Shown here: in pieces, positions 1 to 64,000 of the stretch
Numbering within the stretch: the first letter of the stretch is position 1
Layout: each line of letters opens with the position of its first letter
Notes under the pieces: model-generated
What the model was told of the DNA's origin: nothing
Databases searched by the model: none
The model's input: only the letters and a program-made list of their open reading frames with translations
DNA from: Fusobacterium gastrosuis
Lineage (GTDB): Bacteria; Fusobacteriota; Fusobacteriia; Fusobacteriales; Fusobacteriaceae
Length of the DNA stretch: 64,000 bases
Direction of reading: 5' to 3'
Assembly: GCF_900095285.1 (NCBI RefSeq)
Contig: NZ_LT607734.1
Location: 1,550,001 to 1,614,000 of the forward strand
Program-made: the position numbers and the translations under genes

Positions 1-523
1 GATATAAAGATGAATAAGCTCTATTTTTTTCATCTATAATCATTTCTATTTCTCCGGCTAAAGGTTTTCTTTTAACATATGCCACTGTAAAATCTGCATT
101 TTTACTTTCATGGAATTCTAACATATCTTTAAAATCTACATTACAAATTATGTTGGAATCAGCTAAAATACAATAATCTTGTAACATAGAATTCACATAA
201 GGTTCTGCATTGTTTAATGATTCAAATTTTGTTCTGGCAACAGCATTTGTAATAGCAAGTGGAGGTAATATTTTTAAGCCACTATTTTTTCTGTTCAAAT
301 CCCAATCTTTTCCCCAACCAACATGGTCCATTAATGAATTATAATTACTTGTAGCTAATATACCAATATTGGGAACATTAGCTTTTACCAAATGAGATAA
401 TATAAAATCCACTACTCTATATCTACATGCAATTGGTAGAGAAGCTAAAGTTCTATCCTTTACAAAGCCACCAATGTCATAATTTTTAAAACTATCTGAA
501 AATAATATACAAAATGCATTCAT
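1..523 (-). CDS. glgD: GlgD regulatory subunit of ADP-glucose pyrophosphorylase (C-terminus cut by window edge)
   Basis: The reading frame starts MNAFCILFSDSFK and runs off the left edge, so only about 174 residues are visible. It resembles a nucleotidyltransferase fold, with stretches such as ILADSNIIC and DFTVAYVKRKP, but the first nucleotide-binding loop lacks the GGxGTRL signature seen in the neighbouring glgC. That is typical of GlgD, the non-catalytic partner that forms heterotetramers with GlgC. The start is chosen from the AGGAGG seven bases upstream. The gene begins 10 bases after the glgC stop, so the two are surely co-transcribed and probably made in similar amounts. Confidence 0.9.
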   Translation of the reverse strand, partial: MNAFCILFSDSFKNYDIGGFVKDRTLASLPIACRYRVVDFILSHLVKANVPNIGILATSNYNSLMDHVGWGKDWDLNRKNSGLKILPPLAITNAVARTKFESLNNAEPYVNSMLQDYCILADSNIICNVDFKDMLEFHESKNADFTVAYVKRKPLAGEIEMIIDEKNRAYSSLY

Positions 524-533
524 TTTTTACCTC

Positions 534-1709
534 CTATAAAGCCTTTTGAAGAATTTCTTTTTCTTTTACTAAACCTTTATGCCCTACAACTGTAATCATA
601 TCTTTTCCAGATTCAATTTCTTTGTGACCTATCACAGCTCCATCTTCAATAATTGCCTCTTCACCAATTATAGAATTATATACTCTCACATTCTTGCCTA
701 TTCTTACATTTTTCATAAGAACAGAATTATATATTTCTGAACTTTCATCTACATAAACACCTGATGAAATAATAGTTTCTTGAATTTTTCCTTTTATTAT
801 GCTTCCTTCAGTAACCATAGAATTAGAAATTTTTGCATTTTCTCCAATATATTGTGGCATAGATTCATAATGCCTACAATAAATTCTCCAAAGCGGATCG
901 TATATATTTAGTCCATCTACATTATGAAGTAAGTCCATGTTAGCTTGCCATAAACTTTCAATTGTTCCTACATCTTTCCAATATCCTTTAAATGGATAAG
1001 CATACATTTTCTTTCCTTCACGCAACATCATAGGAATAATATCTTTACCAAAATCATAACTTGTTCCTTCCATTTCTTCGCACTTAATAAGATATTTTTT
1101 TAATTCTGACCACTTGAATATATAAATTCCCATAGAAGCTTTTGTAGAAATAGGATTTTTAGGTTTTTCTACAAACTCTCTTATTGAAAGATCTGGGTTA
1201 GTATTTAAAATTCCAAATCTGGAAGCTTCTTCTAAGGGAACATCAATATGAGCAATGGTTAAATCTGCATCATTTTTTTTATGAAATTTTAACATTTCAT
1301 TGTAATTCATTTTATAAATATGATCTCCAGATAAAATTAAAACATATTCAGGAGAATACTGCTCTATATAGTTTAAGTTTTGATAGATCGCATTAGAAGT
1401 TCCTTTATACCAATCTCCACTCTCTCCACCAGTATAAGGAGGCAAGATAGAAAGTCCTCCATCCATTCTATCAAGATCCCATGGTGAACCATTTCCCATA
1501 TAAGAGTTTAATTCTAATGGCATAAATTGTGTTAGAACTCCAACTGTTGATATACCAGAATTTACACAATTAGAAAGTGGAAAATCTATAATTCTATATT
1601 TTCCACCAAAAGGTACTGCCGGTTTTGCCATATTTTTAGTTAATACTTGAAGACGAGTTCCTTGACCGCCAGCTAATAACATTGCTACTATCTCTTTTTT
1701 TAATCTCAT
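534..1709 (-). CDS. glgC: Glucose-1-phosphate adenylyltransferase (ADP-glucose pyrophosphorylase)
   Basis: This enzyme makes ADP-glucose from glucose-1-phosphate and ATP, the committed step of bacterial glycogen synthesis. The 391 residues have the usual family length. The N-terminus holds the nucleotide-binding loop [10 protein letters not shown], followed by [24 protein letters not shown] and [12 protein letters not shown] are further family blocks, and the last ~110 residues form the left-handed beta-helix region (repeats such as [12 protein letters not shown]). An AGGAGAG sits four bases before the ATG. It is the middle gene of glgB-glgC-glgD; the synthase glgA and phosphorylase glgP are not in the window and could lie beyond the left edge. 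Confidence 0.96.
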
Positions 1710-1782
1710 AGTGCTCTCCTTCCAAAATATTTATTAACTTTTATTTGAATATATCTAATACTTTATTTTCTTCATTATTAAA

Positions 1783-3648
1783 TTATTTCTCAACTAGATA
1801 TATAGTTGAAAATGCTGGAATATTTACTTCAATGTGATATTCAAAATTGTTCCACTTTTCCTCTATTGATTCAATATTCCTATTTATTACACCTTTGCCT
1901 CCGAATCTTTTAGCATCTGTATTTAATAAAACTTTATATCTTTTCCTATTATCTACTCCTATTTTATACTTTTTTAATTCTTGTGATGAAAAATTGCTTA
2001 TCAATATTAATTCTTTTCCATTTTTATTGAATCTGGTAAAAACAAACACATTATTTTTATCATCATTCACTGTATTCCATTTGAAGCCTTGCCAATTTGT
2101 ATCGTTTTCCCATAATTCACTAGATTCTTTATATACTTTATTTAATTCTTTTATAAATTTATGATGGTTATTATGGTTGGGATAATTTAGTAATATCCAA
2201 TCTAGACCTTTTTCTTCGTTCCATTCAATAACTTGTGCTATGTCTGTTCCCATAAATGTAAGTTTTTTACCGGGATGAGCATACATATATGCCAAAAATG
2301 CCCTCAAACTAGGAAATTTATTATTGAAATCCACTGCTCCCCTATCTAAAATAGATTTTTTACCATGGACAACTTCATCATGAGATAAAGGTAAAATATA
2401 ATTCTCAGAAAAGGCATAAGTCAATGAAAAAGTCATATTGTTATGTATTCCTTTTCTAAAAAAAGGATCTTGTGAATGATATTTTAAACTGTCATTCATC
2501 CATCCCATATTCCATTTAAAGTTAAAGCCTAAACCTCCACTTTCAATAGGATAAGTTACCTTAGGCCAAGCCGTAGATTCTTCAGCTATCATAAATGCAC
2601 CTTTAAAAGTTCCATTTATGTGTTTATTTAAAAGTTGTAAAAATTTTATTGCTTCTAAGTTTTCATTTTTACCGTATTTATTAGCTTCCCATTCTCCATC
2701 TTTTCTATTGTAATTCAAATAGAGCATAGAGGATACTGCATCTACCCTTAAAGCATCTATATGATATTTTTCAAACCAATAAGAAGCATTTGAGATTAAA
2801 AAAGATATAACTTCTTTTCTTCCATAGTCAAAAATTCTTGTCCCCCACTCTTTATGCTCCATTTTTTTTATTGAAGAATACTCATATACATAGCCTCCAT
2901 CAAATTCACATAATCCTGCTTCATCCTTTGGAAAATGTCCAGGTACCCAATCCAAAATAACACCTATATCATTTCTATGACATTCATTGACAAAATACAT
3001 AAAATCTTCCGGTAATCCATACCTAGAAGTAGGAGCAAAATATCCAGTTACTTGATAGCCCCATGATTTATCAAAAGGATATTCTGATATAGGTAAAATT
3101 TCTATGTGTGTATAATTCATATTTTTTACATATTTAACTAATTCTTCTGCTAATTCTCTATAAGTGTAAAAACTCCCATCTTCTTTTCTTTTCCATGATC
3201 CCAAATGCACTTCATATATATTCATTGGTTTGTTATAAGGAACTTCTCTATTTTTTAACCATTTTTTGTCGGTCCAGTCATAAGGCGGAATATTATAAAT
3301 TTTAGATGAAGTATTGGGCCTTGTTTCAAAATGTTTAGCATATGGATCAGACTTATAAATAGTTTTTCCATCTGGAGTGATAAAAACAAACTTATAGCTA
3401 TCAAATTTATTTACTCCACTTATTTCACATTCATAAATTCCAGCTTGTGTTATTTTTTTTGCTTCATATTTATATGGTTCCCATTTACAAAATTCTCCTG
3501 TTACAAATACTTTTTTTGCATTTGGTGCCCAAACTCTAAATATACATTTATTCCCTTTTAAAAAAGAACCTAAATACTCATATGCTTTGTAATTGGTTCC
3601 TTCATGAAAAAGATATTCTGCCCATTCATTTTTATTGACTCCTTGCAT
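1783..3648 (-). CDS. glgB: 1,4-alpha-glucan branching enzyme
   Basis: GlgB introduces alpha-1,6 branches into glycogen. An N-terminal CBM48-like module (FRVWAPNAKKVFVTGEF) precedes a GH13 barrel. The catalytic blocks are visible: DALRVDAV carries the nucleophile Asp, MIAEESTAWP the general acid Glu, and LSHDEVVHGK the third carboxylate. A C-terminal beta-sandwich ends the protein. The frame stays open to an ATG at 3711, which would add 21 residues, but that ATG has only a weak purine run upstream. The ATG at 3648 has GAGGTGG eight bases before it and gives a 621-residue enzyme, so I prefer it. First gene of the leftward glycogen operon. Confidence 0.93.
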   Translation of the reverse strand: MQGVNKNEWAEYLFHEGTNYKAYEYLGSFLKGNKCIFRVWAPNAKKVFVTGEFCKWEPYKYEAKKITQAGIYECEISGVNKFDSYKFVFITPDGKTIYKSDPYAKHFETRPNTSSKIYNIPPYDWTDKKWLKNREVPYNKPMNIYEVHLGSWKRKEDGSFYTYRELAEELVKYVKNMNYTHIEILPISEYPFDKSWGYQVTGYFAPTSRYGLPEDFMYFVNECHRNDIGVILDWVPGHFPKDEAGLCEFDGGYVYEYSSIKKMEHKEWGTRIFDYGRKEVISFLISNASYWFEKYHIDALRVDAVSSMLYLNYNRKDGEWEANKYGKNENLEAIKFLQLLNKHINGTFKGAFMIAEESTAWPKVTYPIESGGLGFNFKWNMGWMNDSLKYHSQDPFFRKGIHNNMTFSLTYAFSENYILPLSHDEVVHGKKSILDRGAVDFNNKFPSLRAFLAYMYAHPGKKLTFMGTDIAQVIEWNEEKGLDWILLNYPNHNNHHKFIKELNKVYKESSELWENDTNWQGFKWNTVNDDKNNVFVFTRFNKNGKELILISNFSSQELKKYKIGVDNRKRYKVLLNTDAKRFGGKGVINRNIESIEEKWNNFEYHIEVNIPAFSTIYLVEK

Positions 3649-3745
3649 TTTGAAAACCACCTCACTGATTATGGTTATTTTTCTTTGTATAAAATTATCT
3701 AAGTCTACCATTTTTCTTTTAAAATATCAATTCTTTTATAGCCTT

Positions 3746-3756
3746 ATAATAGCACA
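3746..3756 (-). promoter_or_regulatory. Extended -10 promoter for glgBCD
   Basis: Read leftward, this is TGTGCTATTAT, which contains the extended -10 form TGnTATTAT. No good -35 lies 17 bases upstream, as is common for extended -10 promoters. An imperfect palindrome centred on AAAATTTT (about 3761-3780) lies just upstream and could be a regulator site. Confidence 0.5.
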
Positions 3757-3809
3757 TTTTAGAGTGAAAATTTTACTCTTTTTTCAAAATATTTTAAATT
3801 TATTTTCTT

Positions 3810-3842
3810 TTTCTTACAAATTTCTTACAAATATTATATAAT
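3810..3842 (+). promoter_or_regulatory. Promoter of the amylase-malQ operon with a tandem 11-bp repeat over the -35
   Basis: TTACAA (3814-3819), a 17-base spacer and TATAAT (3837-3842) make a near-consensus promoter about 30 bases before the gene start. The 11-mer TTTCTTACAAA occurs twice back to back (3810-3820 and 3821-3831). The first copy contains the -35 and the second fills the spacer. Such an arrangement could be an operator for a carbohydrate regulator, but no regulator is encoded nearby. Confidence 0.55.
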
Positions 3843-3872
3843 AACTCAAATTTAATATTATAGAGGTAAAAA

Positions 3873-5731
3873 ATGAAAAATGTAATATACAATCCACTTA
3901 TAAATAAAAGACCAAGTGGTGCAAGTAAGAATAATGAAAAAATTTATTTCAGATTTATATAGATGAAAAAATATCAATAAAAAATTTATCTTTGGTTATT
4001 TTTAATGATAAAAATGAAAATATAAGAAATAAATTTGCTATGAATTATCTAAATAAAAATGAAAATTATTTGTTGTATTCAATTCAATTAGATGAATTGG
4101 AAACTGGTTTATATTTTTATTATTTTGAATTTTTTGAAAATGAAAGTTTAAAGTATATTTCAAATTTTAATTTTAATGCCGAAATTAGTGATGAAATATC
4201 AACTTGGCAATTAACTGTATATAATAAAGATTTTCAAACTCCTGAATGGATAAAAGGTGGGATTATTTATCAAATATTTCCAGACAGATTTGAAAAAAGT
4301 GAAAACTTTATTCCTACAAAAGCGAAGAATAGCGAAGAAAGAATTATCCATTCTAATTGGACTGATATTCCTAACTCTGCTTTAGACACAAAAAATTATT
4401 CTGCAAAAGATTTCTTTATGGGAAACTTAAATGGAATTCTTGATAAAAAAAATTATATAAAAAGCTTGAATGTAAATATGATATATTTGAATCCTATCTT
4501 TGAAAGTTCTGAAAATCATAGATACTCAACGGCGAATTATTTTAAAGTGGATCCTTTTTTAGGAACCAATGAAATTTTTAAAAATCTTTGTACTGAATTT
4601 AAAAATATAGGTATAAATTTTATTTTAGATGGCGTTTTTAGTCATACAGGCTCTGATAGCATTTATTTTAATAAATACTATCGCTATGATGAGCTTGGGG
4701 CTTATAATTCCAAGGAATCTAAATATTATCCATGGTTTAAATTTATAGAATATCCTGAAAAATATGAATCTTGGTGGGGATTTGAAAATTTACCTACATT
4801 AAAAAAAGAAAACGCTGATTACATAGATTTTATTTGTAAAAAAGAAGAAGGAGTTTTAAACTATTGGCAAAATTTAGGAATAATGGGATGGCGAATTGAT
4901 GTTTTGGATGAATTTCCAGATGTATTTATAGATGAACTTAGAAAATCAATAAAAGAAAAGAATAAAGAAGCTTTTATTTTAGGTGAAGTCTGGGAAGATG
5001 CTTCAAATAAATTTTCTTATGGTAATAGAAGAAGATATTTGCTTGGAGAACAGGCTGATTCTATTATGAATTATCCTTGGCGAACAGCTATCATTGAATT
5101 GGTAAAATATAAAAATGTGGAACTTTTCGCTTCAAGAATTCAGAGTATTATCAATAATTATCCTCAACCTGCTCTTGACACTATGATGAACCTATTATCA
5201 AGCCATGATGTTGAAAGAATTATAACAGTTTTAGGAACTGATATTGAGAAAGTTAGTTATGAAGATAGAAAATATTTTAAGCTCGCTAAAGATGAATATG
5301 AAAAAGGTAAGGCTTTACAAAAAATGGCAGCATTTTTACAGTTTACTTTGCCTGGAATTCCTTCTATTTATTATGGAGAAGAAATAGGAATGGAAGGCTT
5401 TAGAGATCCTTTCAATAGACAATGTTTCTGTTTAGAAAGTGGTGATAGAGATTTATTAGAATATTATATTCAACTTACAGAATTTAGGAAAAAATATGAG
5501 AATAGCTTTAAAACAGGTTTTAAATTTGAAAAAATAAGCAAAACTCTTATTTCATATCATAGAAATGATATACTTTGTATTATAAACTTAGATGATAAAC
5601 CTGTTATTTATGAAGAAATAAATAAAGGAGAATTACTATTTTCAAATAGTAAAGTTTTCTTTACTGATTATGGTTTAGTTATTGGTGCTAATTCTTATCT
5701 AGCACTAAATACCAAGAAAGGATTATTATGA
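3873..5731 (+). CDS. GH13 alpha-amylase / neopullulanase-like maltodextrin hydrolase (one frameshift)
   Basis: A hydrolase of maltodextrins or glycogen fragments. The GH13 blocks are present: GWRIDVLDEF with the nucleophile Asp, LGEVWED with the acid Glu, and LLSSHDVERI with the third Asp. An N-terminal beta domain like those of neopullulanases precedes them. There is no signal peptide, so it acts in the cytoplasm. The best start (ATG 3873 after AGAGGTAAAA) runs into a TAG after 29 codons, whereas the main frame is open from 3938 and has no good start. Adding one T to the short run at 3947-3949 joins the two into a 619-residue protein. The disruption may be a sequencing error or a real mutation. 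Its stop overlaps the malQ start. Confidence 0.85.
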
Positions 5732-7212
5732 GAAAAGCAGGCATTTTACTTCCTATATTTTCTTTGCCATCTAAATATGGCATAGGCTCTTTAGGTGAAG
5801 AGGCATATAAATTTATAGATTTTTTGGCTAGAACAGGACAAAGTGTGTGGCAAATATTGCCTCTCACTTCTACCAGTCCAGAAGATTTTTTCTCACCCTA
5901 TAAAACTAATGGAGCATTTTCTGGGAATTTTGATTTTATTGATATAGATTTTTTAATAAGAGATAATTTCCTGAGCCAAAATTTTGTAAATTCTATTGAT
6001 TTAAAAGAATTTGAAACCGATCCAAGATATATCCATTATGAAAAAGTTAGAAAATTGAAAGAAATATTTTTTAAGGAAGCTTTTAAAAATTTTAAGGAAA
6101 AAGAATTTTTTAAAGATCCTAATTTTATTACTTTTGAAAAGAATAACTCCTTTTGGCTTCAAGAATTTTGTTCATATATGGCTTTAAAAGAAATCAATTC
6201 TTTTAAACATTATTCAACATGGATATACTCTAAAGAAAACCTTATAAGTGATTATGAAAATATTTTTAATTACCATAAATTTTTACAATTTTTATTCTAT
6301 AAACAATGGTTTGAATTAAAAAAATATGCAAATACCAAAAAAATAGAAATTTTTGGAGATATCCCCATGTATATATCGGATGATAGTTCAGATTTCTATT
6401 TTCATAAAGAATTATTTTTAACTAATGAAAAAGGAGAAATATCCTCTGTTGCAGGTGTACCTCCAGATGAATTTTCCGCAACTGGACAATGTTGGGGAAA
6501 TCCTTTATATAATTGGGATTATTTGAAAAGTACTAATTTTTCTTGGTGGATTGAAAGAATAAAAAAATCTTTAGAATTATATGATATTTTGAGAATTGAT
6601 CATTTCAGAGCATTTGAAAGTTTTTACAGTATAGATATAAAAACAAGAAATGCTACAAATGGAAAGTGGATAAAAACACCGGGAAAAGAATTTTTTGAAA
6701 CTTTAAAAAAAGAAATTCCCAATGCTAATATTGTAGCCGAAGATTTAGGAATCATAACAGAAGAAGTTCAAGCTCTATTGAATTATACAGGCTATCCCGG
6801 AATGAAAATTATACAGTTTGGATTCAATTCAGATGCCAATAATTTGAATTTACCTCATAGATTCCATAAAAATACTGTAGCTTATACTGGAACTCATGAT
6901 AATGCAACTCTTGCTGAATGGCTTTTAACTACTTCTAAAAATTCTCTTGAGTATGCAAAACAATATTTGAGATTGGAAACTTATGATAAATATAGTGAAG
7001 CTTTTATTCGCTCTGTTATGGCTTCTTGTTCTGAACTAGCAATAGTTCCTATACAAGATTGGCTTGACTATGGTTCATGGGCAAGGATAAATACTCCATC
7101 AACAGTAGAAATAAATTGGAAATTTAGACTTTTAAAAGATGAACTTAATGAAAATTTAGAAAATTATATCTCATATATAACTGGTCTTTATGGGAGATAT
7201 ATTAATAGATAA
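5728..7212 (+). CDS. malQ: 4-alpha-glucanotransferase (amylomaltase)
   Basis: MalQ disproportionates maltodextrins, transferring glucan chains and releasing glucose. The 494 residues match the GH77 length. Diagnostic blocks are GDIPMYISDDSSD, GVPPDEFSATGQCWGNPLYNW (split over the 250s loop), LRIDHFRAFESFY with the nucleophile Asp, VAEDLGIITEEV with the catalytic Glu, and TGTHDNATLAEW. The ATG overlaps the amylase stop in ATGA, so translation is coupled. Together the two enzymes break down the glucan that the divergent glgBCD operon helps to make. Confidence 0.95.
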   Translation: MRKAGILLPIFSLPSKYGIGSLGEEAYKFIDFLARTGQSVWQILPLTSTSPEDFFSPYKTNGAFSGNFDFIDIDFLIRDNFLSQNFVNSIDLKEFETDPRYIHYEKVRKLKEIFFKEAFKNFKEKEFFKDPNFITFEKNNSFWLQEFCSYMALKEINSFKHYSTWIYSKENLISDYENIFNYHKFLQFLFYKQWFELKKYANTKKIEIFGDIPMYISDDSSDFYFHKELFLTNEKGEISSVAGVPPDEFSATGQCWGNPLYNWDYLKSTNFSWWIERIKKSLELYDILRIDHFRAFESFYSIDIKTRNATNGKWIKTPGKEFFETLKKEIPNANIVAEDLGIITEEVQALLNYTGYPGMKIIQFGFNSDANNLNLPHRFHKNTVAYTGTHDNATLAEWLLTTSKNSLEYAKQYLRLETYDKYSEAFIRSVMASCSELAIVPIQDWLDYGSWARINTPSTVEINWKFRLLKDELNENLENYISYITGLYGRYINR

Positions 7213-7238
7213 AATATTGAAAAGTAATTTGTTTAACT

Positions 7239-7260
7239 AAGGTGATAGTTTCACCTTTTT
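7239..7260 (+). terminator. Intrinsic terminator after malQ
   Basis: AAGGTGA (7239-7245) pairs with TCACCTT (7251-7257) around a five-base loop, followed by a T run. Confidence 0.75.
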
Positions 7261-7308
7261 TATTTTAAATATTAAATTCATTTAAAAAAACACTATTTTT
7301 TTAATCTT

Positions 7309-7338
7309 TTGTTATTTTAGTATAAAAAATGTTATAAT
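7309..7338 (+). promoter_or_regulatory. Promoter of the type I restriction operon
   Basis: TTGTTA (7309-7314), an 18-base spacer and TATAAT (7333-7338). The -10 is extended (TGTTATAAT). It lies 34 bases before the hsdR start. The operon therefore appears to have its own promoter after the malQ terminator. Confidence 0.6.
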
Positions 7339-7372
7339 ATATAAAATTTTTGTATTAATATGGGGTGTTATT

Positions 7373-10300
7373 ATGCAGTCAAATTTTGAATTTCTAAAAA
7401 AAGATTGGGAAATATTAGCAAACATTGGTACTGTTGCAGAATATAATCTTTATGTAGATCCTAATACTACTATTATTAAAACAAGACAACTTGCTGAAGC
7501 CTTAGCTAAGCTTATGATGAAGGTTGAAAATTTAAGTGATAAAAAAACTATGCAACAACATGAAAGAGTAAAAATTCTTAAAGATAATGATTTAATAACT
7601 GATGATATTGATAAAATTTTTACTGCTCTTAGGACAAAAGGGAATAAAGCGGCTCATGGATTTTATGGTGATGAAGAAACTGCAAATAATTTACTTTCTA
7701 TGACAGTAAAACTATGTGCTTGGTTTCAAGAAGTTTATGGCTCTGATCATAATTTCTCTTCAGATGATATTAATTATGAGCAACCACAAAAAATTAATTA
7801 TGTTGAAGAATATGAGAAATTAGTTGCTAAATCCAATGAAAAGGATACAGAAACTGAAATTGAAAAATTTACACCTGATTCAAATCAGATTTCTATTGAA
7901 GAGAGAAGAAAAATTATTAAAGCCAAAAAAGAAATTTTCTTAACTGAAGCAGAAACAAGATTAGTAATAGATGCTCAACTTAGAGAAGCTGGTTGGGAAG
8001 TTGATACTCAAATTTTAAATTATAAAAAGAATAAGACTTTACCGGAAAAAAATAAAAATTTAGCAATCGCTGAATGGCCTTGTAAAAAAGATAATGGACA
8101 AAAAGGCTATGCTGATTATGCCTTATTTTGTGGGAATACATTGGTTGCACTTATTGAAGCAAAACGAAAAAATGTTGATGTTTTTTATGCTTTAAAAAGA
8201 GATTGTATAATGTATTCAAAAGGCATTATAATCGATGAAAATTCGATGAACGAAAGTGTTAAATTAGCTGAAACTACTCCTTATATAAATAATATCAAAG
8301 TTCCTTTTTTATATTCATCTAATGCAAGAAAATATAATAAAGAGTATAAAGAAAAATCTGGGCTTTGGTTTTTAGATGCCAGAAAAAATAATGAAGCTAA
8401 AGTTATAGCAAATTTTCACTCACCTAGTGATTTAATTTCTTTATTGAAAAAAGATATAGAAGAAGCAAATGAAAAACTAAAAAGTGAAGCTTTTTCTTAT
8501 TTAGAAGAAAATTTGGGCTTAAGATATTATCAAATAGAAGCAATCAAGGCAGTTGAAGCTGCTTTGATTAATGATAAAGATAAAGTTCTTCTAACTATGG
8601 CAACAGGAACAGGAAAGACTATGACTGCTCTTGCCCTAGCTTATAGACTTTTAAAAACTAAAAGATATAATAGAATTTTATTTGTAGTAGATAGAGCAGA
8701 GCTGGGCAGGCAAACAAAAGATAGCTTTGAAAATAACAAAATAGAACAGCAGTACCCCATTTCAAAAATATATGAATTAGAGGGCTTAGATGTTAAAATC
8801 CCTAGCGAGAACACAAAAATTCATATTGCAACTGTACAAGGGCTTATGAAAAGAATTTTCTCTCCTAATAGTGAAGAGGAAAATCTAAGTATTGGAATGT
8901 ATGATTGTATAATTATAGATGAAGCTCATAGAGGATATATTTTAGATAAGGAAATAAACGAAGAAGAAAGTCTATTTATAAATGAAGAAGACTTTCAAAG
9001 TAAGTATAGAAAAGTTATAGATTATTTTGACGCAGATAAAATTGCACTAACTGCAACTCCTGCAACTCACACTATTGAAATTTTTGGTCAAGCTGTATAT
9101 CAATATTCATATAGGCAAGGGGTAATAGATGGTTATCTTATTGACCATGAAACACCGTATAAAATAGTGACTAAACTTTCTGAAGATGGTATACATTATG
9201 AACTTGGTGATGAAATAAAATTTTATGATCAAGAAAAAGATGAATTAAAAGTTCTTAAGATAGAAGATGATGAGCTTAACTTTGAGATAGATGCTTTTAA
9301 TAAGAAAGTTATTACAGAGAATTTTAATCGTGCTGTCTGCTCAGCTTTAGTAAACAGAATAAATCCATATGGTCCTGAGAAAACTCTTATTTTTGCTGCT
9401 ACTGATGAGCATGCTGATATGATAGTAAGAATACTTTTTGAAGAATATAAAAAGGCTGAGTACAATGTTAACTATGATATGATACAAAAAATTACGGGTT
9501 CTGTGAAAGATGTAGCATCTCTAATAAAAAAATATAAAAATGAATTGTATCCTACAATAGCAGTTACTGTTGACCTATTGACAACTGGAGTTGATGTAAG
9601 AGAAATTACAAGCCTTGTATTTTTAAGAAAAGTAAAAAGTAGAATACTTTTTGAGCAAATGAAGGGAAGAGCTACTAGAACTTGTGATAGAATAGGAAAA
9701 GAATTTTTTAGAATCTATGATGCAGTGGAAGTTTATAAAGATTTGAAGGATCACTCAGATATGAAACCTGTGGTAGCTAATGCTTCTCTTACGATGTCTG
9801 AGCTATTTAAAAATATAAATGCAAGTGATGAGCCTTTTATACATAAGTTATTGTTAGACAAAGTTTTAGCAAAATTACAAAGAAAGAAAAATAAAATTAG
9901 AAAATTAGGAAATGATAATTTTCAACTTTTATCAAGTCAATTTACTTCAAAGAATTTTTCAGATATAGATGAATACTTAAAGTATTTAAAGGATCTTCCT
10001 GAAGAAAAAATCTATAAAACACTTGAAGAAAACAAAGAATTTTTAGGATACTTAGACTTTATAAAAAATGAAGATAAGACAAAAATTATATCTGAGCATA
10101 ATGATGAGGTAAAAGAGATATTTCAAGATTTTTCTGGCAAAAAACCTGAGGATTATTTGGAAAACTTTAACCAGTTTGTAAGAGAAAATCAAGATAAAAT
10201 AAAAGCTCTTACACTTTTAAAAACTTCTCCAAAGAATTTTACTAAAAAAGACTTAAAAGAAATTAAATTTTATTTAGATAGTGAAGGCTTTTCTGAAATG

Positions 10301-10645
10301 AATCTTAACTCAGCCTATAAAAATATGAAAAATGAAGATATATATGTAAATATTCTAACTTTTGTTAAAAATATTTTATCTGGTTCTCCTATTGTAGATA
10401 AAAAAGAAAAAGTTGAAGATGTTATGAAGAGAATAAAAAAATTAAATAATTGGAATCCTGTTCAAAAGAAAATACTGGAAAGTATTGAAGAGATTTTACT
10501 ACAAGATGATTATTTAACAAAAGAAGATTTTAATAAAGGTATTTTAAAAGAAAAATATGGAAGTTTTGATAAAATAAATTTAAAGCTAAATGAAAAACTT
10601 GAAGAAATTTTAGCTATTATCAATGAGGAAATTTTATTAAACTAA
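7373..10645 (+). CDS. hsdR: Type I restriction enzyme, R subunit (HsdR)
   Basis: The motor and nuclease subunit of a type I restriction-modification complex. The 1090 residues show, in order: an N-terminal DUF4145-like helical domain (1-~120); a nuclease of PD-(D/E)XK type with ADYALF (~246) and IEAKR (~262); a superfamily 2 helicase with Walker A ATGTGKT (~409), Walker B/DEAH in IIIDEAHRGY (~515) and the ALTATPAT block; and helicase motifs TTGVDV and QMKGRATR near residues 740-770. The C-terminal ~250 residues are the charged helical region that contacts HsdM. GGGGTG lies before the ATG. It heads a run of same-strand genes reaching at least 14496. Confidence 0.95.
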   Translation: MQSNFEFLKKDWEILANIGTVAEYNLYVDPNTTIIKTRQLAEALAKLMMKVENLSDKKTMQQHERVKILKDNDLITDDIDKIFTALRTKGNKAAHGFYGDEETANNLLSMTVKLCAWFQEVYGSDHNFSSDDINYEQPQKINYVEEYEKLVAKSNEKDTETEIEKFTPDSNQISIEERRKIIKAKKEIFLTEAETRLVIDAQLREAGWEVDTQILNYKKNKTLPEKNKNLAIAEWPCKKDNGQKGYADYALFCGNTLVALIEAKRKNVDVFYALKRDCIMYSKGIIIDENSMNESVKLAETTPYINNIKVPFLYSSNARKYNKEYKEKSGLWFLDARKNNEAKVIANFHSPSDLISLLKKDIEEANEKLKSEAFSYLEENLGLRYYQIEAIKAVEAALINDKDKVLLTMATGTGKTMTALALAYRLLKTKRYNRILFVVDRAELGRQTKDSFENNKIEQQYPISKIYELEGLDVKIPSENTKIHIATVQGLMKRIFSPNSEEENLSIGMYDCIIIDEAHRGYILDKEINEEESLFINEEDFQSKYRKVIDYFDADKIALTATPATHTIEIFGQAVYQYSYRQGVIDGYLIDHETPYKIVTKLSEDGIHYELGDEIKFYDQEKDELKVLKIEDDELNFEIDAFNKKVITENFNRAVCSALVNRINPYGPEKTLIFAATDEHADMIVRILFEEYKKAEYNVNYDMIQKITGSVKDVASLIKKYKNELYPTIAVTVDLLTTGVDVREITSLVFLRKVKSRILFEQMKGRATRTCDRIGKEFFRIYDAVEVYKDLKDHSDMKPVVANASLTMSELFKNINASDEPFIHKLLLDKVLAKLQRKKNKIRKLGNDNFQLLSSQFTSKNFSDIDEYLKYLKDLPEEKIYKTLEENKEFLGYLDFIKNEDKTKIISEHNDEVKEIFQDFSGKKPEDYLENFNQFVRENQDKIKALTLLKTSPKNFTKKDLKEIKFYLDSEGFSEMNLNSAYKNMKNEDIYVNILTFVKNILSGSPIVDKKEKVEDVMKRIKKLNNWNPVQKKILESIEEILLQDDYLTKEDFNKGILKEKYGSFDKINLKLNEKLEEILAIINEEILLN

Positions 10646-10675
10646 TATAAAGAAATTAAATAAGAAGAGGTAAAG

Positions 10676-12079
10676 ATGAATAATAATGATATAGTCCAAA
10701 AGTTATGGAATTTATGTAATGTTCTAAGAGATGATGGAATAACTTATCAACAATATGTTACAGAGCTTACATACATTTTATTTTTAAAGATGTCAGCTGA
10801 AAAAGAAACTGAAGAAAATATTCCAGAGAAATATAGATGGAAGGAACTTATTAAGCTAGAAGGAATAGAGTTAAAAAATGTTTATCAACAAGCCCTTTTA
10901 GATTTTTCTAAAATAAGTGGAAATTTAGGCATTATTTATAAAGATGCTAGAACTAACATAAAAGAGCCCGCAAACTTAAATAAACTTTTTTCTGAAATTG
11001 ATAAAATTGATTGGTACTCTACGGACAAAGATGATTTAGGTGATCTATATGAAGGAATCTTGGAAAAAAATGCTGCTGAAAAAAAATCAGGAGCCGGGCA
11101 ATATTTTACTCCAAGAGTTTTAATAGATGTTATTGTTAGAGTGACAGAACCTAAGATAAATGAAAAGATATATGATCCAGCAGCAGGAACTTTAGGATTT
11201 TTAATTTCAGCTAATAGATACTTAAATGAAAAATATGAAAAAGAATATTATAAGGAAGAAAATTATAACTTCAAAAAAAATGAAGCTTTCTCAGCATTTG
11301 AATTGGTGGAAGAAACTCAAAGATTGGGTATGATGAATGCTTGGCTACATAATGTTGATGGAAAATTTTTAATTGGGGATACACTTTCTGAAAATGGAAA
11401 AAAATTAAATAACTTTGATTTGATTCTTTCTAATCCACCATTTGGTACAAAAAAAGGTGGAGAAAGTGCCACAAGAGATGATTTAATGTTTGATACTTCA
11501 AACAAACAACTAAACTTTTTACAAGTTATTTATAAATCATTAAAACAAACTGGAGAAGCAAGAGCAGGAGTAGTCCTTCCTGACAATGTACTTTTTGAAG
11601 ATGGAAAAGGAAGAGAAATAAGAAAAGACCTTTTAAATAAATGTAATGTGCATACTATTCTAAGATTGCCTACTGGAATATTTTATGCTCAAGGGGTAAA
11701 AACTAATGTACTTTTCTTTACAAAGGGGAAAACTGATCTTAACAATACAAAAGAAATTTGGTTCTACGATTTAAGAACTAATATGCCTAGCTTTGGAAAG
11801 ACTAATCCTTTAACAAAAAAGCATTTTGAAGAATTTGAAAAAACTTTTAACAATAATATTGAAAAAGAAAAAATTAAAAGATGGACCAAAATTTCTCTTG
11901 AAGAAATTGAAAAGAAAAATTTCTCTCTTGATTTGGGACTTATAAAAGATGAATCTTTAATAGATGTTAATAATTTACCTGAGCCAATTGAAACTGCATC
12001 TAGTTCAATTGAGAAACTAGAAGAAGCTGTTGATTTATTAAAAGAGATTATTACAGAGCTTTCTAATTGTGAAAAATAA
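10676..12079 (+). CDS. hsdM: Type I restriction-modification DNA methyltransferase (HsdM)
   Basis: This subunit methylates adenine in the site chosen by HsdS, protecting host DNA. An N-terminal helical HsdM_N domain (1-~130) leads into GAGQYFTPRVLIDVIV. The S-adenosylmethionine motif DPAAGTLGFL is at ~166 and the catalytic LSNPPFG at ~250, which is the NPPF type expected of an N6-adenine methylase. At 467 residues it is slightly short but complete. AGAGG precedes the ATG. It follows hsdR by 30 bases. Confidence 0.95.
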   Translation: MNNNDIVQKLWNLCNVLRDDGITYQQYVTELTYILFLKMSAEKETEENIPEKYRWKELIKLEGIELKNVYQQALLDFSKISGNLGIIYKDARTNIKEPANLNKLFSEIDKIDWYSTDKDDLGDLYEGILEKNAAEKKSGAGQYFTPRVLIDVIVRVTEPKINEKIYDPAAGTLGFLISANRYLNEKYEKEYYKEENYNFKKNEAFSAFELVEETQRLGMMNAWLHNVDGKFLIGDTLSENGKKLNNFDLILSNPPFGTKKGGESATRDDLMFDTSNKQLNFLQVIYKSLKQTGEARAGVVLPDNVLFEDGKGREIRKDLLNKCNVHTILRLPTGIFYAQGVKTNVLFFTKGKTDLNNTKEIWFYDLRTNMPSFGKTNPLTKKHFEEFEKTFNNNIEKEKIKRWTKISLEEIEKKNFSLDLGLIKDESLIDVNNLPEPIETASSSIEKLEEAVDLLKEIITELSNCEK

Positions 12080-12120
12080 TTTTTTATATTGAAAATATAG
12101 ATTTTATTTAGGAGGTATCT

Positions 12121-12981
12121 ATGTCTGAATTAGAAATTTATCATCAAAAAACTTTTGAAGAAATAAAACATTTTACAGAAGATGGTATTGAATTTTGGTA
12201 TGCTAGAGAATTACAAGAAATCTTAGAGTATAAAGAGTGGAGAAACTTTTTAAAAGTTATAAGTAAAGCAAAAAACTCTGTTGAGGCAACTCAAATAGCC
12301 ATAAATGAGCATTTTGTTGACGTCAACAAAACGTTAAAAATGCCAAATAATGCTGAGAAGATAATTGATGACATGATCCTTTCTAGATATGCTTGCTATT
12401 TAATAGTTCAAAATGGAGATCCTAGAAAAAAAATGATAGCCTTAGGGCAACAATATTTTGCCATTCAAACAAGAAAGCAAGAATTAATCGAAAAAGATTT
12501 TGAAGAACTTTCTGAAGATGAGAAAAGATTATTTTTGAGAGCAAATATAAAAGGTTTTAATAAGAAACTTTTTAAAGTTGCTCATGATTGTGGTGTAGAG
12601 AATTATGCACAATTTAACAATGCTGGTTATAGAGGACTTTATAATGGAGAAACTGCTCAAGATATCAAATTAAGAAAAGGCTTAAAGGAAAAAGATGAAA
12701 TATTAGATTATATGGGTTCAACAGAACTTGCAGCAAACTTTTTTAGAATAACTCAAACTGATGAAAGACTAAAAAAAGGTGATATCGTAGGGCAAGAGAG
12801 TGCCAATGCTACTCATTATAAGATAGGAAAAAAAGTAAGAGAAACTATGTTTGAAATTAGTAGTATTCTTCCAGAAGAGCTTCCTACACCAGAGAAATCT
12901 GTAAAAGAGCTTGAAAAACTTAAAAATAAAATAGAAAATAAAGTTTTAAAAATAAAAAATGAGGATAAAAATGAAAAGTGA
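12121..12981 (+). CDS. dinD: DinD-family protein inside the hsd operon
   Basis: The 286 residues match the DNA-damage-inducible protein D family: EFWYARELQEILEYKEWRNF (a BRO/KilA-like N-terminus), then GDPRKKMIALGQQYFAIQTR, and GSTELAANFFRITQTDERL near the C-terminus. DinD of E. coli is LexA-regulated and inhibits RecA strand exchange. In many genomes relatives sit between hsdM and hsdS, as here. I see no LexA box; TAGGAGG gives a strong ribosome site. The role inside restriction operons is not established. One inference is that it tempers recombination or repair at restricted DNA. Its last 11 bases overlap the likely hsdS start. Confidence 0.88.
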   Translation: MSELEIYHQKTFEEIKHFTEDGIEFWYARELQEILEYKEWRNFLKVISKAKNSVEATQIAINEHFVDVNKTLKMPNNAEKIIDDMILSRYACYLIVQNGDPRKKMIALGQQYFAIQTRKQELIEKDFEELSEDEKRLFLRANIKGFNKKLFKVAHDCGVENYAQFNNAGYRGLYNGETAQDIKLRKGLKEKDEILDYMGSTELAANFFRITQTDERLKKGDIVGQESANATHYKIGKKVRETMFEISSILPEELPTPEKSVKELEKLKNKIENKVLKIKNEDKNEK

Positions 12982-14496
12982 AAAAAAATAAAGATAGAAG
13001 ATTTTGTTCTTCCAATAGAAGAACAGCCTTATAAAATTCCTGATAATTGGGTTTGGACTAGATTGGGAAATGTTAGTACTGTTATTACCGGAAATACTCC
13101 CTCTAAAAAAGAAAATAAATTTTGGGAAAATGGAGATATTTTTTTCGTGAAACCTAATGATTTAAACGAAAAAATTTTATTTCATTCTGAAGAATATGTA
13201 GATAATAGAGCAAAAAAAAGTATTAGAATGATTCCAAAATATTCAACACTTTTATGTTGTATAGGAAGTATTGGAAAAAATTCTTTTTCTATGACTGAAT
13301 GTTGTACAAATCAGCAGATAAATTCTATCATATCAAAAGAAAAATTTTTAAATAATAAGTATACTTATTATTTTGTCAATTCTAGTTTTTTCCAAAATCA
13401 TATGTTAGAAAGTACTTCTGCAACAACTGTTGCAATTTTAAATAAAACAAATACAGAAAACTTATTTTTTCTTTTGCCACCACTAGAAGAGCAAAAAAGA
13501 ATAGTTGAAAAACTCGATTATTTTTCTGAAAAAATAAATAGATTAAAAGCTCTTATTGAGGAAGTAAAAGCTGATATTGAAAATAGAAAAATTTCTATTT
13601 TAGACAAAGCATTTAAAGGAGAGCTTACAGCAAAGTGGCGAGAAAAAAATTCTTGCTCTGATATTTTAGAGCTTTTAGAAAATATTAATAAAGAAAAAAT
13701 TGCTAAGTGGGAAGATGAATGTGCAGAAGCTGAGAAAAATGGAAATAAAAAACCAAAGAAGCCTACTTTAAAAAGTGTTGATGAAATGATAATTTCAGAA
13801 GATGAGTTCCCTTATGAGATTCCTGATACTTGGAGATGGGTTAGATTGGGAGATATTTTTATAAATATAAAATATGGTTATACTGATTCTGCAAAAGAAG
13901 TAGGTATTTATAAATTTTTAAGAATAACAGATATACAAAATAATAAAGTAGATTGGGAAAATGTCCCGTATTGTAATATATCTGAAGAAGAGTTTAAAAA
14001 CTATAAACTAAATAATAGAGATGTTTTAATTGCTCGTACAGGTGGAACAATTGGAAAAACATTTCTAATAAATAATTTAGAAAATACTATTCAATCAGTA
14101 TATGCTTCTTACTTAATAAAAATGACCCCTATCAAAAATATAAATGAATTTTATTTTAAAAAATATTTTGAAACTGATTTTTACTGGAAATTACTTGAAA
14201 AAAATGCAAAAGGAACTGGTCAACCTAATATAAATGTACCTGCCCTGTCAAATTTATATTTCCCTCTTCCACCTCTAGAAGAGCAAAAAGAAATTGTTAG
14301 AATTTTAGATGAAGTCTTAGAAAGGGAAAATAAAATTTCAGAAATTTTAAAAATGGAAGAACAAATTAATTTGCTTGAAAAGTCTATTTTAAATAAGGCT
14401 TTCAGAGGAGAGCTTGGGACGGGGAATATAAATGATGTGCTAGCTTTGGAGATGTTGAGAGAAAGTTTGTTAGAAAATAGGAGTGATTTAATATGA
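12971..14496 (+). CDS. hsdS: Type I restriction specificity subunit (HsdS), out of frame at an A8 tract
   Basis: HsdS chooses the target sequence for HsdM and HsdR. The frame holds two target-recognition domains, each opening with a similar block (IPDNWVWTRLGN and IPDTWRWVRLGD), and two conserved helical spacers (PPLEEQKRIVEKLD and PPLEEQKEIVRILD, each followed by a KAF[KR]GEL block). The best start is ATG 12971, ten bases after GAGG and overlapping the dinD end. It reads six codons and hits TAA, because the eight A at 12981-12988 leave it one base out. Nine A would give a continuous 508-residue protein. As written, only a TTG at 13063 could initiate, cutting the first recognition domain. The gene ends overlapping the next start. 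Confidence 0.88.
12981..12988 (+). repeat. A8 homopolymer after the hsdS start codon
   Basis: Eight A follow G at codon 4 of hsdS. Eight gives a stop at 12989; nine puts the start in frame with the recognition domains. It is therefore a candidate slippage switch, or the place of a base-calling error. Confidence 0.6.
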
Positions 14497-17455
14497 ATTT
14501 TTTTGAAAAACTTTTAGAAAAAAAAGTTAAAGAAGAAGATACTTTAGATTATTATACTCAATGGTGTTATGATAAAGAGCTGTATATAGATATTTTAAAT
14601 GGAGTTAGAGATTATTATCTTAATTATACAGACCATTCTCAAATACATTCAGAAACTATTTTAAACAATATTTTAAGATTATTTGGAAAAGAATCCTTTG
14701 AGTTTCTTTCTTCTTTTGACATTTGGTTACTTTTAGAAGCTTCATATTTACATGACTGTGGTATGTGTATTACTAGGGAAGAAGCTATGAATGTACTAAA
14801 GGAAGAAAGCTTTATTGAATATCTTATAAAAGTTTCTTTAAATAGTAACGACTACATGCATAAATATGTATCACCTTTTAATATTGATAAATTTCAAAAA
14901 AAAATTTTTTATAAAGAAACTGAATATGATATAAATAATGACTATGGAATAAGATTTTTAATATCCGCTTATAAAAGGAGAGAACATTCAAAAGATTTTG
15001 TAAAAAATATAAATTTTAATAATAAAATTCTTCCTAACAGAATATATCTGATTCTTTCATTAATTGCTGCACATCATACACAAAGTTTTTTTAATGTTCT
15101 AAATCTTCCTAAAAAAGAAAATGGAATTGGTGCAGACGTGGGGCATCCAATTTTCATTACTATGCTTTTAAGAATGGGGGATTTATTAGATATAGATAAT
15201 AATAGATTTTCTCCTATGCTCATAAATTCATTAAAAAGCATTATGCCTCTTGACTCTCTTAATCACATGGCTAAACACAAAGCTATCTCACACTTCTGGA
15301 TTGATAAAGAAAAAATTGAAATAACTGCAACAATCGATTCTGATGATGAAAGTTATAATATTGCAGAAATTACAGGAGAATGGTTTTCGTTAATTGAAAA
15401 TGAATACAAAAATCAATTATATCATTGGAAAAATATTGTTCCTGAAAATTTTAACTTCCAATTACCTACACTTGGTGACCTAAATATAAATCTCACTAAT
15501 TATGACTATATAGATTCTAAAAATAAGCCTAAATTTTCAGTTGATATAAATAATATTCTAAAACTACTAACTGGGACTTCTATATACGATAAAAAAGAAA
15601 AAGCATTAAGGGAACTTATACAAAATGCTGTTGATGCAACATATTTAAGAGTATTTGAAGAAAAAAGTGAAAACACTAATTTTGAAAATGAACTTTCCTA
15701 TTTAGATGTTAAAGAAATCTTTAAAGACTTTGAGATTACCATTAGAATTAACAAAATTGAAAAACCTGATTCTGAATATAACTACTGGAATATTTCAATT
15801 GAAGATAAAGGGATTGGAATTGATAAAGAACATTTAAAATATATTTTAGAAGCTGGGAGTTCTTATAAAGATTATAAGAAAAAAATAATAATAGAAAAAA
15901 TGCCCTATTGGTTAAGACCTTCTGGTAATTTTGGGATAGGTTTTCAAAGTATTTTTATGCTAACAGATAAAGTTAATATTAAAAGTAAATTTTTATATAA
16001 TCATAAATGTATTGATGTTAAGTTATTAAGTCCTTCCCTAAATTACAATAATGCAGGAAATATATTTTTTAAAAAAACTACTTTTGATTATAAGCAAAAA
16101 ATAGGAACAACCCTATCTTTTGTATATAAAACCTCTAAAGTAGCTAGTAGTTATAGCTCACAGGAAGGCGGTTTTACTTATCGTCTTGTAGAGAGATTTG
16201 ATCCTTTAATCTTTTCTGAATTTGATGCTGAAATTTTTAGAATTATGGATTATATTGAAGAAATAAATAAAACCTCATTAGTTAACATAAATCTAATAAA
16301 AGACAATGTCCCTATTACTATGGATAAATCTAAAATAGAAGATAAACATATTTTTTCACCTAAAGAGAAATTTCAGGTTTTTTTTGAATTTGATCCAAAT
16401 TTTTCTAATTCATGCCATTATAACCATAGATATAACTGTTTTTTATTTAAAAATCAATGGTTAGATGAGAAAAATACTTATAAATATTTAAAATATTATA
16501 TAAATATAAATGGATTCAATGCAAATGAAGTTTTAGAAATAAATAGAGATAAAATAAAAAAAGAATTTTTAATTAAAGAAAGTAATACAATTTTTAAGAG
16601 TATTTGCCTAAATTTAAAAAAATACATAGTAAAGTTCTCTACTTTAGATGATAGTACAAAATTAAATATAGCACTTTTTATTTCACATTATGAGGATATA
16701 GCATTGCCTATTTTAAAAAAAGAAAATCAATCTTCAAATGAATTAGGAGAGCATCTTGCAATGTTCAAAAACTTTTTATGTGAATACAAGTTTCCTAATA
16801 ACTTTGTTATAAAAGAAGTTTTAAAAATGGATGAAATTATAATTGAATATTCATATATTAAAAATAACCATTCATATAAATGGAAATTAAATAATAAGGA
16901 TATTGCTAATGAAATTTTAAAAATGATATTAGCCGAAATAATAAACCATAACAACTATATTATTGAATATTCTTTAAAAAAAGAAGATAATGGAAAAATA
17001 AACTTAAAAAATCTGAAGAATCTTATTTAAATGTAGAATATAAATTTGAAAATCTATTTTATAAAAGCTTTTTTCATGAAAGAGGAAGATTTTATATATA
17101 TGGAAATCCAAAATATAAAAATTTATTTTTAAAGAAAAACAAAGATTTGACTTCTAGTGAACAATGGATTTCCTATAAAACTATATATCCAAATATTTTA
17201 GATCTACTTCCTGAATTAAAATATATTATTAATAAAAATATTATTCTTTTCCCATTTTTTATTATTAATGAAAAAAAAGTTTTGTGGAATAACACTATGA
17301 GAAATAAATATATTGATTTTTGTTTTAAAAATAGATTAGATGAAAGTATCGATAAGCATTTATTCACTAAATGTGTAGATGAATTTATAACAGATTTAAA
17401 AATAGAACTAAATAATTTAAATGTGGAAATAAATGATAGTTATAATTTTATATAG
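14493..17455 (+). CDS. HD-domain plus Hsp90-like (GHKL) ATPase coupled to the restriction operon (one frameshift)
   Basis: The N-terminal ~270 residues look like an HD hydrolase domain: H48 and H52, the H87-D88 doublet in YLHDCG, AAHHTQS near 195 and MGDLLDIDN near 230. A GHKL/Hsp90-type ATP-binding fold follows, with N box ELIQNAVDA (~373), G1 DKGIGID (~438) and G2 GNFGIGF (~479). I do not recognise the remaining ~450 residues. The ATG overlaps the hsdS stop, so it is part of that operon. The first frame ends at 17030, but the next frame continues without a stop as far as 17455; adding one A to the A6 at 17006-17011 joins them into 987 residues. HD plus GHKL architectures are known from bacterial conflict systems, so a defence role is plausible but inferred. 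Confidence 0.72.
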
Positions 17456-17474
17456 AAACAAACTAGGAGGTAGT

Positions 17475-18107
17475 ATGAACTATACTTTACTGATACTTGA
17501 AAATTTTTTTTATTTATCCGAAAAAACTAAAATTTTTTTATATCGAGATAATAAAAATAATGATTGTAAAAAAATTGAAAAAATTATTTTTTTTATATTT
17601 ATTTTATTAATACTTTTTTTAAAAACAAAAAATATATATAATATTTTTCTTTTATTTACTTTTTTTGTTTTATATTGGGATATTTATAAAAATTTTAAAT
17701 TTATGTTAACTTCAATTAGAGGATTCTTAAAATACAGTTTCTATTTCACATTTACTCTATCATCTTTTTTAATTTTAATAGGTGACATAGTTAATTCCTA
17801 TTTTTTTATTTTATTTATACCAGTTTTTGTTATTATTTGGTGTTTTATAAGTTGCTGTACTGAAAAAAATATAGGAAAGATAGTGAATGAAAGTCTTTCT
17901 ATAATAAGCGGTATAATCCTCGGTGTATCTCATAATATTCTAGAAATAAGTGCACTTTTTAATAAAAAGATTACTAATGATTTAATTTTAATATTTTTAA
18001 AATCTTTCATTATTGGTAGTTCATCATTCTTTCTTATATTATTTGGAATGGGAACTTTACTTTGTATACTTAAAGAATATTGGCTAGAAAAACATTTTTT
18101 TATTTAA
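17475..18107 (+). CDS. Membrane protein at the end of the restriction/HD-GHKL operon
   Basis: I do not recognise this 210-residue protein. It is very rich in Phe, Ile, Leu and Lys and shows about five or six hydrophobic segments (for example IIFFIFILLILFL, FFVLYWDIY, YFTFTLSSFLILIG, FFILFIPVFVII, FFLILFGMGTLLC). AGGAGGTAGT just before ATG 17475 fixes the start, 19 bases after the HD-GHKL gene. A terminator follows directly. Its place behind a sensor-like ATPase suggests a membrane partner or effector, but nothing in the protein itself proves that. Confidence 0.65.
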   Translation: MNYTLLILENFFYLSEKTKIFLYRDNKNNDCKKIEKIIFFIFILLILFLKTKNIYNIFLLFTFFVLYWDIYKNFKFMLTSIRGFLKYSFYFTFTLSSFLILIGDIVNSYFFILFIPVFVIIWCFISCCTEKNIGKIVNESLSIISGIILGVSHNILEISALFNKKITNDLILIFLKSFIIGSSSFFLILFGMGTLLCILKEYWLEKHFFI

Positions 18108-18122
18108 GTCCAAAGATTTGTT

Positions 18123-18152
18123 AAAAGGAAGAGTAAACACTCTTCCTTTTTT
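18123..18152. terminator. Bidirectional intrinsic terminator
   Basis: A 12-bp stem with core GGAAGAGT (18127-18134) and ACTCTTCC (18139-18146), loop AAAC, T-rich on one side and A-rich on the other. It separates the membrane protein from the convergent ATPase gene. Confidence 0.85.
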
Positions 18153-19371
18153 ATATCTTTTCCAACAAAAAATCAACAATATTAATATGTTTTATCCCAT
18201 TTTTTGAAAAATCAAATTGATCATAAGAAATTATATACTTAGGAAAATTATCTCCTATTTTTTCTAATGGTGTAAATTCTCTTTTTAAAGTTTCTTCAGA
18301 CGCTAAAAGATAAGCTACCTGTATATAAATTTTTTCATTAGAATTTTTCTCGCAAATAAAATCAATTTCTAATTCATTGATTTTTCCAATTTTTACTTTA
18401 TATCCTCTTCTTAGTAATTCAAGGTGTATAATATTTTCAAATACTTGATTTATATCTCTCTCGTTACTTTCTAAAATTGCTTCACGGATTCCATGGTCAG
18501 CAATATAATATTTTTCATTAATAGTTAAAATTTTTTTTCCAAGTAAATCATATCTTTCTACTCTGTAAATAAGCATAGCCTCTTCGCAGAATTTTATATA
18601 ATTTAAAATCGTATCTATTGCAACTTTTCTATTCTCGCTTTTAAAAAATTTTACTAAAGAGTTTGCTGAAAATGTATTTCCAATGTTTGCTAATATATAT
18701 TTAATAATTCTTTCTAGTAAATCTATATCTCTAATTTTATTCCTTTGAGTTATATCTTTTAGAATTATTGATGAATAAATATCTGCTAAATACTGCATAC
18801 TAGCAGGATAATTAAATTTTAAATTATATAAAAATGGCATTCCTCCAAACTTTATATATTGTTTAAAAGCTTCATCTTTTGTAATTTTATTATTTTCTTG
18901 CTGTTCTTCAAGTGCAACATAAAACTCTGAAAATGAAAAAGGAAATATTTTAAATTCGACATACCTTCCAGCTAGATATGTTGCAAGCTCTCCTGATAAC
19001 AATTTTGCATTGGAACCTGTTATGAAAATATCAAAATTATATTCCTCTTGAATTCTTAAAGAATTTATAACTTTCTCCCAATTTTCAACTTCTTGGATTT
19101 CATCTAAAAAAAGATAATTTTTTTCTCCTTTTTTAGCTTCACTTAATATAAAGTTGTTTAAACTTTCCGCTGTACATAATCTTTTATTTTTTATATCCTC
19201 AAAATTTAAACTAATAATTTGTTCTGAATTAATTCCCATTTTTTTTATTTCTTCAACCAATAATTTCAATAAAATAGATTTACCACTTCTTCGTATTCCA
19301 GTTAGAACTTTTATTAAATCTGTATTTATAAAAGGTTTTATTTGTTCAATATATGTTTTTCTTTCTATCAC
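18151..19371 (-). CDS. AAA-family ATPase with DUF4143 C-terminal domain
   Basis: A 406-residue protein of the widespread ATPase group with an N-terminal AAA domain and a C-terminal DUF4143 nuclease-like domain. Walker A is GIRRSGKS at ~25, Walker B is LFLDEIQEVENW at ~88, and FITGSNAKLLSGELATYLAGR is the sensor-1 and arginine region. The C-terminus carries ELEIDFIC and KIYIQVAY, which fit the Asp and Gln of a PD-(D/E)XK-like fold. Genes of this family are often patchy and horizontally moved, and their function is unclear. Its promoter region is dense with palindromic sites, which suggests autoregulation or control by a dedicated repressor. It stands alone, convergent with the defence operon. 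Confidence 0.85.
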   Translation of the reverse strand: MIERKTYIEQIKPFINTDLIKVLTGIRRSGKSILLKLLVEEIKKMGINSEQIISLNFEDIKNKRLCTAESLNNFILSEAKKGEKNYLFLDEIQEVENWEKVINSLRIQEEYNFDIFITGSNAKLLSGELATYLAGRYVEFKIFPFSFSEFYVALEEQQENNKITKDEAFKQYIKFGGMPFLYNLKFNYPASMQYLADIYSSIILKDITQRNKIRDIDLLERIIKYILANIGNTFSANSLVKFFKSENRKVAIDTILNYIKFCEEAMLIYRVERYDLLGKKILTINEKYYIADHGIREAILESNERDINQVFENIIHLELLRRGYKVKIGKINELEIDFICEKNSNEKIYIQVAYLLASEETLKREFTPLEKIGDNFPKYIISYDQFDFSKNGIKHINIVDFLLEKI

Positions 19372-19388
19372 ATTATCACCTCTTTTAA

Positions 19389-19417
19389 ATTATAATCGAC
19401 AAATTTATATTTTTCAA
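19389..19417 (-). promoter_or_regulatory. Promoter of the DUF4143 ATPase gene
   Basis: Reading leftward: TTGAAA (19412-19417), a 17-base spacer and TATAAT (19389-19394), 18 bases before the start codon. The -10 overlaps one copy of the TCGATTATAAT motif. Confidence 0.7.
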
Positions 19418-19475
19418 CTTTTTTATCGATTATAATCGATAAAAAAATAAAATTGTCATTTTTATCGACTATAAT
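19389..19475. promoter_or_regulatory. Cluster of ATCGATTATAATCGAT operator-like sites
   Basis: A perfect 28-bp palindrome spans 19419-19446, with core TTATCGATTATAATCGATAA. Half-site versions lie at 19389-19402 (leftward TTGTCGATTATAAT, over the ATPase -10) and 19461-19475 (TTTATCGACTATAAT). Three phased copies around one promoter are a strong sign of a specific DNA-binding regulator. The rest of this 330-bp gap (19476-19701) is AT-rich upstream sequence of the next gene, with no clear ORF. Confidence 0.7.
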
Positions 19476-19701
19476 TTTAGCTAATAAAAAATATTCTGAT
19501 ATTATATTTATAAAAAAACTGTTCAATATATTAAATTAATGCATACTATTTTGTTTATATTTCGTATTTTTTAAAAATTAATAGCTTTATTCACTTTTAT
19601 ATAGTAGAATTGACTTGCAAAGGTTTGTAAACAAATTTAGTTTAAATTAAAATGAATGTTGTTTACTGAGAATTTAGTTTATTTAGGAGGAAATAGTAAA
19701 A

Positions 19702-20757
19702 ATGAAAAGAATTACAAAATTATTAGTTTTAAGTATGCTATTCATTTTAGCATTGGTAGGTTGTGGTGAAAAGAAAGAAGAAGCTGCACAAGCTGAAAGT
19801 AAAGCTTCTAACGAACTTGTAATTTATTCACCAAATACTGATACAGAAGTTAATGCAATTATTCCTGCATTTGAAAAAGCTACAGGAATAAAAGTTATAC
19901 TTCAATCTATGGGAACTGGAGATGTTTTAGCAAGAATTAATGCAGAAAAAGAAAACCCTCAAGCAGATTTAAACTGGGGAGCTATAAATGTAGCATTCTA
20001 TAATTCAAATCCTGATTTATGGGAACAATATGTTTCACCAAATGAAAAAAATTTACCAGATGCTTATAAAAGCTATAATGGATTTTTTACTTACACAAAA
20101 TTATCAGGAAGTGCAGCACTTCTTTTAAATCTTGATGTATTTAAAGAATTGGGACTAAACCCAGATGACTTTGATGGATATGAAGATTTATTAATACCTG
20201 AATTAAAAGGTAAAATTGCTATGGGTGATCCAACTGCAAGTAGTTCTGCTTTAGCTGAATTAACAAATATGTTATTAGTTATGGGAGAAAAACCTTATGA
20301 TGAAAAAGCTTGGGAATTTGTTGAAAAATTTATAGGTCAATTAAATGGTACTATACTTTCTTCTTCTTCACAAATCTATAAAGCAACTGCTGATGGAGAA
20401 TATGCTGTTGGAGTTACTTATGAAGATCCAGCTATCGGGTTATTAGAAGATGGAGCTAAAAATGTGAAAGTTGTTTATCCTAAAGAAGGAGCAGTTTGGT
20501 TACCAGGTGGAATTGCTATAATTAAAAATGCACCTAATATGGAAAATGCTAAGAAATTTGTTGATTTCATAATTTCTGAAGAAGGGCAACAATTACTTGC
20601 ACCTACAACTATAAGACCTGTTATAACTACAATTAAAAATACAAGCCCTAACATGAAACCATTTGAAGAAATCAATATGGCATTTGAAGATGTTGAATTT
20701 ACTGCAAAAAATAAATCTGAATGGCAAAAAAGATGGACAGATATCTTAACTAAATAA
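19702..20757 (+). CDS. ABC transporter substrate-binding lipoprotein (ferric iron / polyamine type)
   Basis: A 351-residue extracellular binding protein. A lipobox (LVGC) ends the signal peptide at Cys21, so it is lipid-anchored. ELVIYSPNTDTEVNAIIPAF and IKVILQSMGTGDVLARI are typical of family-1 solute-binding proteins of the FbpA/AfuA type, which bind Fe(3+) or small organic ligands. The exact substrate cannot be read from sequence; alternatives are putrescine, thiamine or phosphonates. AGGAGG lies nine bases before the ATG. It is followed by a hairpin and then the matching ATPase and permease. Confidence 0.88.
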   Translation: MKRITKLLVLSMLFILALVGCGEKKEEAAQAESKASNELVIYSPNTDTEVNAIIPAFEKATGIKVILQSMGTGDVLARINAEKENPQADLNWGAINVAFYNSNPDLWEQYVSPNEKNLPDAYKSYNGFFTYTKLSGSAALLLNLDVFKELGLNPDDFDGYEDLLIPELKGKIAMGDPTASSSALAELTNMLLVMGEKPYDEKAWEFVEKFIGQLNGTILSSSSQIYKATADGEYAVGVTYEDPAIGLLEDGAKNVKVVYPKEGAVWLPGGIAIIKNAPNMENAKKFVDFIISEEGQQLLAPTTIRPVITTIKNTSPNMKPFEEINMAFEDVEFTAKNKSEWQKRWTDILTK

Positions 20758-20858
20758 ATTTCAGCAAATTCAGTGATTATGATGAACTGAAACAATAGAA
20801 ATGTTATGCTGTGATTATCTTCAAAATTTGAGTTGAAAAATAAAATAGCAAAAATTTT

Positions 20859-20887
20859 AAGTGGCATAAGAGTTGTCTATGCCACTT
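20859..20887 (+). terminator. Hairpin between binding protein and transporter genes (partial terminator or stabiliser)
   Basis: AAGTGGCATA (20859-20868) pairs perfectly with TATGCCACTT (20878-20887). The following ATTTTATAAA is only a weak T tract, so some read-through into the ATPase gene is likely. Such an element would let the binding protein be made in excess over the membrane parts. Confidence 0.6.
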
Positions 20888-20944
20888 ATTTTATAAAAAG
20901 TTAAATTTTAAAAATTATATATAAAGAAAAGCTAGGAGAATTTA

Positions 20945-22054
20945 ATGAGTGTTAATATTAGAATTAAAAACGCACAAAAAAGATATGGTGATAATATAAT
21001 TATCCCTAATTTAACGGTTGATATTAAAGAAGGAGAATTTTTTACACTACTTGGACCTTCAGGTTGTGGAAAAACAACTCTTTTAAGAATGATAGCAGGA
21101 TTTAACTCTATTGAAGAAGGAGATTTTTATTTTAATGATAAGAGAATAAATGACTTAGATCCCTCTAAACGAAATATAGGAATGGTTTTCCAAAACTATG
21201 CTATATTCCCACATCTAACAGTTGAGCAAAATGTTGAATTTGGTTTAAAAAATAGAAAAGTTTCTAAAGAAGAGATGAAAGTTGAAACTGATAAATTCTT
21301 AAAATTAATGCAAATTGATGGCTATAGAGAAAGAATGCCTGAACGACTTTCAGGTGGACAGCAACAAAGAGTTGCTCTTGCAAGAGCCCTTGTTATTAAA
21401 CCTGATGTTTTATTAATGGATGAACCACTAAGTAACCTTGATGCTAAGCTAAGAGTGGAAATGAGAACTGCAATAAAAGAGATCCAAAACACAGTTGGTA
21501 TAACAACTGTCTATGTAACTCACGATCAAGAAGAAGCTATGGCTGTAAGTGATAGAATAGCAGTTATGAAAGATGGAGTAATTCAACACTTAGGTACACC
21601 TAAAGATATATACCAAAGACCTGCAAATGTATTTGTTGCAACTTTTATTGGAAGAACAAATATACTTAAAGCTAATTTAAAAGATTCTATTTTAAAAATT
21701 ACTGATGACTATCAAGTTGAGATGAAAAATATCAAAGATAAATCAACTCAAGGAGTTGTTACTTTATCAATAAGACCTGAAGAACTTGTGATTGATGATA
21801 AGAATGAAGGAATGGAAGCTTATGTTGATGACAGTATTTTCTTAGGATTAAATACTCACTACTTAGTACATTTGAAAAATGGTGATAAGCTAGAAATTAT
21901 TCAAGAATCTAAAATAGATAATATCATTCCTAAAGGAAGTAAAATATATTTAAAAGTTAAAGAAGATAAAATTAATATTTTTACAGAAGATGGAGCGAAA
22001 AATATTCTTGAAGGTGTAAATAATCATAATGTAGGAGATGGCTATGGAAAATAA
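20945..22054 (+). CDS. ABC transporter ATP-binding subunit (PotA/FbpC type)
   Basis: The 369-residue ATPase powers the importer. Walker A GPSGCGKTT (~39), Q-loop VFQNYAIFP, signature LSGGQQQRVALARAL (~136), Walker B LLMDEPLSNLD and the switch VTHDQEEAMA are all intact. The last ~120 residues are a TOBE-type regulatory domain. GGAG precedes the ATG. The 3' end overlaps the permease start by 17 bases, so translation is probably coupled. Confidence 0.94.
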   Translation: MSVNIRIKNAQKRYGDNIIIPNLTVDIKEGEFFTLLGPSGCGKTTLLRMIAGFNSIEEGDFYFNDKRINDLDPSKRNIGMVFQNYAIFPHLTVEQNVEFGLKNRKVSKEEMKVETDKFLKLMQIDGYRERMPERLSGGQQQRVALARALVIKPDVLLMDEPLSNLDAKLRVEMRTAIKEIQNTVGITTVYVTHDQEEAMAVSDRIAVMKDGVIQHLGTPKDIYQRPANVFVATFIGRTNILKANLKDSILKITDDYQVEMKNIKDKSTQGVVTLSIRPEELVIDDKNEGMEAYVDDSIFLGLNTHYLVHLKNGDKLEIIQESKIDNIIPKGSKIYLKVKEDKINIFTEDGAKNILEGVNNHNVGDGYGK

Positions 22055-23690
22055 AAAAAGAGATATTTGGTTAGTAGTTTCTCTTGTAATTTTAGCTCTT
22101 TATTCTGTCTTTATGATATATCCCTTAAGTATTCTTTTTAAGAATGCCGTTATAACTCAAGAGGGAACTTTCACACTTGAATATTTTGTAAGATTTTTAA
22201 GTAGATACTACTACTTTTCAACTATTTTTAATTCGTTTAAAATTAGTTTATGTGTGACTATTTTAACTTTATTAATTGGTATCCCACTGGCATATTTCTA
22301 TAATATGTATAGAATTAAAGGGAAAACTTTATTACAAATTATAATAATTCTGTGTAGTATGTCTGCACCTTTTATAGGAGCATATTCATGGATATTATTA
22401 TTAGGAAGAAATGGGCTTGTAACTAATTTCTTAAAAACTTTTTTAGGAATTAAAGTTCCAAGTATCTATGGGTTTGGTGGAATTTTACTTGTTTTATCTC
22501 TACAACTTTATCCTCTTGTATTCCTGTATGTTTCTGGAGCTTTAAGAAATATTGATAATTCATTACTAGAAGCAAGTGAAAATATGGGTTGTTCAGGTGC
22601 AAAACAATTCTTTAAAATTATAATACCACTTTGTATTCCTACAATATTAGCTGCAGGACTTATGGTATTCATGATTTCATTTGCAGATTTTGGAACTCCT
22701 CTTTTCATTGGTGAAGGTTATAGAACTTTCCCAGTTGAAATTTATAGTCAATTTATGAATGAAACAGGAACTGATAAAAACTTTGCTGCAGCAATAAGTA
22801 TCATAGCAATTACTATTACAACTATAATTTTCTTAATTCAAAAATATATAAATAGTAAATTTAAGTTTACTATGAATGCTCTTCATCCTATTGAAGCAAA
22901 AGAAATAAAGGGTATTAAATCTATATTTGCTCATATATTCTGTTATGGTATAGTATTTACAGCATATGCACCTCAACTTTATGTATTCTATACATCTTTC
23001 CAAAATACATCAGGAAAACTATTTGTTGATGGTTATTCTCTAAATAGCTATGTTGAAGCATTTAGTAAAGTAGGAAGAGCAATAAAAAATACCTTCTTTA
23101 TTGGCGGATCAGCATTGACATTAATAGTTTTAATTTCAGTTTTGATAGCATATCTTGCCGTTAGAAGAAATTCTAAACTTAATAAATTTATAGATACATT
23201 ATCTATGGTTCCTCAAGTTATTCCAGGTTCAGTTATAGGTATAGCCTTGATTATAGGATTTAATAAACCAAACTTCACTCTTGTTGGAACATTTATTATA
23301 ATGGTAATAGCTCTTGTTATAAGAAGAAATGCTTATACTGTTAGATCTTCTGTGGCAATTTTACAACAAATTCCAATGTCTATTGAGGAAGCAGCTATAA
23401 GTTTAGGTACTTCAAAATTAAAAACTTTCTTTAAAATTACAGTACCTATGATGTTAAATGGAGTCATATCTGGGGCATTACTGAGTTGGATTACAATTAT
23501 AACAGAATTATCCTCTGGAGTTATTCTGTACAACTATAAAACTATTACACTTACTATTCAAATCTACACTTATGTTTCAAGAGGAAGCTATGGTGTAGCA
23601 GCAGCTATGGCAGCTATTTTAAGTACAGTGACTATACTTTCATTAGTTATATTTATGAAAGTTTCTAAGAATAAAAACTTTATGATGTAA
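22038..23690 (+). CDS. ABC transporter permease, fused two-domain (FbpB type)
   Basis: 550 residues with about twelve membrane segments, and two copies of the permease EAA loop: EASENMGCSGAKQFFKIIIP at ~180 and EEAAISLGTSKLKTFFKITV at ~455. One chain thus supplies both membrane halves, as in FbpB/AfuB-type ferric importers. The first ATG is at 22038; a second at 22044 sits at a better distance from GGAG and may be the true start. Last gene of the importer, before a terminator. Confidence 0.92.
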   Translation: MAMENKKRDIWLVVSLVILALYSVFMIYPLSILFKNAVITQEGTFTLEYFVRFLSRYYYFSTIFNSFKISLCVTILTLLIGIPLAYFYNMYRIKGKTLLQIIIILCSMSAPFIGAYSWILLLGRNGLVTNFLKTFLGIKVPSIYGFGGILLVLSLQLYPLVFLYVSGALRNIDNSLLEASENMGCSGAKQFFKIIIPLCIPTILAAGLMVFMISFADFGTPLFIGEGYRTFPVEIYSQFMNETGTDKNFAAAISIIAITITTIIFLIQKYINSKFKFTMNALHPIEAKEIKGIKSIFAHIFCYGIVFTAYAPQLYVFYTSFQNTSGKLFVDGYSLNSYVEAFSKVGRAIKNTFFIGGSALTLIVLISVLIAYLAVRRNSKLNKFIDTLSMVPQVIPGSVIGIALIIGFNKPNFTLVGTFIIMVIALVIRRNAYTVRSSVAILQQIPMSIEEAAISLGTSKLKTFFKITVPMMLNGVISGALLSWITIITELSSGVILYNYKTITLTIQIYTYVSRGSYGVAAAMAAILSTVTILSLVIFMKVSKNKNFMM

Positions 23691-23728
23691 ATATAGAGGT
23701 ATTTATTCTGAATTAAATAAATTTATAT

Positions 23729-23759
23729 AGTTCCAGATACTGTCTGGAACTATTTTTTT
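23729..23759 (+). terminator. Intrinsic terminator after the ABC importer
   Basis: AGTTCCAGA (23729-23737), loop TACTG, TCTGGAACT (23743-23751), then A and seven T. Confidence 0.88.
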
Positions 23760-23802
23760 ATATTTCATTTTTAATAGTAATAAAGAAAAAATTTATTTCA
23801 AT

Positions 23803-23832
23803 AAAAAAGAGTTATAAAAAACTTTATAACTC
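23803..23832 (-). terminator. Intrinsic terminator for the leftward tRNA transcript
   Basis: Read leftward: GAGTTATAAA, a four-base loop, TTTATAACTC, then six T. Between it and the tRNA genes (23833-23927) I see no gene. Confidence 0.8.
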
Positions 23833-23927
23833 CCCTTAAATTCAAGGATATTGCAAGTTTTCACCCTGCCACTCCCTGTCAAAATATTTTTTTACTTTGA
23901 AAAAAGCATTGGTAAATAAAAATTTTA

Positions 23928-24018
23928 TGGCGGTGAGAGAGGGATTTGAACCCTCGGTACCTAAAGTCGGTACTCTGACTTAGCAGGTCAGTGCATTAGG
24001 CCACTCTGCCATCTCACC
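23928..24018 (-). tRNA. tRNA-Ser (anticodon GCT)
   Basis: A 91-nt class II tRNA with encoded CCA. The acceptor arm GGTGAGA pairs with TCTCACC; the anticodon stem CTGAC/GTCAG encloses loop CTGCTAA, so the anticodon is GCT and it reads AGC/AGU. A long variable arm and a GGTTCAAATCC T arm are visible. It lies 12 bases downstream of the second serine tRNA. Confidence 0.95.
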
Positions 24019-24030
24019 ATAATATTTCTA

Positions 24031-24114
24031 TGGCGGAAGGTTAGAGACTCGAACTCTAAAGTCTTACGACGCCGGTTTTCAAGACCGGTTCCTTACCAAT
24101 TAGGATAACCTTCC
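24031..24114 (-). tRNA. tRNA-Ser (anticodon TGA)
   Basis: An 84-nt tRNA with encoded CCA. GGAAGGT pairs with ACCTTCC; the anticodon stem CCGGT/ACCGG encloses CTTGAAA, giving anticodon TGA, which reads UCN codons. The variable arm (GTC-GTAA-GAC) is shorter than in the neighbouring serine tRNA. It begins about 50 bases after rplT ends, with no clear terminator between, so it may be read from the ribosomal protein operon. Confidence 0.93.
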
Positions 24115-24162
24115 ACGACTCATAGATAATATCATACTTCTATACTTTTTGTCAACTTTTTT

Positions 24163-24513
24163 TTATAAAGCTGCTTTCGCTGCGTCTACTAATTTTGTAA
24201 ATTCTGCTGCATTATTTAAAGCTATATCAGCTAAAACTTTTCTATCTAATTCAATTCCAGCTTTCTTTAATCCATTCATTAATACAGAATAAGTAACTCC
24301 GTTTAATCTAGCTGCTGAATTTATTCTTGTGATCCATAATTGTCTCATTCTTCTTTTATTAACTTTTCTATCTCTTGTAGAATAAGCCATTGCTTTTCTT
24401 GTAGCTTGTTTTGCTTGTTTAAATGCGTCACCTGATGCACCTCTAAAACCTTTAGCAGCTTTTAATACACTTTTATGTCTTTTTCTTCTTATAATTCCAG
24501 TTTTAACTCTCAT
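24163..24513 (-). CDS. rplT: 50S ribosomal protein L20
   Basis: 116 residues of normal length, beginning MRVKTGIIRRKRHKSVLKAA with the basic N-terminal extension that threads into 23S rRNA, then MRQLWITRINSAAR and GLKKAGIELDRKVLADIA in the globular part. In other bacteria L20 represses its own operon by binding the mRNA leader. Third gene of infC-rpmI-rplT, 31 bases after rpmI. Confidence 0.98.
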   Translation of the reverse strand: MRVKTGIIRRKRHKSVLKAAKGFRGASGDAFKQAKQATRKAMAYSTRDRKVNKRRMRQLWITRINSAARLNGVTYSVLMNGLKKAGIELDRKVLADIALNNAAEFTKLVDAAKAAL

Positions 24514-24544
24514 TTTTCCCTCCTAGTCTAATTGTAAGATTTAA

Positions 24545-24751
24545 TTATCTTCCTTCTCCATATGGTAATAATGCTTTCATATGATTTTTTAAAGTTTCAC
24601 TAACAACTGCATCTTTCTTTAAATTGTTTTTTCTTTTTCTGTCTTTTTTAGTTAAGATATGACTTTTTCCAGAATGTTTTATAACAAATTTTCCAGTTCC
24701 AGTAACTTTAATTCTTTTTTTAGCTCCCTTATGAGATTTCATTTTTGGCAT
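24545..24751 (-). CDS. rpmI: 50S ribosomal protein L35
   Basis: 68 residues, beginning MPKMKSHKGAKKRIKVTGTG and ending in LLPYGEGR, very basic and of standard length. It lies between infC and rplT in the usual order. Confidence 0.97.
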   Translation of the reverse strand: MPKMKSHKGAKKRIKVTGTGKFVIKHSGKSHILTKKDRKRKNNLKKDAVVSETLKNHMKALLPYGEGR

Positions 24752-24790
24752 AATCTTTTCCTCCTTATTATTTAAGTGAATTAAAATTCA

Positions 24791-25303
24791 TTATTTCAAT
24801 TTTTTTGGTGATAAAATTAAGTGTTTTTGTTTATCTGCATATTTTTTATCAACTTCAGCTATTTCAGAAAATTTTTCTGCAACTTGATCTAGAGTAACTA
24901 CTCCTAAATTAGAGTGCATCTTTTCTCTACCGAATAAAACAAGTGTCACTTTTACCTTATTTTCTTTTTGTAAAAATTTCTCTATTTGATTTAATTTTGT
25001 TTCTAAATCATGATCATCAATTCTTGCAGAAATTTTAACTTCTTTCACAACAACTTGTTTTTGATTTTTTTTAGCTTCTTTCAACTTTCTAGTTTGCTCA
25101 TATTTATATTTACTGTAATCCATTATTTTACAAACTGGTGGATTACCATTTGGAGCTATTTCAACTAAATCATATCCTTGTGATACAGCTAAATCCAAAG
25201 CTTGTTCAGCAGACATTATACCCAATTGCTCTCCGTCAAAAGATATAATTCTAAATTCTTTTCCTCTAATTTTTTCATTTATTCTTGTTTTGTCAGAAAT
25301 AAT
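24791..25303 (-). CDS. infC: Translation initiation factor IF-3 with AUU-type start
   Basis: IF-3 binds the 30S subunit and rejects wrong start codons. No ATG or GTG opens the frame: the first TTG (25225) lies inside the conserved GEQLGIMSAEQAL block. Upstream the frame continues through KTRINEKIRGKEFRIISFDG, the normal IF-3 N-terminus, to two ATT codons at 25301-25303 and 25298-25300, spaced 6 and 9 bases from a GGAGG. AUU initiation is the known self-regulatory feature of infC, since IF-3 discriminates against it. From 25303 the product is 170 residues, the normal length. First gene of the ribosomal operon. Confidence 0.93.
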   Translation of the reverse strand: MISDKTRINEKIRGKEFRIISFDGEQLGIMSAEQALDLAVSQGYDLVEIAPNGNPPVCKIMDYSKYKYEQTRKLKEAKKNQKQVVVKEVKISARIDDHDLETKLNQIEKFLQKENKVKVTLVLFGREKMHSNLGVVTLDQVAEKFSEIAEVDKKYADKQKHLILSPKKLK

Positions 25304-25320
25304 CCTACACCTCCGTTAAA

Positions 25321-25440
25321 AAATAAAAACAGGCATAAGCCTGTTTATAACAAAATAAAATAAAAATATACTTATATATTCTTAAATAAATTTTATTACC
25401 CTATGTAAACTCCTAAGGTCCATAAGGTGAGAAACAGGCA
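25321..25440 (-). promoter_or_regulatory. infC leader with attenuator and competing upstream arm
   Basis: Just before infC, the leftward transcript can form AAACAGGC (25339-25346), loop TTAT, GCCTGTTT (25327-25334) and a U-rich tail, an intrinsic terminator. An identical copy of the 3' arm, GCCTGTTT, occurs about 93 bases earlier in the leader (25432-25439) and could pair with the terminator's 5' arm. Mutually exclusive pairings of this sort would let the leader control read-through, in line with L20-type regulation of this operon elsewhere. Confidence 0.65.
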
Positions 25441-25484
25441 GTGTTTCTACTTTATTACTTTAAATTAATTTTTAATACTTATTA

Positions 25485-25513
25485 AGTATAAACTATTTTT
25501 TACATATTGTCAA
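25485..25513 (-). promoter_or_regulatory. Promoter of infC-rpmI-rplT
   Basis: Read leftward: TTGACA (25508-25513), a 17-base spacer and TATACT (25485-25490), giving a leader of about 175 bases. It starts directly behind the autotransporter stop codon. Confidence 0.85.
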
Positions 25514-25523
25514 TATTTTTTTA

Positions 25524-28500
25524 TTAAAAAACATATCCTGCTTTTACTCCAATTTTTACATTATTTTCTTCAGAATTTGCAATATATGTTCCTTCTAAAC
25601 CATAATTATATCCTTCATCAGTTTGAACATTATAGTCAATAAAGATTTTCACTGCATCTTTTTTTACTTTATCTCCTTTTATATTAAAAGATGAGCTACT
25701 TCCATCTACTTTTGCATTCAAGTTACCGTTCTTATATCCACTTAAACCAGCCATACCATAAACACCTGCTGATAAACTACTCAACATATTATCGCCATAA
25801 AGTACTTTAGTAAAACTGATGCCTAATTCCGTATCTAAATAATTATACAATTTAGAATTTATATCAAGTGCTAAATTCCCACTTTCATTTACTTTACTTT
25901 GTTTAACTGCACTATATGATAATAATCCCTTTAATTGAACCGAAACATCTTCATGTATAGGATAATTTATTACAAGCCCTGTATAAAGATTAGAAGCTAA
26001 ATTGTTTGCTCTACCTTTAGAATTTAAAGTTTGATAGGTATTTTTAACTTCTCTATTTATTGTATATTTCCCATATTGTAAACCTATTCCATTTATCCAA
26101 TTCCAATTTTTTATAAGTTCTTTATTATAGTAAGCTCCAAGATAAGCACTTACACCTTTTATTGAAGATTCAGTTGCAACAGTATTTAAAGTTCTTGTAT
26201 AAACTTCGTTATGCTTTGTTGTCGCCCCTCCTACTAACAAGCCTATTTTATTTCCTTTTCCATGTTCTTTTTCATAAATACCATAGGCAGTGGATGTATT
26301 GCCTTTAAAATTGTCTTGAACCGTTCTTCCTGAAATAAATCCACCTCTTGCATAATGTTTTTTATTAGAAAGTGCATGATTTATTTCAAATGGAATATTA
26401 GTATATGTAGAAATTTCATTCTTTGAAATTTTATTTAATTTTGAATAAATATTTCTTTCGCTTAATTGTGCTAAAGTATTTTTTAATTCAAATAGAGCTT
26501 CTTCTTCTCTTACAGTATAATATAGTTTTCCTTTTAAAAATTGGTATTCTTCTGCTTTATCATGAGAATATTTTTCTAAAGTATCACTAAGCTCTTGCTC
26601 AATTTTTGAAATCTTCTCTTCCAACTCTGCTTTATTGTAAGTTAATTCTGTCTTTATAGCTTCTTTTAAATCGTCTATTCTTTTTGGTACATAGTATGCA
26701 AAGCCCCAATCATTTCTTTCTAATTTTTCTTTAACTTCTTTTAAATTGGAATAAATAGCCTCCAAGTTTGTTTCTGTGTATTCTTTTTTTAATTCTTCTA
26801 AATTAATCATATCCAATTGCGACAAAACTTTTTCAATTTTTTCTCTGTAATTTTTTCTTAAATTTTCATTTTTATCTGTAGCTTCAATATTACTTAAATC
26901 TAGATTTTCTAAAGAACTTAAAATTGATGCAAAATTCATTTTTCTATATGCTTCAGATGTTTCAAGCTTTCTAACTGTTTCTAACTTAGATTTTAAATTA
27001 TTTTCTTTCTTTGTTATATCTTTAATAGCTTTTCCTTCCTTAATACTATTAATTTTAGAAATAACTTCTTTTTTATCTACTTCATTCAAGTTAAATTGTG
27101 ATAAATCATTCAAAATATCTTCAGCTGATTTCTCTTTTAAATATTTTGCCAAATCATTTTTTTTCTTTGCTTCTCTCTCATCATCAGTAACACTGAAAGT
27201 AGTTTTTTTATTAGTAGTTGTTAAAGTTGGATGTAATTCAGCTAATTTACCAGAATTTTTTATACTCCTGTAAACTTTATTCTCAGAATCAGATAATCTT
27301 TTTATTTCATTTTTTACCTTTAAATTTAAAATAGAATTTCCATCTTCCGACAATTCTTTATTATCTACTAAAGTATGAGCTATTGAATCTGAAATAAAAG
27401 GAATTTTCATATCAAGTTTAGATCCTGATTTTATATCGTCTATTTCATAATAAATTTTTCTTCCCATATTTATTTTAGAGTCCTCAGAAACCTTACTTGT
27501 CATTAATTCTATAGAAAAATCATTCCTTGAATTTTCATTTAAAGCTCCATATTTTCTAAAAACTATATTTTTATCCGAATCTTTTAAAGCATGTTGAATA
27601 AGTTCTCCATTTTTATTTTTTATTTGAGGATCGATATCCATTGTTAAAGAAGCTCTTCCTGATATCGATACCCCACTGTCACTTCCAACTTGCCCCGCAA
27701 CATACACAGTATTTATATTTTTTAATTTTGAATAAGGTCCAAGTATAATATTCGTTCCGTATCTACCTGTAAATTGTTCGGCTATTATAAGGTCATTATT
27801 CCCTTCACCTAAATCTATCGTACCTTCAACTTTTCCTTTTCCTCTGAATTGTACTCTTTTTCCCAGTAAATTTCTAATTATATCAACCTCAGATATAACC
27901 CTATTTGTCCATTTTTTTTCATTCTCATTTGAAGTCCAATATTTATAGAAACCGTATTTTTTAGGGATTTCACTAGAAATTTGAGAAGCTAATTCATTCT
28001 TTTCAGTGGATTTTTTACTTCTTAATGGTTCATATATTTCCCAATCTTTAATCAAACTTTGTACTTTCTCACTTTTAGATTTTAAGTACTTCGCTTTCCC
28101 TTCTTCATCTTCCCACATATATGAAACATAAAAATCATCAGGCCAATCAGTATCATTTTTCAGTGATTCTACTTTTTTATTTAACTCTTCATATTCTTTT
28201 TCAACCGTGCTCAGTTTTTCTCTAGCATCTTTTATTTCATCTTTCATTTTATGATTAGCTTGTTCAAATTCCCCATTAGCTTTAAATGGCTCTACCCATT
28301 TTTTATTAAATTCTTCTTCTGTTAATTTTTTTTTGTCAACAAAATAATGTTCTAATGGAGTAGACGGACTTTCACCTTTCTCTGCTTTTTCTTTAGCTTC
28401 CTTCACTAATTCTTCAACTGTAGCATAAGGTTTAGACCAACTTCCTGTTTTTAAGCTTAGATTATCATTATATTCATATTTATCTTCAGATATAATACTT

Positions 28501-29417
28501 CCATCTTTAGTGTAAATAATTCTTCCCGCCGGGTCTTTTGAATCAAGTGATGAATCATAAGTAAAAATTCTAGTGAAAATCTCATCTTTAAATCTTTTGT
28601 TTTCATCTGTAGCTAAAGTATCAAATATTGATACTGGCTCTAACGACCACAAAACTCTCCATTCTTTTCCATTTTGATCCTTAGTGTATAATTCATCATT
28701 TTTTCTATAGACTTCAATATTTTTAACAAGCATTTTTTCTTTCAAAAACTCTGCAACTTCTGCTCTCGATTTTCCTTGAATTTTAGAATAATATTCATCC
28801 ATTGTTATTCCTAATTGATTCATATCTTTAGTATTTATACTTTTATAAGTTCCTTCTAAAGTATATTTTACTGTTTTATCATCCAAAGATTTTTTTAAAT
28901 TTTCTTCAAATTTATTTTTTCCTAAAAATAGGATATCTTTTGCAACATTTCCATTACCGAAATATACTCTTTTTTCACTACCACTTTTCATATACCCAGT
29001 TTTTTCAATAGAATTTTCACTTATTGCAGAATTTCCTCTTTCTATTAAATTTTTTGCAGAAAAAAAGTTTTGAGCTATCTCAGAGCTATCATTTGCAGAA
29101 ATAGGGCTATTCATAAAATCAACTTTATAGCTGTTATATTCATCTGTATATGTTGCAATAGGAATTATATCCACTAAATCATGTAGTCTGCTTGCTCTGT
29201 TCGTAGATTTATTCAGATAATTAGAATTTATTCCATTTTGTCTATTGTTTTCATCAACTACTCTTAAAAGATCTTCATATGCACCGTTTTCAATTGTAAC
29301 TATATTATCATTTGCTTGGGCAATTCTAAAATTCCCATTTTTACTATATATATTTACTTCTGCTTGGGCAGTTGTGGCTGCTACTATAAGTAATGTTATC
29401 AATATATTTTTTTTCAT
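25524..29417 (-). CDS. Autotransporter with coiled-coil passenger and C-terminal beta-barrel
   Basis: About 1297 residues from ATG 29417, which follows AAAAGGAG; earlier in-frame starts have no good ribosome site. A signal peptide (MKKNILITLLIVAATTAQA) is followed by a Lys/Glu-rich passenger with several predicted coiled coils (for example ~405-440 and ~840-1000) and a short beta-helix-like stretch near 530-610 (GTIDLGEGNNDLIIAEQF). The last ~270 residues are an autotransporter barrel ending in GVKAGYVF with the required terminal Phe. I see no serine-protease signature, so the passenger is more likely an adhesin or binding protein. It follows the TonB receptor by 25 bases and is probably co-expressed with the metal locus. 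Confidence 0.87.
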   Translation of the reverse strand: MKKNILITLLIVAATTAQAEVNIYSKNGNFRIAQANDNIVTIENGAYEDLLRVVDENNRQNGINSNYLNKSTNRASRLHDLVDIIPIATYTDEYNSYKVDFMNSPISANDSSEIAQNFFSAKNLIERGNSAISENSIEKTGYMKSGSEKRVYFGNGNVAKDILFLGKNKFEENLKKSLDDKTVKYTLEGTYKSINTKDMNQLGITMDEYYSKIQGKSRAEVAEFLKEKMLVKNIEVYRKNDELYTKDQNGKEWRVLWSLEPVSIFDTLATDENKRFKDEIFTRIFTYDSSLDSKDPAGRIIYTKDGSIISEDKYEYNDNLSLKTGSWSKPYATVEELVKEAKEKAEKGESPSTPLEHYFVDKKKLTEEEFNKKWVEPFKANGEFEQANHKMKDEIKDAREKLSTVEKEYEELNKKVESLKNDTDWPDDFYVSYMWEDEEGKAKYLKSKSEKVQSLIKDWEIYEPLRSKKSTEKNELASQISSEIPKKYGFYKYWTSNENEKKWTNRVISEVDIIRNLLGKRVQFRGKGKVEGTIDLGEGNNDLIIAEQFTGRYGTNIILGPYSKLKNINTVYVAGQVGSDSGVSISGRASLTMDIDPQIKNKNGELIQHALKDSDKNIVFRKYGALNENSRNDFSIELMTSKVSEDSKINMGRKIYYEIDDIKSGSKLDMKIPFISDSIAHTLVDNKELSEDGNSILNLKVKNEIKRLSDSENKVYRSIKNSGKLAELHPTLTTTNKKTTFSVTDDEREAKKKNDLAKYLKEKSAEDILNDLSQFNLNEVDKKEVISKINSIKEGKAIKDITKKENNLKSKLETVRKLETSEAYRKMNFASILSSLENLDLSNIEATDKNENLRKNYREKIEKVLSQLDMINLEELKKEYTETNLEAIYSNLKEVKEKLERNDWGFAYYVPKRIDDLKEAIKTELTYNKAELEEKISKIEQELSDTLEKYSHDKAEEYQFLKGKLYYTVREEEALFELKNTLAQLSERNIYSKLNKISKNEISTYTNIPFEINHALSNKKHYARGGFISGRTVQDNFKGNTSTAYGIYEKEHGKGNKIGLLVGGATTKHNEVYTRTLNTVATESSIKGVSAYLGAYYNKELIKNWNWINGIGLQYGKYTINREVKNTYQTLNSKGRANNLASNLYTGLVINYPIHEDVSVQLKGLLSYSAVKQSKVNESGNLALDINSKLYNYLDTELGISFTKVLYGDNMLSSLSAGVYGMAGLSGYKNGNLNAKVDGSSSSFNIKGDKVKKDAVKIFIDYNVQTDEGYNYGLEGTYIANSEENNVKIGVKAGYVF

Positions 29418-29442
29418 TTTTGTACTCCTTTTATTAAGAAAA

Positions 29443-31674
29443 TTAGAATCTAACATTTAACTCTAAATAATAATTTCTCTCAGGTCCTGGTAAAGCTTCC
29501 AAACTTGTTTCTCTCAAATTGTATTTTTTATTTAAAAGATTCTTTGCTCCAATTTTTATATTTGAATATCTATCTGGCTTATATATAAGCCCTGCATCTA
29601 CTACTCCATATCCTGGAATACTATGTTTTATAATTTTATCTTCTTTATCAAGTTCTTCATTTTCTCTTAACTCTCTTGTTTCTTGTTTTGATAAATATGT
29701 ATATGTCAATATTCCAGATAATTTATCAGTAAAATTATATTTTAGCCCTAATGTTGCTTTTATTCGCGGAACCATCGGAACTCTATCACCTTTATAAATT
29801 CTTGCTTCATCATTAGATTTTAAGACTTTTGCATCTATAAAAGTTAACGATTGCGAAAACTCAAATTTATCAAATTTTTGTTCTGCCTCTAATTCTATTC
29901 CCATTCTTCTAGTCTTACCAATATTTCTAAACTTCCATCTATTAACAGCAGGATTTGTAACCCCAGAGCTTATTAAAGTAATTTCATCAGTTGTATCTGT
30001 AACGAAAAATGATGTACTAATCATAGAGCCTAAAAGATAATCTCTAAATCCTATTTCTAGTGTATCTGTTTTTTCAGATTTTAATCCATTAGCTACATAA
30101 ATAGATGCAACATTTACAACAGGCGGAATGATAAAGCCAGCATCAGGATTTTTTAAACTCGTATCATGAATTTTATCAGTCAATTGGTTTGCAAAAGGAG
30201 TTACAAATCCCCTCTCGTATCTTGTAAATAATCTACCTGTATCACTATACTTATAAAGTAAGCCTGCCTCTCCAGCATAATTTGTCAATTTCTCATCCGT
30301 TTCTATTTTGTTGACTTTAGGATCAACAAATGGCATAGTATTAGGACCGTTAGTTCTATGCCCACTATATTCAGTTTTTTCAACTCTTATTCCTGTTGTT
30401 AAGTCCACTTTGTCATTTAATTCAAATTTATTAAAAGCATATACACCATGTGATTTTTTTCTCAAATTTATATCTACTAGATTAATAACAGGTAATCTAT
30501 TAGCTTGATCCAAAACGGCGTCCATATATCCTGTGTTATAAGTTTTTAAAGTTTCTGACTGAACATGTGATTTTCTTTTGTTAGTTGAAGATTGATAATC
30601 ATAACCAAAAATAAGTTCTCCTTTTTTATAATCAAATTTACCTTTTAACTTAAGTCCATGTTTGGCTTCTTCAAATTTTGCATTCATTATAGATTTAACA
30701 TCATAAAAAGACATTTCCTCTTTAAACCAAGTATATTTTCTATTAGAAGCAATAATTTTAATATCATCAATACTTTCTGTTGATATATCTCTGTCTTGCT
30801 TTTGTTCATACAAAGTTGCCGCTAAAGTCAAATTTTCTGTAGGTCTATATTCATAATCAAAGGTATTGCTCCTATCTTTAGTATCTAAATCCATATTTAA
30901 TCCTGGAGCTTTTCTATTTTTTAATAATTCTTCTTTTGCTAATTGATTGCTTCCATCATGTTTTGAATTACTTTGTCTTGTTTGAAATCTAAATCTGTTT
31001 TTATCATTTATTTTATAATCAAAACCTAATAAAAATATTTTATTTTCTTTTTCTTCATGTTCTCTGTAATCTTCACTACTTAAATAGTTAAATCCATAAT
31101 TAACATATAATTTATCTGTAAGATTATATCCACCTGCAAATCCAAAATTTCTATTTTCAAAGGAAGCATAATTTAAGTCCATAAAAAAATTATTTTTTGT
31201 TGCATTTGAATTAGTAGTTATACTTACAACTCCTCCTACTGACCCACTTCCATATAAAGTTGCTCCTCCACCTGGAATAATTTCAATTTTTTTTATAGTT
31301 TCAATTGGTATAGAATTTATAGGTAAACTTGCCATAGTTTCTTCAGTAGGATTTATACTAATACCATCAACTAAAACTTTCACTCTTGATAAGGCTTTTT
31401 CTCCACTTCCTCTCATATCAATTCTAGGGCCAAATGCAGTATTCTGAACAACAACTCCGGGAGCATCCCTTAGTACATCTTCCACATTTTTATAATTCCT
31501 TTCTCTTATTTTTTCTTGGGTAATAACAAAGGTATTCTTTTGCTCTTTCGGTATAAGAGAATAATTAGAGGGTCTGGAATTATTTTTTATTACAGATTTT
31601 TCTAATTTTATAACTTCATTTGCCAATAACTGTACTGATGTCATAATACTAAGTAAGATGAATATTTTTTTCAT
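29443..31674 (-). CDS. TonB-dependent outer-membrane receptor
   Basis: 743 residues from ATG 31674, nine bases after AAGGAG. A signal peptide (MKKIFILLSIMTSVQLLA) leads to a plug domain with RNYKNVEDVLRDAPGVVVQ, RIDMRGSGEKALSRVKVLVDG and GGGATLYGSGSVGGVVSITT, then a 22-strand barrel ending in an aromatic (LELNVRF). The plug is of the siderophore/cobalamin/metal-complex class. The substrate is not fixed by sequence; the divergent Zn/Mn-type ABC genes and DUF4198 proteins make a metal or metallophore likely. The promoter overlaps a perfect inverted repeat, so it is probably repressed when metal is plentiful. Confidence 0.92.
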   Translation of the reverse strand: MKKIFILLSIMTSVQLLANEVIKLEKSVIKNNSRPSNYSLIPKEQKNTFVITQEKIRERNYKNVEDVLRDAPGVVVQNTAFGPRIDMRGSGEKALSRVKVLVDGISINPTEETMASLPINSIPIETIKKIEIIPGGGATLYGSGSVGGVVSITTNSNATKNNFFMDLNYASFENRNFGFAGGYNLTDKLYVNYGFNYLSSEDYREHEEKENKIFLLGFDYKINDKNRFRFQTRQSNSKHDGSNQLAKEELLKNRKAPGLNMDLDTKDRSNTFDYEYRPTENLTLAATLYEQKQDRDISTESIDDIKIIASNRKYTWFKEEMSFYDVKSIMNAKFEEAKHGLKLKGKFDYKKGELIFGYDYQSSTNKRKSHVQSETLKTYNTGYMDAVLDQANRLPVINLVDINLRKKSHGVYAFNKFELNDKVDLTTGIRVEKTEYSGHRTNGPNTMPFVDPKVNKIETDEKLTNYAGEAGLLYKYSDTGRLFTRYERGFVTPFANQLTDKIHDTSLKNPDAGFIIPPVVNVASIYVANGLKSEKTDTLEIGFRDYLLGSMISTSFFVTDTTDEITLISSGVTNPAVNRWKFRNIGKTRRMGIELEAEQKFDKFEFSQSLTFIDAKVLKSNDEARIYKGDRVPMVPRIKATLGLKYNFTDKLSGILTYTYLSKQETRELRENEELDKEDKIIKHSIPGYGVVDAGLIYKPDRYSNIKIGAKNLLNKKYNLRETSLEALPGPERNYYLELNVRF

Positions 31675-31726
31675 AATAAATTTCTCCTTCAAAAAATTTG
31701 AAAATATATATTTTAAAAAACTAAGT

Positions 31727-31756
31727 AATCTTAAATAAGATTATTTAATTTGTCAA
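31727..31756 (-). promoter_or_regulatory. TonB-receptor promoter with inverted repeat on the -10
   Basis: Read leftward: TTGACA (31751-31756), 17 bases, TAAGAT (31728-31733). The perfect inverted repeat AATCTTA-TT-TAAGATT (31727-31742) covers the -10, a classic repressor position. The sequence is not a clear Fur, Zur or DtxR consensus. Confidence 0.75.
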
Positions 31757-31864
31757 GAATTTTTATTATTATTTTTTATTTATATATATCAATTAAAAAA
31801 TAAATTAGTCATATATTTATCAATTATTTTTTAAATTTTTATTAGATTAATATTTAATTTTATA

Positions 31865-31893
31865 TTCAAATTTTATAAAAAATATGTTATCAT
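31865..31893 (+). promoter_or_regulatory. Promoter of the metal ABC transporter operon
   Basis: TTCAAA (31865-31870), 17 bases and TATCAT (31888-31893) with an extended TG. It diverges from the TonB-receptor promoter. The sequence between the two (about 31757-31864) is nearly pure A/T with no gene. Confidence 0.5.
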
Positions 31894-31915
31894 AAATTAT
31901 CTTTAATGAAAAGAG

Positions 31916-32497
31916 GTGTTTAAAATAAAAAAGTTTATAGTTAAACCTTTAAGTTCAAAAAAAGAGAACTTTTATTTATTACTTGTTTTCTGTATTTTGA
32001 TTTTTTCTGCAACATTAGCTCTAAAATTTAGATATAAAGAGAAGTATAAACAAAATATTCTCAGCAATCAAATAAGTGCTTTTTCAAGTTTAAACAATAT
32101 AGAAGCCAGTGTTTATTCTGATATATTAAATTCTGTTTTAGAAATAAATCTTTTATATGATGAAACTGAACAATTCCCATCTATAGCTACTTTAGAAGAA
32201 AGAGAGATTCCACCATATTATAAAGATCAAAGTTGGGAGCAAAAGGGAGCTCTAAAATGGAATAGATTTGAACATGAGAATGAAATTTATTATCTGGGGC
32301 TTAGCACAGTTTCAGAAATAGGTTCTTTTCTTCTTTCTATAGATAAAAATTCTTCGGAAAATGCCAGCGTATTTTACACAAAAGAAAATTTGCCTGAAAT
32401 AAACAATATTGAAAAACTTGAAAATTATCAAAATTTATTTAAAAAGATAGTTCCATATACTGGAGGAGATGAAAGAAAAAAATTTAAGGAGGAATAA
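31916..32497 (+). CDS. Membrane-anchored DUF6162-like protein heading the metal transport operon
   Basis: A ~190-residue protein with one membrane segment near the N-terminus (FYLLLVFCILIFSATLAL) and an exported remainder rich in charged residues. It resembles the small DUF6162 family found beside metal ABC transporters, though I am not certain. The start is odd: the only standard codon is GTG 31916, which lies within the ribosome-site-like GAGGTG itself. The codon at the ideal distance is ATA (31925). The stop lies one base before the next gene's ATG, so it is surely part of the operon. Function unknown. Confidence 0.68.
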   Translation: MFKIKKFIVKPLSSKKENFYLLLVFCILIFSATLALKFRYKEKYKQNILSNQISAFSSLNNIEASVYSDILNSVLEINLLYDETEQFPSIATLEEREIPPYYKDQSWEQKGALKWNRFEHENEIYYLGLSTVSEIGSFLLSIDKNSSENASVFYTKENLPEINNIEKLENYQNLFKKIVPYTGGDERKKFKEE

Positions 32498-32498
32498 A

Positions 32499-33407
32499 AT
32501 GCGTAATTTTTTTATTACATTATTGATGTTTGTTTTAAGTGTTTTTTCATTTGCTAAAGATAAACTTACTGTTGGAGTTACATTACAACCTTATTATAGC
32601 TTTGTTTCTAATATTGCTAAAGATAAAGTAAATGTTTTGCCAGTAGTTAGACTGGATCTCTATGATTCACACAGTTATCAACCAAAAGTTGAAGATATAA
32701 AAAAAATATCAGAGTTAGATATTTTAGTTGTAAATGGAATAGGACATGATGAATTTATTTTTGATATATTAAATGCTTCTGATAAAAAAGATAAAATAAA
32801 GGTTATATATGCAAATAGACAAGTATCTCTAATGCCGATAGCTGGTACTTTGAATTCTGAAAAAGTATTAAATCCACATACTTTTATTTCTATAACAACT
32901 TCAATACAACAAATTTATAACATTGCTAAAGAATTAGGAAAAATAGATGCTCAAAATAGGGAATTTTATCTTAGTAATGCTAGAGAATATGCTAAGAAGT
33001 TAAGAAAATTAAAAACTGATGCTCTAACTGAAATACAAAATTTAGGAAAAGTTGATTTCAGAGTTGCCACTTTACATGGCGGTTATGACTATCTGCTTTC
33101 AGAATTTGGTATAGATGTAAAAGCTGTTATAGAACCATCTCATGGTGCACAACCAAGTGCTTCCGACTTACAAAAAGTTATCGCTATTATAAAAAAAGAA
33201 AAGATAGATATTATTTTTGGTGAAAAGAATTTTAATAATAAATTTGTGGATACTATACATAAAGAAACAGGTGTTGAAGTGAGAAGTTTGTCACATATGA
33301 CAAATGGACCTTATGAAGATAAAAGCTTTGAAGAGTTCATTAAATGGAATCTGGATGAAGTCGTAAAAGCTATTAAAGATGTTGCAAATAAAAAAGGAAA
33401 AAAATAA
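32499..33407 (+). CDS. Metal ABC transporter substrate-binding protein (ZnuA/TroA type)
   Basis: 302 residues from ATG 32499, after AAGGAGGAAT. A signal peptide (FFITLLMFVLSVFSFA) without a lipobox sends it to the periplasm. The cluster A-I metal ligands appear intact: His in DSHSYQP, His in LNPHTFIS, His in TLHGGYDYLL and the acidic residue in IFGEKNFNN. This supports binding of Zn(2+) or Mn(2+). The His-rich loop of ZnuA is absent. It precedes the ATPase by one base. Confidence 0.88.
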   Translation: MRNFFITLLMFVLSVFSFAKDKLTVGVTLQPYYSFVSNIAKDKVNVLPVVRLDLYDSHSYQPKVEDIKKISELDILVVNGIGHDEFIFDILNASDKKDKIKVIYANRQVSLMPIAGTLNSEKVLNPHTFISITTSIQQIYNIAKELGKIDAQNREFYLSNAREYAKKLRKLKTDALTEIQNLGKVDFRVATLHGGYDYLLSEFGIDVKAVIEPSHGAQPSASDLQKVIAIIKKEKIDIIFGEKNFNNKFVDTIHKETGVEVRSLSHMTNGPYEDKSFEEFIKWNLDEVVKAIKDVANKKGKK

Positions 33408-33408
33408 A

Positions 33409-34098
33409 ATGAATGGAATACAAATAGATATAAAAAATTTAAATTTGATACTTTCTAATAATAAAATTTTGAAAGATATAAACTTAACTGTAAAGCCAGG
33501 TGAAGTTCATTGCTTAGTAGGTCCAAATGGTGGTGGTAAAACTTCTCTACTTAGATGTATTTTAGGTCAAATGCCTTTTGAAGGTGAGATTTCAATGTCT
33601 TATGAAAATGAAAAAATAATAGGTTATGTCCCACAAGTTCTAGACTTTGAAAAAACTTTGCCTATAACAGTTGAGGATTTCATGGCTATTAGTTGTCAAA
33701 ATTTGCCTTGTTTTTTTGGCCTGTCTTCAAAACATAAAGAACATATAAATCAATTACTAAAAAAATTAGCTGTATATGAAAAAAGAAAAAGACTTTTAGG
33801 GAACTTATCAGGTGGTGAAAGACAAAGAGTTCTATTAGCTCAGGCCTTACATCCAACCCCTAACCTATTAATATTGGATGAACCACTTACAGGTATAGAT
33901 AAAATAGGTGAAGAATATTTTAAAGAAATTATTCTTGAACTAAAAAAACAAGGAATAACAGTACTGTGGATACATCATAATTTAAGTCAGGTTAAAGAAC
34001 TGGCTGATAAAGTAACTTGTATAAAACAGGAAATTATTTTTAGTGGTATTCCAAAAATAGAATTAACAGATGATAAAATTCTAAGAATTTTTCAATAA
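33409..34098 (+). CDS. Metal ABC transporter ATP-binding protein (ZnuC type)
   Basis: 229 residues from ATG 33409. Walker A GPNGGGKTSLL, signature LSGGERQRVLLAQAL, Walker B LLILDEPLTGID and the His switch WIHHNLSQV are intact. Similar in size and motifs to ZnuC/MntA. Directly followed by the permease. Confidence 0.92.
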   Translation: MNGIQIDIKNLNLILSNNKILKDINLTVKPGEVHCLVGPNGGGKTSLLRCILGQMPFEGEISMSYENEKIIGYVPQVLDFEKTLPITVEDFMAISCQNLPCFFGLSSKHKEHINQLLKKLAVYEKRKRLLGNLSGGERQRVLLAQALHPTPNLLILDEPLTGIDKIGEEYFKEIILELKKQGITVLWIHHNLSQVKELADKVTCIKQEIIFSGIPKIELTDDKILRIFQ

Positions 34099-34118
34099 AA
34101 GGTTTGGTGAGATATAGA

Positions 34119-35012
34119 ATGTTTGAAAACTTTAGAATATATATAATTGCTTTGGCAGAGCAAGGGAAAATACCTGAATCTTTTAAATATGGTTTTGTTA
34201 TAAATGCAATTATTTGTGCTATTCTAATAGGCCCAATATTAGGTGGAATTGGAACTATGGTTGTTGCAAAAAAGATGGCTTTCTTTTCTGAAGCAGTGGG
34301 GCATGCCGCAATGACAGGAATTGCAATAGGTGTAATTCTGGGTGAGCCTTTTTCTGCACCGTACATATCACTATTTACTTATTGTATAGTATTTGGACTT
34401 TTGATCAATTATACTAAAAATAGAACTAAAATGGCTTCAGATACTTTGATTGGAGTCTTTCTTGCGATGTCTATTGCTCTTGGTGGTTCACTCTTAATCT
34501 ATGTATCTGGAAAAGTAAATTCTCATGCACTTGAGAGTATATTATTCGGCTCTATTTTAACAGTAAATGACAATGATATTTATATTTTACTTATAACCTC
34601 TATAATAATTGTTATAATTTTAATCCCTTTTTTAAATAAAATGTTACTGGCTAGCTTTAATCCCAGCCTTGCCATAGTAAGAGGAGTAAATGTAAAACTG
34701 ATTGAATATATATTTATTGTCATAGTCACAGTTATTACAATTGCATCTGTAAAAATAGTCGGCTCTATCTTAGTGGAAGCTTTACTTTTAATTCCAGCAG
34801 CCTCAGCTAAGAATTTATCTAAGTCTATAAAAAGCTTTGTCATATATAGTATTATTTTTTCATTAATTAGTTGTTTGCTTGGAATATATATGCCTATACA
34901 TTTTTCAATTTCTATTCCGTCCGGTGGTGCAATTATTTTAGTTGCTTCTACTATATTTATTATCTCTATAATTATAAAAATGATATTTAGACAATTTTCT
35001 GAAGGAGAGTAA
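34119..35012 (+). CDS. Metal ABC transporter permease (ZnuB type)
   Basis: About 297 residues with eight or nine membrane segments. GTMVVAKKMAFFSEAVGHAAMTGIAIG is the signature N-terminal part of the ABC-3 family (quoted in two parts: GTMVVAKKMAF and EAVGHAAMTG), and VGSILVEALLLIPAASA is the late conserved helix. TTG 34104 and GTG 34107 are possible earlier starts; I chose ATG 34119, seven bases after GGTGAG. Confidence 0.92.
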   Translation: MFENFRIYIIALAEQGKIPESFKYGFVINAIICAILIGPILGGIGTMVVAKKMAFFSEAVGHAAMTGIAIGVILGEPFSAPYISLFTYCIVFGLLINYTKNRTKMASDTLIGVFLAMSIALGGSLLIYVSGKVNSHALESILFGSILTVNDNDIYILLITSIIIVIILIPFLNKMLLASFNPSLAIVRGVNVKLIEYIFIVIVTVITIASVKIVGSILVEALLLIPAASAKNLSKSIKSFVIYSIIFSLISCLLGIYMPIHFSISIPSGGAIILVASTIFIISIIIKMIFRQFSEGE

Positions 35013-35020
35013 GGATTAAA

Positions 35021-35899
35021 ATGAGAAAAAGATTATTAATTTTATTTTGTTTTATAATTAGTTATTTTAGTTTTTCTGAAAATATTGTAATTACATCTAT
35101 ACAGCCTCTGTACTCTTTAACAACATATATAACTAAAGATACTGACATAAATGTTTACAATGCTTTTGGCTCTGAAACTTCCATGACAATGTCAAGAGAA
35201 GCTATTAATGAAGAAAATTTTGATTTATCAATTGCAAAAAAAGCTCAAGCTGTTATAGATATTGCTAAAATTTGGCATGATGACACTATATATCGTAAAG
35301 CTAGAATGAATAATATAAAAATAATTGAAATCGATGCCAGTTTCCCCTATGATAACAAAGTTTCTTCTCTTTTCTTTAATGAATTTTCAAATGGGAAAAC
35401 TAATTTTTATGTTTGGTTAGGAACAAAAAATCTTATAAGAATGGCAAACATCATTGCAAGAGATCTTGCTAGAATATATCCTAAACAAAAGGAAAAAATT
35501 GAAAAAAATGTGATAGTTTTCACAAATAAAATACTGAAAGAAGAAAGTATTAGTGATTCTTCTTTCATGAATGCCAAATCTTTAGAAGTTATATCTTTAA
35601 GTGAAAATATTCATTATCTTTTGAATGATATAAATCTATACATTGAATATGAGAATCCTGAAAATATAAACGCTGAAAATGTGGCTGAAATAATGAATAA
35701 AAAAGGAATTAAAGTTTTTGTTTCCGATAGATGGCTTAAGAAAAATGTTATAAAGGCTATAAAAGATGCCGGTGGAGAATTTGTAATTATAAACACATTG
35801 GATATTCCAATGGATTTAAATGGAAAAATGGATCCTGATGCTCTTTTAAAAGCTTATCGAGAAAATCGTCAAAATTTATTAAATGCTTTATCCAAATAG
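35021..35899 (+). CDS. Second, ligand-poor metal-binding-protein homologue
   Basis: 292 residues with a signal peptide (LLILFCFIISYFSFS). The overall pattern (VITSIQPLYSLTTYI, KAQAVIDIAKIWHDD, VIKAIKDAGGEFVIINTLD) fits the ZnuA/TroA fold. The loop that normally bears the first metal His reads FGSETSMTMSREA, and the second and third His blocks are not recognisable. It may have changed specificity, or help the first binding protein or the outer-membrane step. It directly follows the permease, so it belongs to the same operon. Confidence 0.7.
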   Translation: MRKRLLILFCFIISYFSFSENIVITSIQPLYSLTTYITKDTDINVYNAFGSETSMTMSREAINEENFDLSIAKKAQAVIDIAKIWHDDTIYRKARMNNIKIIEIDASFPYDNKVSSLFFNEFSNGKTNFYVWLGTKNLIRMANIIARDLARIYPKQKEKIEKNVIVFTNKILKEESISDSSFMNAKSLEVISLSENIHYLLNDINLYIEYENPENINAENVAEIMNKKGIKVFVSDRWLKKNVIKAIKDAGGEFVIINTLDIPMDLNGKMDPDALLKAYRENRQNLLNALSK

Positions 35900-35950
35900 A
35901 GTATAAATAAAATGTATTCATTTTAAATAAATATATATTAGGAGGAGATT

Positions 35951-36370
35951 ATGAGAAAAATTTTTGCTTTTTTTATTGGAATTCTTATTTCTACCAATAT
36001 TTTTGCACATGCACCACTATTGTCAGTAGATGATAATAGTGATGGAACAATCTATATAGAAGGTGGATTTTCAAATGGGGCATCTGCTGAAGGAGTTGAA
36101 ATAATAATAGTCAAAGATAAACCATACAATGGTCCAGAAGAAACATTCAAAGGAAAAGAAATCATATTTAAAGGTTCCCTTGGAAAGGACAATTCTCTTA
36201 CTATTCCAAAACCTGCAAGTGAAAAATATGAAATCTACTTCAATGCAGGTGAAGGTCATGTTGCTAGCAAGAAAGGACCTCTTTTAAGTACTGATGAACA
36301 AGTCAAGTGGGAAAAAGCTATAACTGAATACGATTTTGGAAGTTGGAAAGAAGCTATGACAGAAAAATAA
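35951..36370 (+). CDS. Small exported protein of the metal operon
   Basis: 139 residues with a signal peptide (IFAFFIGILISTNIFA) that leaves an N-terminal HAP at the predicted cleavage point. An exposed N-terminal His is a possible metal ligand. The rest looks beta-rich (GTIYIEGGFSNGASAEGVE) and resembles part of the DUF4198-type proteins next door. AGGAGG precedes the ATG. Function not established; a periplasmic metal chaperone is an inference from context. Confidence 0.65.
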   Translation: MRKIFAFFIGILISTNIFAHAPLLSVDDNSDGTIYIEGGFSNGASAEGVEIIIVKDKPYNGPEETFKGKEIIFKGSLGKDNSLTIPKPASEKYEIYFNAGEGHVASKKGPLLSTDEQVKWEKAITEYDFGSWKEAMTEK

Positions 36371-36414
36371 ATATGAACAGGTTGGTATGATACATCTTAA
36401 TATTTCAATTAATA

Positions 36415-36430
36415 ACAGAGTTTACTCTGT
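36415..36430 (+). other. Short hairpin in the intergenic region
   Basis: ACAGAG-TTTA-CTCTGT. It lacks a T tract, so it is more likely an mRNA processing or stability element than a terminator. Confidence 0.3.
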
Positions 36431-36454
36431 ATAAATAAATTAGGAGGTATCAAA

Positions 36455-37249
36455 ATGAAAAAAACAATATTATTTTTGGGAACTGTATTGTTGGCTGCCA
36501 GTGCTTTTTCACATGAACATTTTCTATATACATCTAAACTTGATGTAAGTGGAGAAAATTCAATTAAAATGAAAGCGATATTGGGTCATCCTTCAGAAGG
36601 AAAAGAAGCTGATCCTTTAAACATTGCTACTATTAATGGTTCCAGTCATTTACCTAAAGAATTTTTTGTAGTTCATAATGGAGAAAAAAAAGATATTTTA
36701 AAAAATGCTAAACTAGGAAAATTAAAAACTGCTAAAGGAGAAGTTATCTCAATTGATGCTACCTATGGTGCTGAAGATGGTTTAAAAGGAACAGGTAGCT
36801 GGGTATTTGTAATGGATAGTGGAAAAACTTTGGATGCTGGTTATACTTTTAATCCAGTTATGAAACTTATTGTTACCAAAGATGGAGCGAGTTCTGATTA
36901 TATGCAAAGAGTTGCAGAGGGACATAATGAAATTATTCCTTTACTAAATCCAGTAAATGCTTGGAAAGAAAATGTATTTAGAGCCAAATTTGTAGATAAA
37001 AATGGAAATCCTATAAAAGGTGCAAGAATCGATGCTAATTTCTTGAATGCTAAATTCGATGTCATAAATGATACCTGGGAAGGTGGAAATGAAACTTCAA
37101 AAACTTCTGTTAGAGTTTTTACAGATGATAATGGTATCTTTGCCTTTACACCATCAAGAGCAGGGCACTGGATTATAAGAGCTGTTGAATCTCTTGATAG
37201 AGAAAATAAAGAAGTTAGAGATGCTTCACTTGTTGTACAATTTGAATAA
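36455..37249 (+). CDS. DUF4198-family exported protein
   Basis: 264 residues, signal peptide MKKTILFLGTVLLAASAFS, mature start HEHFLYTSKL. DUF4198 proteins are periplasmic, beta-rich and often found with nickel, cobalt or zinc uptake genes. The mature N-terminus (HEH) offers metal ligands. Further blocks are NPVNAWKENVFRAKFVDKNG and FTPSRAGHWIIRAVE. AGGAGG lies before the start. Last gene of the metal operon, closed by a strong terminator. Confidence 0.8.
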   Translation: MKKTILFLGTVLLAASAFSHEHFLYTSKLDVSGENSIKMKAILGHPSEGKEADPLNIATINGSSHLPKEFFVVHNGEKKDILKNAKLGKLKTAKGEVISIDATYGAEDGLKGTGSWVFVMDSGKTLDAGYTFNPVMKLIVTKDGASSDYMQRVAEGHNEIIPLLNPVNAWKENVFRAKFVDKNGNPIKGARIDANFLNAKFDVINDTWEGGNETSKTSVRVFTDDNGIFAFTPSRAGHWIIRAVESLDRENKEVRDASLVVQFE

Positions 37250-37262
37250 AAGACAATAAAAG

Positions 37263-37312
37263 ACTGCACCTACAATCTTTTCTTTAAGATTAAAGGTGCA
37301 GTATATTTTTTC
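37263..37312. terminator. Bidirectional terminator between metal operon and flavodiiron gene
   Basis: ACTGCACCT (37263-37271) pairs with AGGTGCAGT (37294-37302); inside it AATCTT pairs with AAGATT, giving a long stem, followed by ATATTTTTT. Confidence 0.88.
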
Positions 37313-37322
37313 TGTTATCTTT

Positions 37323-38531
37323 TTACTTTTTAAAAGATTCTACCAATGCGTCAACTAAGGCATCCATTTCATCAACATTTACAGAGTTAGTTGCAGAAGT
37401 TAAAGTAACTTTTTCATTCAACACATTCATATCTTTTAATTCAGTTTCAAATATTTCTTGAATTAAGCTTCCAGATTTACATGCCCATGAACCATTTTCT
37501 AAAATAGCTACAGTTCTTTTTTGTAAATTAAGAGCTTTCATATCCATAATAAAGTTATGCATTACAGGATAAATTCCCAAATTATATGTAGGACATGCCA
37601 AAATCAAATGACTATATTTAAATACATCAGATATTAAATAAGACACATGTGTGCTTGAAACATCATACATTTTTATATTAGTAATACCTTTTTGTACTAA
37701 TTTACTTGCTAACAAATCAGCTGCAGCTTCTGTATTTCCATACATTGAAGCATAAGCAAGAACTATTCCTTTTTCTTCAGGTTCATATCTACTCCATTTA
37801 TCATATTTATCTAATAGATATCCTAAATCAGTTCTCCATACTGGTCCATGCAAAGGACAAAAAGTTGTAATAGGAGCTCCTGCAGCTTTTTTCAATAAAT
37901 GTTGTACATGTGGTCCATACTTACCAACTATATTTGTATAATATCTTCTAGCTTCATCTATCCAATCTCTGTCAAAATTAACTTCATCATTAAATAATTT
38001 TCCATCTAATGAAATGAACGAACCGAAGGCATCAGCTGAGAATAAAACTCCATTAGTTGTGTCCAATGTTACCATAGCTTCTGGCCAATGAACCATAGGT
38101 GCTTCTATAAATACTACTTCATGTTTACCAAACTTTTTAGTATCTCCTTCTTTTACTTCTTCTTTTTTAATATTTTCTAGTTTAAATCCAAATTGATGCA
38201 TTAAATAAAAGGCTTTCTCAGTACTTATAACAGTAACTTTTGGATAACGAAGAGTTATTTCTTCAATTGAAGCAGCGTGATCTGGTTCCATATGATTTAT
38301 TACTAAATAATCTAATTCTCTTCCATCTAAAAGATATTCAATATTTTCTATTAAATGACGAGCTACCGACCAATCAACAGTATCAAATAGAACTGTTTTT
38401 TTATCTAAAAGTAAATATGAATTGTAAGATACTCCTCTTGGAATAGGATGTATATTTTCAAAAAGTGTAAGACGACGGTCATTTGCTCCAACCCAATATA
38501 AATCATCAACTATTTTTCTAACATTATGCAT
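37323..38531 (-). CDS. Flavodiiron protein (rubredoxin:oxygen/NO oxidoreductase)
   Basis: 402 residues. An N-terminal beta-lactamase-like diiron domain carries H80-x-E82-x-D84-H85 in NHMEPDHAAS, then HWPEAM, SADAFGSF and CPLHGPVWR as the other ligands. The C-terminal ~150 residues are a flavodoxin domain with the FMN loop ASMYGNTEAAADL. The enzyme reduces O2 to water (or NO to N2O) with electrons from rubredoxin and protects anaerobes. It lacks its own rubredoxin domain; the upstream gene, 40 bases away in the same direction, encodes one. The two are probably one operon. Confidence 0.93.
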   Translation of the reverse strand: MHNVRKIVDDLYWVGANDRRLTLFENIHPIPRGVSYNSYLLLDKKTVLFDTVDWSVARHLIENIEYLLDGRELDYLVINHMEPDHAASIEEITLRYPKVTVISTEKAFYLMHQFGFKLENIKKEEVKEGDTKKFGKHEVVFIEAPMVHWPEAMVTLDTTNGVLFSADAFGSFISLDGKLFNDEVNFDRDWIDEARRYYTNIVGKYGPHVQHLLKKAAGAPITTFCPLHGPVWRTDLGYLLDKYDKWSRYEPEEKGIVLAYASMYGNTEAAADLLASKLVQKGITNIKMYDVSSTHVSYLISDVFKYSHLILACPTYNLGIYPVMHNFIMDMKALNLQKRTVAILENGSWACKSGSLIQEIFETELKDMNVLNEKVTLTSATNSVNVDEMDALVDALVESFKK

Positions 38532-38571
38532 TTGTTGTCCTCCTTAAATTTCCATAGCTTTTTTTACAATA

Positions 38572-40476
38572 TTATGCTTCTATAAATCCTTCTTTTCCAT
38601 CTCCACATTCAGGACATACCCAGTCTTCTGGAACATCTTTAAATTTAGTTCCTGGTTTTACATCACCATCTAAATCTCCAAGATCTTGATTATATTCATA
38701 ACCACAACCACCACAAACATGTACTTTAGGTGAATATACAACTTTTGGAACTGATCTTTTCATTTTTTTCATTGGTGGAGCATCTTTCTTTTCTCCTGTA
38801 TCTAATTCTTTAATTAATAGAGGTATGATTTCATTTAAATCTCCTACTATTCCATAGTCAGCATTTTTAAATATAGCTGCATTTGCATTTGAATTTATTG
38901 CTACTATTGTTGTTGCTTCCTTTATTCCTTTTAAATGTTGTAAAGCTCCTGAAATACCACATGCTATGTATAAATTTCCAACAAATTTTTGCCCAGACAT
39001 TCCAACATATCTATCTAAAGAAAGATATTGTAAAGTTTCAGCTACTGGACGAGAACAGCCGATTGCAGCTCCAGCATTTTTGGCTAATTTTTCTATTAAT
39101 TTCATATTTTCTTTAGTTCCAATACCTTTTCCTGCACTTACTACTCTTTCAGCTTTTCCAATTGGAGTGCTCATAGGAATACCAACAGTAAAATCATATC
39201 CATCTGATTTTAATGCCTCAACCAAAGCAGAAACTTTTTCTTTATTAGAACCATCTTTAAAAATAACATTTTTTCTTACTCCTGTAACTGCACCTTTCTT
39301 CGCCTTTTTTAGAGCTCCTACATCAGATTTTGGTTCTCTTCCTACTAGATAAGAAGCTATAACAACTCTTTGAATTTCATTAGTTCCTTCGTAGATTGTA
39401 CAAATTTTTGCATCTCTATACATTCTTTCTACATCTGTTCCTTTTAAATATCCAGAACCACCATAGATTTGAACTGCATCATTTACAACTTCTAAAGCTA
39501 TGTCTGAAGCCCATTGCTTTGCCATAGCTGATTCCATTCCGTAAGGTTCATGATGTTCTTTTAAGTCAGCTGCACTGTATACTAATAATCTTGCTGTTCT
39601 TATTTTTGTTGCCATATCTGCTAGTTTGAATGATATAGCTTGTTGATATGCAATAGGCTTTCCAAATTGTTCTCTTTCTTTAGAATATTCTAACGCGCTT
39701 TCAAAAGCACCTTGAGCAATTCCTAAAGCTTGAGCTGCTATTCCAATTCTTCCTCCATCAAGAGTAGACATAGCTATTTTAAATCCTTCTCCTTCTTTAC
39801 CTAAAAGATTTTCTTTAGGAACTTTCACATTATTAAACAATAATTGTGCTGTTGAAGAAGAACGAATTCCTAATTTATCATAGTGATCTCCAAATGTAAA
39901 TCCTTCCCACCCTTTTTCAACTATAAATGCAGAAATTCCTTTTGTACCTATGTCTGGAGTTGTTACTGCAAAAACAACATATATATCAGCAACAGGAGCA
40001 TTTGTTATAAATATTTTTTCACCATTTAAGATATAGTGATCGCCTTGTAAAACAGCTGTTGTTTCTGTTCCTCCTGCATCTGATCCTGCATTAGGTTCAG
40101 TAAGTCCAAAAGCTCCTATTTTTTCACCTTTAGCAAGCGGTGTTAGATATTTTTTCTTTTGTGCTTCTGTTCCGAATGCAAATATTGGGTAAGACCCTAA
40201 AGAAACATGTGCTGATAATATAACTCCAGTACCACCATCAACTCTAGAAAGTTCTTCTACTGCAATAGCATAACTAAGAATGTCTTTCCCTGCTCCTCCA
40301 TATTCTTTTGGATAAGGTAATCCCATAAATCCCATTTCCCCAAATTTTTTAATTGCTTCATGAGGAAACTTATTCTCTTTATCTAAAATGAAAGCAATAG
40401 GTTTTACCTCAGTTTCTACAAACTCTCTAACTTGTTTACGTAACGCTTCATGTTCATCAGTTGTCTTAAAAAGCAT
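38572..40476 (-). CDS. Acyl-CoA dehydrogenase / ETF-alpha FAD domain / rubredoxin fusion
   Basis: 634 residues in three parts. Residues 1-~380 are a complete acyl-CoA dehydrogenase, with [14 protein letters not shown], the [12 protein letters not shown] block, and the catalytic-base region [12 protein letters not shown]. Residues ~385-565 match only the C-terminal FAD-binding half of electron-transfer flavoprotein alpha ([32 protein letters not shown]). Residues ~580-630 are a rubredoxin with CGGCGYEYN and CPECG. Electrons could pass from acyl-CoA through both flavins to the iron centre within one chain, then to the neighbouring flavodiiron protein. No etfB is present here. GGGAGG fixes the start. 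Confidence 0.93.
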
Positions 40477-40521
40477 ACAAATTCCTCCCTTAAATAGTTT
40501 TAATTCTATTTTTTCTATATT

Positions 40522-40607
40522 AGAACAATTAGTTCTTTAGTCAGTATAATTTATTTTATACTTGTCATGTATATTTTAATAGTAGCACTTTATTTAAAAA
40601 AAGTCAA
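40522..40607 (-). promoter_or_regulatory. Promoter and leader inverted repeats of the fusion gene
   Basis: Read leftward: TTGACT (40602-40607), 17 bases, TACTAT (40579-40584). Between the promoter and the gene lie AGTATAA...TTATACT (40543-40562) and AGAAC...GTTCT (40522-40536). They could bind a redox regulator such as the nearby Rrf2 protein, but no consensus is proven. Confidence 0.6.
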
Positions 40608-40911
40608 CTAAACTAATTATATATTTTTTAAAAGAAAAACTATTTACGAAAAAAATATAGAAAAACTGGTAATTTATCTATTTTTACTTCTTTAAAACTT
40701 TATTTCTTATTTTTTTAATATATATTATATATATTTTTAAAATAAAAAAATTATTATTATTCTACCCTTTATACTTATCATATTTCCAAATACATTTTTA
40801 TTTCTTATAAAAATATTCCTACTAAAATTCAAGCTTTCTATCTTAAAATTAAAAATTCTTTTTATGAAATATAAATTATAATAAATTTATATTTTTCTTA
40901 TTTTTCTATAT
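40608..40911. other. AT-rich intergenic stretch, nothing recognised
   Basis: About 300 bases of nearly pure A/T with long A and T runs. I see no ORF with a ribosome site, no RNA gene and no repeats. Confidence 0.6.
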
Positions 40912-40945
40912 ATAAAAAAAGTGTTGAAAATTTAATTTCAACACT
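40912..40945 (-). terminator. Intrinsic terminator after the rrf2 gene
   Basis: Read leftward: AGTGTTGAAA pairs with TTTCAACACT (40920-40929 and 40936-40945), followed by seven T. Confidence 0.85.
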
Positions 40946-40959
40946 CAAAAATATTTATT

Positions 40960-41370
40960 TTAATGCTTATATTTACTTTCACAACAAGAAATTTTTTCAA
41001 AATTTACTTTTTCTAAATTAGCTAAAAAATTATTTTCAACTTTTTCTAGTGCATCAAATATTACAGAGCAACTAGTGTGCCCTACTTTACAACTTTTATC
41101 TTTTATAATAATTTCTTTTTCAATTGTTTCAACAGCATCTCTCAAAGTAATATCTTTAGGATCTTTATCAAGTTTATATCCGCCAGCAGCCCCTTTATAT
41201 ATCTTTAGTAAACCTTTTTTCTCCATTTTCTTTAAAACTCTTATACTAAACAAATGAGGTATGTTTTCTTTCTCTGCAATCTCAGTTGAAGTCACTATTC
41301 TTTCTCTATCCTGTAAAGATAAATAATTTAAAATTCTAAATACATATTCTATTTCATTTTTTAATTTCAT
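40960..41370 (-). CDS. Rrf2-family transcriptional regulator
   Basis: 136 residues with the winged-helix pattern of the family (ENIPHLFSIRVLKKMEKKGL, IYKGAAGGYKLDKDP). Two Cys lie in the usual cluster region (SCKVGHTSC) and a CC pair near the C-terminus, fewer than the regular three of IscR, so an Fe-S sensor role is possible but not assured. AAAGGAGAG precedes the ATG. It is the last of a leftward run from rapZ, and its paralogue lies at 58276. The fusion gene beyond its terminator is a plausible target. Confidence 0.9.
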   Translation of the reverse strand: MKLKNEIEYVFRILNYLSLQDRERIVTSTEIAEKENIPHLFSIRVLKKMEKKGLLKIYKGAAGGYKLDKDPKDITLRDAVETIEKEIIIKDKSCKVGHTSCSVIFDALEKVENNFLANLEKVNFEKISCCESKYKH

Positions 41371-41415
41371 TTTACTCTCCTTTCAACTTATGGAAACTAT
41401 TTTATTTTTAATTTT

Positions 41416-42321
41416 TTAATTTTCTACTTCTTCTGCATTTTCTACTTCTTCACCAAGTGAAACCTTTATTGCAACAATTGCAACCTCAAGTTCATCTAAA
41501 TCAGGTTCTTTTGTTGTAATTTTTTGTAATGCAAGTCCAGGTAAAGATATAAGTTTAATCAATGGGTTATCAAGATGTTTACTGCTATATCTTTGTAATT
41601 CATAAGATAAACTGGCTATTAATGGCATCAGTAATATTCTTAAAACAACTTTTATTAAAAATTTATAAAATAAATTTGTTGGTGTTGGTAAAATAAAATC
41701 TATTACTGAGAATATTATTATAGCAATAAACATTACAATAAACAAGAAACTTGTTCCACATCTTGGATGTAAAGTTGTAAATTTTTTTGCATTTTCTGGG
41801 GTTAACTCCATATCATTTTCATATGCATAAATTGATTTATGTTCAGCACCATGATATTCAAATACTCTTTTTACATCTTTTAAAAAAGAGATTCCCCAAA
41901 TATATCCTACAAATGCAACAAGTCTTATAAGTGCTTCCAAAATATTTGCTCTAATTTTGTTATCTGGAAAAACAAAACTTCCAATTACAGATGGTAGAAC
42001 AATAAATATTCCTATTCCCAATGCCAATGAAAAGATTGTAGTCATAATTGCTTCTTTATCTGATAAACTTTCTTCCTCTTCTCCCGCTTGATTAGCGGAA
42101 AAGGTTAATTCTTTGACACCAATAACCAGAGATTCAAATAACATTACCATACCTCTGATGAAAGGTTTTTTTAAAAACTCGTTATCTTTTCCAACAATTT
42201 TAGTTTTTTTATATACTATTTTTCCAGATGGTCTTCTTACTGCTGTGGCAAGACACTCGGTTCCACGCATCATTACCCCTTCTATTACTGCTTGACCACC
42301 AATAGAAACTTTATTATTCAT
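41416..42321 (-). CDS. YqhQ-like DUF1385 membrane protein
   Basis: 301 residues. The N-terminus GGQAVIEGVMMRG and the block HPRCGTSFLFIVMFIA are the diagnostic motifs of DUF1385 (YqhQ). About five membrane segments follow. YFEYHGAEHKS-like histidines (VFEYHGAEHKSIYA) suggest a metal site. The role of the family is unknown, though it is widely conserved in Gram-positive-type genomes. It starts 11 bases after the phosphatase gene. Confidence 0.9.
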   Translation of the reverse strand: MNNKVSIGGQAVIEGVMMRGTECLATAVRRPSGKIVYKKTKIVGKDNEFLKKPFIRGMVMLFESLVIGVKELTFSANQAGEEEESLSDKEAIMTTIFSLALGIGIFIVLPSVIGSFVFPDNKIRANILEALIRLVAFVGYIWGISFLKDVKRVFEYHGAEHKSIYAYENDMELTPENAKKFTTLHPRCGTSFLFIVMFIAIIIFSVIDFILPTPTNLFYKFLIKVVLRILLMPLIASLSYELQRYSSKHLDNPLIKLISLPGLALQKITTKEPDLDELEVAIVAIKVSLGEEVENAEEVEN

Positions 42322-42332
42322 AATCCTCCCTA

Positions 42333-43856
42333 CTATTTTTTACATTTTAAAATCACAAATGTTATATCGTCGACCTGTTCATAATCTTTTCTAAATTCTA
42401 AAATTCCACTTAATATTTTTTCTTTAAGTTCTTCTGCACTCAATTTTGAATTTTCAAAAACTATATCCTGTAATCTTTCGATACCAAACATTTTTTTATT
42501 TTCATTTTCTGCTTCAATAATTCCATCTGTATAAAAAACAACTATATCTCCTTCATATAAAGAAATAGCTTTCTCTTTATATAAATAATCTGCCATAAAT
42601 CCAATAGCTACACCTTTAGTTCCACACAATTCTATTTCATCACTATTTTTTCTATATACCACAAGTGGATTATGACCAGCACTTGAATAAACTAAAGTTC
42701 CTGTATTCATATCATACTTACCATTCATAATAGTAATAAACATATCTTCTGTTATATCTTTATATATAATTTTATTAAATAAATTCAACTCTTCAGCTGG
42801 AGTATAATTTGAAACATAATTGATAGTTTTCAACATTGAACGAGATAAGGCCATCAAAAATGCTGCGGGAATACCTTTTCCACTAACATCGGCAATGTTT
42901 ATTGAAAAGATGTTATTTTTTATAGAATAGTCATAGTAATCTCCACCTATTTCTTTTGCAGGTGAAAAATGTGCAGCTACTTCTATTCCTTTTACACCAT
43001 CAATATATGCTGGTAAAATTTGCTTTTGGATATTTGCTGCTAAATCAAGCTCCTGAGAGATTCTTTCTTTTACAAGTAGTTCAGAATGATTGTTTGCATT
43101 ATCAATAGCTATTGAAGCTTGAATGGCTAAAGCTGATATCATCTCTTTATTAATATCAATTAATTTTTCTTTGTCTTGTATAGTAAATAAAACTCCAATT
43201 TCTCTATCTTTTACTTTCAAAGGTGAAATAGTTACTTTTTCACCATTTAGAACAGTCATATGTCTAGCTAAATCATAGTATATTTTGTTAAAATCTTCAG
43301 GTGTAAACTTGTAAAAAGCTTCCACCGGATAAATAGCATCTTCTCTATAATCGATAGCACCCTTTATTTTTTTATTAGTCAATCTTCCATCTTCCCAAAG
43401 ATATACGCTCATTCTTTTCGTAGGAGTAAGAATAAAATAAGCATCCGTAATTGTATTTATAATCTTGTCTAGATTGAATAAAGACGAAATACTTCTGGAA
43501 ATTTGATTAAGATCCGAAAGATTTTTAACCCTCAATTCAAGGATTTGATTGGTATATTCTAGTTGTGAAGACTTCAATACCAATGTATTGTAAGTTATAT
43601 CCAATTCTTTTCTATATTCTTTTAATTCCTCTATTGAACTGATTAAATCCCTTTCCTGAGTAACAATTTTATTTAAAGTTTCTTCATATTCAGCTCTAAT
43701 GTTATCGGGAATATTTGTAAGTTTTTCTTTATTTCTTAAACTAGTAATTATTTTTAGTTCTTCATTCATAAACTGATTTATAATTCTTTTCATATATAAA
43801 AATGAAAGAAAAACAAAAATCAAGAAAGCTACAATTAAATAAAAAGCTACTATCAT
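42333..43856 (-). CDS. SpoIIE-type PP2C phosphatase with membrane anchor and GAF-like domain
   Basis: 507 residues: one N-terminal membrane segment (VAFYLIVAFLIFVFLSFLYM), a coiled coil (~35-110), a GAF-like sensory domain (~115-255), and a C-terminal PP2C/SpoIIE phosphatase. The metal ligands are seen in GGDYYDYS and ADVSGKGIPAAF, and in FYTDGIIEAEN. Such proteins act as phosphatases in partner-switching signalling on anti-anti-sigma factors. No STAS or anti-sigma gene is present nearby, so the target is elsewhere. AGGAGG gives the start. It follows uvrC by 54 bases. Confidence 0.92.
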   Translation of the reverse strand: MIVAFYLIVAFLIFVFLSFLYMKRIINQFMNEELKIITSLRNKEKLTNIPDNIRAEYEETLNKIVTQERDLISSIEELKEYRKELDITYNTLVLKSSQLEYTNQILELRVKNLSDLNQISRSISSLFNLDKIINTITDAYFILTPTKRMSVYLWEDGRLTNKKIKGAIDYREDAIYPVEAFYKFTPEDFNKIYYDLARHMTVLNGEKVTISPLKVKDREIGVLFTIQDKEKLIDINKEMISALAIQASIAIDNANNHSELLVKERISQELDLAANIQKQILPAYIDGVKGIEVAAHFSPAKEIGGDYYDYSIKNNIFSINIADVSGKGIPAAFLMALSRSMLKTINYVSNYTPAEELNLFNKIIYKDITEDMFITIMNGKYDMNTGTLVYSSAGHNPLVVYRKNSDEIELCGTKGVAIGFMADYLYKEKAISLYEGDIVVFYTDGIIEAENENKKMFGIERLQDIVFENSKLSAEELKEKILSGILEFRKDYEQVDDITFVILKCKK

Positions 43857-43910
43857 TATTTCCTCCTAAAAAATTTCACTCTTTTAGTATTATACTATAA
43901 AATAATAAAA

Positions 43911-45680
43911 TTACCTTAAATTATTTTTTATTTTTTCTGCTATGTTTTTAGGAACAACTTCAGAAAGTTCTTCAAAAGTGGCGACCTTTATTGCAGAAAT
44001 AGAGCCAAACCTTTCAAATAATGCTTTTTTTCTAACAGTTCCTATTCCATCTATTTTATCCAATTCAGATGAAATGATTCTCTTACTTCTGAGTTTTCTG
44101 TGATAAGTAATACCAAATCTATGTGCTTCATCTCTTACTCTTTGAAACATTTTTAAAGCTTCACTATCTTTACTTAAACTGTATGGAGTAACCTCTCCAT
44201 ATTTATATATTTCTTCATCCCTTTTAGCTAAACTTAATAAATCTGCAATTCCTGCTTTTCCTATGCGTTCTAAAACTTCTCCTGCCGAATTAATTTGACC
44301 AAGTCCTCCATCTATAAGTATTACATCAGGAAAATCTTTGGAATCCAATTTTGTATATCTTCTTTCTATAACTTCTCTCATCATTGAAAAGTCATCTGGC
44401 GTATCCTTACATTGAATTTTAAATTTTCTATATTCTTTTTTTGCAGGTCTACCTTCAACAGAAACTGACATTGAAGCAACTGCATCCTTTCCTTGAATAT
44501 TAGAAATATCAAAACATTCAACTTTTAGAGGAAATCGTTTTAAGCCAAGAGTGTAATATAACTCTTTAATTCCTTTTTCTATACTGTCTTTTTTTGAGTA
44601 ATAACTTTCCAAATCCCTTTCTAAATTTTTATATGCCATATCAAGCAATTCTTTTCTTCTACTCTTTATTTTTGGGAAATGAAATTCCCTTTTTGCTAAA
44701 TTTTGTTCTTCCAATGCTTTTTTAACAATTTCAAATTCATTTTCATATTGATTATCTAAAACTATACTTTTGGGAAGCATATGCTTAGAATAATAAGACA
44801 TAAAAATTGCTTCATATAAATTATCTGTAAATTTATTTTTTAAATCAATAGTTGTAGACAATTTCCCTAATATTTTCCCATCTCTCATATTTAAAACACA
44901 AATAAATACTTTATCAACTATTATTTTAAAAACAAAAATATCTTCATCAAGTTCTCTACCATATTGAATTAATTGTGAACTTTGTATATTATTTAGCTCC
45001 CTTATTTGCTCTCTATATACTATAGATTTTTCAAAATCCATATTTTTAGAAGATCTATTCATCTTTTCTTTTAAATCGTTAACAATTTTATTCGTATTTC
45101 CTCTCAATATTTCTTTTAAACTTTCTACTTCAGTGCTATATTCTTCTTTAATATTTTTATACACACATGGAGCTGTACAACTTTTCATATAATATTTTAA
45201 ACAAGGTCTTGAGGAAATTTTTTTCATATCCCTATTACAATCTCTAATTTTAAATAATTTCATAAAGATATTTTTTAATTTCCATGCACCATAGGGATAT
45301 GGTCCAAAATACTCTCCATTTTTTAAATCTAATGCTTTTGTAGTCCTAATAATTTTTATACTTGGAAATTCTTCTTTACTTATCTTTATAAAAGGATAGG
45401 TTTTTTCATCTTTCAGTAAAATATTATATTTAGGATTATATTTTTTTATCAAATTATTTTCTAAAAGCAAAGCATCTACTTCAGTATTAGTTATAAAAAA
45501 CTCTATATCTTCAATGTTTTTTACAAGTTCATTTGTTTTTAAATTATCATGATTTTTATTGAAATACGAAGAAACTCTATTTTTTAAATTTTTAGCTTTC
45601 CCTACATATATAACTTTAGAATTTTTTTTCATTAAATATACTCCAGGAGTTTCTGGAATATTAAATTTACCAATGTCCAA
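43911..45680 (-). CDS. uvrC: Excinuclease ABC subunit C
   Basis: UvrC makes the two incisions of nucleotide excision repair. A GIY-YIG nuclease (GVYLMKKNSKVIYVGKAKNL) opens the protein; a UVR motif (MDFEKSIVYREQIREL), the RNase-H-like nuclease (CFDISNIQGKDAVAS, LIDGGLGQINSA) and a C-terminal helix-hairpin-helix pair (IDGIGTVRKKALFERFGS) follow. The frame is open from ATG 45704. I prefer TTG 45680, which follows AGGGAG and gives the usual family N-terminus (LDIGKFNIPETPGVYL). Either start overlaps the rapZ end, so translation is coupled. Confidence 0.94.
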   Translation of the reverse strand: MDIGKFNIPETPGVYLMKKNSKVIYVGKAKNLKNRVSSYFNKNHDNLKTNELVKNIEDIEFFITNTEVDALLLENNLIKKYNPKYNILLKDEKTYPFIKISKEEFPSIKIIRTTKALDLKNGEYFGPYPYGAWKLKNIFMKLFKIRDCNRDMKKISSRPCLKYYMKSCTAPCVYKNIKEEYSTEVESLKEILRGNTNKIVNDLKEKMNRSSKNMDFEKSIVYREQIRELNNIQSSQLIQYGRELDEDIFVFKIIVDKVFICVLNMRDGKILGKLSTTIDLKNKFTDNLYEAIFMSYYSKHMLPKSIVLDNQYENEFEIVKKALEEQNLAKREFHFPKIKSRRKELLDMAYKNLERDLESYYSKKDSIEKGIKELYYTLGLKRFPLKVECFDISNIQGKDAVASMSVSVEGRPAKKEYRKFKIQCKDTPDDFSMMREVIERRYTKLDSKDFPDVILIDGGLGQINSAGEVLERIGKAGIADLLSLAKRDEEIYKYGEVTPYSLSKDSEALKMFQRVRDEAHRFGITYHRKLRSKRIISSELDKIDGIGTVRKKALFERFGSISAIKVATFEELSEVVPKNIAEKIKNNLR

Positions 45681-46521
45681 TTTCTTTCTCCCTATGGCTA
45701 ACATAAATATTTAAATTAGAATTTATTTTTAAATCCTCAGCTAGTTTATTGACAAAAGTTACAGAACGATGTTTCCCACCACTACATCCTATTGAAATTG
45801 TTAAGTGCTTTTTTCCTTCTTTTATGTACTGTGGTAATAAAAATTCTATAAATTCTAATAATTTCTTATAAAATTCTTGGCTTTCTCTATGTGCCATTAC
45901 ATACTCACTTACCTCTTTATCATAACCTGTTTTATTTTTTAATTCATCTATATAGTATGGGTTAGGAATAAATCTAACATCAAACATTAAATCTGTATCT
46001 AAAGGTACACCATATTTAAAACCAAAAGATTGTATATGCAAGTTCAAATTAACTATATCTTCCTGCAAATTTATATTGGCCTTTATTTTTTCTTCAATAT
46101 TTATAGGTCTAGAATTTGTAGTATCTATTATTAAATCAGCTATTTCTCTTATAGGAAAAAAAATCTCTTTTTCTTTTTTTATGCTATCCAAAAGTGTTTT
46201 CTCTTTTAGTGGATGAGCTCTACGACTTAAATTATATCTTCCTAAAATTACTGATTCCTCTGCTTCAAGAAAAATAATTTCTAAATCAACTTTAGCAATA
46301 TTAATTAAATCGATAAAATTAAAAAAATCCTTAGTTTCCTTAAAAGTTCTGATATCTATGCCAACTGCAATTTTCTCCAAATTTATATCTATTAACGACT
46401 TTTCAAGTCCCAGAGGTAAATTATCAATAGTATAAAATCCCATATCTTCTAAAATATTTAAAGCAGTCGTCTTCCCAGCACCACTTAAGCCAGTCACAAT
46501 AATAATTTTTTTACTATTCAT
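45667..46521 (-). CDS. rapZ: RapZ/YvcJ nucleotide-binding protein
   Basis: 284 residues from ATG 46521, which follows TGGAGGG; the frame is open further upstream but without a ribosome site. Walker A GLSGAGKTT opens the kinase-like half, and the C-terminal half ends with TISIGCSGGKHRSVTF and a VSHRE block typical of RapZ. In E. coli RapZ directs RNase E to the GlmZ sRNA; in Gram-positives YvcJ is an ATP/GTP-binding protein of less clear role. No whiA or yvcK follows here, unlike in Firmicutes. Confidence 0.93.
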   Translation of the reverse strand: MNSKKIIIVTGLSGAGKTTALNILEDMGFYTIDNLPLGLEKSLIDINLEKIAVGIDIRTFKETKDFFNFIDLINIAKVDLEIIFLEAEESVILGRYNLSRRAHPLKEKTLLDSIKKEKEIFFPIREIADLIIDTTNSRPINIEEKIKANINLQEDIVNLNLHIQSFGFKYGVPLDTDLMFDVRFIPNPYYIDELKNKTGYDKEVSEYVMAHRESQEFYKKLLEFIEFLLPQYIKEGKKHLTISIGCSGGKHRSVTFVNKLAEDLKINSNLNIYVSHREKEIGHW

Positions 46522-46577
46522 AATCCCTCCATTTTTCAGATAAAACTCATAAATTACAAATAAATTTTCTTCTAAAA

Positions 46578-46606
46578 ATAATACCATTTTTATCATATTT
46601 TGTAAA
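46578..46606 (-). promoter_or_regulatory. Promoter of the rapZ-uvrC operon
   Basis: Read leftward: TTTACA (46601-46606), 17 bases, TATTAT (46578-46583) preceded by TGG, an extended -10. Confidence 0.65.
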
Positions 46607-46635
46607 GTCTATAAGCTTTCTTTAAGCCTTTTTTC

Positions 46636-46664
46636 TTGATTTTTATATTAAAATATAATAAGAT
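46636..46664 (+). promoter_or_regulatory. Promoter of the M18 aminopeptidase gene
   Basis: TTGATT (46636-46641), 17 bases, TAAGAT (46659-46664). It diverges from the rapZ promoter. Confidence 0.45.
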
Positions 46665-46702
46665 AAAATTATGAATATAAAATTAATATATAAGGAGGAT
46701 GT

Positions 46703-47989
46703 ATGAATAAACAAAACTTTGCTAAGCATTTAATAAAATTTATTGATGAAAGCCCATCTAATTATTTTGCATGTATCAATTCTAAAAATTTGTTATTAGA
46801 AAATGGATTCACAGAATTACTGGAAAGTGATACATGGAAAATAAAAAAGGGTGGAAAATATTTTGTAGTAGTAAATGATAGTAGTTTTTTTGCATTTACA
46901 ATTGGTAGTAAAAAAATATCTGATACAGGTTTTAAAATAGCTGGCTCTCATACAGATAGTCCATCATTTTTAATAAAACCAAATCCAGAAATAAATAAAA
47001 AAGACTTTATAGTTTTAAATACAGAAGTTTACGGTGGTCCAATACTTTATACTTGGTTTGATAGACCTTTATCTATAAGTGGAAGAGTATTTTTAGAATC
47101 AGACAATCCTTTTCAACCAGAAAAAAAATTTATCAACTATGATAAAGATTTATTAATAATTCCGTCTTTATGCATTCATCAAAATAGAGAAGTAAATAAT
47201 GGAGTAGCTTTTAATGCACAAAAAGACACATTGCCTTTTATTACTATTGATAGAGAAAACAATTTTTCTTTCAAAAAATTAATAGCTAATTACTTAAATG
47301 TTAAGGAAGATAAAATTTTAAGTTATGATTTAACTTTATATTCTCGTGAAAAAGGAACATTATTAGGAGAAAAAGAAGAATTTATTTCAGTTGGAAGAAT
47401 AGATAATTTAGCTGCTGTACATGCAGGATTGCTTTCTTTAATTGATAATAAAGATAAAAAAAATACATGTATAGTTGCTGCATTTGATAATGAAGAAGTA
47501 GGATCGAATACTATGCAAGGTGCTGACAGTCCTGTATTAAAATTACTTTTAGATAGAATATCAAATGCACTTGGAGCTGATGAAGAAGAGTATCAAAAAG
47601 CACTTTCTAAATCTTTTTTAATCTCTACAGATGCTGCCCATTCAATACATCCAAATTATTTAGAAAAGTCTGATCCAACAAATGAACCAAAATTAAATTA
47701 TGGACCTGTTATAAAAATGGCAGCAAATAAGGCATACATAACAGATGGTTATTCAAGAGCAGTGATAGAAAAATTGGCAAAAGATGCAAAAATTCCAGTA
47801 CAAACTTTTGTAAATCGTTCTGACTTAAAAGGAGGATCTACAATCGGACCAATAACACAATCTCAAATAAAGATTTCCGGAATTGATATGGGAATACCTT
47901 TGTTATCTATGCATTCAGTTAGAGAATTGGCTGGAGTTGATGACCATTATAATCTATATAAATTAATTGGAGAATTTTTTAAAAAATAA
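46703..47989 (+). CDS. M18-family aminopeptidase
   Basis: 428 residues of the aspartyl aminopeptidase family (PepI/ApeB-like). Metal ligands are in GSHTDSPSF near the N-terminus, GRIDNLAA, FDNEEVGS with the catalytic Glu pair, STDAAHS, and SMHSVRE at the C-terminus. It removes acidic or other N-terminal residues from peptides in the cytoplasm. Fusobacteria live largely on amino acids and peptides, so this fits their metabolism. AAGGAGG precedes the ATG. Monocistronic. Confidence 0.93.
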   Translation: MNKQNFAKHLIKFIDESPSNYFACINSKNLLLENGFTELLESDTWKIKKGGKYFVVVNDSSFFAFTIGSKKISDTGFKIAGSHTDSPSFLIKPNPEINKKDFIVLNTEVYGGPILYTWFDRPLSISGRVFLESDNPFQPEKKFINYDKDLLIIPSLCIHQNREVNNGVAFNAQKDTLPFITIDRENNFSFKKLIANYLNVKEDKILSYDLTLYSREKGTLLGEKEEFISVGRIDNLAAVHAGLLSLIDNKDKKNTCIVAAFDNEEVGSNTMQGADSPVLKLLLDRISNALGADEEEYQKALSKSFLISTDAAHSIHPNYLEKSDPTNEPKLNYGPVIKMAANKAYITDGYSRAVIEKLAKDAKIPVQTFVNRSDLKGGSTIGPITQSQIKISGIDMGIPLLSMHSVRELAGVDDHYNLYKLIGEFFKK

Positions 47990-47992
47990 AAG

Positions 47993-48016
47993 AAAAACCG
48001 ACTTTTGTCGGTTTTT
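47993..48016. terminator. Bidirectional terminator
   Basis: AAAAACCGAC (47993-48002), loop TTTT, GTCGGTTTTT (48007-48016), between two convergent genes. Confidence 0.88.
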
Positions 48017-48951
48017 TATATATTCTTTTTATTTTTTAAAATATCTTTTATTATCATAGTAGCTGCAATTGTTCCATCATTTGTTGCAGTTGTAACCTGT
48101 CTTACTTCTTTTTCTCTTATATCTCCAATTGCATACATTTTATCAGTTCTTGTCTTCATATTTTCATCCGTTTCAATAAAACCTCTAGAAGATATAGACG
48201 CAAACTCTCCATATAACTCAATATTATTTTTCGTTCCTAAGTATAGGAAAATGAAATCAGTGCTTATAGTTTTAATCTCTCCATTAATTTCTAAGTCTAA
48301 TTGTTCTACAAAATCATTTCCTTTTATTTCTAACAATTTAGCATTTGTTTCTATTTTAACATTTTCTTTAGCTAAAATAGCTTCCTTCAACTCGTTGCTA
48401 CAATCCAATTCTTCAGCTGTAACAAATATATTAACACTATCGGCATATCTTGTCAAAAAAAGTGCTTCCTCTATTAACTCATCTCCCTTACCAACAAGTG
48501 ATACCACTCTTCCTTTTGTAAAAGCTCCATCACAAGTAGCACAATAAGAAACCCCAGCTCCTAAAAACTTAGATTCACCTTTTATTTTTTTTGCTCCTAT
48601 TTTTCCCAATCCAGTTGCTATAATTATATATTTTGTTTTAAAATTACCGCTATCTGTCTTCACAATTTTAATCTCATCATAGGGATCAAAGCCCAAAACA
48701 GTTGCATATTTAAACTCACAACCAAATTCCTTAGCCTGCTTTTTCATTTCATTATATATTTCTTTTCCAGTTGAACCTGTTTTATATCCTGGATAATTAT
48801 CTATTTGATGAGTCATTATCATACTTCCTATTCCATCTTTTTCTAAAATCAAAGTGGATAAGTTTCCTCTACTTGCATAAATTCCAGCTGTAAGCCCTGC
48901 AGGACCAGCACCAACAATTATAAGATCATAAACTTTATTATTATTTTCCAT
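48016..48951 (-). CDS. Thioredoxin-reductase-like flavoprotein lacking clear NADPH motifs
   Basis: 311 residues. FAD motif GAGPAGLTAGIY, redox-active CATCDG at ~138, and C-terminal FAD block YAIGDIREKEVRQVTTATNDG match thioredoxin reductase. In the second nucleotide-binding domain, the usual GGGxSA is VSLVGKGDELIEEALFL and the HRRxxxR phosphate-binding motif is replaced by FVTAEELD. Pyridine-nucleotide-independent (ferredoxin-dependent) thioredoxin reductases in anaerobes show just this loss. I therefore favour that type, with an NADPH enzyme of odd sequence as the alternative. It follows the MBL gene by 16 bases. Confidence 0.87.
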   Translation of the reverse strand: MENNNKVYDLIIVGAGPAGLTAGIYASRGNLSTLILEKDGIGSMIMTHQIDNYPGYKTGSTGKEIYNEMKKQAKEFGCEFKYATVLGFDPYDEIKIVKTDSGNFKTKYIIIATGLGKIGAKKIKGESKFLGAGVSYCATCDGAFTKGRVVSLVGKGDELIEEALFLTRYADSVNIFVTAEELDCSNELKEAILAKENVKIETNAKLLEIKGNDFVEQLDLEINGEIKTISTDFIFLYLGTKNNIELYGEFASISSRGFIETDENMKTRTDKMYAIGDIREKEVRQVTTATNDGTIAATMIIKDILKNKKNI

Positions 48952-48967
48952 TTTTCCTCCCTATTAA

Positions 48968-49597
48968 TTAAAATAGTACACCAATATTTCTTAAAAATAT
49001 TTTTTCTTCAGCTATTGTAGTAGGTTCGCTATGTGCACTATAAACTACTGTCTTCTCAGGTAATTTTGAAAGCTTTTCCAAACTTTCATAGAGTGAATTT
49101 ATATTGCCTGTGGGTAAATCATATCTTCCATAACTTCTTCTAAACATTGTATCTCCAGAAATTAATATATTTTCAGCTTCATAGTAGAAACACTTTGAGC
49201 CTATTGTATGACCAGGTGTATCAATAGTTTTAAATTCTCCTATCATATCTCCTTCTTTGACAGCTATTGCTTGACCTTCAAAAATAAAATCTTCTCCAAA
49301 TATTCTGCTTGATAAACTTAGATCGGAATTGTATAAAAATTCTTTTTCCTCCACACCTACATAGATTTTTGCTTCTGGATATGTTTTGGCAAATAAATTT
49401 AAACCTTCAATATGATCACCATGTCCATGAGTTAAAACTATATACTTCAAAAGTAAATCATTTTCTTTTATAAAAAGATTTAACCTCTCAATATTTTTTC
49501 CTCCACAATCAAAAAAATAAGCTTCTTTTGTAGTTTCATCATATGCTAAATAGCAATTTGTATACATTGCCCCCAAAGGAAAACATTTTATTACCAT
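48968..49597 (-). CDS. MBL-fold hydrolase (glyoxalase II-like)
   Basis: 209 residues with the zinc motif THGHGDHIEG, DTPGHTIGS, ISGDTMFRRSYGR and the closing SAHSEPTT. The size and motifs suit the group of small hydroxyacylglutathione-hydrolase-like thiolesterases, though the true substrate is unknown. First gene of a two-gene leftward unit with the TrxR-like gene. A leftward extended -10 (TGGTATAAT, ATTATA at 49634-49639) lies upstream. Confidence 0.9.
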   Translation of the reverse strand: MVIKCFPLGAMYTNCYLAYDETTKEAYFFDCGGKNIERLNLFIKENDLLLKYIVLTHGHGDHIEGLNLFAKTYPEAKIYVGVEEKEFLYNSDLSLSSRIFGEDFIFEGQAIAVKEGDMIGEFKTIDTPGHTIGSKCFYYEAENILISGDTMFRRSYGRYDLPTGNINSLYESLEKLSKLPEKTVVYSAHSEPTTIAEEKIFLRNIGVLF

Positions 49598-49689
49598 TTA
49601 ATTCTTAGCCTCCATTATTTTTGTTATTTATATATTATACCAAAGATAACTAAAATAGTCTATTTTTGATTTAATAATTTATTATGGAT

Positions 49690-49717
49690 TTGACATAAAA
49701 ATTTTTAGTGTTATAAT
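49690..49717 (+). promoter_or_regulatory. Promoter of yhdT-panF
   Basis: TTGACA (49690-49695), 16 bases, TATAAT (49712-49717) with an extended TGT; close to consensus. Confidence 0.82.
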
Positions 49718-49749
49718 TTGAAAAGTATAGGCTTTTAAAGGAGGTTACA

Positions 49750-50043
49750 ATGAAAAGTTCAAAAGATATAACTAAACAAATAAATAAAGAGGTTATAGTC
49801 ACGATAATTTTATATTTAATTTATTTTCTTTGGTGGTATTATTTTGCCTACATCTTTCCACCTAAAAATGTTGAAGACTATAAATATATTTTAGGAATGC
49901 CTGAATGGTTTTTTTATTCATGCGTTGTTGGTTTAGTATTAATAAATTTTTTAGTTTTCTTAGCTACTAAATTCTTTTTTAAAGATATCGATTTTAAAGA
50001 ATTTGAAAATAGAGAGAATGATAGAGGAGAAAAACATGAATAA
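49750..50043 (+). CDS. YhdT-family (DUF997) small membrane protein
   Basis: 97 residues with two membrane segments (IILYLIYFLWWYYFAYIF and YSCVVGLVLINFLVFLA). The Trp/Tyr-rich first segment and the PEWFFYS block are typical of YhdT, which lies directly upstream of panF in many genomes. The role is not known, but the pairing suggests a small subunit of the transporter. Its last codons overlap the panF start. Confidence 0.88.
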   Translation: MKSSKDITKQINKEVIVTIILYLIYFLWWYYFAYIFPPKNVEDYKYILGMPEWFFYSCVVGLVLINFLVFLATKFFFKDIDFKEFENRENDRGEKHE

Positions 50044-51493
50044 TCAAGCATTGATAATGATACCAATTATACTCTATTTAATTTTAATGTTATATGTCGC
50101 TTATAGAGTTAATAAAATAAAACAAAATTCAGAAAACTTCGCTGAAGAATACTATATAGGTAACAGATCTATGGGAGGATTTGTTCTGGCAATGACTATA
50201 ATTGCTACATATATAGGAGCTAGTTCTTTCATAGGAGGTCCTGGTGTTGCTTATAAATTAGGTTTAGGTTGGGTTCTTCTTGCATGTATTCAAATCCCTA
50301 CAGCTTTCTTTACTTTAGGAATTTTAGGTAAAAAAATGTCTATTATCTCAAGAAAAGTAAATGCTGTCACTATATTTGATATTTTAAAAAAAAGATATGA
50401 TAACGACGCTGTTACAATCATCTCATCCATTATGCTTTTAATATTCTTCATTGGAGCTATTGTTGCTCAATTTGTAGGTGGTGCCAGACTTTTTGAAGCA
50501 GTAACTGGTCTATCATATATATATGGACTAATAGTTTTTTCAATAGTAGTTATTATCTATACTACAATAGGAGGTTTTAGAGCTGTTACTTTAACAGATG
50601 CTATTCAAGCTGTTGTAATGTTTGTTGCAACTTTTATATTGTTTTTTATTATCCTAAAAAAAGGAAATGGTATGGAAAATATCATGTTCAAGATAAAAGA
50701 TATTAATCCTGATATGCTAAGACCTGATTCTGGTGGAAATATTGCAAAGCCTTTTATTATGTCATTCTGGGTTCTTGTTGGAATAGGAATTTTAGGACTC
50801 CCTGCAACAAGTGTTAGATGCATGGCTTTTAAAGATTCTAAAGCAATGCATCGTGCCATGGTTATAGGAACATCTTTGGTTGGAATTCTAGTTTTAGGAA
50901 TGCACTTAGTTGGAGTTATGGGTAAAGCAATTGAACCTAACCTAGATGTAGCAGATAAAATTATTCCTATACTCGCTTTGAATCACTTACATCCTATATT
51001 AGCAGGTGTTTTTATAGGTGGACCATTGGCTGCGATTATGTCAACTGTGGATTCTTTACTAATAATGGCTTCTTCCACAATTATAAAAGACTTATATATA
51101 AACTACTTTGATAAAAGAGCTTCCGAAGAAAAAATGAAAAAAATTTCTGTTTATACCTCTTTCTTTATAGGAGTTTTGGTTTTCATTTTATCACTTAAGC
51201 AATTAAGCTTAATCGTATGGATAAATTTATTTTCTCTAGCTGGACAAGAAATTATTTTTTTCTGTCCTCTAATATTAGGTTTATACTGGAAAAAAGCAAA
51301 TGCAATGGGAGCAATTGCATCAATGGTCTTAGGAATTACAACTTATTTATATATTGAGATTTTTAAAATTTCAATCTTTGGACTACACAATGTTATTCCA
51401 TCTTTAACTGTTTCACTAGTTGCTTTTATAGTAGGTTCTTTTTTAGGTAAAAAGCCTAATGATAAAATCATAGAAACATTTTTTGAGTATTAA
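50036..51493 (+). CDS. panF: Sodium/pantothenate symporter
   Basis: 485 residues from ATG 50036, seven bases after GAGGAG and overlapping the previous gene. About 13 membrane segments. YYIGNRSMGGFVLAMTIIAT and YIGASSFIGGPG near the N-terminus are the diagnostic region of the PanF branch of the sodium:solute symporter family, followed by RAVTLTDAIQAVVMF. It imports pantothenate, the coenzyme A precursor, with Na+. Confidence 0.92.
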   Translation: MNNQALIMIPIILYLILMLYVAYRVNKIKQNSENFAEEYYIGNRSMGGFVLAMTIIATYIGASSFIGGPGVAYKLGLGWVLLACIQIPTAFFTLGILGKKMSIISRKVNAVTIFDILKKRYDNDAVTIISSIMLLIFFIGAIVAQFVGGARLFEAVTGLSYIYGLIVFSIVVIIYTTIGGFRAVTLTDAIQAVVMFVATFILFFIILKKGNGMENIMFKIKDINPDMLRPDSGGNIAKPFIMSFWVLVGIGILGLPATSVRCMAFKDSKAMHRAMVIGTSLVGILVLGMHLVGVMGKAIEPNLDVADKIIPILALNHLHPILAGVFIGGPLAAIMSTVDSLLIMASSTIIKDLYINYFDKRASEEKMKKISVYTSFFIGVLVFILSLKQLSLIVWINLFSLAGQEIIFFCPLILGLYWKKANAMGAIASMVLGITTYLYIEIFKISIFGLHNVIPSLTVSLVAFIVGSFLGKKPNDKIIETFFEY

Positions 51494-51555
51494 AAAATTT
51501 TATATACCATAAAAAAACAAAAAAATAGATTAAATTTATATTTTTAGATACAATA

Positions 51556-51601
51556 AAAAAGCTATTGTGAATAGAACTCCTATTCTACCAATAGCTTTTT
51601 T
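51556..51601. terminator. Bidirectional terminator between panF and pepF
   Basis: AAAAAGCTATTG (51556-51567) pairs with CAATAGCTTTTT (51589-51600); an inner GAATAG/CTATTC extends the stem. Confidence 0.88.
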
Positions 51602-51610
51602 AATATTCTA

Positions 51611-53554
51611 TTATTTTATTATCTCTATCTTTTTTAATTCCTCTTCAAAGATATCAATTAAGCGATTAAATTCTTTTGTTACAGCTACAAAACTTTCTTC
51701 TTTTGATAGATCCACTCCAGCCATTTTTAGTTGTTCCATTGGATGATTATTTCCACCTGATTTTAATAAAGTTAAATATTTTTCTCTAGCCACTTCAGAA
51801 GTTTCAGGATTTTTCAAATCAGCATATAATTTTGCAGAAGCTGCAAATGAAGTAGAATATTGGTATACATAGAAAGGTGAATTATAAAAATGTGGTATTC
51901 TTGACCAAATAATTTTTTGTAATTCATCTATAACAACTGTATTTCCAAAATACTTTTTAAATAAATTTTCCATTAATTCACTTAATATATCAGCCGTTAT
52001 TGCCTTATCTTCTTCTATTAGCTTATGAGCTTCATATTCATAATTGGCAAATAAAGTTTGAATAAAGAAAGTTCCTACCACATTACTCAATGCCTGTTCA
52101 AGTAAAGCGATCTTTTCCATCGGATCATTTGAATGTTCAAGCATATAATCCAGTAAAAGTCTTTCGTTAAAAGTAGATGCTACTTCGGCAACAAATATTG
52201 TATAGTCTGCCGTTGGATATGGTTGATTTTCACTTGATAGAATACTATGCATAGTATGACCTAACTCATGAGCCAATGTAAATACATCGTCCATAGTATC
52301 CTGATAATTTAGAAGCATATATGGATGGACATCATATATATTTAATGAATATGCTCCACTTCTTTTATTTTTTGTTTCATATACATCAAGCCAACCTTCT
52401 CCTATTGCCTTAGCCATTTTTTTCTGATAATCATTTCCTAGAGGTTTCACTGAGTTTAAAACAATTTCCTTTGCTTCATCATATTCAAATGTTTTATTAT
52501 AATCCACTATATTTATACTATTATCATAATAATGATATTCCTTTAATTTTAAAGCTTTTTTTCTTAGCTCTATATATCTTCTAAGAGGTTCTGAATTTTC
52601 AGATGTAGATTTTATTAAAGATAAAAATACATCTTTTGGAACATTTTTTCCCTCCAAAGCTCTATCTAATGATGATTCAAAATTTCTTGCTCTCGAAGTT
52701 GCTACATTTTTTTGAACTATTGCTCTGTATATTGCAGCAAAAGTATTTTTTGAATTATTGAAACTATTATATAAAGCTTCGAAAGCTAATCTTCTATCAT
52801 CTTGATTTCTATTAGTAGATAGGATTTTGGAATAAACTCCATTAGATACTGTTACCTCTTCTCCAGTAGATAATTTAACCGTATTCCATTTCATATCAGA
52901 AATAGATAATTCTCCATATATGTCAGAACTCGATCCCATAAATTGTGAATAGTAGGAAAGCAATTGTTCTTTTCCTTCATCCAATAAATGTTCTTTCAAT
53001 CTATATAATTCCATTAAAGGAAATTCTCTAACTTTTAACTCCTGATATTGCTCAATCCATTTTTTCATAGTTTCAATTGGAATTTCTAAAATTTCCGGAT
53101 CTAACCAAGCCATATCAACAGAAAATTTTGCAAATATCATTTCTATTTCTTGCATTTTTATTGAAGCCACTTCATCAGTTGAATCTAAATCTTTTAACAT
53201 GTAAGGATAAAGATATAGTTTATCAAAAATTCTTGATACTTTTTCAATTAAATTATGAACTTCAACAAATTTTTCAGAATTGCCTTTTATTTGTCCCTTA
53301 TATTTTGGCAATTCTTTCATTAAAACTTGCACTTCTTCAAAATCTTTTTGCCATTCATCCCATGATGGATAAATATCACTAAGATTCCATTTATATTTTT
53401 CTGCAATTAAATTTCTATCTTTCATCTGTCTATTTCCTTCTTTCTCTTTTAAAGTACTTTCTTTATTTGTGTTCTCTTTTTCCTTTTTTTCATTAAAACA
53501 TGCAGTAAAAAGTAAAGTAGTCAAATAAATAGCTAATATTAGAATTTTTTTCAT
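51611..53554 (-). CDS. pepF: Oligoendopeptidase F with lipoprotein signal
   Basis: A zinc peptidase of family M3 that cuts short peptides. The metal site HELGHTMHS is at ~435, and the flanking TLA and YTIFVAEVAS blocks fit PepF. The full frame of 647 residues starts with a lipoprotein signal (MKKILILAIYLTTLLFTAC), which would anchor it to the membrane outside the cytoplasm, unlike the usual cytosolic enzyme. A second ATG at 53425 (codon 44, MKDRNLIAEKYKW) follows AAGGA and coincides with the ordinary PepF start. Both forms may be made. It follows luxS by 15 bases. Confidence 0.92.
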   Translation of the reverse strand: MKKILILAIYLTTLLFTACFNEKKEKENTNKESTLKEKEGNRQMKDRNLIAEKYKWNLSDIYPSWDEWQKDFEEVQVLMKELPKYKGQIKGNSEKFVEVHNLIEKVSRIFDKLYLYPYMLKDLDSTDEVASIKMQEIEMIFAKFSVDMAWLDPEILEIPIETMKKWIEQYQELKVREFPLMELYRLKEHLLDEGKEQLLSYYSQFMGSSSDIYGELSISDMKWNTVKLSTGEEVTVSNGVYSKILSTNRNQDDRRLAFEALYNSFNNSKNTFAAIYRAIVQKNVATSRARNFESSLDRALEGKNVPKDVFLSLIKSTSENSEPLRRYIELRKKALKLKEYHYYDNSINIVDYNKTFEYDEAKEIVLNSVKPLGNDYQKKMAKAIGEGWLDVYETKNKRSGAYSLNIYDVHPYMLLNYQDTMDDVFTLAHELGHTMHSILSSENQPYPTADYTIFVAEVASTFNERLLLDYMLEHSNDPMEKIALLEQALSNVVGTFFIQTLFANYEYEAHKLIEEDKAITADILSELMENLFKKYFGNTVVIDELQKIIWSRIPHFYNSPFYVYQYSTSFAASAKLYADLKNPETSEVAREKYLTLLKSGGNNHPMEQLKMAGVDLSKEESFVAVTKEFNRLIDIFEEELKKIEIIK

Positions 53555-53569
53555 AAGTATTTACCCCCA

Positions 53570-54049
53570 TTATTCAGGATATACTAAATTTTTCTTTTCA
53601 ATATTATTTAAAGTCTTATCTATAAATTTTATAGCTTCATATCTAGCCATAGGAAGATTTTGATCCAGATAATTACCACATTCTATTTCTGTTGCACCTG
53701 GGATTTTGTCATCAAATTTCGAAATAAATTCAAACATTTCTTTTAAAAGCTCAACGATATTTTTTGATTCTAATTTTCCTTTTAATATTAAATAAAATCC
53801 TGTTCTACATCCCATAGGTCCAAAATATATTATCTCATTTTTCCATATTTTATGATTTCTCAAAAATGTTGCACCTAAATGTTCAATAGTATGCATTTCT
53901 GCTATATTTAATACAGGCTCTCTATTGGGTAATTTCATTCTAATATCAAAAGTTGTTATATAATTTCCATTTACATCATCAATTCTAGACACATAAATAC
54001 CTCTTTTTAGCTTTTGATGATCAATTTGAAAACTTGCTATTCTATCCAT
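53570..54049 (-). CDS. luxS: S-ribosylhomocysteine lyase (AI-2 synthase)
   Basis: 159 residues, the normal length. The iron site is visible in EMHTIEHLGATFLRN and IECGNY, and the catalytic Cys in GPMGCRTGFYL. LuxS splits S-ribosylhomocysteine to homocysteine and DPD, the AI-2 precursor. It sits between uracil permease and pepF rather than with pfs or methionine genes. AGGGAG precedes the ATG. Confidence 0.97.
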   Translation of the reverse strand: MDRIASFQIDHQKLKRGIYVSRIDDVNGNYITTFDIRMKLPNREPVLNIAEMHTIEHLGATFLRNHKIWKNEIIYFGPMGCRTGFYLILKGKLESKNIVELLKEMFEFISKFDDKIPGATEIECGNYLDQNLPMARYEAIKFIDKTLNNIEKKNLVYPE

Positions 54050-54061
54050 AATTCTCCCTCT

Positions 54062-55285
54062 CTATGCATCTTCAGGTAAAATTTTATGCAATACTATTCC
54101 TACAAGGGCTGCTATTGCAAGTCCAGATATAGATATTGCGTCATACACTGCTATATTATCAATAGCAATTCCTAAAACAAAAATTAATGAAGCTATTACT
54201 AGATTTCTAGAATGTGAGAAATCTAGTTGGGCTTCAACAATTGTTCTTGCACCAACTGCTGCTATCATTCCAAACAATATTATTGATACTCCTCCCATAA
54301 CAGGTGTCGGTATTGTTTGCAGTATTACCCCAAATTTCCCTATAAATCCCAATACTATTGCTATAACTGCTGCTATTCTTAAAATTGAAGGATCATAAAC
54401 TTTCGTAACGGCTAAAACTCCTGTATTTTCACCATATGTCGTATTAGCTGGTCCTCCAATAAGCCCTGCTGCCATAGTTGCAAGTCCATCTCCCAGTAAT
54501 GTTCTATGTACACCTGGATCTTTAAAGAAATCTTTTCCTACAACTGCACCATTCGTTGTTATATCTCCTATGTGTTCAATAAAAACAACTAAAGCTATTG
54601 GTGCTATTGCCACTACACCAGTAAAAGAAAAATCCGGTACAGTAGTAAGAGAAGTCATTGCATCATCAGACAATCCTATCCAACTTGCTTCAGCTACTTT
54701 TGAAAATTCTACATCTCCTAAAAGATAAGCTAAAGTATAACCCACAATAACTGATATTAAAATTGGCACTAATCTGAAAAATGATTTTTTCAATATACTT
54801 ATTCCTACCATTGTTAAAACAACCACAGAAGAAATTATAAGCCCATCTTTATCAAAAGTTCCATTTGAATATCCTGCCATACTCAAAGCAACTGGGCTTA
54901 ATCTCAATCCTATAACCATTATGATAGGACCTACCACTACCGGTGGAAAAAATGATTTTACTCTTTCAACTCCAAATTTTAAAACTACTAATGACATTGC
55001 CACATAAACTAAACCCGCTGCAATTATTCCACCTTTTAAAATCCCTGGGCCATAATCTTTTAAAACTAATGCGGTTGCACCAATAAAAGCAAATGATGAT
55101 CCTAAAAATACAGGAACTATTCCTTTGGTTACACTATGGAATATAAGAGTTCCCAAACCTGCTGCTATAAGTGCAATAGATGGATTTAATCCTGTTAAAA
55201 AAGGAACTAAAACAGTTGCTCCAAACATTGCAAGTACATGTTGAATTCCCAATATAAACTTCATTTTAAAATCTAATTTTTCCAT
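54062..55285 (-). CDS. uraA: Uracil permease (NCS2 family)
   Basis: 407 residues with about 12-14 membrane segments. GIQHVLAMFGATVLVPFLTG and the NCS2 signature VVGPIIMVIGLRLSPVA are present, with GGPANTTYGENTGVLAVT as the later conserved loop whose Glu binds the base. It takes up uracil. GGAGGAG precedes the start. First gene of uraA-luxS-pepF. Confidence 0.92.
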   Translation of the reverse strand: MEKLDFKMKFILGIQHVLAMFGATVLVPFLTGLNPSIALIAAGLGTLIFHSVTKGIVPVFLGSSFAFIGATALVLKDYGPGILKGGIIAAGLVYVAMSLVVLKFGVERVKSFFPPVVVGPIIMVIGLRLSPVALSMAGYSNGTFDKDGLIISSVVVLTMVGISILKKSFFRLVPILISVIVGYTLAYLLGDVEFSKVAEASWIGLSDDAMTSLTTVPDFSFTGVVAIAPIALVVFIEHIGDITTNGAVVGKDFFKDPGVHRTLLGDGLATMAAGLIGGPANTTYGENTGVLAVTKVYDPSILRIAAVIAIVLGFIGKFGVILQTIPTPVMGGVSIILFGMIAAVGARTIVEAQLDFSHSRNLVIASLIFVLGIAIDNIAVYDAISISGLAIAALVGIVLHKILPEDA

Positions 55286-55313
55286 TTCTCCTCCATAATA
55301 TATTTTTATATCT

Positions 55314-55344
55314 CTATAAAAAGAGATAGATTTCTCTATCTCTT
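55314..55344 (-). terminator. Terminator after the thioesterase gene, just upstream of uraA
   Basis: Read leftward: AAGAGATAGA, loop GAAA, TCTATCTCTT, then TTTTATAG. As no clear promoter is seen between it and uraA, it could also act as an attenuator in front of uraA. Confidence 0.7.
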
Positions 55345-55352
55345 ATAAAAAA

Positions 55353-55745
55353 TTATTTTGTAGTGTTTTTTAATTTTTCAAAAAATTTAACCGTATCAAT
55401 TATAAATCTTGTATGGGTACCTTCTCCCACTAGAATATTTCCATCTGTTTCATAAACTGCGACATCAAATACTAATTTTTTTCTGTCTATCTCTTTTAAA
55501 GTAGAAACTACTTTCATTTCTGTCCCAACTAAGCTACCCTTTAAATGTTTAATGTTTACTTCTGTTCCTACTGTTGTTAAACCTTCTTCTAATTCTTTTT
55601 GAGCTAATTTTAAAGAAGCTTCTTCCATCCAAGCTATCATAAAAGGTGTTGCAAAAACTTCTACAGCTCCAGATGCAGCCTTTGCAGCAGTTACATCATC
55701 AGTTACAGTTCTTTTAAATTCGTATGTTGTACCTACTTCTAACAT
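55353..55745 (-). CDS. Hotdog-fold thioesterase (FlK-like)
   Basis: 130 residues resembling the fluoroacetyl-CoA thioesterase family: TPFMIAWMEEASLKLAQ supplies the helix Glu and Thr region, and GEGTHTRFIID the conserved His. Most members outside Streptomyces are uncharacterised acyl-CoA thioesterases; fluoroacetate is not implied. AGGAGG precedes the ATG. It may be monocistronic. Confidence 0.88.
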   Translation of the reverse strand: MLEVGTTYEFKRTVTDDVTAAKAASGAVEVFATPFMIAWMEEASLKLAQKELEEGLTTVGTEVNIKHLKGSLVGTEMKVVSTLKEIDRKKLVFDVAVYETDGNILVGEGTHTRFIIDTVKFFEKLKNTTK

Positions 55746-55842
55746 AAATCCTCCTATATAAACCTAACTTTATTTAACCCTTTTGATAGTCTATAACAAT
55801 TTACAAAATAAGTCAATTTTATTTTTATATAAATATCTAATT

Positions 55843-56469
55843 CTATTTCAGAATAGCTAAAACTTTCCCACTCTCAAAATTTATATTTGCATTATTTTCA
55901 GATATGATATTACTCATACATCTACTATCGCCACGAAATAAATCTAAATTGTCTACCTCATATTTAAAACCATGTAAATTCAATTTTTTTATTCTATCTG
56001 AGTAAATTATAAAAGAAATCTTTTTGTTTTTCATATTTTTAAAATCATAATTTTTATCTATACTAAAAATTAAATTTTTTTGACTTAAAAAATATAAATT
56101 TTTATATTTAAAACATAAATTTAGATTTGTTAATTCATGATCTATATCTCCACCAAGACCTGCTATACAATAAATTTTCTCATACTTTTTTCCCAATAGA
56201 TAATTTATTAATAACTCTGAATCTGTGTTATCTTTTTCTATTGGAAATTTTTTTATTTTGACACCATTTGATATATAGCTTTTCAAAACATTTTTATCTA
56301 TTGAATCTAAATCTCCCCAAATCTCTAATGGCATTATATTTAAAGAAAAGGAGATATTTGCTCCTCCATCTGCACAATAAACATCTCCTGCTTCATTTTT
56401 TATAAAATTTTTATAAAATTCTTTCTTACCAAGTAAAGCTCCATTAAAAAACACATATGCTACTTTCAT
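55843..56469 (-). CDS. thiN: Thiamine pyrophosphokinase
   Basis: 208 residues. CADGGANI, IWGDLDSI, FPIEKDNTDSELLINY and GGDIDHELTNL are the family motifs for ATP and thiamine binding. It converts thiamine to thiamine diphosphate. The start overlaps the previous stop in TAATG, so translation is coupled to the EEP gene. Confidence 0.94.
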   Translation of the reverse strand: MKVAYVFFNGALLGKKEFYKNFIKNEAGDVYCADGGANISFSLNIMPLEIWGDLDSIDKNVLKSYISNGVKIKKFPIEKDNTDSELLINYLLGKKYEKIYCIAGLGGDIDHELTNLNLCFKYKNLYFLSQKNLIFSIDKNYDFKNMKNKKISFIIYSDRIKKLNLHGFKYEVDNLDLFRGDSRCMSNIISENNANINFESGKVLAILK

Positions 56470-57293
56470 TAATCATCGTCCTTCAATGTTTCAACTGTAA
56501 TAAATATCGGTATATGATCTGAAATCTCTTCTCTCATTCTTGCATAATTTCCATCTGCAAAATCCAAAGCCCCACTCACACCCGTAAATTCTTTTGTAAA
56601 TTTTGTACTTATAAACATATTGTCATATGAATTAGCTCTTCCTCTTGGGGATAAAGTTGTTTTTATTGATGGATCTATTGCATATGTAATTTTATCTGTT
56701 GATTTTAAAAGAGGTCTAAATGATTCATCTAAAGCATATAAATTAAAATCTCCTGCTAAAATTATATCTTGTTCTTTCTTATCTTTATCTTGAAAATATT
56801 CATATACATCTATCATTTTAAAATTTTCAGCTTTTCTTTGTGACTCTCCATCTCCATAAATAGTATGAACTAAAACAAAAGTAAAATCAAAATTATCGAT
56901 TTTAAATGTTGCTCCATATGGTTCTCTTAAAAAAGAACTTTTTCCATCCTTATAAAAACCATTAGATTTCACAAATTTGACTTTATTTTTTTTATATACA
57001 TATGCGAAATATTCTTTATGATTTTTTGAACCTACCCCATATGATGAAACATGATATTCCCATTTTTCTTTAGTTTGTTTATTAAGTTCATCCACTAAAT
57101 CTTCAACACCATCTTTATTTATAACCTCTACCAAACCAATTATATCAAATCCTTTTATTATATCTGCAGTTTTAGTCATATTTTTTTTACTATCACCTAA
57201 TCTCAAAATATTAAAACTTGCAATATAGGCTTCTTCAGAAAAGCACATTATTGATACAATTAAAAATAAAATTCCAAAAAATATTTTTTTCAT
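56469..57293 (-). CDS. Secreted endonuclease/exonuclease/phosphatase-family protein
   Basis: 274 residues with a signal peptide (IFFGILFLIVSIMCFS) ending before EEAYIASFNILRLG. The EEP fold is supported by ASFNILRLG, GLVEVINKDG with the metal Glu, LAGDFNLYA and EISDHIPIF with the catalytic Asp-His. Candidates are an extracellular DNase or a phosphodiesterase. A secreted nuclease could help DNA scavenging, but that is inference. AAAGGAG gives the start. Confidence 0.9.
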   Translation of the reverse strand: MKKIFFGILFLIVSIMCFSEEAYIASFNILRLGDSKKNMTKTADIIKGFDIIGLVEVINKDGVEDLVDELNKQTKEKWEYHVSSYGVGSKNHKEYFAYVYKKNKVKFVKSNGFYKDGKSSFLREPYGATFKIDNFDFTFVLVHTIYGDGESQRKAENFKMIDVYEYFQDKDKKEQDIILAGDFNLYALDESFRPLLKSTDKITYAIDPSIKTTLSPRGRANSYDNMFISTKFTKEFTGVSGALDFADGNYARMREEISDHIPIFITVETLKDDD

Positions 57294-57386
57294 TACTTTC
57301 TCCTTTTTTTTATTTTTTTCATTTTATCATTTTTAAAAAAAAATATCTAGCAATAATAAGTTCTAATGTTTTTTAAATTTAAAAAA

Positions 57387-57398
57387 ATGTGATATAAT
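57387..57398 (+). promoter_or_regulatory. Extended -10 promoter of the HAD gene
   Basis: TGTGATATAAT includes TGA-TATAAT (57393-57398). The -35 region is weak. Confidence 0.5.
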
Positions 57399-57432
57399 AT
57401 CCAAGTAATTTAGAGAAGGGGGGTAAGGTATA

Positions 57433-58164
57433 ATGATTGCGGCTTTTTTTGATATTGATGGAACTATATATAGGAATGCTCTACTCATAGAACACTTTAA
57501 AAAAATGATAAAGTATGAACTTTTTGATGATATTCATTATAAGCTCAAGGTGGAAGAAGCCTATCATCTATGGGATATCCGTAAAGGTGATTATGATAAT
57601 TATTTACTTGACTTAATTGAACTTTATAAAAAAGCTTTAAACGGTTTATCTGAACAATATAATAATTTTATCTCTGACCAAGTTGTTTCTCTAAAGGGAA
57701 ACCGAGTTTATACTTACACTCGTGAAATGATAAGGTGGCACAAAGAAAATGGACATAAGGTTATTTTTATTTCAGGGAGTCCTTCTTTTTTAGTTTCAAG
57801 GATGGCTGAGAAATTCGGAGCAGATGAATATTGTGGTTCTATATATGAAATAGACTTCGAGAATAAAAAATTTACAGGAAATATTGTGAAGCCTATGTGG
57901 GATTCACTCCACAAACAAGAAGCAATTAATCAATTTATTGAAAAATACAAGATAGATATGAAAAAAAGTTTTGCTTATGGTGATACAAATGGAGATTTAA
58001 GTATGCTTTCTTCTGTTGGAAACCCCAGAGCAATAAATCCTAGTAAGGAACTTTTAAAAAATATTAAAAATAATTTACTTTTAAAAGAAAAAATTGAAAT
58101 AATCGTTGAAAGAAAAGATGTTGTCTACAAACTAAATCCTAATGTAGAAACTATAGAATTTTAA
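57433..58164 (+). CDS. HAD-IB family phosphatase
   Basis: 243 residues. Motif I is FFDIDGTIY with the nucleophile Asp, motif II ISGSPSFL, and the last motif YGDTNGDLSMLS. It resembles the SerB-like HAD-IB group that acts on small phosphoesters such as phosphoserine. GGGGGTAAGG precedes the ATG. It stands before the rrf2 gene with its own promoter. Confidence 0.88.
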   Translation: MIAAFFDIDGTIYRNALLIEHFKKMIKYELFDDIHYKLKVEEAYHLWDIRKGDYDNYLLDLIELYKKALNGLSEQYNNFISDQVVSLKGNRVYTYTREMIRWHKENGHKVIFISGSPSFLVSRMAEKFGADEYCGSIYEIDFENKKFTGNIVKPMWDSLHKQEAINQFIEKYKIDMKKSFAYGDTNGDLSMLSSVGNPRAINPSKELLKNIKNNLLLKEKIEIIVERKDVVYKLNPNVETIEF

Positions 58165-58207
58165 AATATACTCTAATAAAATATATACTAAAATATTTAA
58201 AAATATG

Positions 58208-58236
58208 TTTACTTTTTATATATTTTTTTGTATAAT
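58208..58236 (+). promoter_or_regulatory. Promoter of the second rrf2 gene
   Basis: TTTACT (58208-58213), 17 bases, TATAAT (58231-58236). Confidence 0.7.
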
Positions 58237-58275
58237 ATATAACAATGTTAATATACTTTTAAGAAAGGTGAAAAA

Positions 58276-58686
58276 ATGAAAATAAAGAACGAAGTAAGAT
58301 ATGCTTTACAAATAATATATTACCTTACTCTACATAGAGATAAAGAAATTATATCTTCAAATGAAATTTCTATAGAAGAAAATATTCCAAGACTTTTTTG
58401 TTTGCGTATAATAAAAAAACTTGAAAAAGCAGGTATAGTAAAAATTTACAGAGGTGCTAAAGGTGGTTACTCACTTTCTAGAGATCCAAAAAGACTTACT
58501 TTTAGAGATATCATAGAAATAATTGATGATGATATTGTACTGCAACCTTGTATAGACAGTGAAACTATTTGTTCAAGAAGAGGTACTGATTGTAACATCA
58601 GAAGAGCTTTGAAATATATTCAAGAAGAGCTTTTAAATGATTTTGATAAAATTAATTTCTACGATTTAGTTAAAAATAATCTTTAG
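58276..58686 (+). CDS. Rrf2-family regulator with three-Cys cluster motif
   Basis: 136 residues, a paralogue of the regulator at 40960 (same length and matching ENIPRLFCLRIIKKLEKAG and YRGAKGGYSLSRDP). Here the sensor region has three regularly placed Cys (PCIDSETICSRRGTDC), as in IscR/NsrR types that bind an Fe-S cluster. That suggests response to oxygen, NO or Fe-S state. The next promoter carries a palindrome and is a likely target. GAAAGG precedes the ATG. Confidence 0.92.
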   Translation: MKIKNEVRYALQIIYYLTLHRDKEIISSNEISIEENIPRLFCLRIIKKLEKAGIVKIYRGAKGGYSLSRDPKRLTFRDIIEIIDDDIVLQPCIDSETICSRRGTDCNIRRALKYIQEELLNDFDKINFYDLVKNNL

Positions 58687-58702
58687 TTTTTTAATAAACT
58701 AC

Positions 58703-58738
58703 TTGAAAATTTTTTCTTTAAATGGTAATATATACCAT
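58703..58738 (+). promoter_or_regulatory. Promoter of the PNPOx-like gene with palindromic operator
   Basis: TTGAAA (58703-58708), 17 bases, TAATAT (58726-58731). The palindrome ATGGTA-ATATA-TACCAT (58722-58738) covers the -10. Its position right after an rrf2 gene makes it a good operator candidate. Confidence 0.75.
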
Positions 58739-58790
58739 ATAAGTCAGAATTAAAACTTAAATATAGTCAAATTTAAAAGGAGGTATGCAA

Positions 58791-59189
58791 ATGGCAAAAT
58801 TAACAGATGCAATGAAAGAGATAATAACTACTCAACTTGGATGGGTTGCAACAGTAAAAGAAGACGGTACTCCTAATATAGGACCAAAAAGATCTTGTCG
58901 TATTTATGATGATCAAACTTTAATATTCAATGAAAATACTGGTGGAGAAATCATGAAAAATATTCAAAGAGGTTCTAAAGTAGCTATTGGATATGCTAAT
59001 TGGGAAAAATTAGATGGTTATAGATTCACAGGAACTGCTGAAGTGCACACTGAAGGAAAATACTATGATGAAGCTGTAGAATGGGCTAAAGGTAAAATGG
59101 GAGTTCCTAAGGCTGCAGTAATATTCCATATTGAAGAAATTTATACTTTAAGATCTGGAGCAACAGCTGGAACAAAAATAACTGAATAA
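58791..59189 (+). CDS. Pyridoxamine-5'-phosphate-oxidase-like flavin protein
   Basis: 132 residues of the FMN-binding split-barrel group: LGWVATVKEDGTPNIGPKRS, IFNENTGGEIMKNIQRG and KVAIGYANWEKLDGYRFTG. The group includes flavin reductases and many proteins of unknown substrate; true PNPOx is longer. Two ATGs lie near AAAGGAGG; the second (58791) has correct spacing. Probably under control of the upstream Rrf2 regulator. Confidence 0.88.
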   Translation: MAKLTDAMKEIITTQLGWVATVKEDGTPNIGPKRSCRIYDDQTLIFNENTGGEIMKNIQRGSKVAIGYANWEKLDGYRFTGTAEVHTEGKYYDEAVEWAKGKMGVPKAAVIFHIEEIYTLRSGATAGTKITE

Positions 59190-59199
59190 TACAAAAAAG

Positions 59200-59231
59200 A
59201 GGTGTTAAGTTCTTTACTTAGCACCTTTATT
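59200..59231 (+). terminator. Intrinsic terminator after the PNPOx-like gene
   Basis: AGGTGTTAAGT (59200-59210) pairs, with one T:G wobble, with ACTTAGCACCT (59216-59226), followed by a T-rich tail. Confidence 0.75.
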
Positions 59232-59287
59232 TTTATTAAATAGAAAAGTGAAATTTTTAGATTATACAATTTATTATTCTAAATTTA

Positions 59288-59313
59288 AAAAGCCAATAAT
59301 TATATTGGCTTTT
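59288..59313. terminator. Terminator for the leftward nrdDG operon
   Basis: AAAAGCCAATA (59288-59298) pairs with TATTGGCTTTT (59303-59313); leftward it is followed by T. It may work in both directions. Confidence 0.75.
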
Positions 59314-59355
59314 AAATGATTATATAACTAAAAAAGATTTTCATATTTCTATATT

Positions 59356-59865
59356 TTATTCAACAAACAAAATTGGAGTATTAGAGTTCAAACTTTTTTT
59401 TATGTCTATAACTCTTTGGTTAGAGCTTCCTCTCCATTTTAAATTTAAGTTTTTTAACTCTTCCTTAAATTTTCCATCAATTAATATATCACATAATTCT
59501 ATAAGCTCTTTCCTATTTTTATCTTCTATAATCTCTTCCCATGTAAAACCAGACCATATCCAAATATCTCTATCTGGTAATTCTTTTTTAAATTTTTTTA
59601 AAAAGCTTACCAAAGGTATAATATTTTGAGGATATGTCGGATCTCCTCCTAAAAGTGACAATCCTCTTATAGTTTGCCCATATTTTTTAAAAAAATTTAT
59701 AATTTCATCTTCTTGTTTTTGTGTAAATTCTTCACCATAATTCGGATTCCATGTTTCAACATTGAAGCAATTTTTACATCCATGGTTGCAACCACTTACA
59801 AATAAACTTACCCTTATACCTATTCCATTTATCATATCCGCATACTTAATTCCTGAATAATTCAT
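59356..59865 (-). CDS. nrdG: Anaerobic ribonucleotide reductase activating protein
   Basis: 169 residues of the radical-SAM activase. The [4Fe-4S] motif is in GCNHGCKNCFN (CxxxCxxC), with LLGGDPTYPQN as the SAM-binding glycine block. It generates the glycyl radical on NrdD. The ATG comes four bases after the nrdD stop with no clear ribosome site of its own, so it relies on coupled translation. Confidence 0.96.
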   Translation of the reverse strand: MNYSGIKYADMINGIGIRVSLFVSGCNHGCKNCFNVETWNPNYGEEFTQKQEDEIINFFKKYGQTIRGLSLLGGDPTYPQNIIPLVSFLKKFKKELPDRDIWIWSGFTWEEIIEDKNRKELIELCDILIDGKFKEELKNLNLKWRGSSNQRVIDIKKSLNSNTPILFVE

Positions 59866-59869
59866 AATA

Positions 59870-62062
59870 TTAGTTGTGTTTTACTCTATTCATAATTTCT
59901 TTTTGCTTTCCTTTATTAAAAGGTCTAGCATTTGGCTGAGATAGATACCCACATACTCTCCTTATAACACTCATTTGATTTCCATCATGATTTCCACATT
60001 GCGGACATGTAAAACCATCTTTTGTAGCTGTAAATTCTCCTTTAAATCCACATATATGGCATTTATCTACTGGTTGATTTATTCCCATATAGTGAATTCC
60101 AACAGCTTTTGCATATCTTAAAATATCTGGAATAGCTTCAATATTTTTAGTCAATGAATCTGTTTCTATATAGCTTATATGTCCTCCGCTTGAATATTTG
60201 TGTCCTAAGGCTTCTTGTCTTAACTTTTCAAAAGGATTCATATTTATTCTTGAAGAAACATGAAATGAATTATCATAATATCCTTTATCTGTTATTCCTT
60301 CTATATCCCCAAATTCAGCTTTATCAACTCTTGCAAATCTATCACAAAGAGATTCAGATGGTGTCCCATATAAAGCTATTCCTAAATTATATTGTTTTTT
60401 ATATTCTTCCAGCTTTCCTCTTATATATTTTAATATATTAAAAGTCTTTTCATGTATTTCTTCAGATTGTGAAAAATCTTTTCCATAAAGTAGTTGTGAA
60501 ACTTCACTAAGCCCAATATATCCGATAGAAACTGTTGCATATCCACCCCATATTAAATCTTCAATAGTTTCTTTGGCATTTTTTTGTGCCAATGCACCTG
60601 ACATCCATAATATTGGAGCAACTTCTGCTGTTGTTTTTTCTAAATATTTTGCTCTAAACAAGCAGTTGTCTTTACAAATATCTAATATTCTATCCAATTC
60701 TTTATAAAATCCTGCTTCATTACCCTTATTTTTTATAGCTATTCTTGGCAAATTTATTGTAGTCGCTCCTATATTAAATCTACCTGAATATTTTTCCTTA
60801 CCATCTTTATCAAACCATGGATATAAAAAGGCTCTACATCCCATAGGATAAACCACAGTTCCTTTTTTTAGTTGTTCTTCTGTTATGAATAAAATATCAG
60901 GATAAATAGATTTAGTCATACATTGAAATGCAAGTTGAGAAATATCCCAATTTGGATCTCCTTCATTTAAATTTAAACCTTCACACATTGCATATACAAT
61001 TTTAGGGAATATTGCAGTTTCTTTTTTAGATCCAAAGCCTGCCATTCTTGTTTTTAACACATACTCTTGTACCAGTCTTCCTTCCCAAGAAGTTTCTGTT
61101 CCTATACCCACCGTTGTAAAAGGTGTCTGTCCATTCACAGTTGATAGCGAATTTATTTCATATTCCAAGCCTTGCATAGCTTGCTTAACTGATTCTTCTG
61201 TCATATCAGTTGAATATTTATGTGTCTTTGAATATTTTTCTTTTAATTCTTTATTTTCTATATCAATAATTTCATACTTTTCTTTTATTTTTTCTATTTC
61301 AGAATCTTCTAATTGTTCTATATATTTAAGCCCTTTTAAAAAATGCTTTTTGAATGTCTTTTTTATATACGGAACCAAAGCTCTATCCAAATATGGAATA
61401 GAACAACCTCCATATGTATTTGATGAAACGGAAGCTATAATTTGGACTATATGGCCTACTGCCACATCCACAGAATTTGGCTCCAACATTTTTGCATTTC
61501 CAATATTGCATCCACCTTTTAACATTACTTCTATATCTACAAGTTCACAATTTGTTTCTCTAAATAATAAATAATCTAAATCATGTAAATGAATTTCACC
61601 TTTTATATGTGCATTCTTTATGTGAGTAGGAACTATTTTATTCAAATAATAATCTCTTGATGAAATTCCAGCTAATAAATCTCTTTGAACTGAAATAGTT
61701 TTTGAATCCTTATTTGCATTTTCAGAAAGTAATTTGTCATTAGAAGCATCTACAAGTTCAGCTATTTGTTTATAAATACTTTTTTCTTTTTCTCTAATTT
61801 CTGTCTTCAATGTTCTATAACTTTGATATGCCATAGCTATATCCTTTTCTGAGGATGCCATAAGTTTTTTAACTACCATATCTTGGATTTCTTCGACAGT
61901 TAATATTTTTTCATCAGCATTTTCAATTTGGGTAGCTATTTTTTCTATTAATTCTTTATTAATGAGCCCTGAATTTTTTTCAAATGCCATACTGATAGCT
62001 TTAATAATTCTGTTTTTATCAAAATCTACGACAGTTCCATCCCTTTTTATAACCCTTTTCAT
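59870..62062 (-). CDS. nrdD: Anaerobic ribonucleoside-triphosphate reductase (class III)
   Basis: 730 residues. An N-terminal ATP-cone (KRVIKRDGTVVDFDKNRIIKA, residues 1-~95, split) gives allosteric control. The catalytic domain includes GGCSIPYLDRALVPY, and the C-terminus has a four-Cys zinc site (CHICG, CPQCG) and the glycyl-radical site RRVCGYLSQPNARPF. It makes deoxyribonucleotides without oxygen. AAAGGGTGA precedes the ATG. Two NrdR boxes lie upstream. Confidence 0.97.
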   Translation of the reverse strand: MKRVIKRDGTVVDFDKNRIIKAISMAFEKNSGLINKELIEKIATQIENADEKILTVEEIQDMVVKKLMASSEKDIAMAYQSYRTLKTEIREKEKSIYKQIAELVDASNDKLLSENANKDSKTISVQRDLLAGISSRDYYLNKIVPTHIKNAHIKGEIHLHDLDYLLFRETNCELVDIEVMLKGGCNIGNAKMLEPNSVDVAVGHIVQIIASVSSNTYGGCSIPYLDRALVPYIKKTFKKHFLKGLKYIEQLEDSEIEKIKEKYEIIDIENKELKEKYSKTHKYSTDMTEESVKQAMQGLEYEINSLSTVNGQTPFTTVGIGTETSWEGRLVQEYVLKTRMAGFGSKKETAIFPKIVYAMCEGLNLNEGDPNWDISQLAFQCMTKSIYPDILFITEEQLKKGTVVYPMGCRAFLYPWFDKDGKEKYSGRFNIGATTINLPRIAIKNKGNEAGFYKELDRILDICKDNCLFRAKYLEKTTAEVAPILWMSGALAQKNAKETIEDLIWGGYATVSIGYIGLSEVSQLLYGKDFSQSEEIHEKTFNILKYIRGKLEEYKKQYNLGIALYGTPSESLCDRFARVDKAEFGDIEGITDKGYYDNSFHVSSRINMNPFEKLRQEALGHKYSSGGHISYIETDSLTKNIEAIPDILRYAKAVGIHYMGINQPVDKCHICGFKGEFTATKDGFTCPQCGNHDGNQMSVIRRVCGYLSQPNARPFNKGKQKEIMNRVKHN

Positions 62063-62105
62063 TTCTACTCACCCTTTCTATTTTTTATTATTCAGATTTG
62101 AATTC

Positions 62106-62114
62106 ATTATATCA
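62106..62114 (-). promoter_or_regulatory. Extended -10 of nrdDG
   Basis: Read leftward TGATATAAT (TATAAT at 62106-62111). It lies 20 bases beyond the proximal NrdR box, so NrdR would block polymerase. Confidence 0.6.
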
Positions 62115-62131
62115 TAAAATATTAAAAAAAA

Positions 62132-62179
62132 ATACAATATATTGTTATTTTTTTTAAAAATATATACAATATATTGTAT
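62132..62179 (-). promoter_or_regulatory. Pair of NrdR boxes upstream of nrdDG
   Basis: ACAATATATTGT occurs twice, at 62134-62145 and 62166-62177. The 32-bp spacing puts both on the same helix face, three turns apart, the standard NrdR arrangement. The nrdR gene is not in the window. Confidence 0.88.
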
Positions 62180-62212
62180 TTATTATAATAATAGTTTATA
62201 TTTAGCTATTTA

Positions 62213-62280
62213 TAAAAAATCAACTTTACCAGCCGTTTCCTCTACTACTACAGTGGCTCTGCGGCTTATTAGGTTATCTT
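62213..62280 (-). other. GC-richer, structured segment of unknown nature
   Basis: About 60 bases near 50% G+C in a very A/T-rich gap, with no ORF. Leftward it reads AACC, AGCCG, about 26 bases, CGGCT, GGT, GTT and then TTTTTT, so it can fold as a long hairpin with a terminator-like tail. A TATAAT for leftward transcription lies near 62296-62302. It may be a small RNA or a decayed RNA element. I could not match it to a known family. Confidence 0.35.
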
Positions 62281-62302
62281 CAAAAATTAAATTTATATTA
62301 TA

Positions 62303-62337
62303 TAAAAAGGATTGATTGTAATTACAACCAATCCCTT
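62303..62337 (-). terminator. Intrinsic terminator after hup
   Basis: Read leftward: GGGATTGGTTGTAAT pairs with ATTACAATCAATCC with one mismatch, followed by five T. Confidence 0.8.
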
Positions 62338-62349
62338 ACTTATAATTTA

Positions 62350-62631
62350 TTATTTAATCTTTGCTACTTTATCTGCTAAAGTTTTTCCAACTTTGAATTT
62401 AACAACTTTTTTAGCTTTAACTTTAATTTTTTTCTTAGTTTGAGGGTTCATAACTTCTCTAGCTTCTCTTTTTTTAACTTCCCATGATCCAAATCCTATG
62501 AATCTTACTCCATTTCCAGCAAGTAAAGCTCCTTCAACAGTTTCTAAGAAAGCATTTACTAATCTTTCTGAATCTTTTAATTTTAATCCACCTTTTTCTG
62601 CAAATGCAGCAACAAATTCTTTTTTAGTCAT
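62350..62631 (-). CDS. hup: HU-family DNA-binding protein
   Basis: 93 residues with the family N-terminus MTKKEFVAAFAEKGGLKLKD, central GFGSWEVKKREAREVMNPQT (the DNA-arm signature) and KKVVKFKVGKTLADKV. It bends and compacts DNA as a dimer. TATGGAGG lies before the ATG. Confidence 0.95.
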   Translation of the reverse strand: MTKKEFVAAFAEKGGLKLKDSERLVNAFLETVEGALLAGNGVRFIGFGSWEVKKREAREVMNPQTKKKIKVKAKKVVKFKVGKTLADKVAKIK

Positions 62632-62703
62632 ATCAAAACCTCCATATATTTAAATTAAAATTTAGTTTTTACCGATATTTCTTGTTACTTTTTTTCTAAC
62701 CGA

Positions 62704-62732
62704 ATTCTACTATAAATAATTAGCTATGTCAA
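62704..62732 (-). promoter_or_regulatory. Promoter of hup
   Basis: Read leftward: TTGACA (62727-62732), 17 bases, TAGAAT (62704-62709). Confidence 0.85.
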
Positions 62733-62825
62733 GCATAATATTATTATTTTTCAATATTTTTTTATATCTCTTTAAAATTATAGTTTATTATGATATAAAA
62801 ATTAACATTTAATTCTCTAATTAAA

Positions 62826-64000
62826 CTAAACTATTGTGTGTATCAGACAAATTATACCTATAAATAATAGTGGTAAATTTAGTTTCTTAAAATCTCCAGT
62901 TAAGAAATGAATTATAATATATGCTAAGAATCCTAAAGCCAAACCTGTACTTATACTATATGTTAGAGGCATAGTAAATACAATTACAAATGCTGGAAAT
63001 AGAACCTTAAGATCATTAAAGTTCAATCCTATTAATTGTTTAAACATATATACTCCAACAACAACTAAAGCAGGTGCAGTAGCATAAGCTGGAACAATAG
63101 AAATAAGAGGTGCTAAAAATAACGCCAATAGGAAACCTATTGATGTAACAACTGCTGACAATCCAGTTCTTGCTCCTACTCCAATTCCTGCAGCTGATTC
63201 AACAAATGATGTAACTGTACTTGTTCCTAAAGTCGCTCCTACTATTGTTGATGCCACATCTGTATATAACATTTTTCCTAAATCTTTAACTTTTCCTTCT
63301 TTATCTACCATATTCATTTCTTTTGCACAACTAATTAAAGTTCCTAATGAATCAAATAAATCAACAAACATAAAAGAGAATATTGGTCCAAGCAATGAAA
63401 TTTTTAATGCTCCTAAAATATCTAACTTGAACATAACAGGTTTCATACTAGGCGGCATTGATATAATTTGTTCTGGTAACGCTATTTCACCAAATACCAT
63501 GGCTAAAATAGTAGTAACGATAATTCCAGATAAAATTCCACCCTTCATTTTTCTTGCTTCCATTATTACTATTACAAATAAGCCCACAATTGATATACAA
63601 ACTGTTTTAGAGAATTCTCCAATACTTACTAGAGTAGCATCATTTTTTACTATAAGTCCCATTGATTTAAATCCAATAAAGGCTATGAATAATCCAATTC
63701 CTCCACCTACTGCTAATTTCAAATCATATGGTATAGCATCTGCTATCTTTTCTCTTATACCACCTATTGATAAAATTAAGAAAAATAAACCAGATATGAA
63801 TACCATTCCTAAAGCAACTTCCCAACTAATACCTTTTTCTAGAACTAAAGTAAAAGTGAAGAACGCATTCAATCCCATTCCTGGAGCTAAAGCTATTGGT
63901 ACATTTGCATATAGCCCTGATACTAATGTTCCAAAAACTGTACTTAGTATTGTAACAGTAATTAATGCTCCCTTATCCATACCAGTAATAGATAGTATAG
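62826..64000 (-). CDS. Purine (guanine/hypoxanthine) permease of the NCS2/AzgA type, 5' end beyond the window
   Basis: At least 391 residues; the frame is still open at the right edge (ILSITG before MDKGAL), so the true N-terminus of ~40 residues lies outside. About 12 membrane segments. NVPIALAPGMGLNAFFTF is the diagnostic PbuG/AzgA motif and FMFVDLFDSLGTLISCA the second conserved loop. It imports hypoxanthine, guanine or adenine with protons. The ATG at 63978-63980 is internal. Confidence 0.9.
   Translation of the reverse strand, partial: ILSITGMDKGALITVTILSTVFGTLVSGLYANVPIALAPGMGLNAFFTFTLVLEKGISWEVALGMVFISGLFFLILSIGGIREKIADAIPYDLKLAVGGGIGLFIAFIGFKSMGLIVKNDATLVSIGEFSKTVCISIVGLFVIVIMEARKMKGGILSGIIVTTILAMVFGEIALPEQIISMPPSMKPVMFKLDILGALKISLLGPIFSFMFVDLFDSLGTLISCAKEMNMVDKEGKVKDLGKMLYTDVASTIVGATLGTSTVTSFVESAAGIGVGARTGLSAVVTSIGFLLALFLAPLISIVPAYATAPALVVVGVYMFKQLIGLNFNDLKVLFPAFVIVFTMPLTYSISTGLALGFLAYIIIHFLTGDFKKLNLPLLFIGIICLIHTIV

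Follow-up and report, generated by a model that had tools for sequence, protein, structure and literature searches.

A type I restriction-modification operon with a proposed 3' cargo slot, here holding a candidate HD-Hsp90 defence gene and a putative facultative membrane partner

In the 64,000-nucleotide stretch of the Fusobacterium gastrosuis genome analysed here (the window), a type I restriction-modification (RM) operon runs on past its specificity gene into two further genes, the first joining an HD-CE domain to an Hsp90-type ATPase (the HD-GHKL gene and protein, herein HDG) and the second predicted to encode a multi-pass membrane protein. This arrangement raises the question of whether the two tail genes serve the restriction enzyme beside them or form a defence module of their own. 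We favour, with a probability of roughly 0.6, the reading that the locus is an NF008521-type RM operon (R-M-dinD-S) with an interchangeable defence slot after hsdS, that HDG is anti-phage in its own right, and that its membrane partner is facultative.

Gene order and two frame breaks

The features of the locus, by window position, are as follows.

7309 to 7338, + strand: sigma-70-like promoter, TTGTTA-18-TATAAT with TG before the -10 element, well placed
7373 to 10645, + strand: hsdR, type I restriction subunit, 1090 aa (NF008521, 1209 bits; PADLOC REase_I; EcoEI_R_C and ResIII)
10676 to 12079, + strand: hsdM, type I N6-adenine methyltransferase, 467 aa (PADLOC MTase_I, E 4e-195; N6_Mtase, E 7e-77)
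12121 to 12981, + strand: dinD, Bro-N/DinD protein in the gap between hsdM and hsdS, 286 aa (NF008573, E 4e-109)
12971 to 14496, + strand: hsdS, specificity subunit, ATG at 12971 and open frame 12982 to 14496 (Methylase_S, E 3e-42)
12981 to 12988, + strand: A8 tract, site of the hsdS frame change
14493 to 17455, + strand: HDG, HD-CE plus Hsp90-type ATPase, split by a frameshift (frame 0, 14493 to 17030, 845 aa; -1 frame, 17006 to 17455)
17006 to 17011, + strand: A6 tract, site of the HDG frame change
17475 to 18107, + strand: multi-pass membrane protein, 210 aa, about five hydrophobic segments, AGGAGG upstream of the start
18123 to 18150, + strand: intrinsic terminator, 12-bp stem with T tail

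The first-pass annotation had described the six genes as a close-packed cluster on one strand; their strand, order and families are borne out, neighbours lying 30 or 41 nt apart or else overlapping, although the hsdS and HDG frames as listed are broken. Judged from the sequence, the six are probably co-transcribed. The single promoter proposed at 7309-7338 is well placed, although such sites are not enriched (100 found against 98.9 +/- 9.9 in shuffles), and the terminator proposed at 18123-18152 has a convincing stem at 18123-18150, with 9 terminator-like sites in 15 kb against 3.4 +/- 2.0. The GC content is 26.5-28.1% in hsdR, hsdM and hsdS, 28.6% in dinD, 23.5% and 18.0% in the two parts of HDG, and 18.2% in the membrane gene; low values are also found outside the cassette, as in a convergent neighbour gene (23.5%).

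HsdR, HsdM and HsdS are thus present together as a type I gene set in which the start of hsdS is frame-broken. The listed hsdS frame begins at a TTG within the first recognition domain, and an ATG with a GAGG motif lies at 12971; the upstream frame reads EEQPYKIPDNWVW. A similar PY.(I/V/L)P..W.W stretch follows an ordinary start in the HsdS of nine of ten relatives, the HsdS of locus L161 having FYTLPNSWKW at that N-terminal stretch. On this reading, it is the A8 tract that puts the start of hsdS out of frame. Such tracts are nothing special here, the 64 kb containing 17 runs of at least eight A. The 845-aa HDG frame is likewise truncated, the real gene running to 17455. Its -1 frame (17006-17455) is open for 149 codons, as in 0 of 2000 mononucleotide shuffles, aligns weakly (about 10 bits) to the extreme C-termini of the homologues at L009 (residues 890-952 of 960) and L004 (901-961 of 969), and by eye looks like the C-terminus of the G017 copy. 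In a filtered set of 45 homologues of 850-1320 aa, the median length is 1000 aa.

As both hsdS and HDG are frame-broken at A tracts, the window allele is perhaps inactive: it could be off, in decay, or expressed at a low level by way of slippage. That the breaks are homopolymer errors of the assembly, with both genes intact in the living strain, is possible, though we doubt it: both do fall within A tracts, but in about 864 kb of this genome just one of 107 orthologue-like genes, with 41,924 aligned aa between them, showed a frame break, a rate that comes from one event and is biased to conserved genes, and that gives about 0.04 breaks expected in hsdS plus HDG. A decaying accessory tail, in which both frameshifts are fixed, neither HDG nor HsdS functions any longer and only a remnant is left of the membrane gene, strikes us as distinctly improbable. 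Two breaks within one operon would fit it, as would the split HDG homologues in G017, L021 and L030 and the split hsdR and hsdS at L160; the remaining frames, however, are long and open, the HD and ATPase residues are intact, the -1 frame with its resemblance to the C-termini of relatives has stayed open, and a product could still be made by poly-A slippage.

Variable cargo within and after the hsd genes

DinD is a family match over the length of the protein (364.6 bits against a cut-off of 242 for NF008573, residues 4-280), and aligns as well to positions 4-277 of the 717-position PADLOC type I specificity model. Induction by damage (LexA) and inhibition of RecA are the roles associated with DinD. 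The inhibition of RecA appears as a cited statement in PMC10602874. Matches to dinD occur in four of 61 genomes of the family: between hsdM and hsdS in G000 and G022, away from hsd in G037, and as a stop-bearing fragment in G051 (the hsdM and hsdS labels in G022 are phmmer matches, and a 1032-aa gene there was assumed to be hsdR by position and look). Of 28 plasmid records with dinD, seven were read, and none of the seven lists an hsd gene in its 9.7-kb stretch, in a gene table that is incomplete. Among these plasmid records, L167 lists, beyond an unannotated gap, a DNA methyltransferase 3.4 kb upstream, and L166 has a DEAD/DEAH helicase on the opposite strand. The plasmid and family-genome contexts rule out dinD as a fixed part of the RM system; it may be an optional occupant of the M-S gap, akin to the cargo after hsdS.

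The hsdR family of the window was found in 11 of 98 genomes of the phylum, its own included (E <= 1e-100), and the R-M-S order is kept in all ten other loci. What follows hsdS varies, with a recognised restriction or toxin-antitoxin gene in six of the ten:

L153 and L160: GmrSD
L154, and as third gene L152: NucS_C-DUF5655
L155: McrB-like AAA_5 plus McrC
L157: DUF6290-ParE
L161: unrecognised ORFs, then a DUF2326 protein
L158: a 311-aa protein, 367 nt after hsdS
L159: a methyltransferase, 166 nt after hsdS
L156: none within 848 nt

No recognised defence gene thus lies close to hsdS at three of the ten (L156, L158 and L159), and the first cargo ORF of L161 is unrecognised. In the one pair of near-identical loci examined for exchange, the hsd loci of G025 and G027 share 98.7% identity over 5.8 kb (hsdR, hsdM and the start of hsdS) and 97.8% over 232 nt reaching 20 nt past the hsdS stop, after which the cargo differs; beyond it the alignment resumes at 91.8% over 9.6 kb. 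From this difference, together with the cargo variation among loci of the hsdR family, we take the locus to be built of modules, with a cargo slot at the 3' end of the RM operon that in the window holds a candidate HD-Hsp90 defence gene and a probably facultative membrane partner.

The HDG family and its neighbours

The HD domain of HDG matches Pfam HD-CE (PF24391; E 2e-33, profile positions 3-261 of 263), HD-CE being a Pfam name only, and is accompanied by HATPase_c_3, weak HtpG matches and a sacsin match below cut-off. In the AlphaFold2 model of the L009 homologue (pLDDT 82), the best 50 Foldseek matches listed from the PDB all belong to the Hsp90 family, and in VIA residues 352-725 align to TRAP1 with Z 19.2 (rmsd 4.4, 291 residues), the best GyrB row having Z 15.8. 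The family profile and this model agree in giving an Hsp90 N-terminal ATPase plus middle domain, so that computation shows this predicted fold on the L009 relative; since VIA barely covered the model outside 350-746, we make no fold claim for the C-terminal or HD part. HDG scores below the NCBIfam HtpG equivalog cut-off (NF003555, 60.4 bits against 371), and is therefore a related fold and not HtpG.

All 29 aligned HDG rows share H48, H52, H87, D88, H165, H195 and D230 in the HD part and E374, N378, D438, G442, G481 and G483 in the ATPase part, with R685 in 27; position 44 is N in the window and H in 27 of the 29. The H...HD...D motif (H52, H87-D88, D230) is thus present in every row, and these residues probably form a metal site. 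When the HD profile was searched against PDB sequences, the 18 matches at E <= 10 were without exception phosphodiesterases, the best at E 1e-4, and the alignment takes in H48, H52 and the HD pair; the match to class I cyclic-nucleotide phosphodiesterases is weak and spans only 74 of 329 profile positions, and no phosphodiesterase family matched the window HDG in Pfam. The 2023 PADLOC library returned only a weak TmtA row (best E 0.064) and no known defence system, and the PrrC-type architecture of ABC ATPase plus HEPN anticodon nuclease was absent from HDG in Pfam and PADLOC.

Going by the sequence upstream, the likeliest start of the membrane protein is 17475 and not 17433. In its longer form (17433-18104) it matched nothing in Pfam (E 0.1), including DUF4231 (SLATT), or in PADLOC and NCBIfam, nor was a match found in PHROGs, PDB sequences, plasmids or viral contigs. 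The 61 family genomes gave, besides itself, two poor matches with internal stops, and its single-sequence AlphaFold2 model has a pLDDT of 57.6. As no search returned a homologue, its role is argued purely from position.

The HDG family is widespread, occurs in P2-like prophages, on plasmids and mostly apart from hsd genes, and mostly lacks a close partner gene. It was found in two of the 61 family genomes, the own one included, in one of 397 genomes of the L009 phylum (that of L009 itself), and in no E. coli genome when the L050 copy was the DNA query. Besides the window, we scanned 59 homologue loci (L002 and L004-L061, where L003 and L002 denote one gene and L061 looks like a copy of L050) by phmmer with 11 hsd proteins, the assumed G022 hsdR among them, and the window membrane protein; contig ends truncate some of the loci, and some matches cover only part of HDG. 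Genes of the hsd type lie at two of these loci, in the same array at L009 and on the opposite strand about 2.4 kb off at L007, and a homologue of the membrane protein at none. PF02384 is present in 38 of 40 homologue genomes, counted genome-wide whatever its distance to HDG, the match in G061 being the hsdM of L009. L009, a Campylobacteraceae contig, carries HDG in its hsd operon (GC 34.9/37.4/29.2% in R/M/S, 24.5% in HDG, 23.4% in the ADP-ribosyltransferase-like gene, ART) and comes from a different part of the tree; its HDG represents an independent placing after hsdS.

At 37 of 52 homologue loci (without L002, L008 and L061) there is no same-strand ORF of at least 100 aa within 60 nt, a count in which six loci end less than 400 nt from the gene and L034, whose SLATT gene is 62 nt away, scores as having no partner; a partner gene is therefore not needed in general. 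A SLATT 2TM gene lies just upstream of HDG in G017, L030 and L034, and some relatives on separate branches adjoin SLATT 2TM or ADP-ribosyltransferase-like genes. On a tree of 50 rows (without L039, L046, L051, L052, L054-L057 and the apparent duplicate L061), labelled for SLATT, ART and the window only, partners change four times, by gain or loss, a count as low arising in 7 of 500 shuffles. The SLATT query found nothing in viral contigs. The HDG genes of L050 and L060 sit between P2 gpA and portal/terminase genes, in a check that covered these two loci and also some of the genes neighbouring L027, L058 and L059; this region of P2 prophages is described as a defence hotspot in PMC9122126 and PMC9519451. 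Defence-type neighbours occur at three of eight PADLOC-scanned loci, a chosen few with no background rate, namely PtuA-like (L016), PrrC/AAA_13-like (L026) and a methyltransferase (L015). L078, checked as an upstream neighbour of L010, is unrelated.

Independent defence module or part of the restriction system

The first-pass annotation saw the tail genes as a second line of defence that senses failed restriction. They plausibly are one, looking like a separate defence-like module, but a dedicated sensor is not supported. We regard as unlikely a guardian arrangement in which HDG and the membrane protein monitor HsdRMS, DinD included, and arrest growth when a phage inhibits restriction, as PrrC does beside EcoprrI: hsdS and HDG overlap by the same 4 nt in the window (14493-14496) and in the distant L009, and accessory toxins have precedents in type I loci (PMC12707154 and PMC3710099), but HDG shares an array with hsd at one of 59 loci, its sister locus G017 shows no relative of the window hsd proteins within the 19 kb read, and several unrelated cargos are found with this one hsdR family. 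The idea of HDG, hsd and membrane protein as one dedicated system is not supported by the 59 loci (hsd at two, membrane protein at none), largely the pattern named beforehand as telling against it. Hsp90 is known as a chaperone, and the Hsp90 N-terminal and middle fold of HDG might suggest an HtpG-like house chaperone for the RM subunits instead of a defence gene; we give this very little credence, given the invariant HD active site, the homologues that are found in P2-like prophages and on plasmids and seldom near hsd genes, and a scattered distribution (2 of 61 and 1 of 397 genomes) that is that of mobile cargo.

Under the modular reading that we prefer, we infer the following for defence activity, HD substrate, ATP switching and partner function. 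The slot after hsdS would hold a two-gene cassette of HDG and a small multi-pass membrane protein, with HDG most likely an anti-phage protein by itself. Its Hsp90-like clamp of N-terminal and middle domains, driven by ATP, would respond to an infection cue and switch the HD metallo-phosphohydrolase fused to it, a domain that in its first motifs matches class I cyclic-nucleotide phosphodiesterases. The earlier suggestion that the membrane protein is a partner or effector is plausible because SLATT 2TM or ADP-ribosyltransferase-like genes stand next to HDG in relatives from separate branches, although no homologue stands at the 59 loci; it would be facultative, and such genes may fill the same role in relatives.

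Type I RM loci with embedded genes (EcoprrI-PrrC; RloC, RhuM, DOC) likewise carry accessory toxin-like genes as multi-layer defence (PMC12707154 and PMC3710099), whereas the window cargo is an HD-Hsp90 plus a membrane protein in which no HEPN or anticodon nuclease was found. Like HDG, the paraMORC-HEPN fusions of RM neighbourhoods and VcSduA (Shedu, N-terminal GHKL) combine a GHKL ATPase with a putative effector, according to PMC3710099 and PMC12137116; HDG, however, is nearest Hsp90 (N-terminal plus middle) in the searches run, and its effector is an N-terminal HD-CE and not HEPN or PD-(D/E)XK. The SLATT/DUF4231 2TM effectors adjoin HDG in some relatives, but the window protein has about five segments. 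The gpA-gpQ hotspot of P2-like prophages holds the HDG of L050 and L060; the window copy lies instead in the hsd operon of the main contig. A search of open-licence literature for HD-CE, or for HD with Hsp90 in defence, found nothing on target.

Very tentatively, HDG may represent an undescribed anti-phage class, in which an Hsp90-type ATP clamp switches a PDE-like HD effector, either by itself or by driving partners, membrane or ADP-ribosylating, that can be swapped; in this lineage, type I RM operons would then be docking sites where cargo is exchanged together with hsdS recognition domains. If its N-terminal and middle domains control an HD phosphohydrolase in defence, this would be a new use of the Hsp90 fold, and a P2-like prophage offers the family in single-gene form for testing. 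Going by the G025/G027 pair, a type I RM operon can exchange whole defence modules at its 3' end, which makes the 3' flank of hsdS a concrete place to seek undescribed defence genes.

Operon layout and interrupted reading frames

In the sequence, the six genes of the first-pass annotation are indeed all on the same strand, with a plausible promoter ahead of them and a strong terminator behind. Profile searches of the window's ORFs identified hsdR, hsdM, dinD and hsdS, and resolved the product of the next gene, HDG, into an HD-CE domain with an Hsp90-like ATPase after it. The following positions are relevant to the reading frames and to the end of the operon:

12971 (+): upstream hsdS ATG, with a GAGG motif, overlapping the end of dinD
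12981-12988: A8 tract within which the hsdS frame shifts
14493-17455 (+): HDG
17006-17011: A6 tract in which the HDG frame shifts
17475 (+): best start of the membrane protein ORF
18151-19371 (-): convergent AAA_14/DUF4143 ATPase gene, a PADLOC PDC-S01 candidate (E 2e-159), using a common terminator region with the operon

The listed start of the hsdS ORF falls inside the first recognition domain. The upstream frame reads IEEQPYKIPDNWVWTRLGN, and a stretch resembling PY.(I/V/L)P..W.W lies behind an ordinary start in the HsdS of 9/10 relatives, with FYTLPNSWKW in L161. The 845-aa ORF of HDG is likewise a truncation, as the last 149 residues lie past the frame shift and extend to 17455. This tail aligns with the extreme C-termini of the homologues at L009 and L004, at weak scores of about 10 bits, and by eye resembles the C-terminus of the relative in genome G017. 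HDG homologues have a median length of 1000 aa (n = 45, only those of 850-1320 aa being kept).

In a control comparison of 204 ORFs of a congener (G016) against roughly 864 kb of the genome that the window comes from, one of 107 orthologue-like genes, which together covered 41,924 aligned residues, had a frame break. The operon's two breaks are therefore above the background, although this rate reflects one event and conserved genes only. The single frame-broken control gene is L089:11873-13836 (-). HDG is split in G017, L021 and L030 as well. The breaks in the window could reflect phase variation, expression that depends on slippage, decay or an assembly error.

Genes downstream of hsdS in the hsdR family

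The expectation that HDG regularly lies beside hsd genes was largely not borne out: hsd genes were detected at 2 of 59 homologue loci, a lower bound given that 11 reference proteins were used and some loci end early. At one of these, the Campylobacteraceae contig L009, hsdR, hsdM, hsdS, HDG and an ADP-ribosyltransferase (ART)-like gene form one close array with a 4-nt hsdS/HDG overlap, as in the window; at the other, L007, the hsd genes are on the opposite strand, about 2.4 kb away. HDG and its partner are of lower GC in both the window and L009, which agrees with separate acquisition, although low GC is also seen in the window's convergent gene, at 23.5% level with HDG.

More telling was a survey of the window's hsdR family, found in 10 other genomes with M and S genes after R in all ten loci. 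Between M and S, two of these have a DUF1016/YhcG nuclease and eight have nothing; in the window dinD fills this place, as it does in a further hsd locus, that of G022, whose hsdR is not matched by that of the window. A recognised restriction or toxin-antitoxin gene follows hsdS in 6/10 loci.

Genes after hsdS in the hsdR-family loci
GmrSD: 2 loci
NucS_C-DUF5655: 2 loci (third gene in L152)
McrBC: 1 locus
ParE pair: 1 locus
Unrecognised ORFs, then a DUF2326 protein: L161
No recognised defence gene close to hsdS: L156, L158, L159

At this locus, two of these genomes (G025 and G027) share 98.7% identity as far as the hsdS start, diverge in the recognition regions of hsdS (the HsdS proteins being 54% identical), and are alike again from the 3' end of hsdS to 20 nt past its stop. 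G025 then carries GmrSD and an ADP-ribosylglycohydrolase, whereas G027 carries NucS_C-DUF5655, and beyond this cargo the two match over 9.6 kb at 91.8%. By sequence comparison, the difference is a cargo exchange, at the position that HDG and the membrane protein gene occupy in the window. The ADP-ribosylglycohydrolase gene, L153:9676-10611 (-), belongs to the exchanged G025 block. At L160 (G026), hsdR and hsdS are in pieces and the GmrSD cargo is intact.

Domains, distribution and partners of HDG

The structure of the complete L009 HDG was predicted from an alignment of 29 homologues (mean pLDDT 82). Residues 352-725 match the N-terminal and middle domains of Hsp90 (Foldseek, VIA), the best VIA row being TRAP1 (Z 19.2, rmsd 4.4, 291 residues aligned, 20% identity) and the best GyrB row scoring Z 15.8; the sequence profile points the same way (3ied, E 2e-19). 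As HDG falls below the HtpG equivalog cut-off, it is Hsp90-like and not HtpG. The ATPase residues E374, N378, D438, G442, G481 and G483 are kept in 29/29 rows and R685 in 27/29, the latter within an 'INRDKI' motif that we take to resemble the loop with the catalytic arginine in Hsp90 middle domains.

The HD residues H48, H52, H87-D88, H165, H195 and D230 are likewise kept in all 29 rows, and at position 44 the window has N against H in 27 rows. When a profile of 18 HD domains was compared with PDB sequences, all 18 matches at E <= 10 were phosphodiesterases (best E 1e-4). H48, H52 and the HD pair align there with phosphodiesterase histidines and HD; in these enzymes, those residues are the general acid and metal ligands. 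As the alignment is short and no phosphodiesterase family is reported by Pfam, phosphodiesterase is only our best guess at the HD activity.

A genome scan placed HDG homologues at 49 loci in many phyla, and a further 4 came from viral contigs. Matching plasmid records (34) were mostly HtpG-type ATPase matches only, and one of six phage records matches beyond the ATPase. In L050 (Buttiauxella) and L060, HDG sits in the interval from the P2-like replication gene gpA (phrog_91) to the portal/terminase genes, which PMC9122126 and PMC9519451 describe as a defence hotspot. Of eight loci chosen for a PADLOC scan, and not set against a background rate, three have defence-type neighbours: PtuA-like (L016), AAA_13/PrrC-like (L026) and a methyltransferase (L015). 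HDG occurs in 2/61 genomes of the window's family, its own included, and in 1/397 of L009's phylum, that of L009 itself. The hotspot, the defence neighbours and this rare, scattered occurrence fit a mobile anti-phage gene.

At 37/52 loci there is no same-strand ORF of >=100 aa within 60 nt of HDG, so it can probably act alone. Elsewhere, three kinds of partner are seen. The HDG of G017, 58% identical to that of the window over residues 1-426 and paired with it on the tree (100/100 support), overlaps an upstream DUF4231/SLATT 2TM gene, and SLATT is also upstream in L030 and L034. ART-like genes, for which PADLOC has no model, lie downstream in L009 and L010, just below the Pfam cut-off (L009: 21.7 vs 23.4 bits). 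For the window's multi-pass membrane protein, relatives were looked for and none was recognised.

L009:8804-9364 and L010:3251-3823: ART-like genes overlapping the HDG 3' end, with sub-cut-off matches to two ART families
L032, L036, L044 (Clostridia): conserved 650-660 aa gene upstream of HDG; L036 and L044 also have a 150-210 aa gene upstream
L035: 820-aa HATPase_c protein upstream of HDG
L040:8256-9791: protein kinase gene overlapping the start of a distant HDG homologue by 4 nt
L054:11086-11649: SLATT-like gene ~0.4 kb after an HD-CE-like match, Peptostreptococcaceae contig

The upstream genes at L032, L036, L044 and L035 are possible further partner types. Partner labels on the HDG tree require four changes, gains or losses. 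Because the three partner kinds are unrelated, we read this as repeated addition of a toxin-like or membrane partner to a mostly partner-less core. These changing partners give the best support, by analogy only, to the earlier proposal of a partner or effector role for the membrane protein, and we put a functional partnership at roughly even odds.

A putative second defence layer

We consider it probable (about 0.8) that HDG is a defence gene. Restriction by HsdRMS would form the first layer and HDG a second, largely independent one; that HDG senses failed restriction appears unlikely. On an infection cue, perhaps a phage protein or a cell change, the Hsp90-like clamp would close with ATP and free or order the HD active site, which may then cut a nucleotide or nucleic acid and halt phage growth. 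Whether the HD domain is the main effector is close to a coin toss. The membrane protein might add membrane damage or anchoring.

Elements of this arrangement have precedents: PMC12707154 and PMC3710099 describe the accessory suicide modules PrrC and RloC in type I loci, and GHKL ATPases appear in defence in the paraMORC-HEPN and GHKL-Shedu systems of PMC3710099 and PMC12137116. Our search of an open-licence literature library found no described HD-Hsp90 defence protein, and PADLOC 2023 has no model for HDG. HDG, within the operon of the window, is a candidate new protein class.
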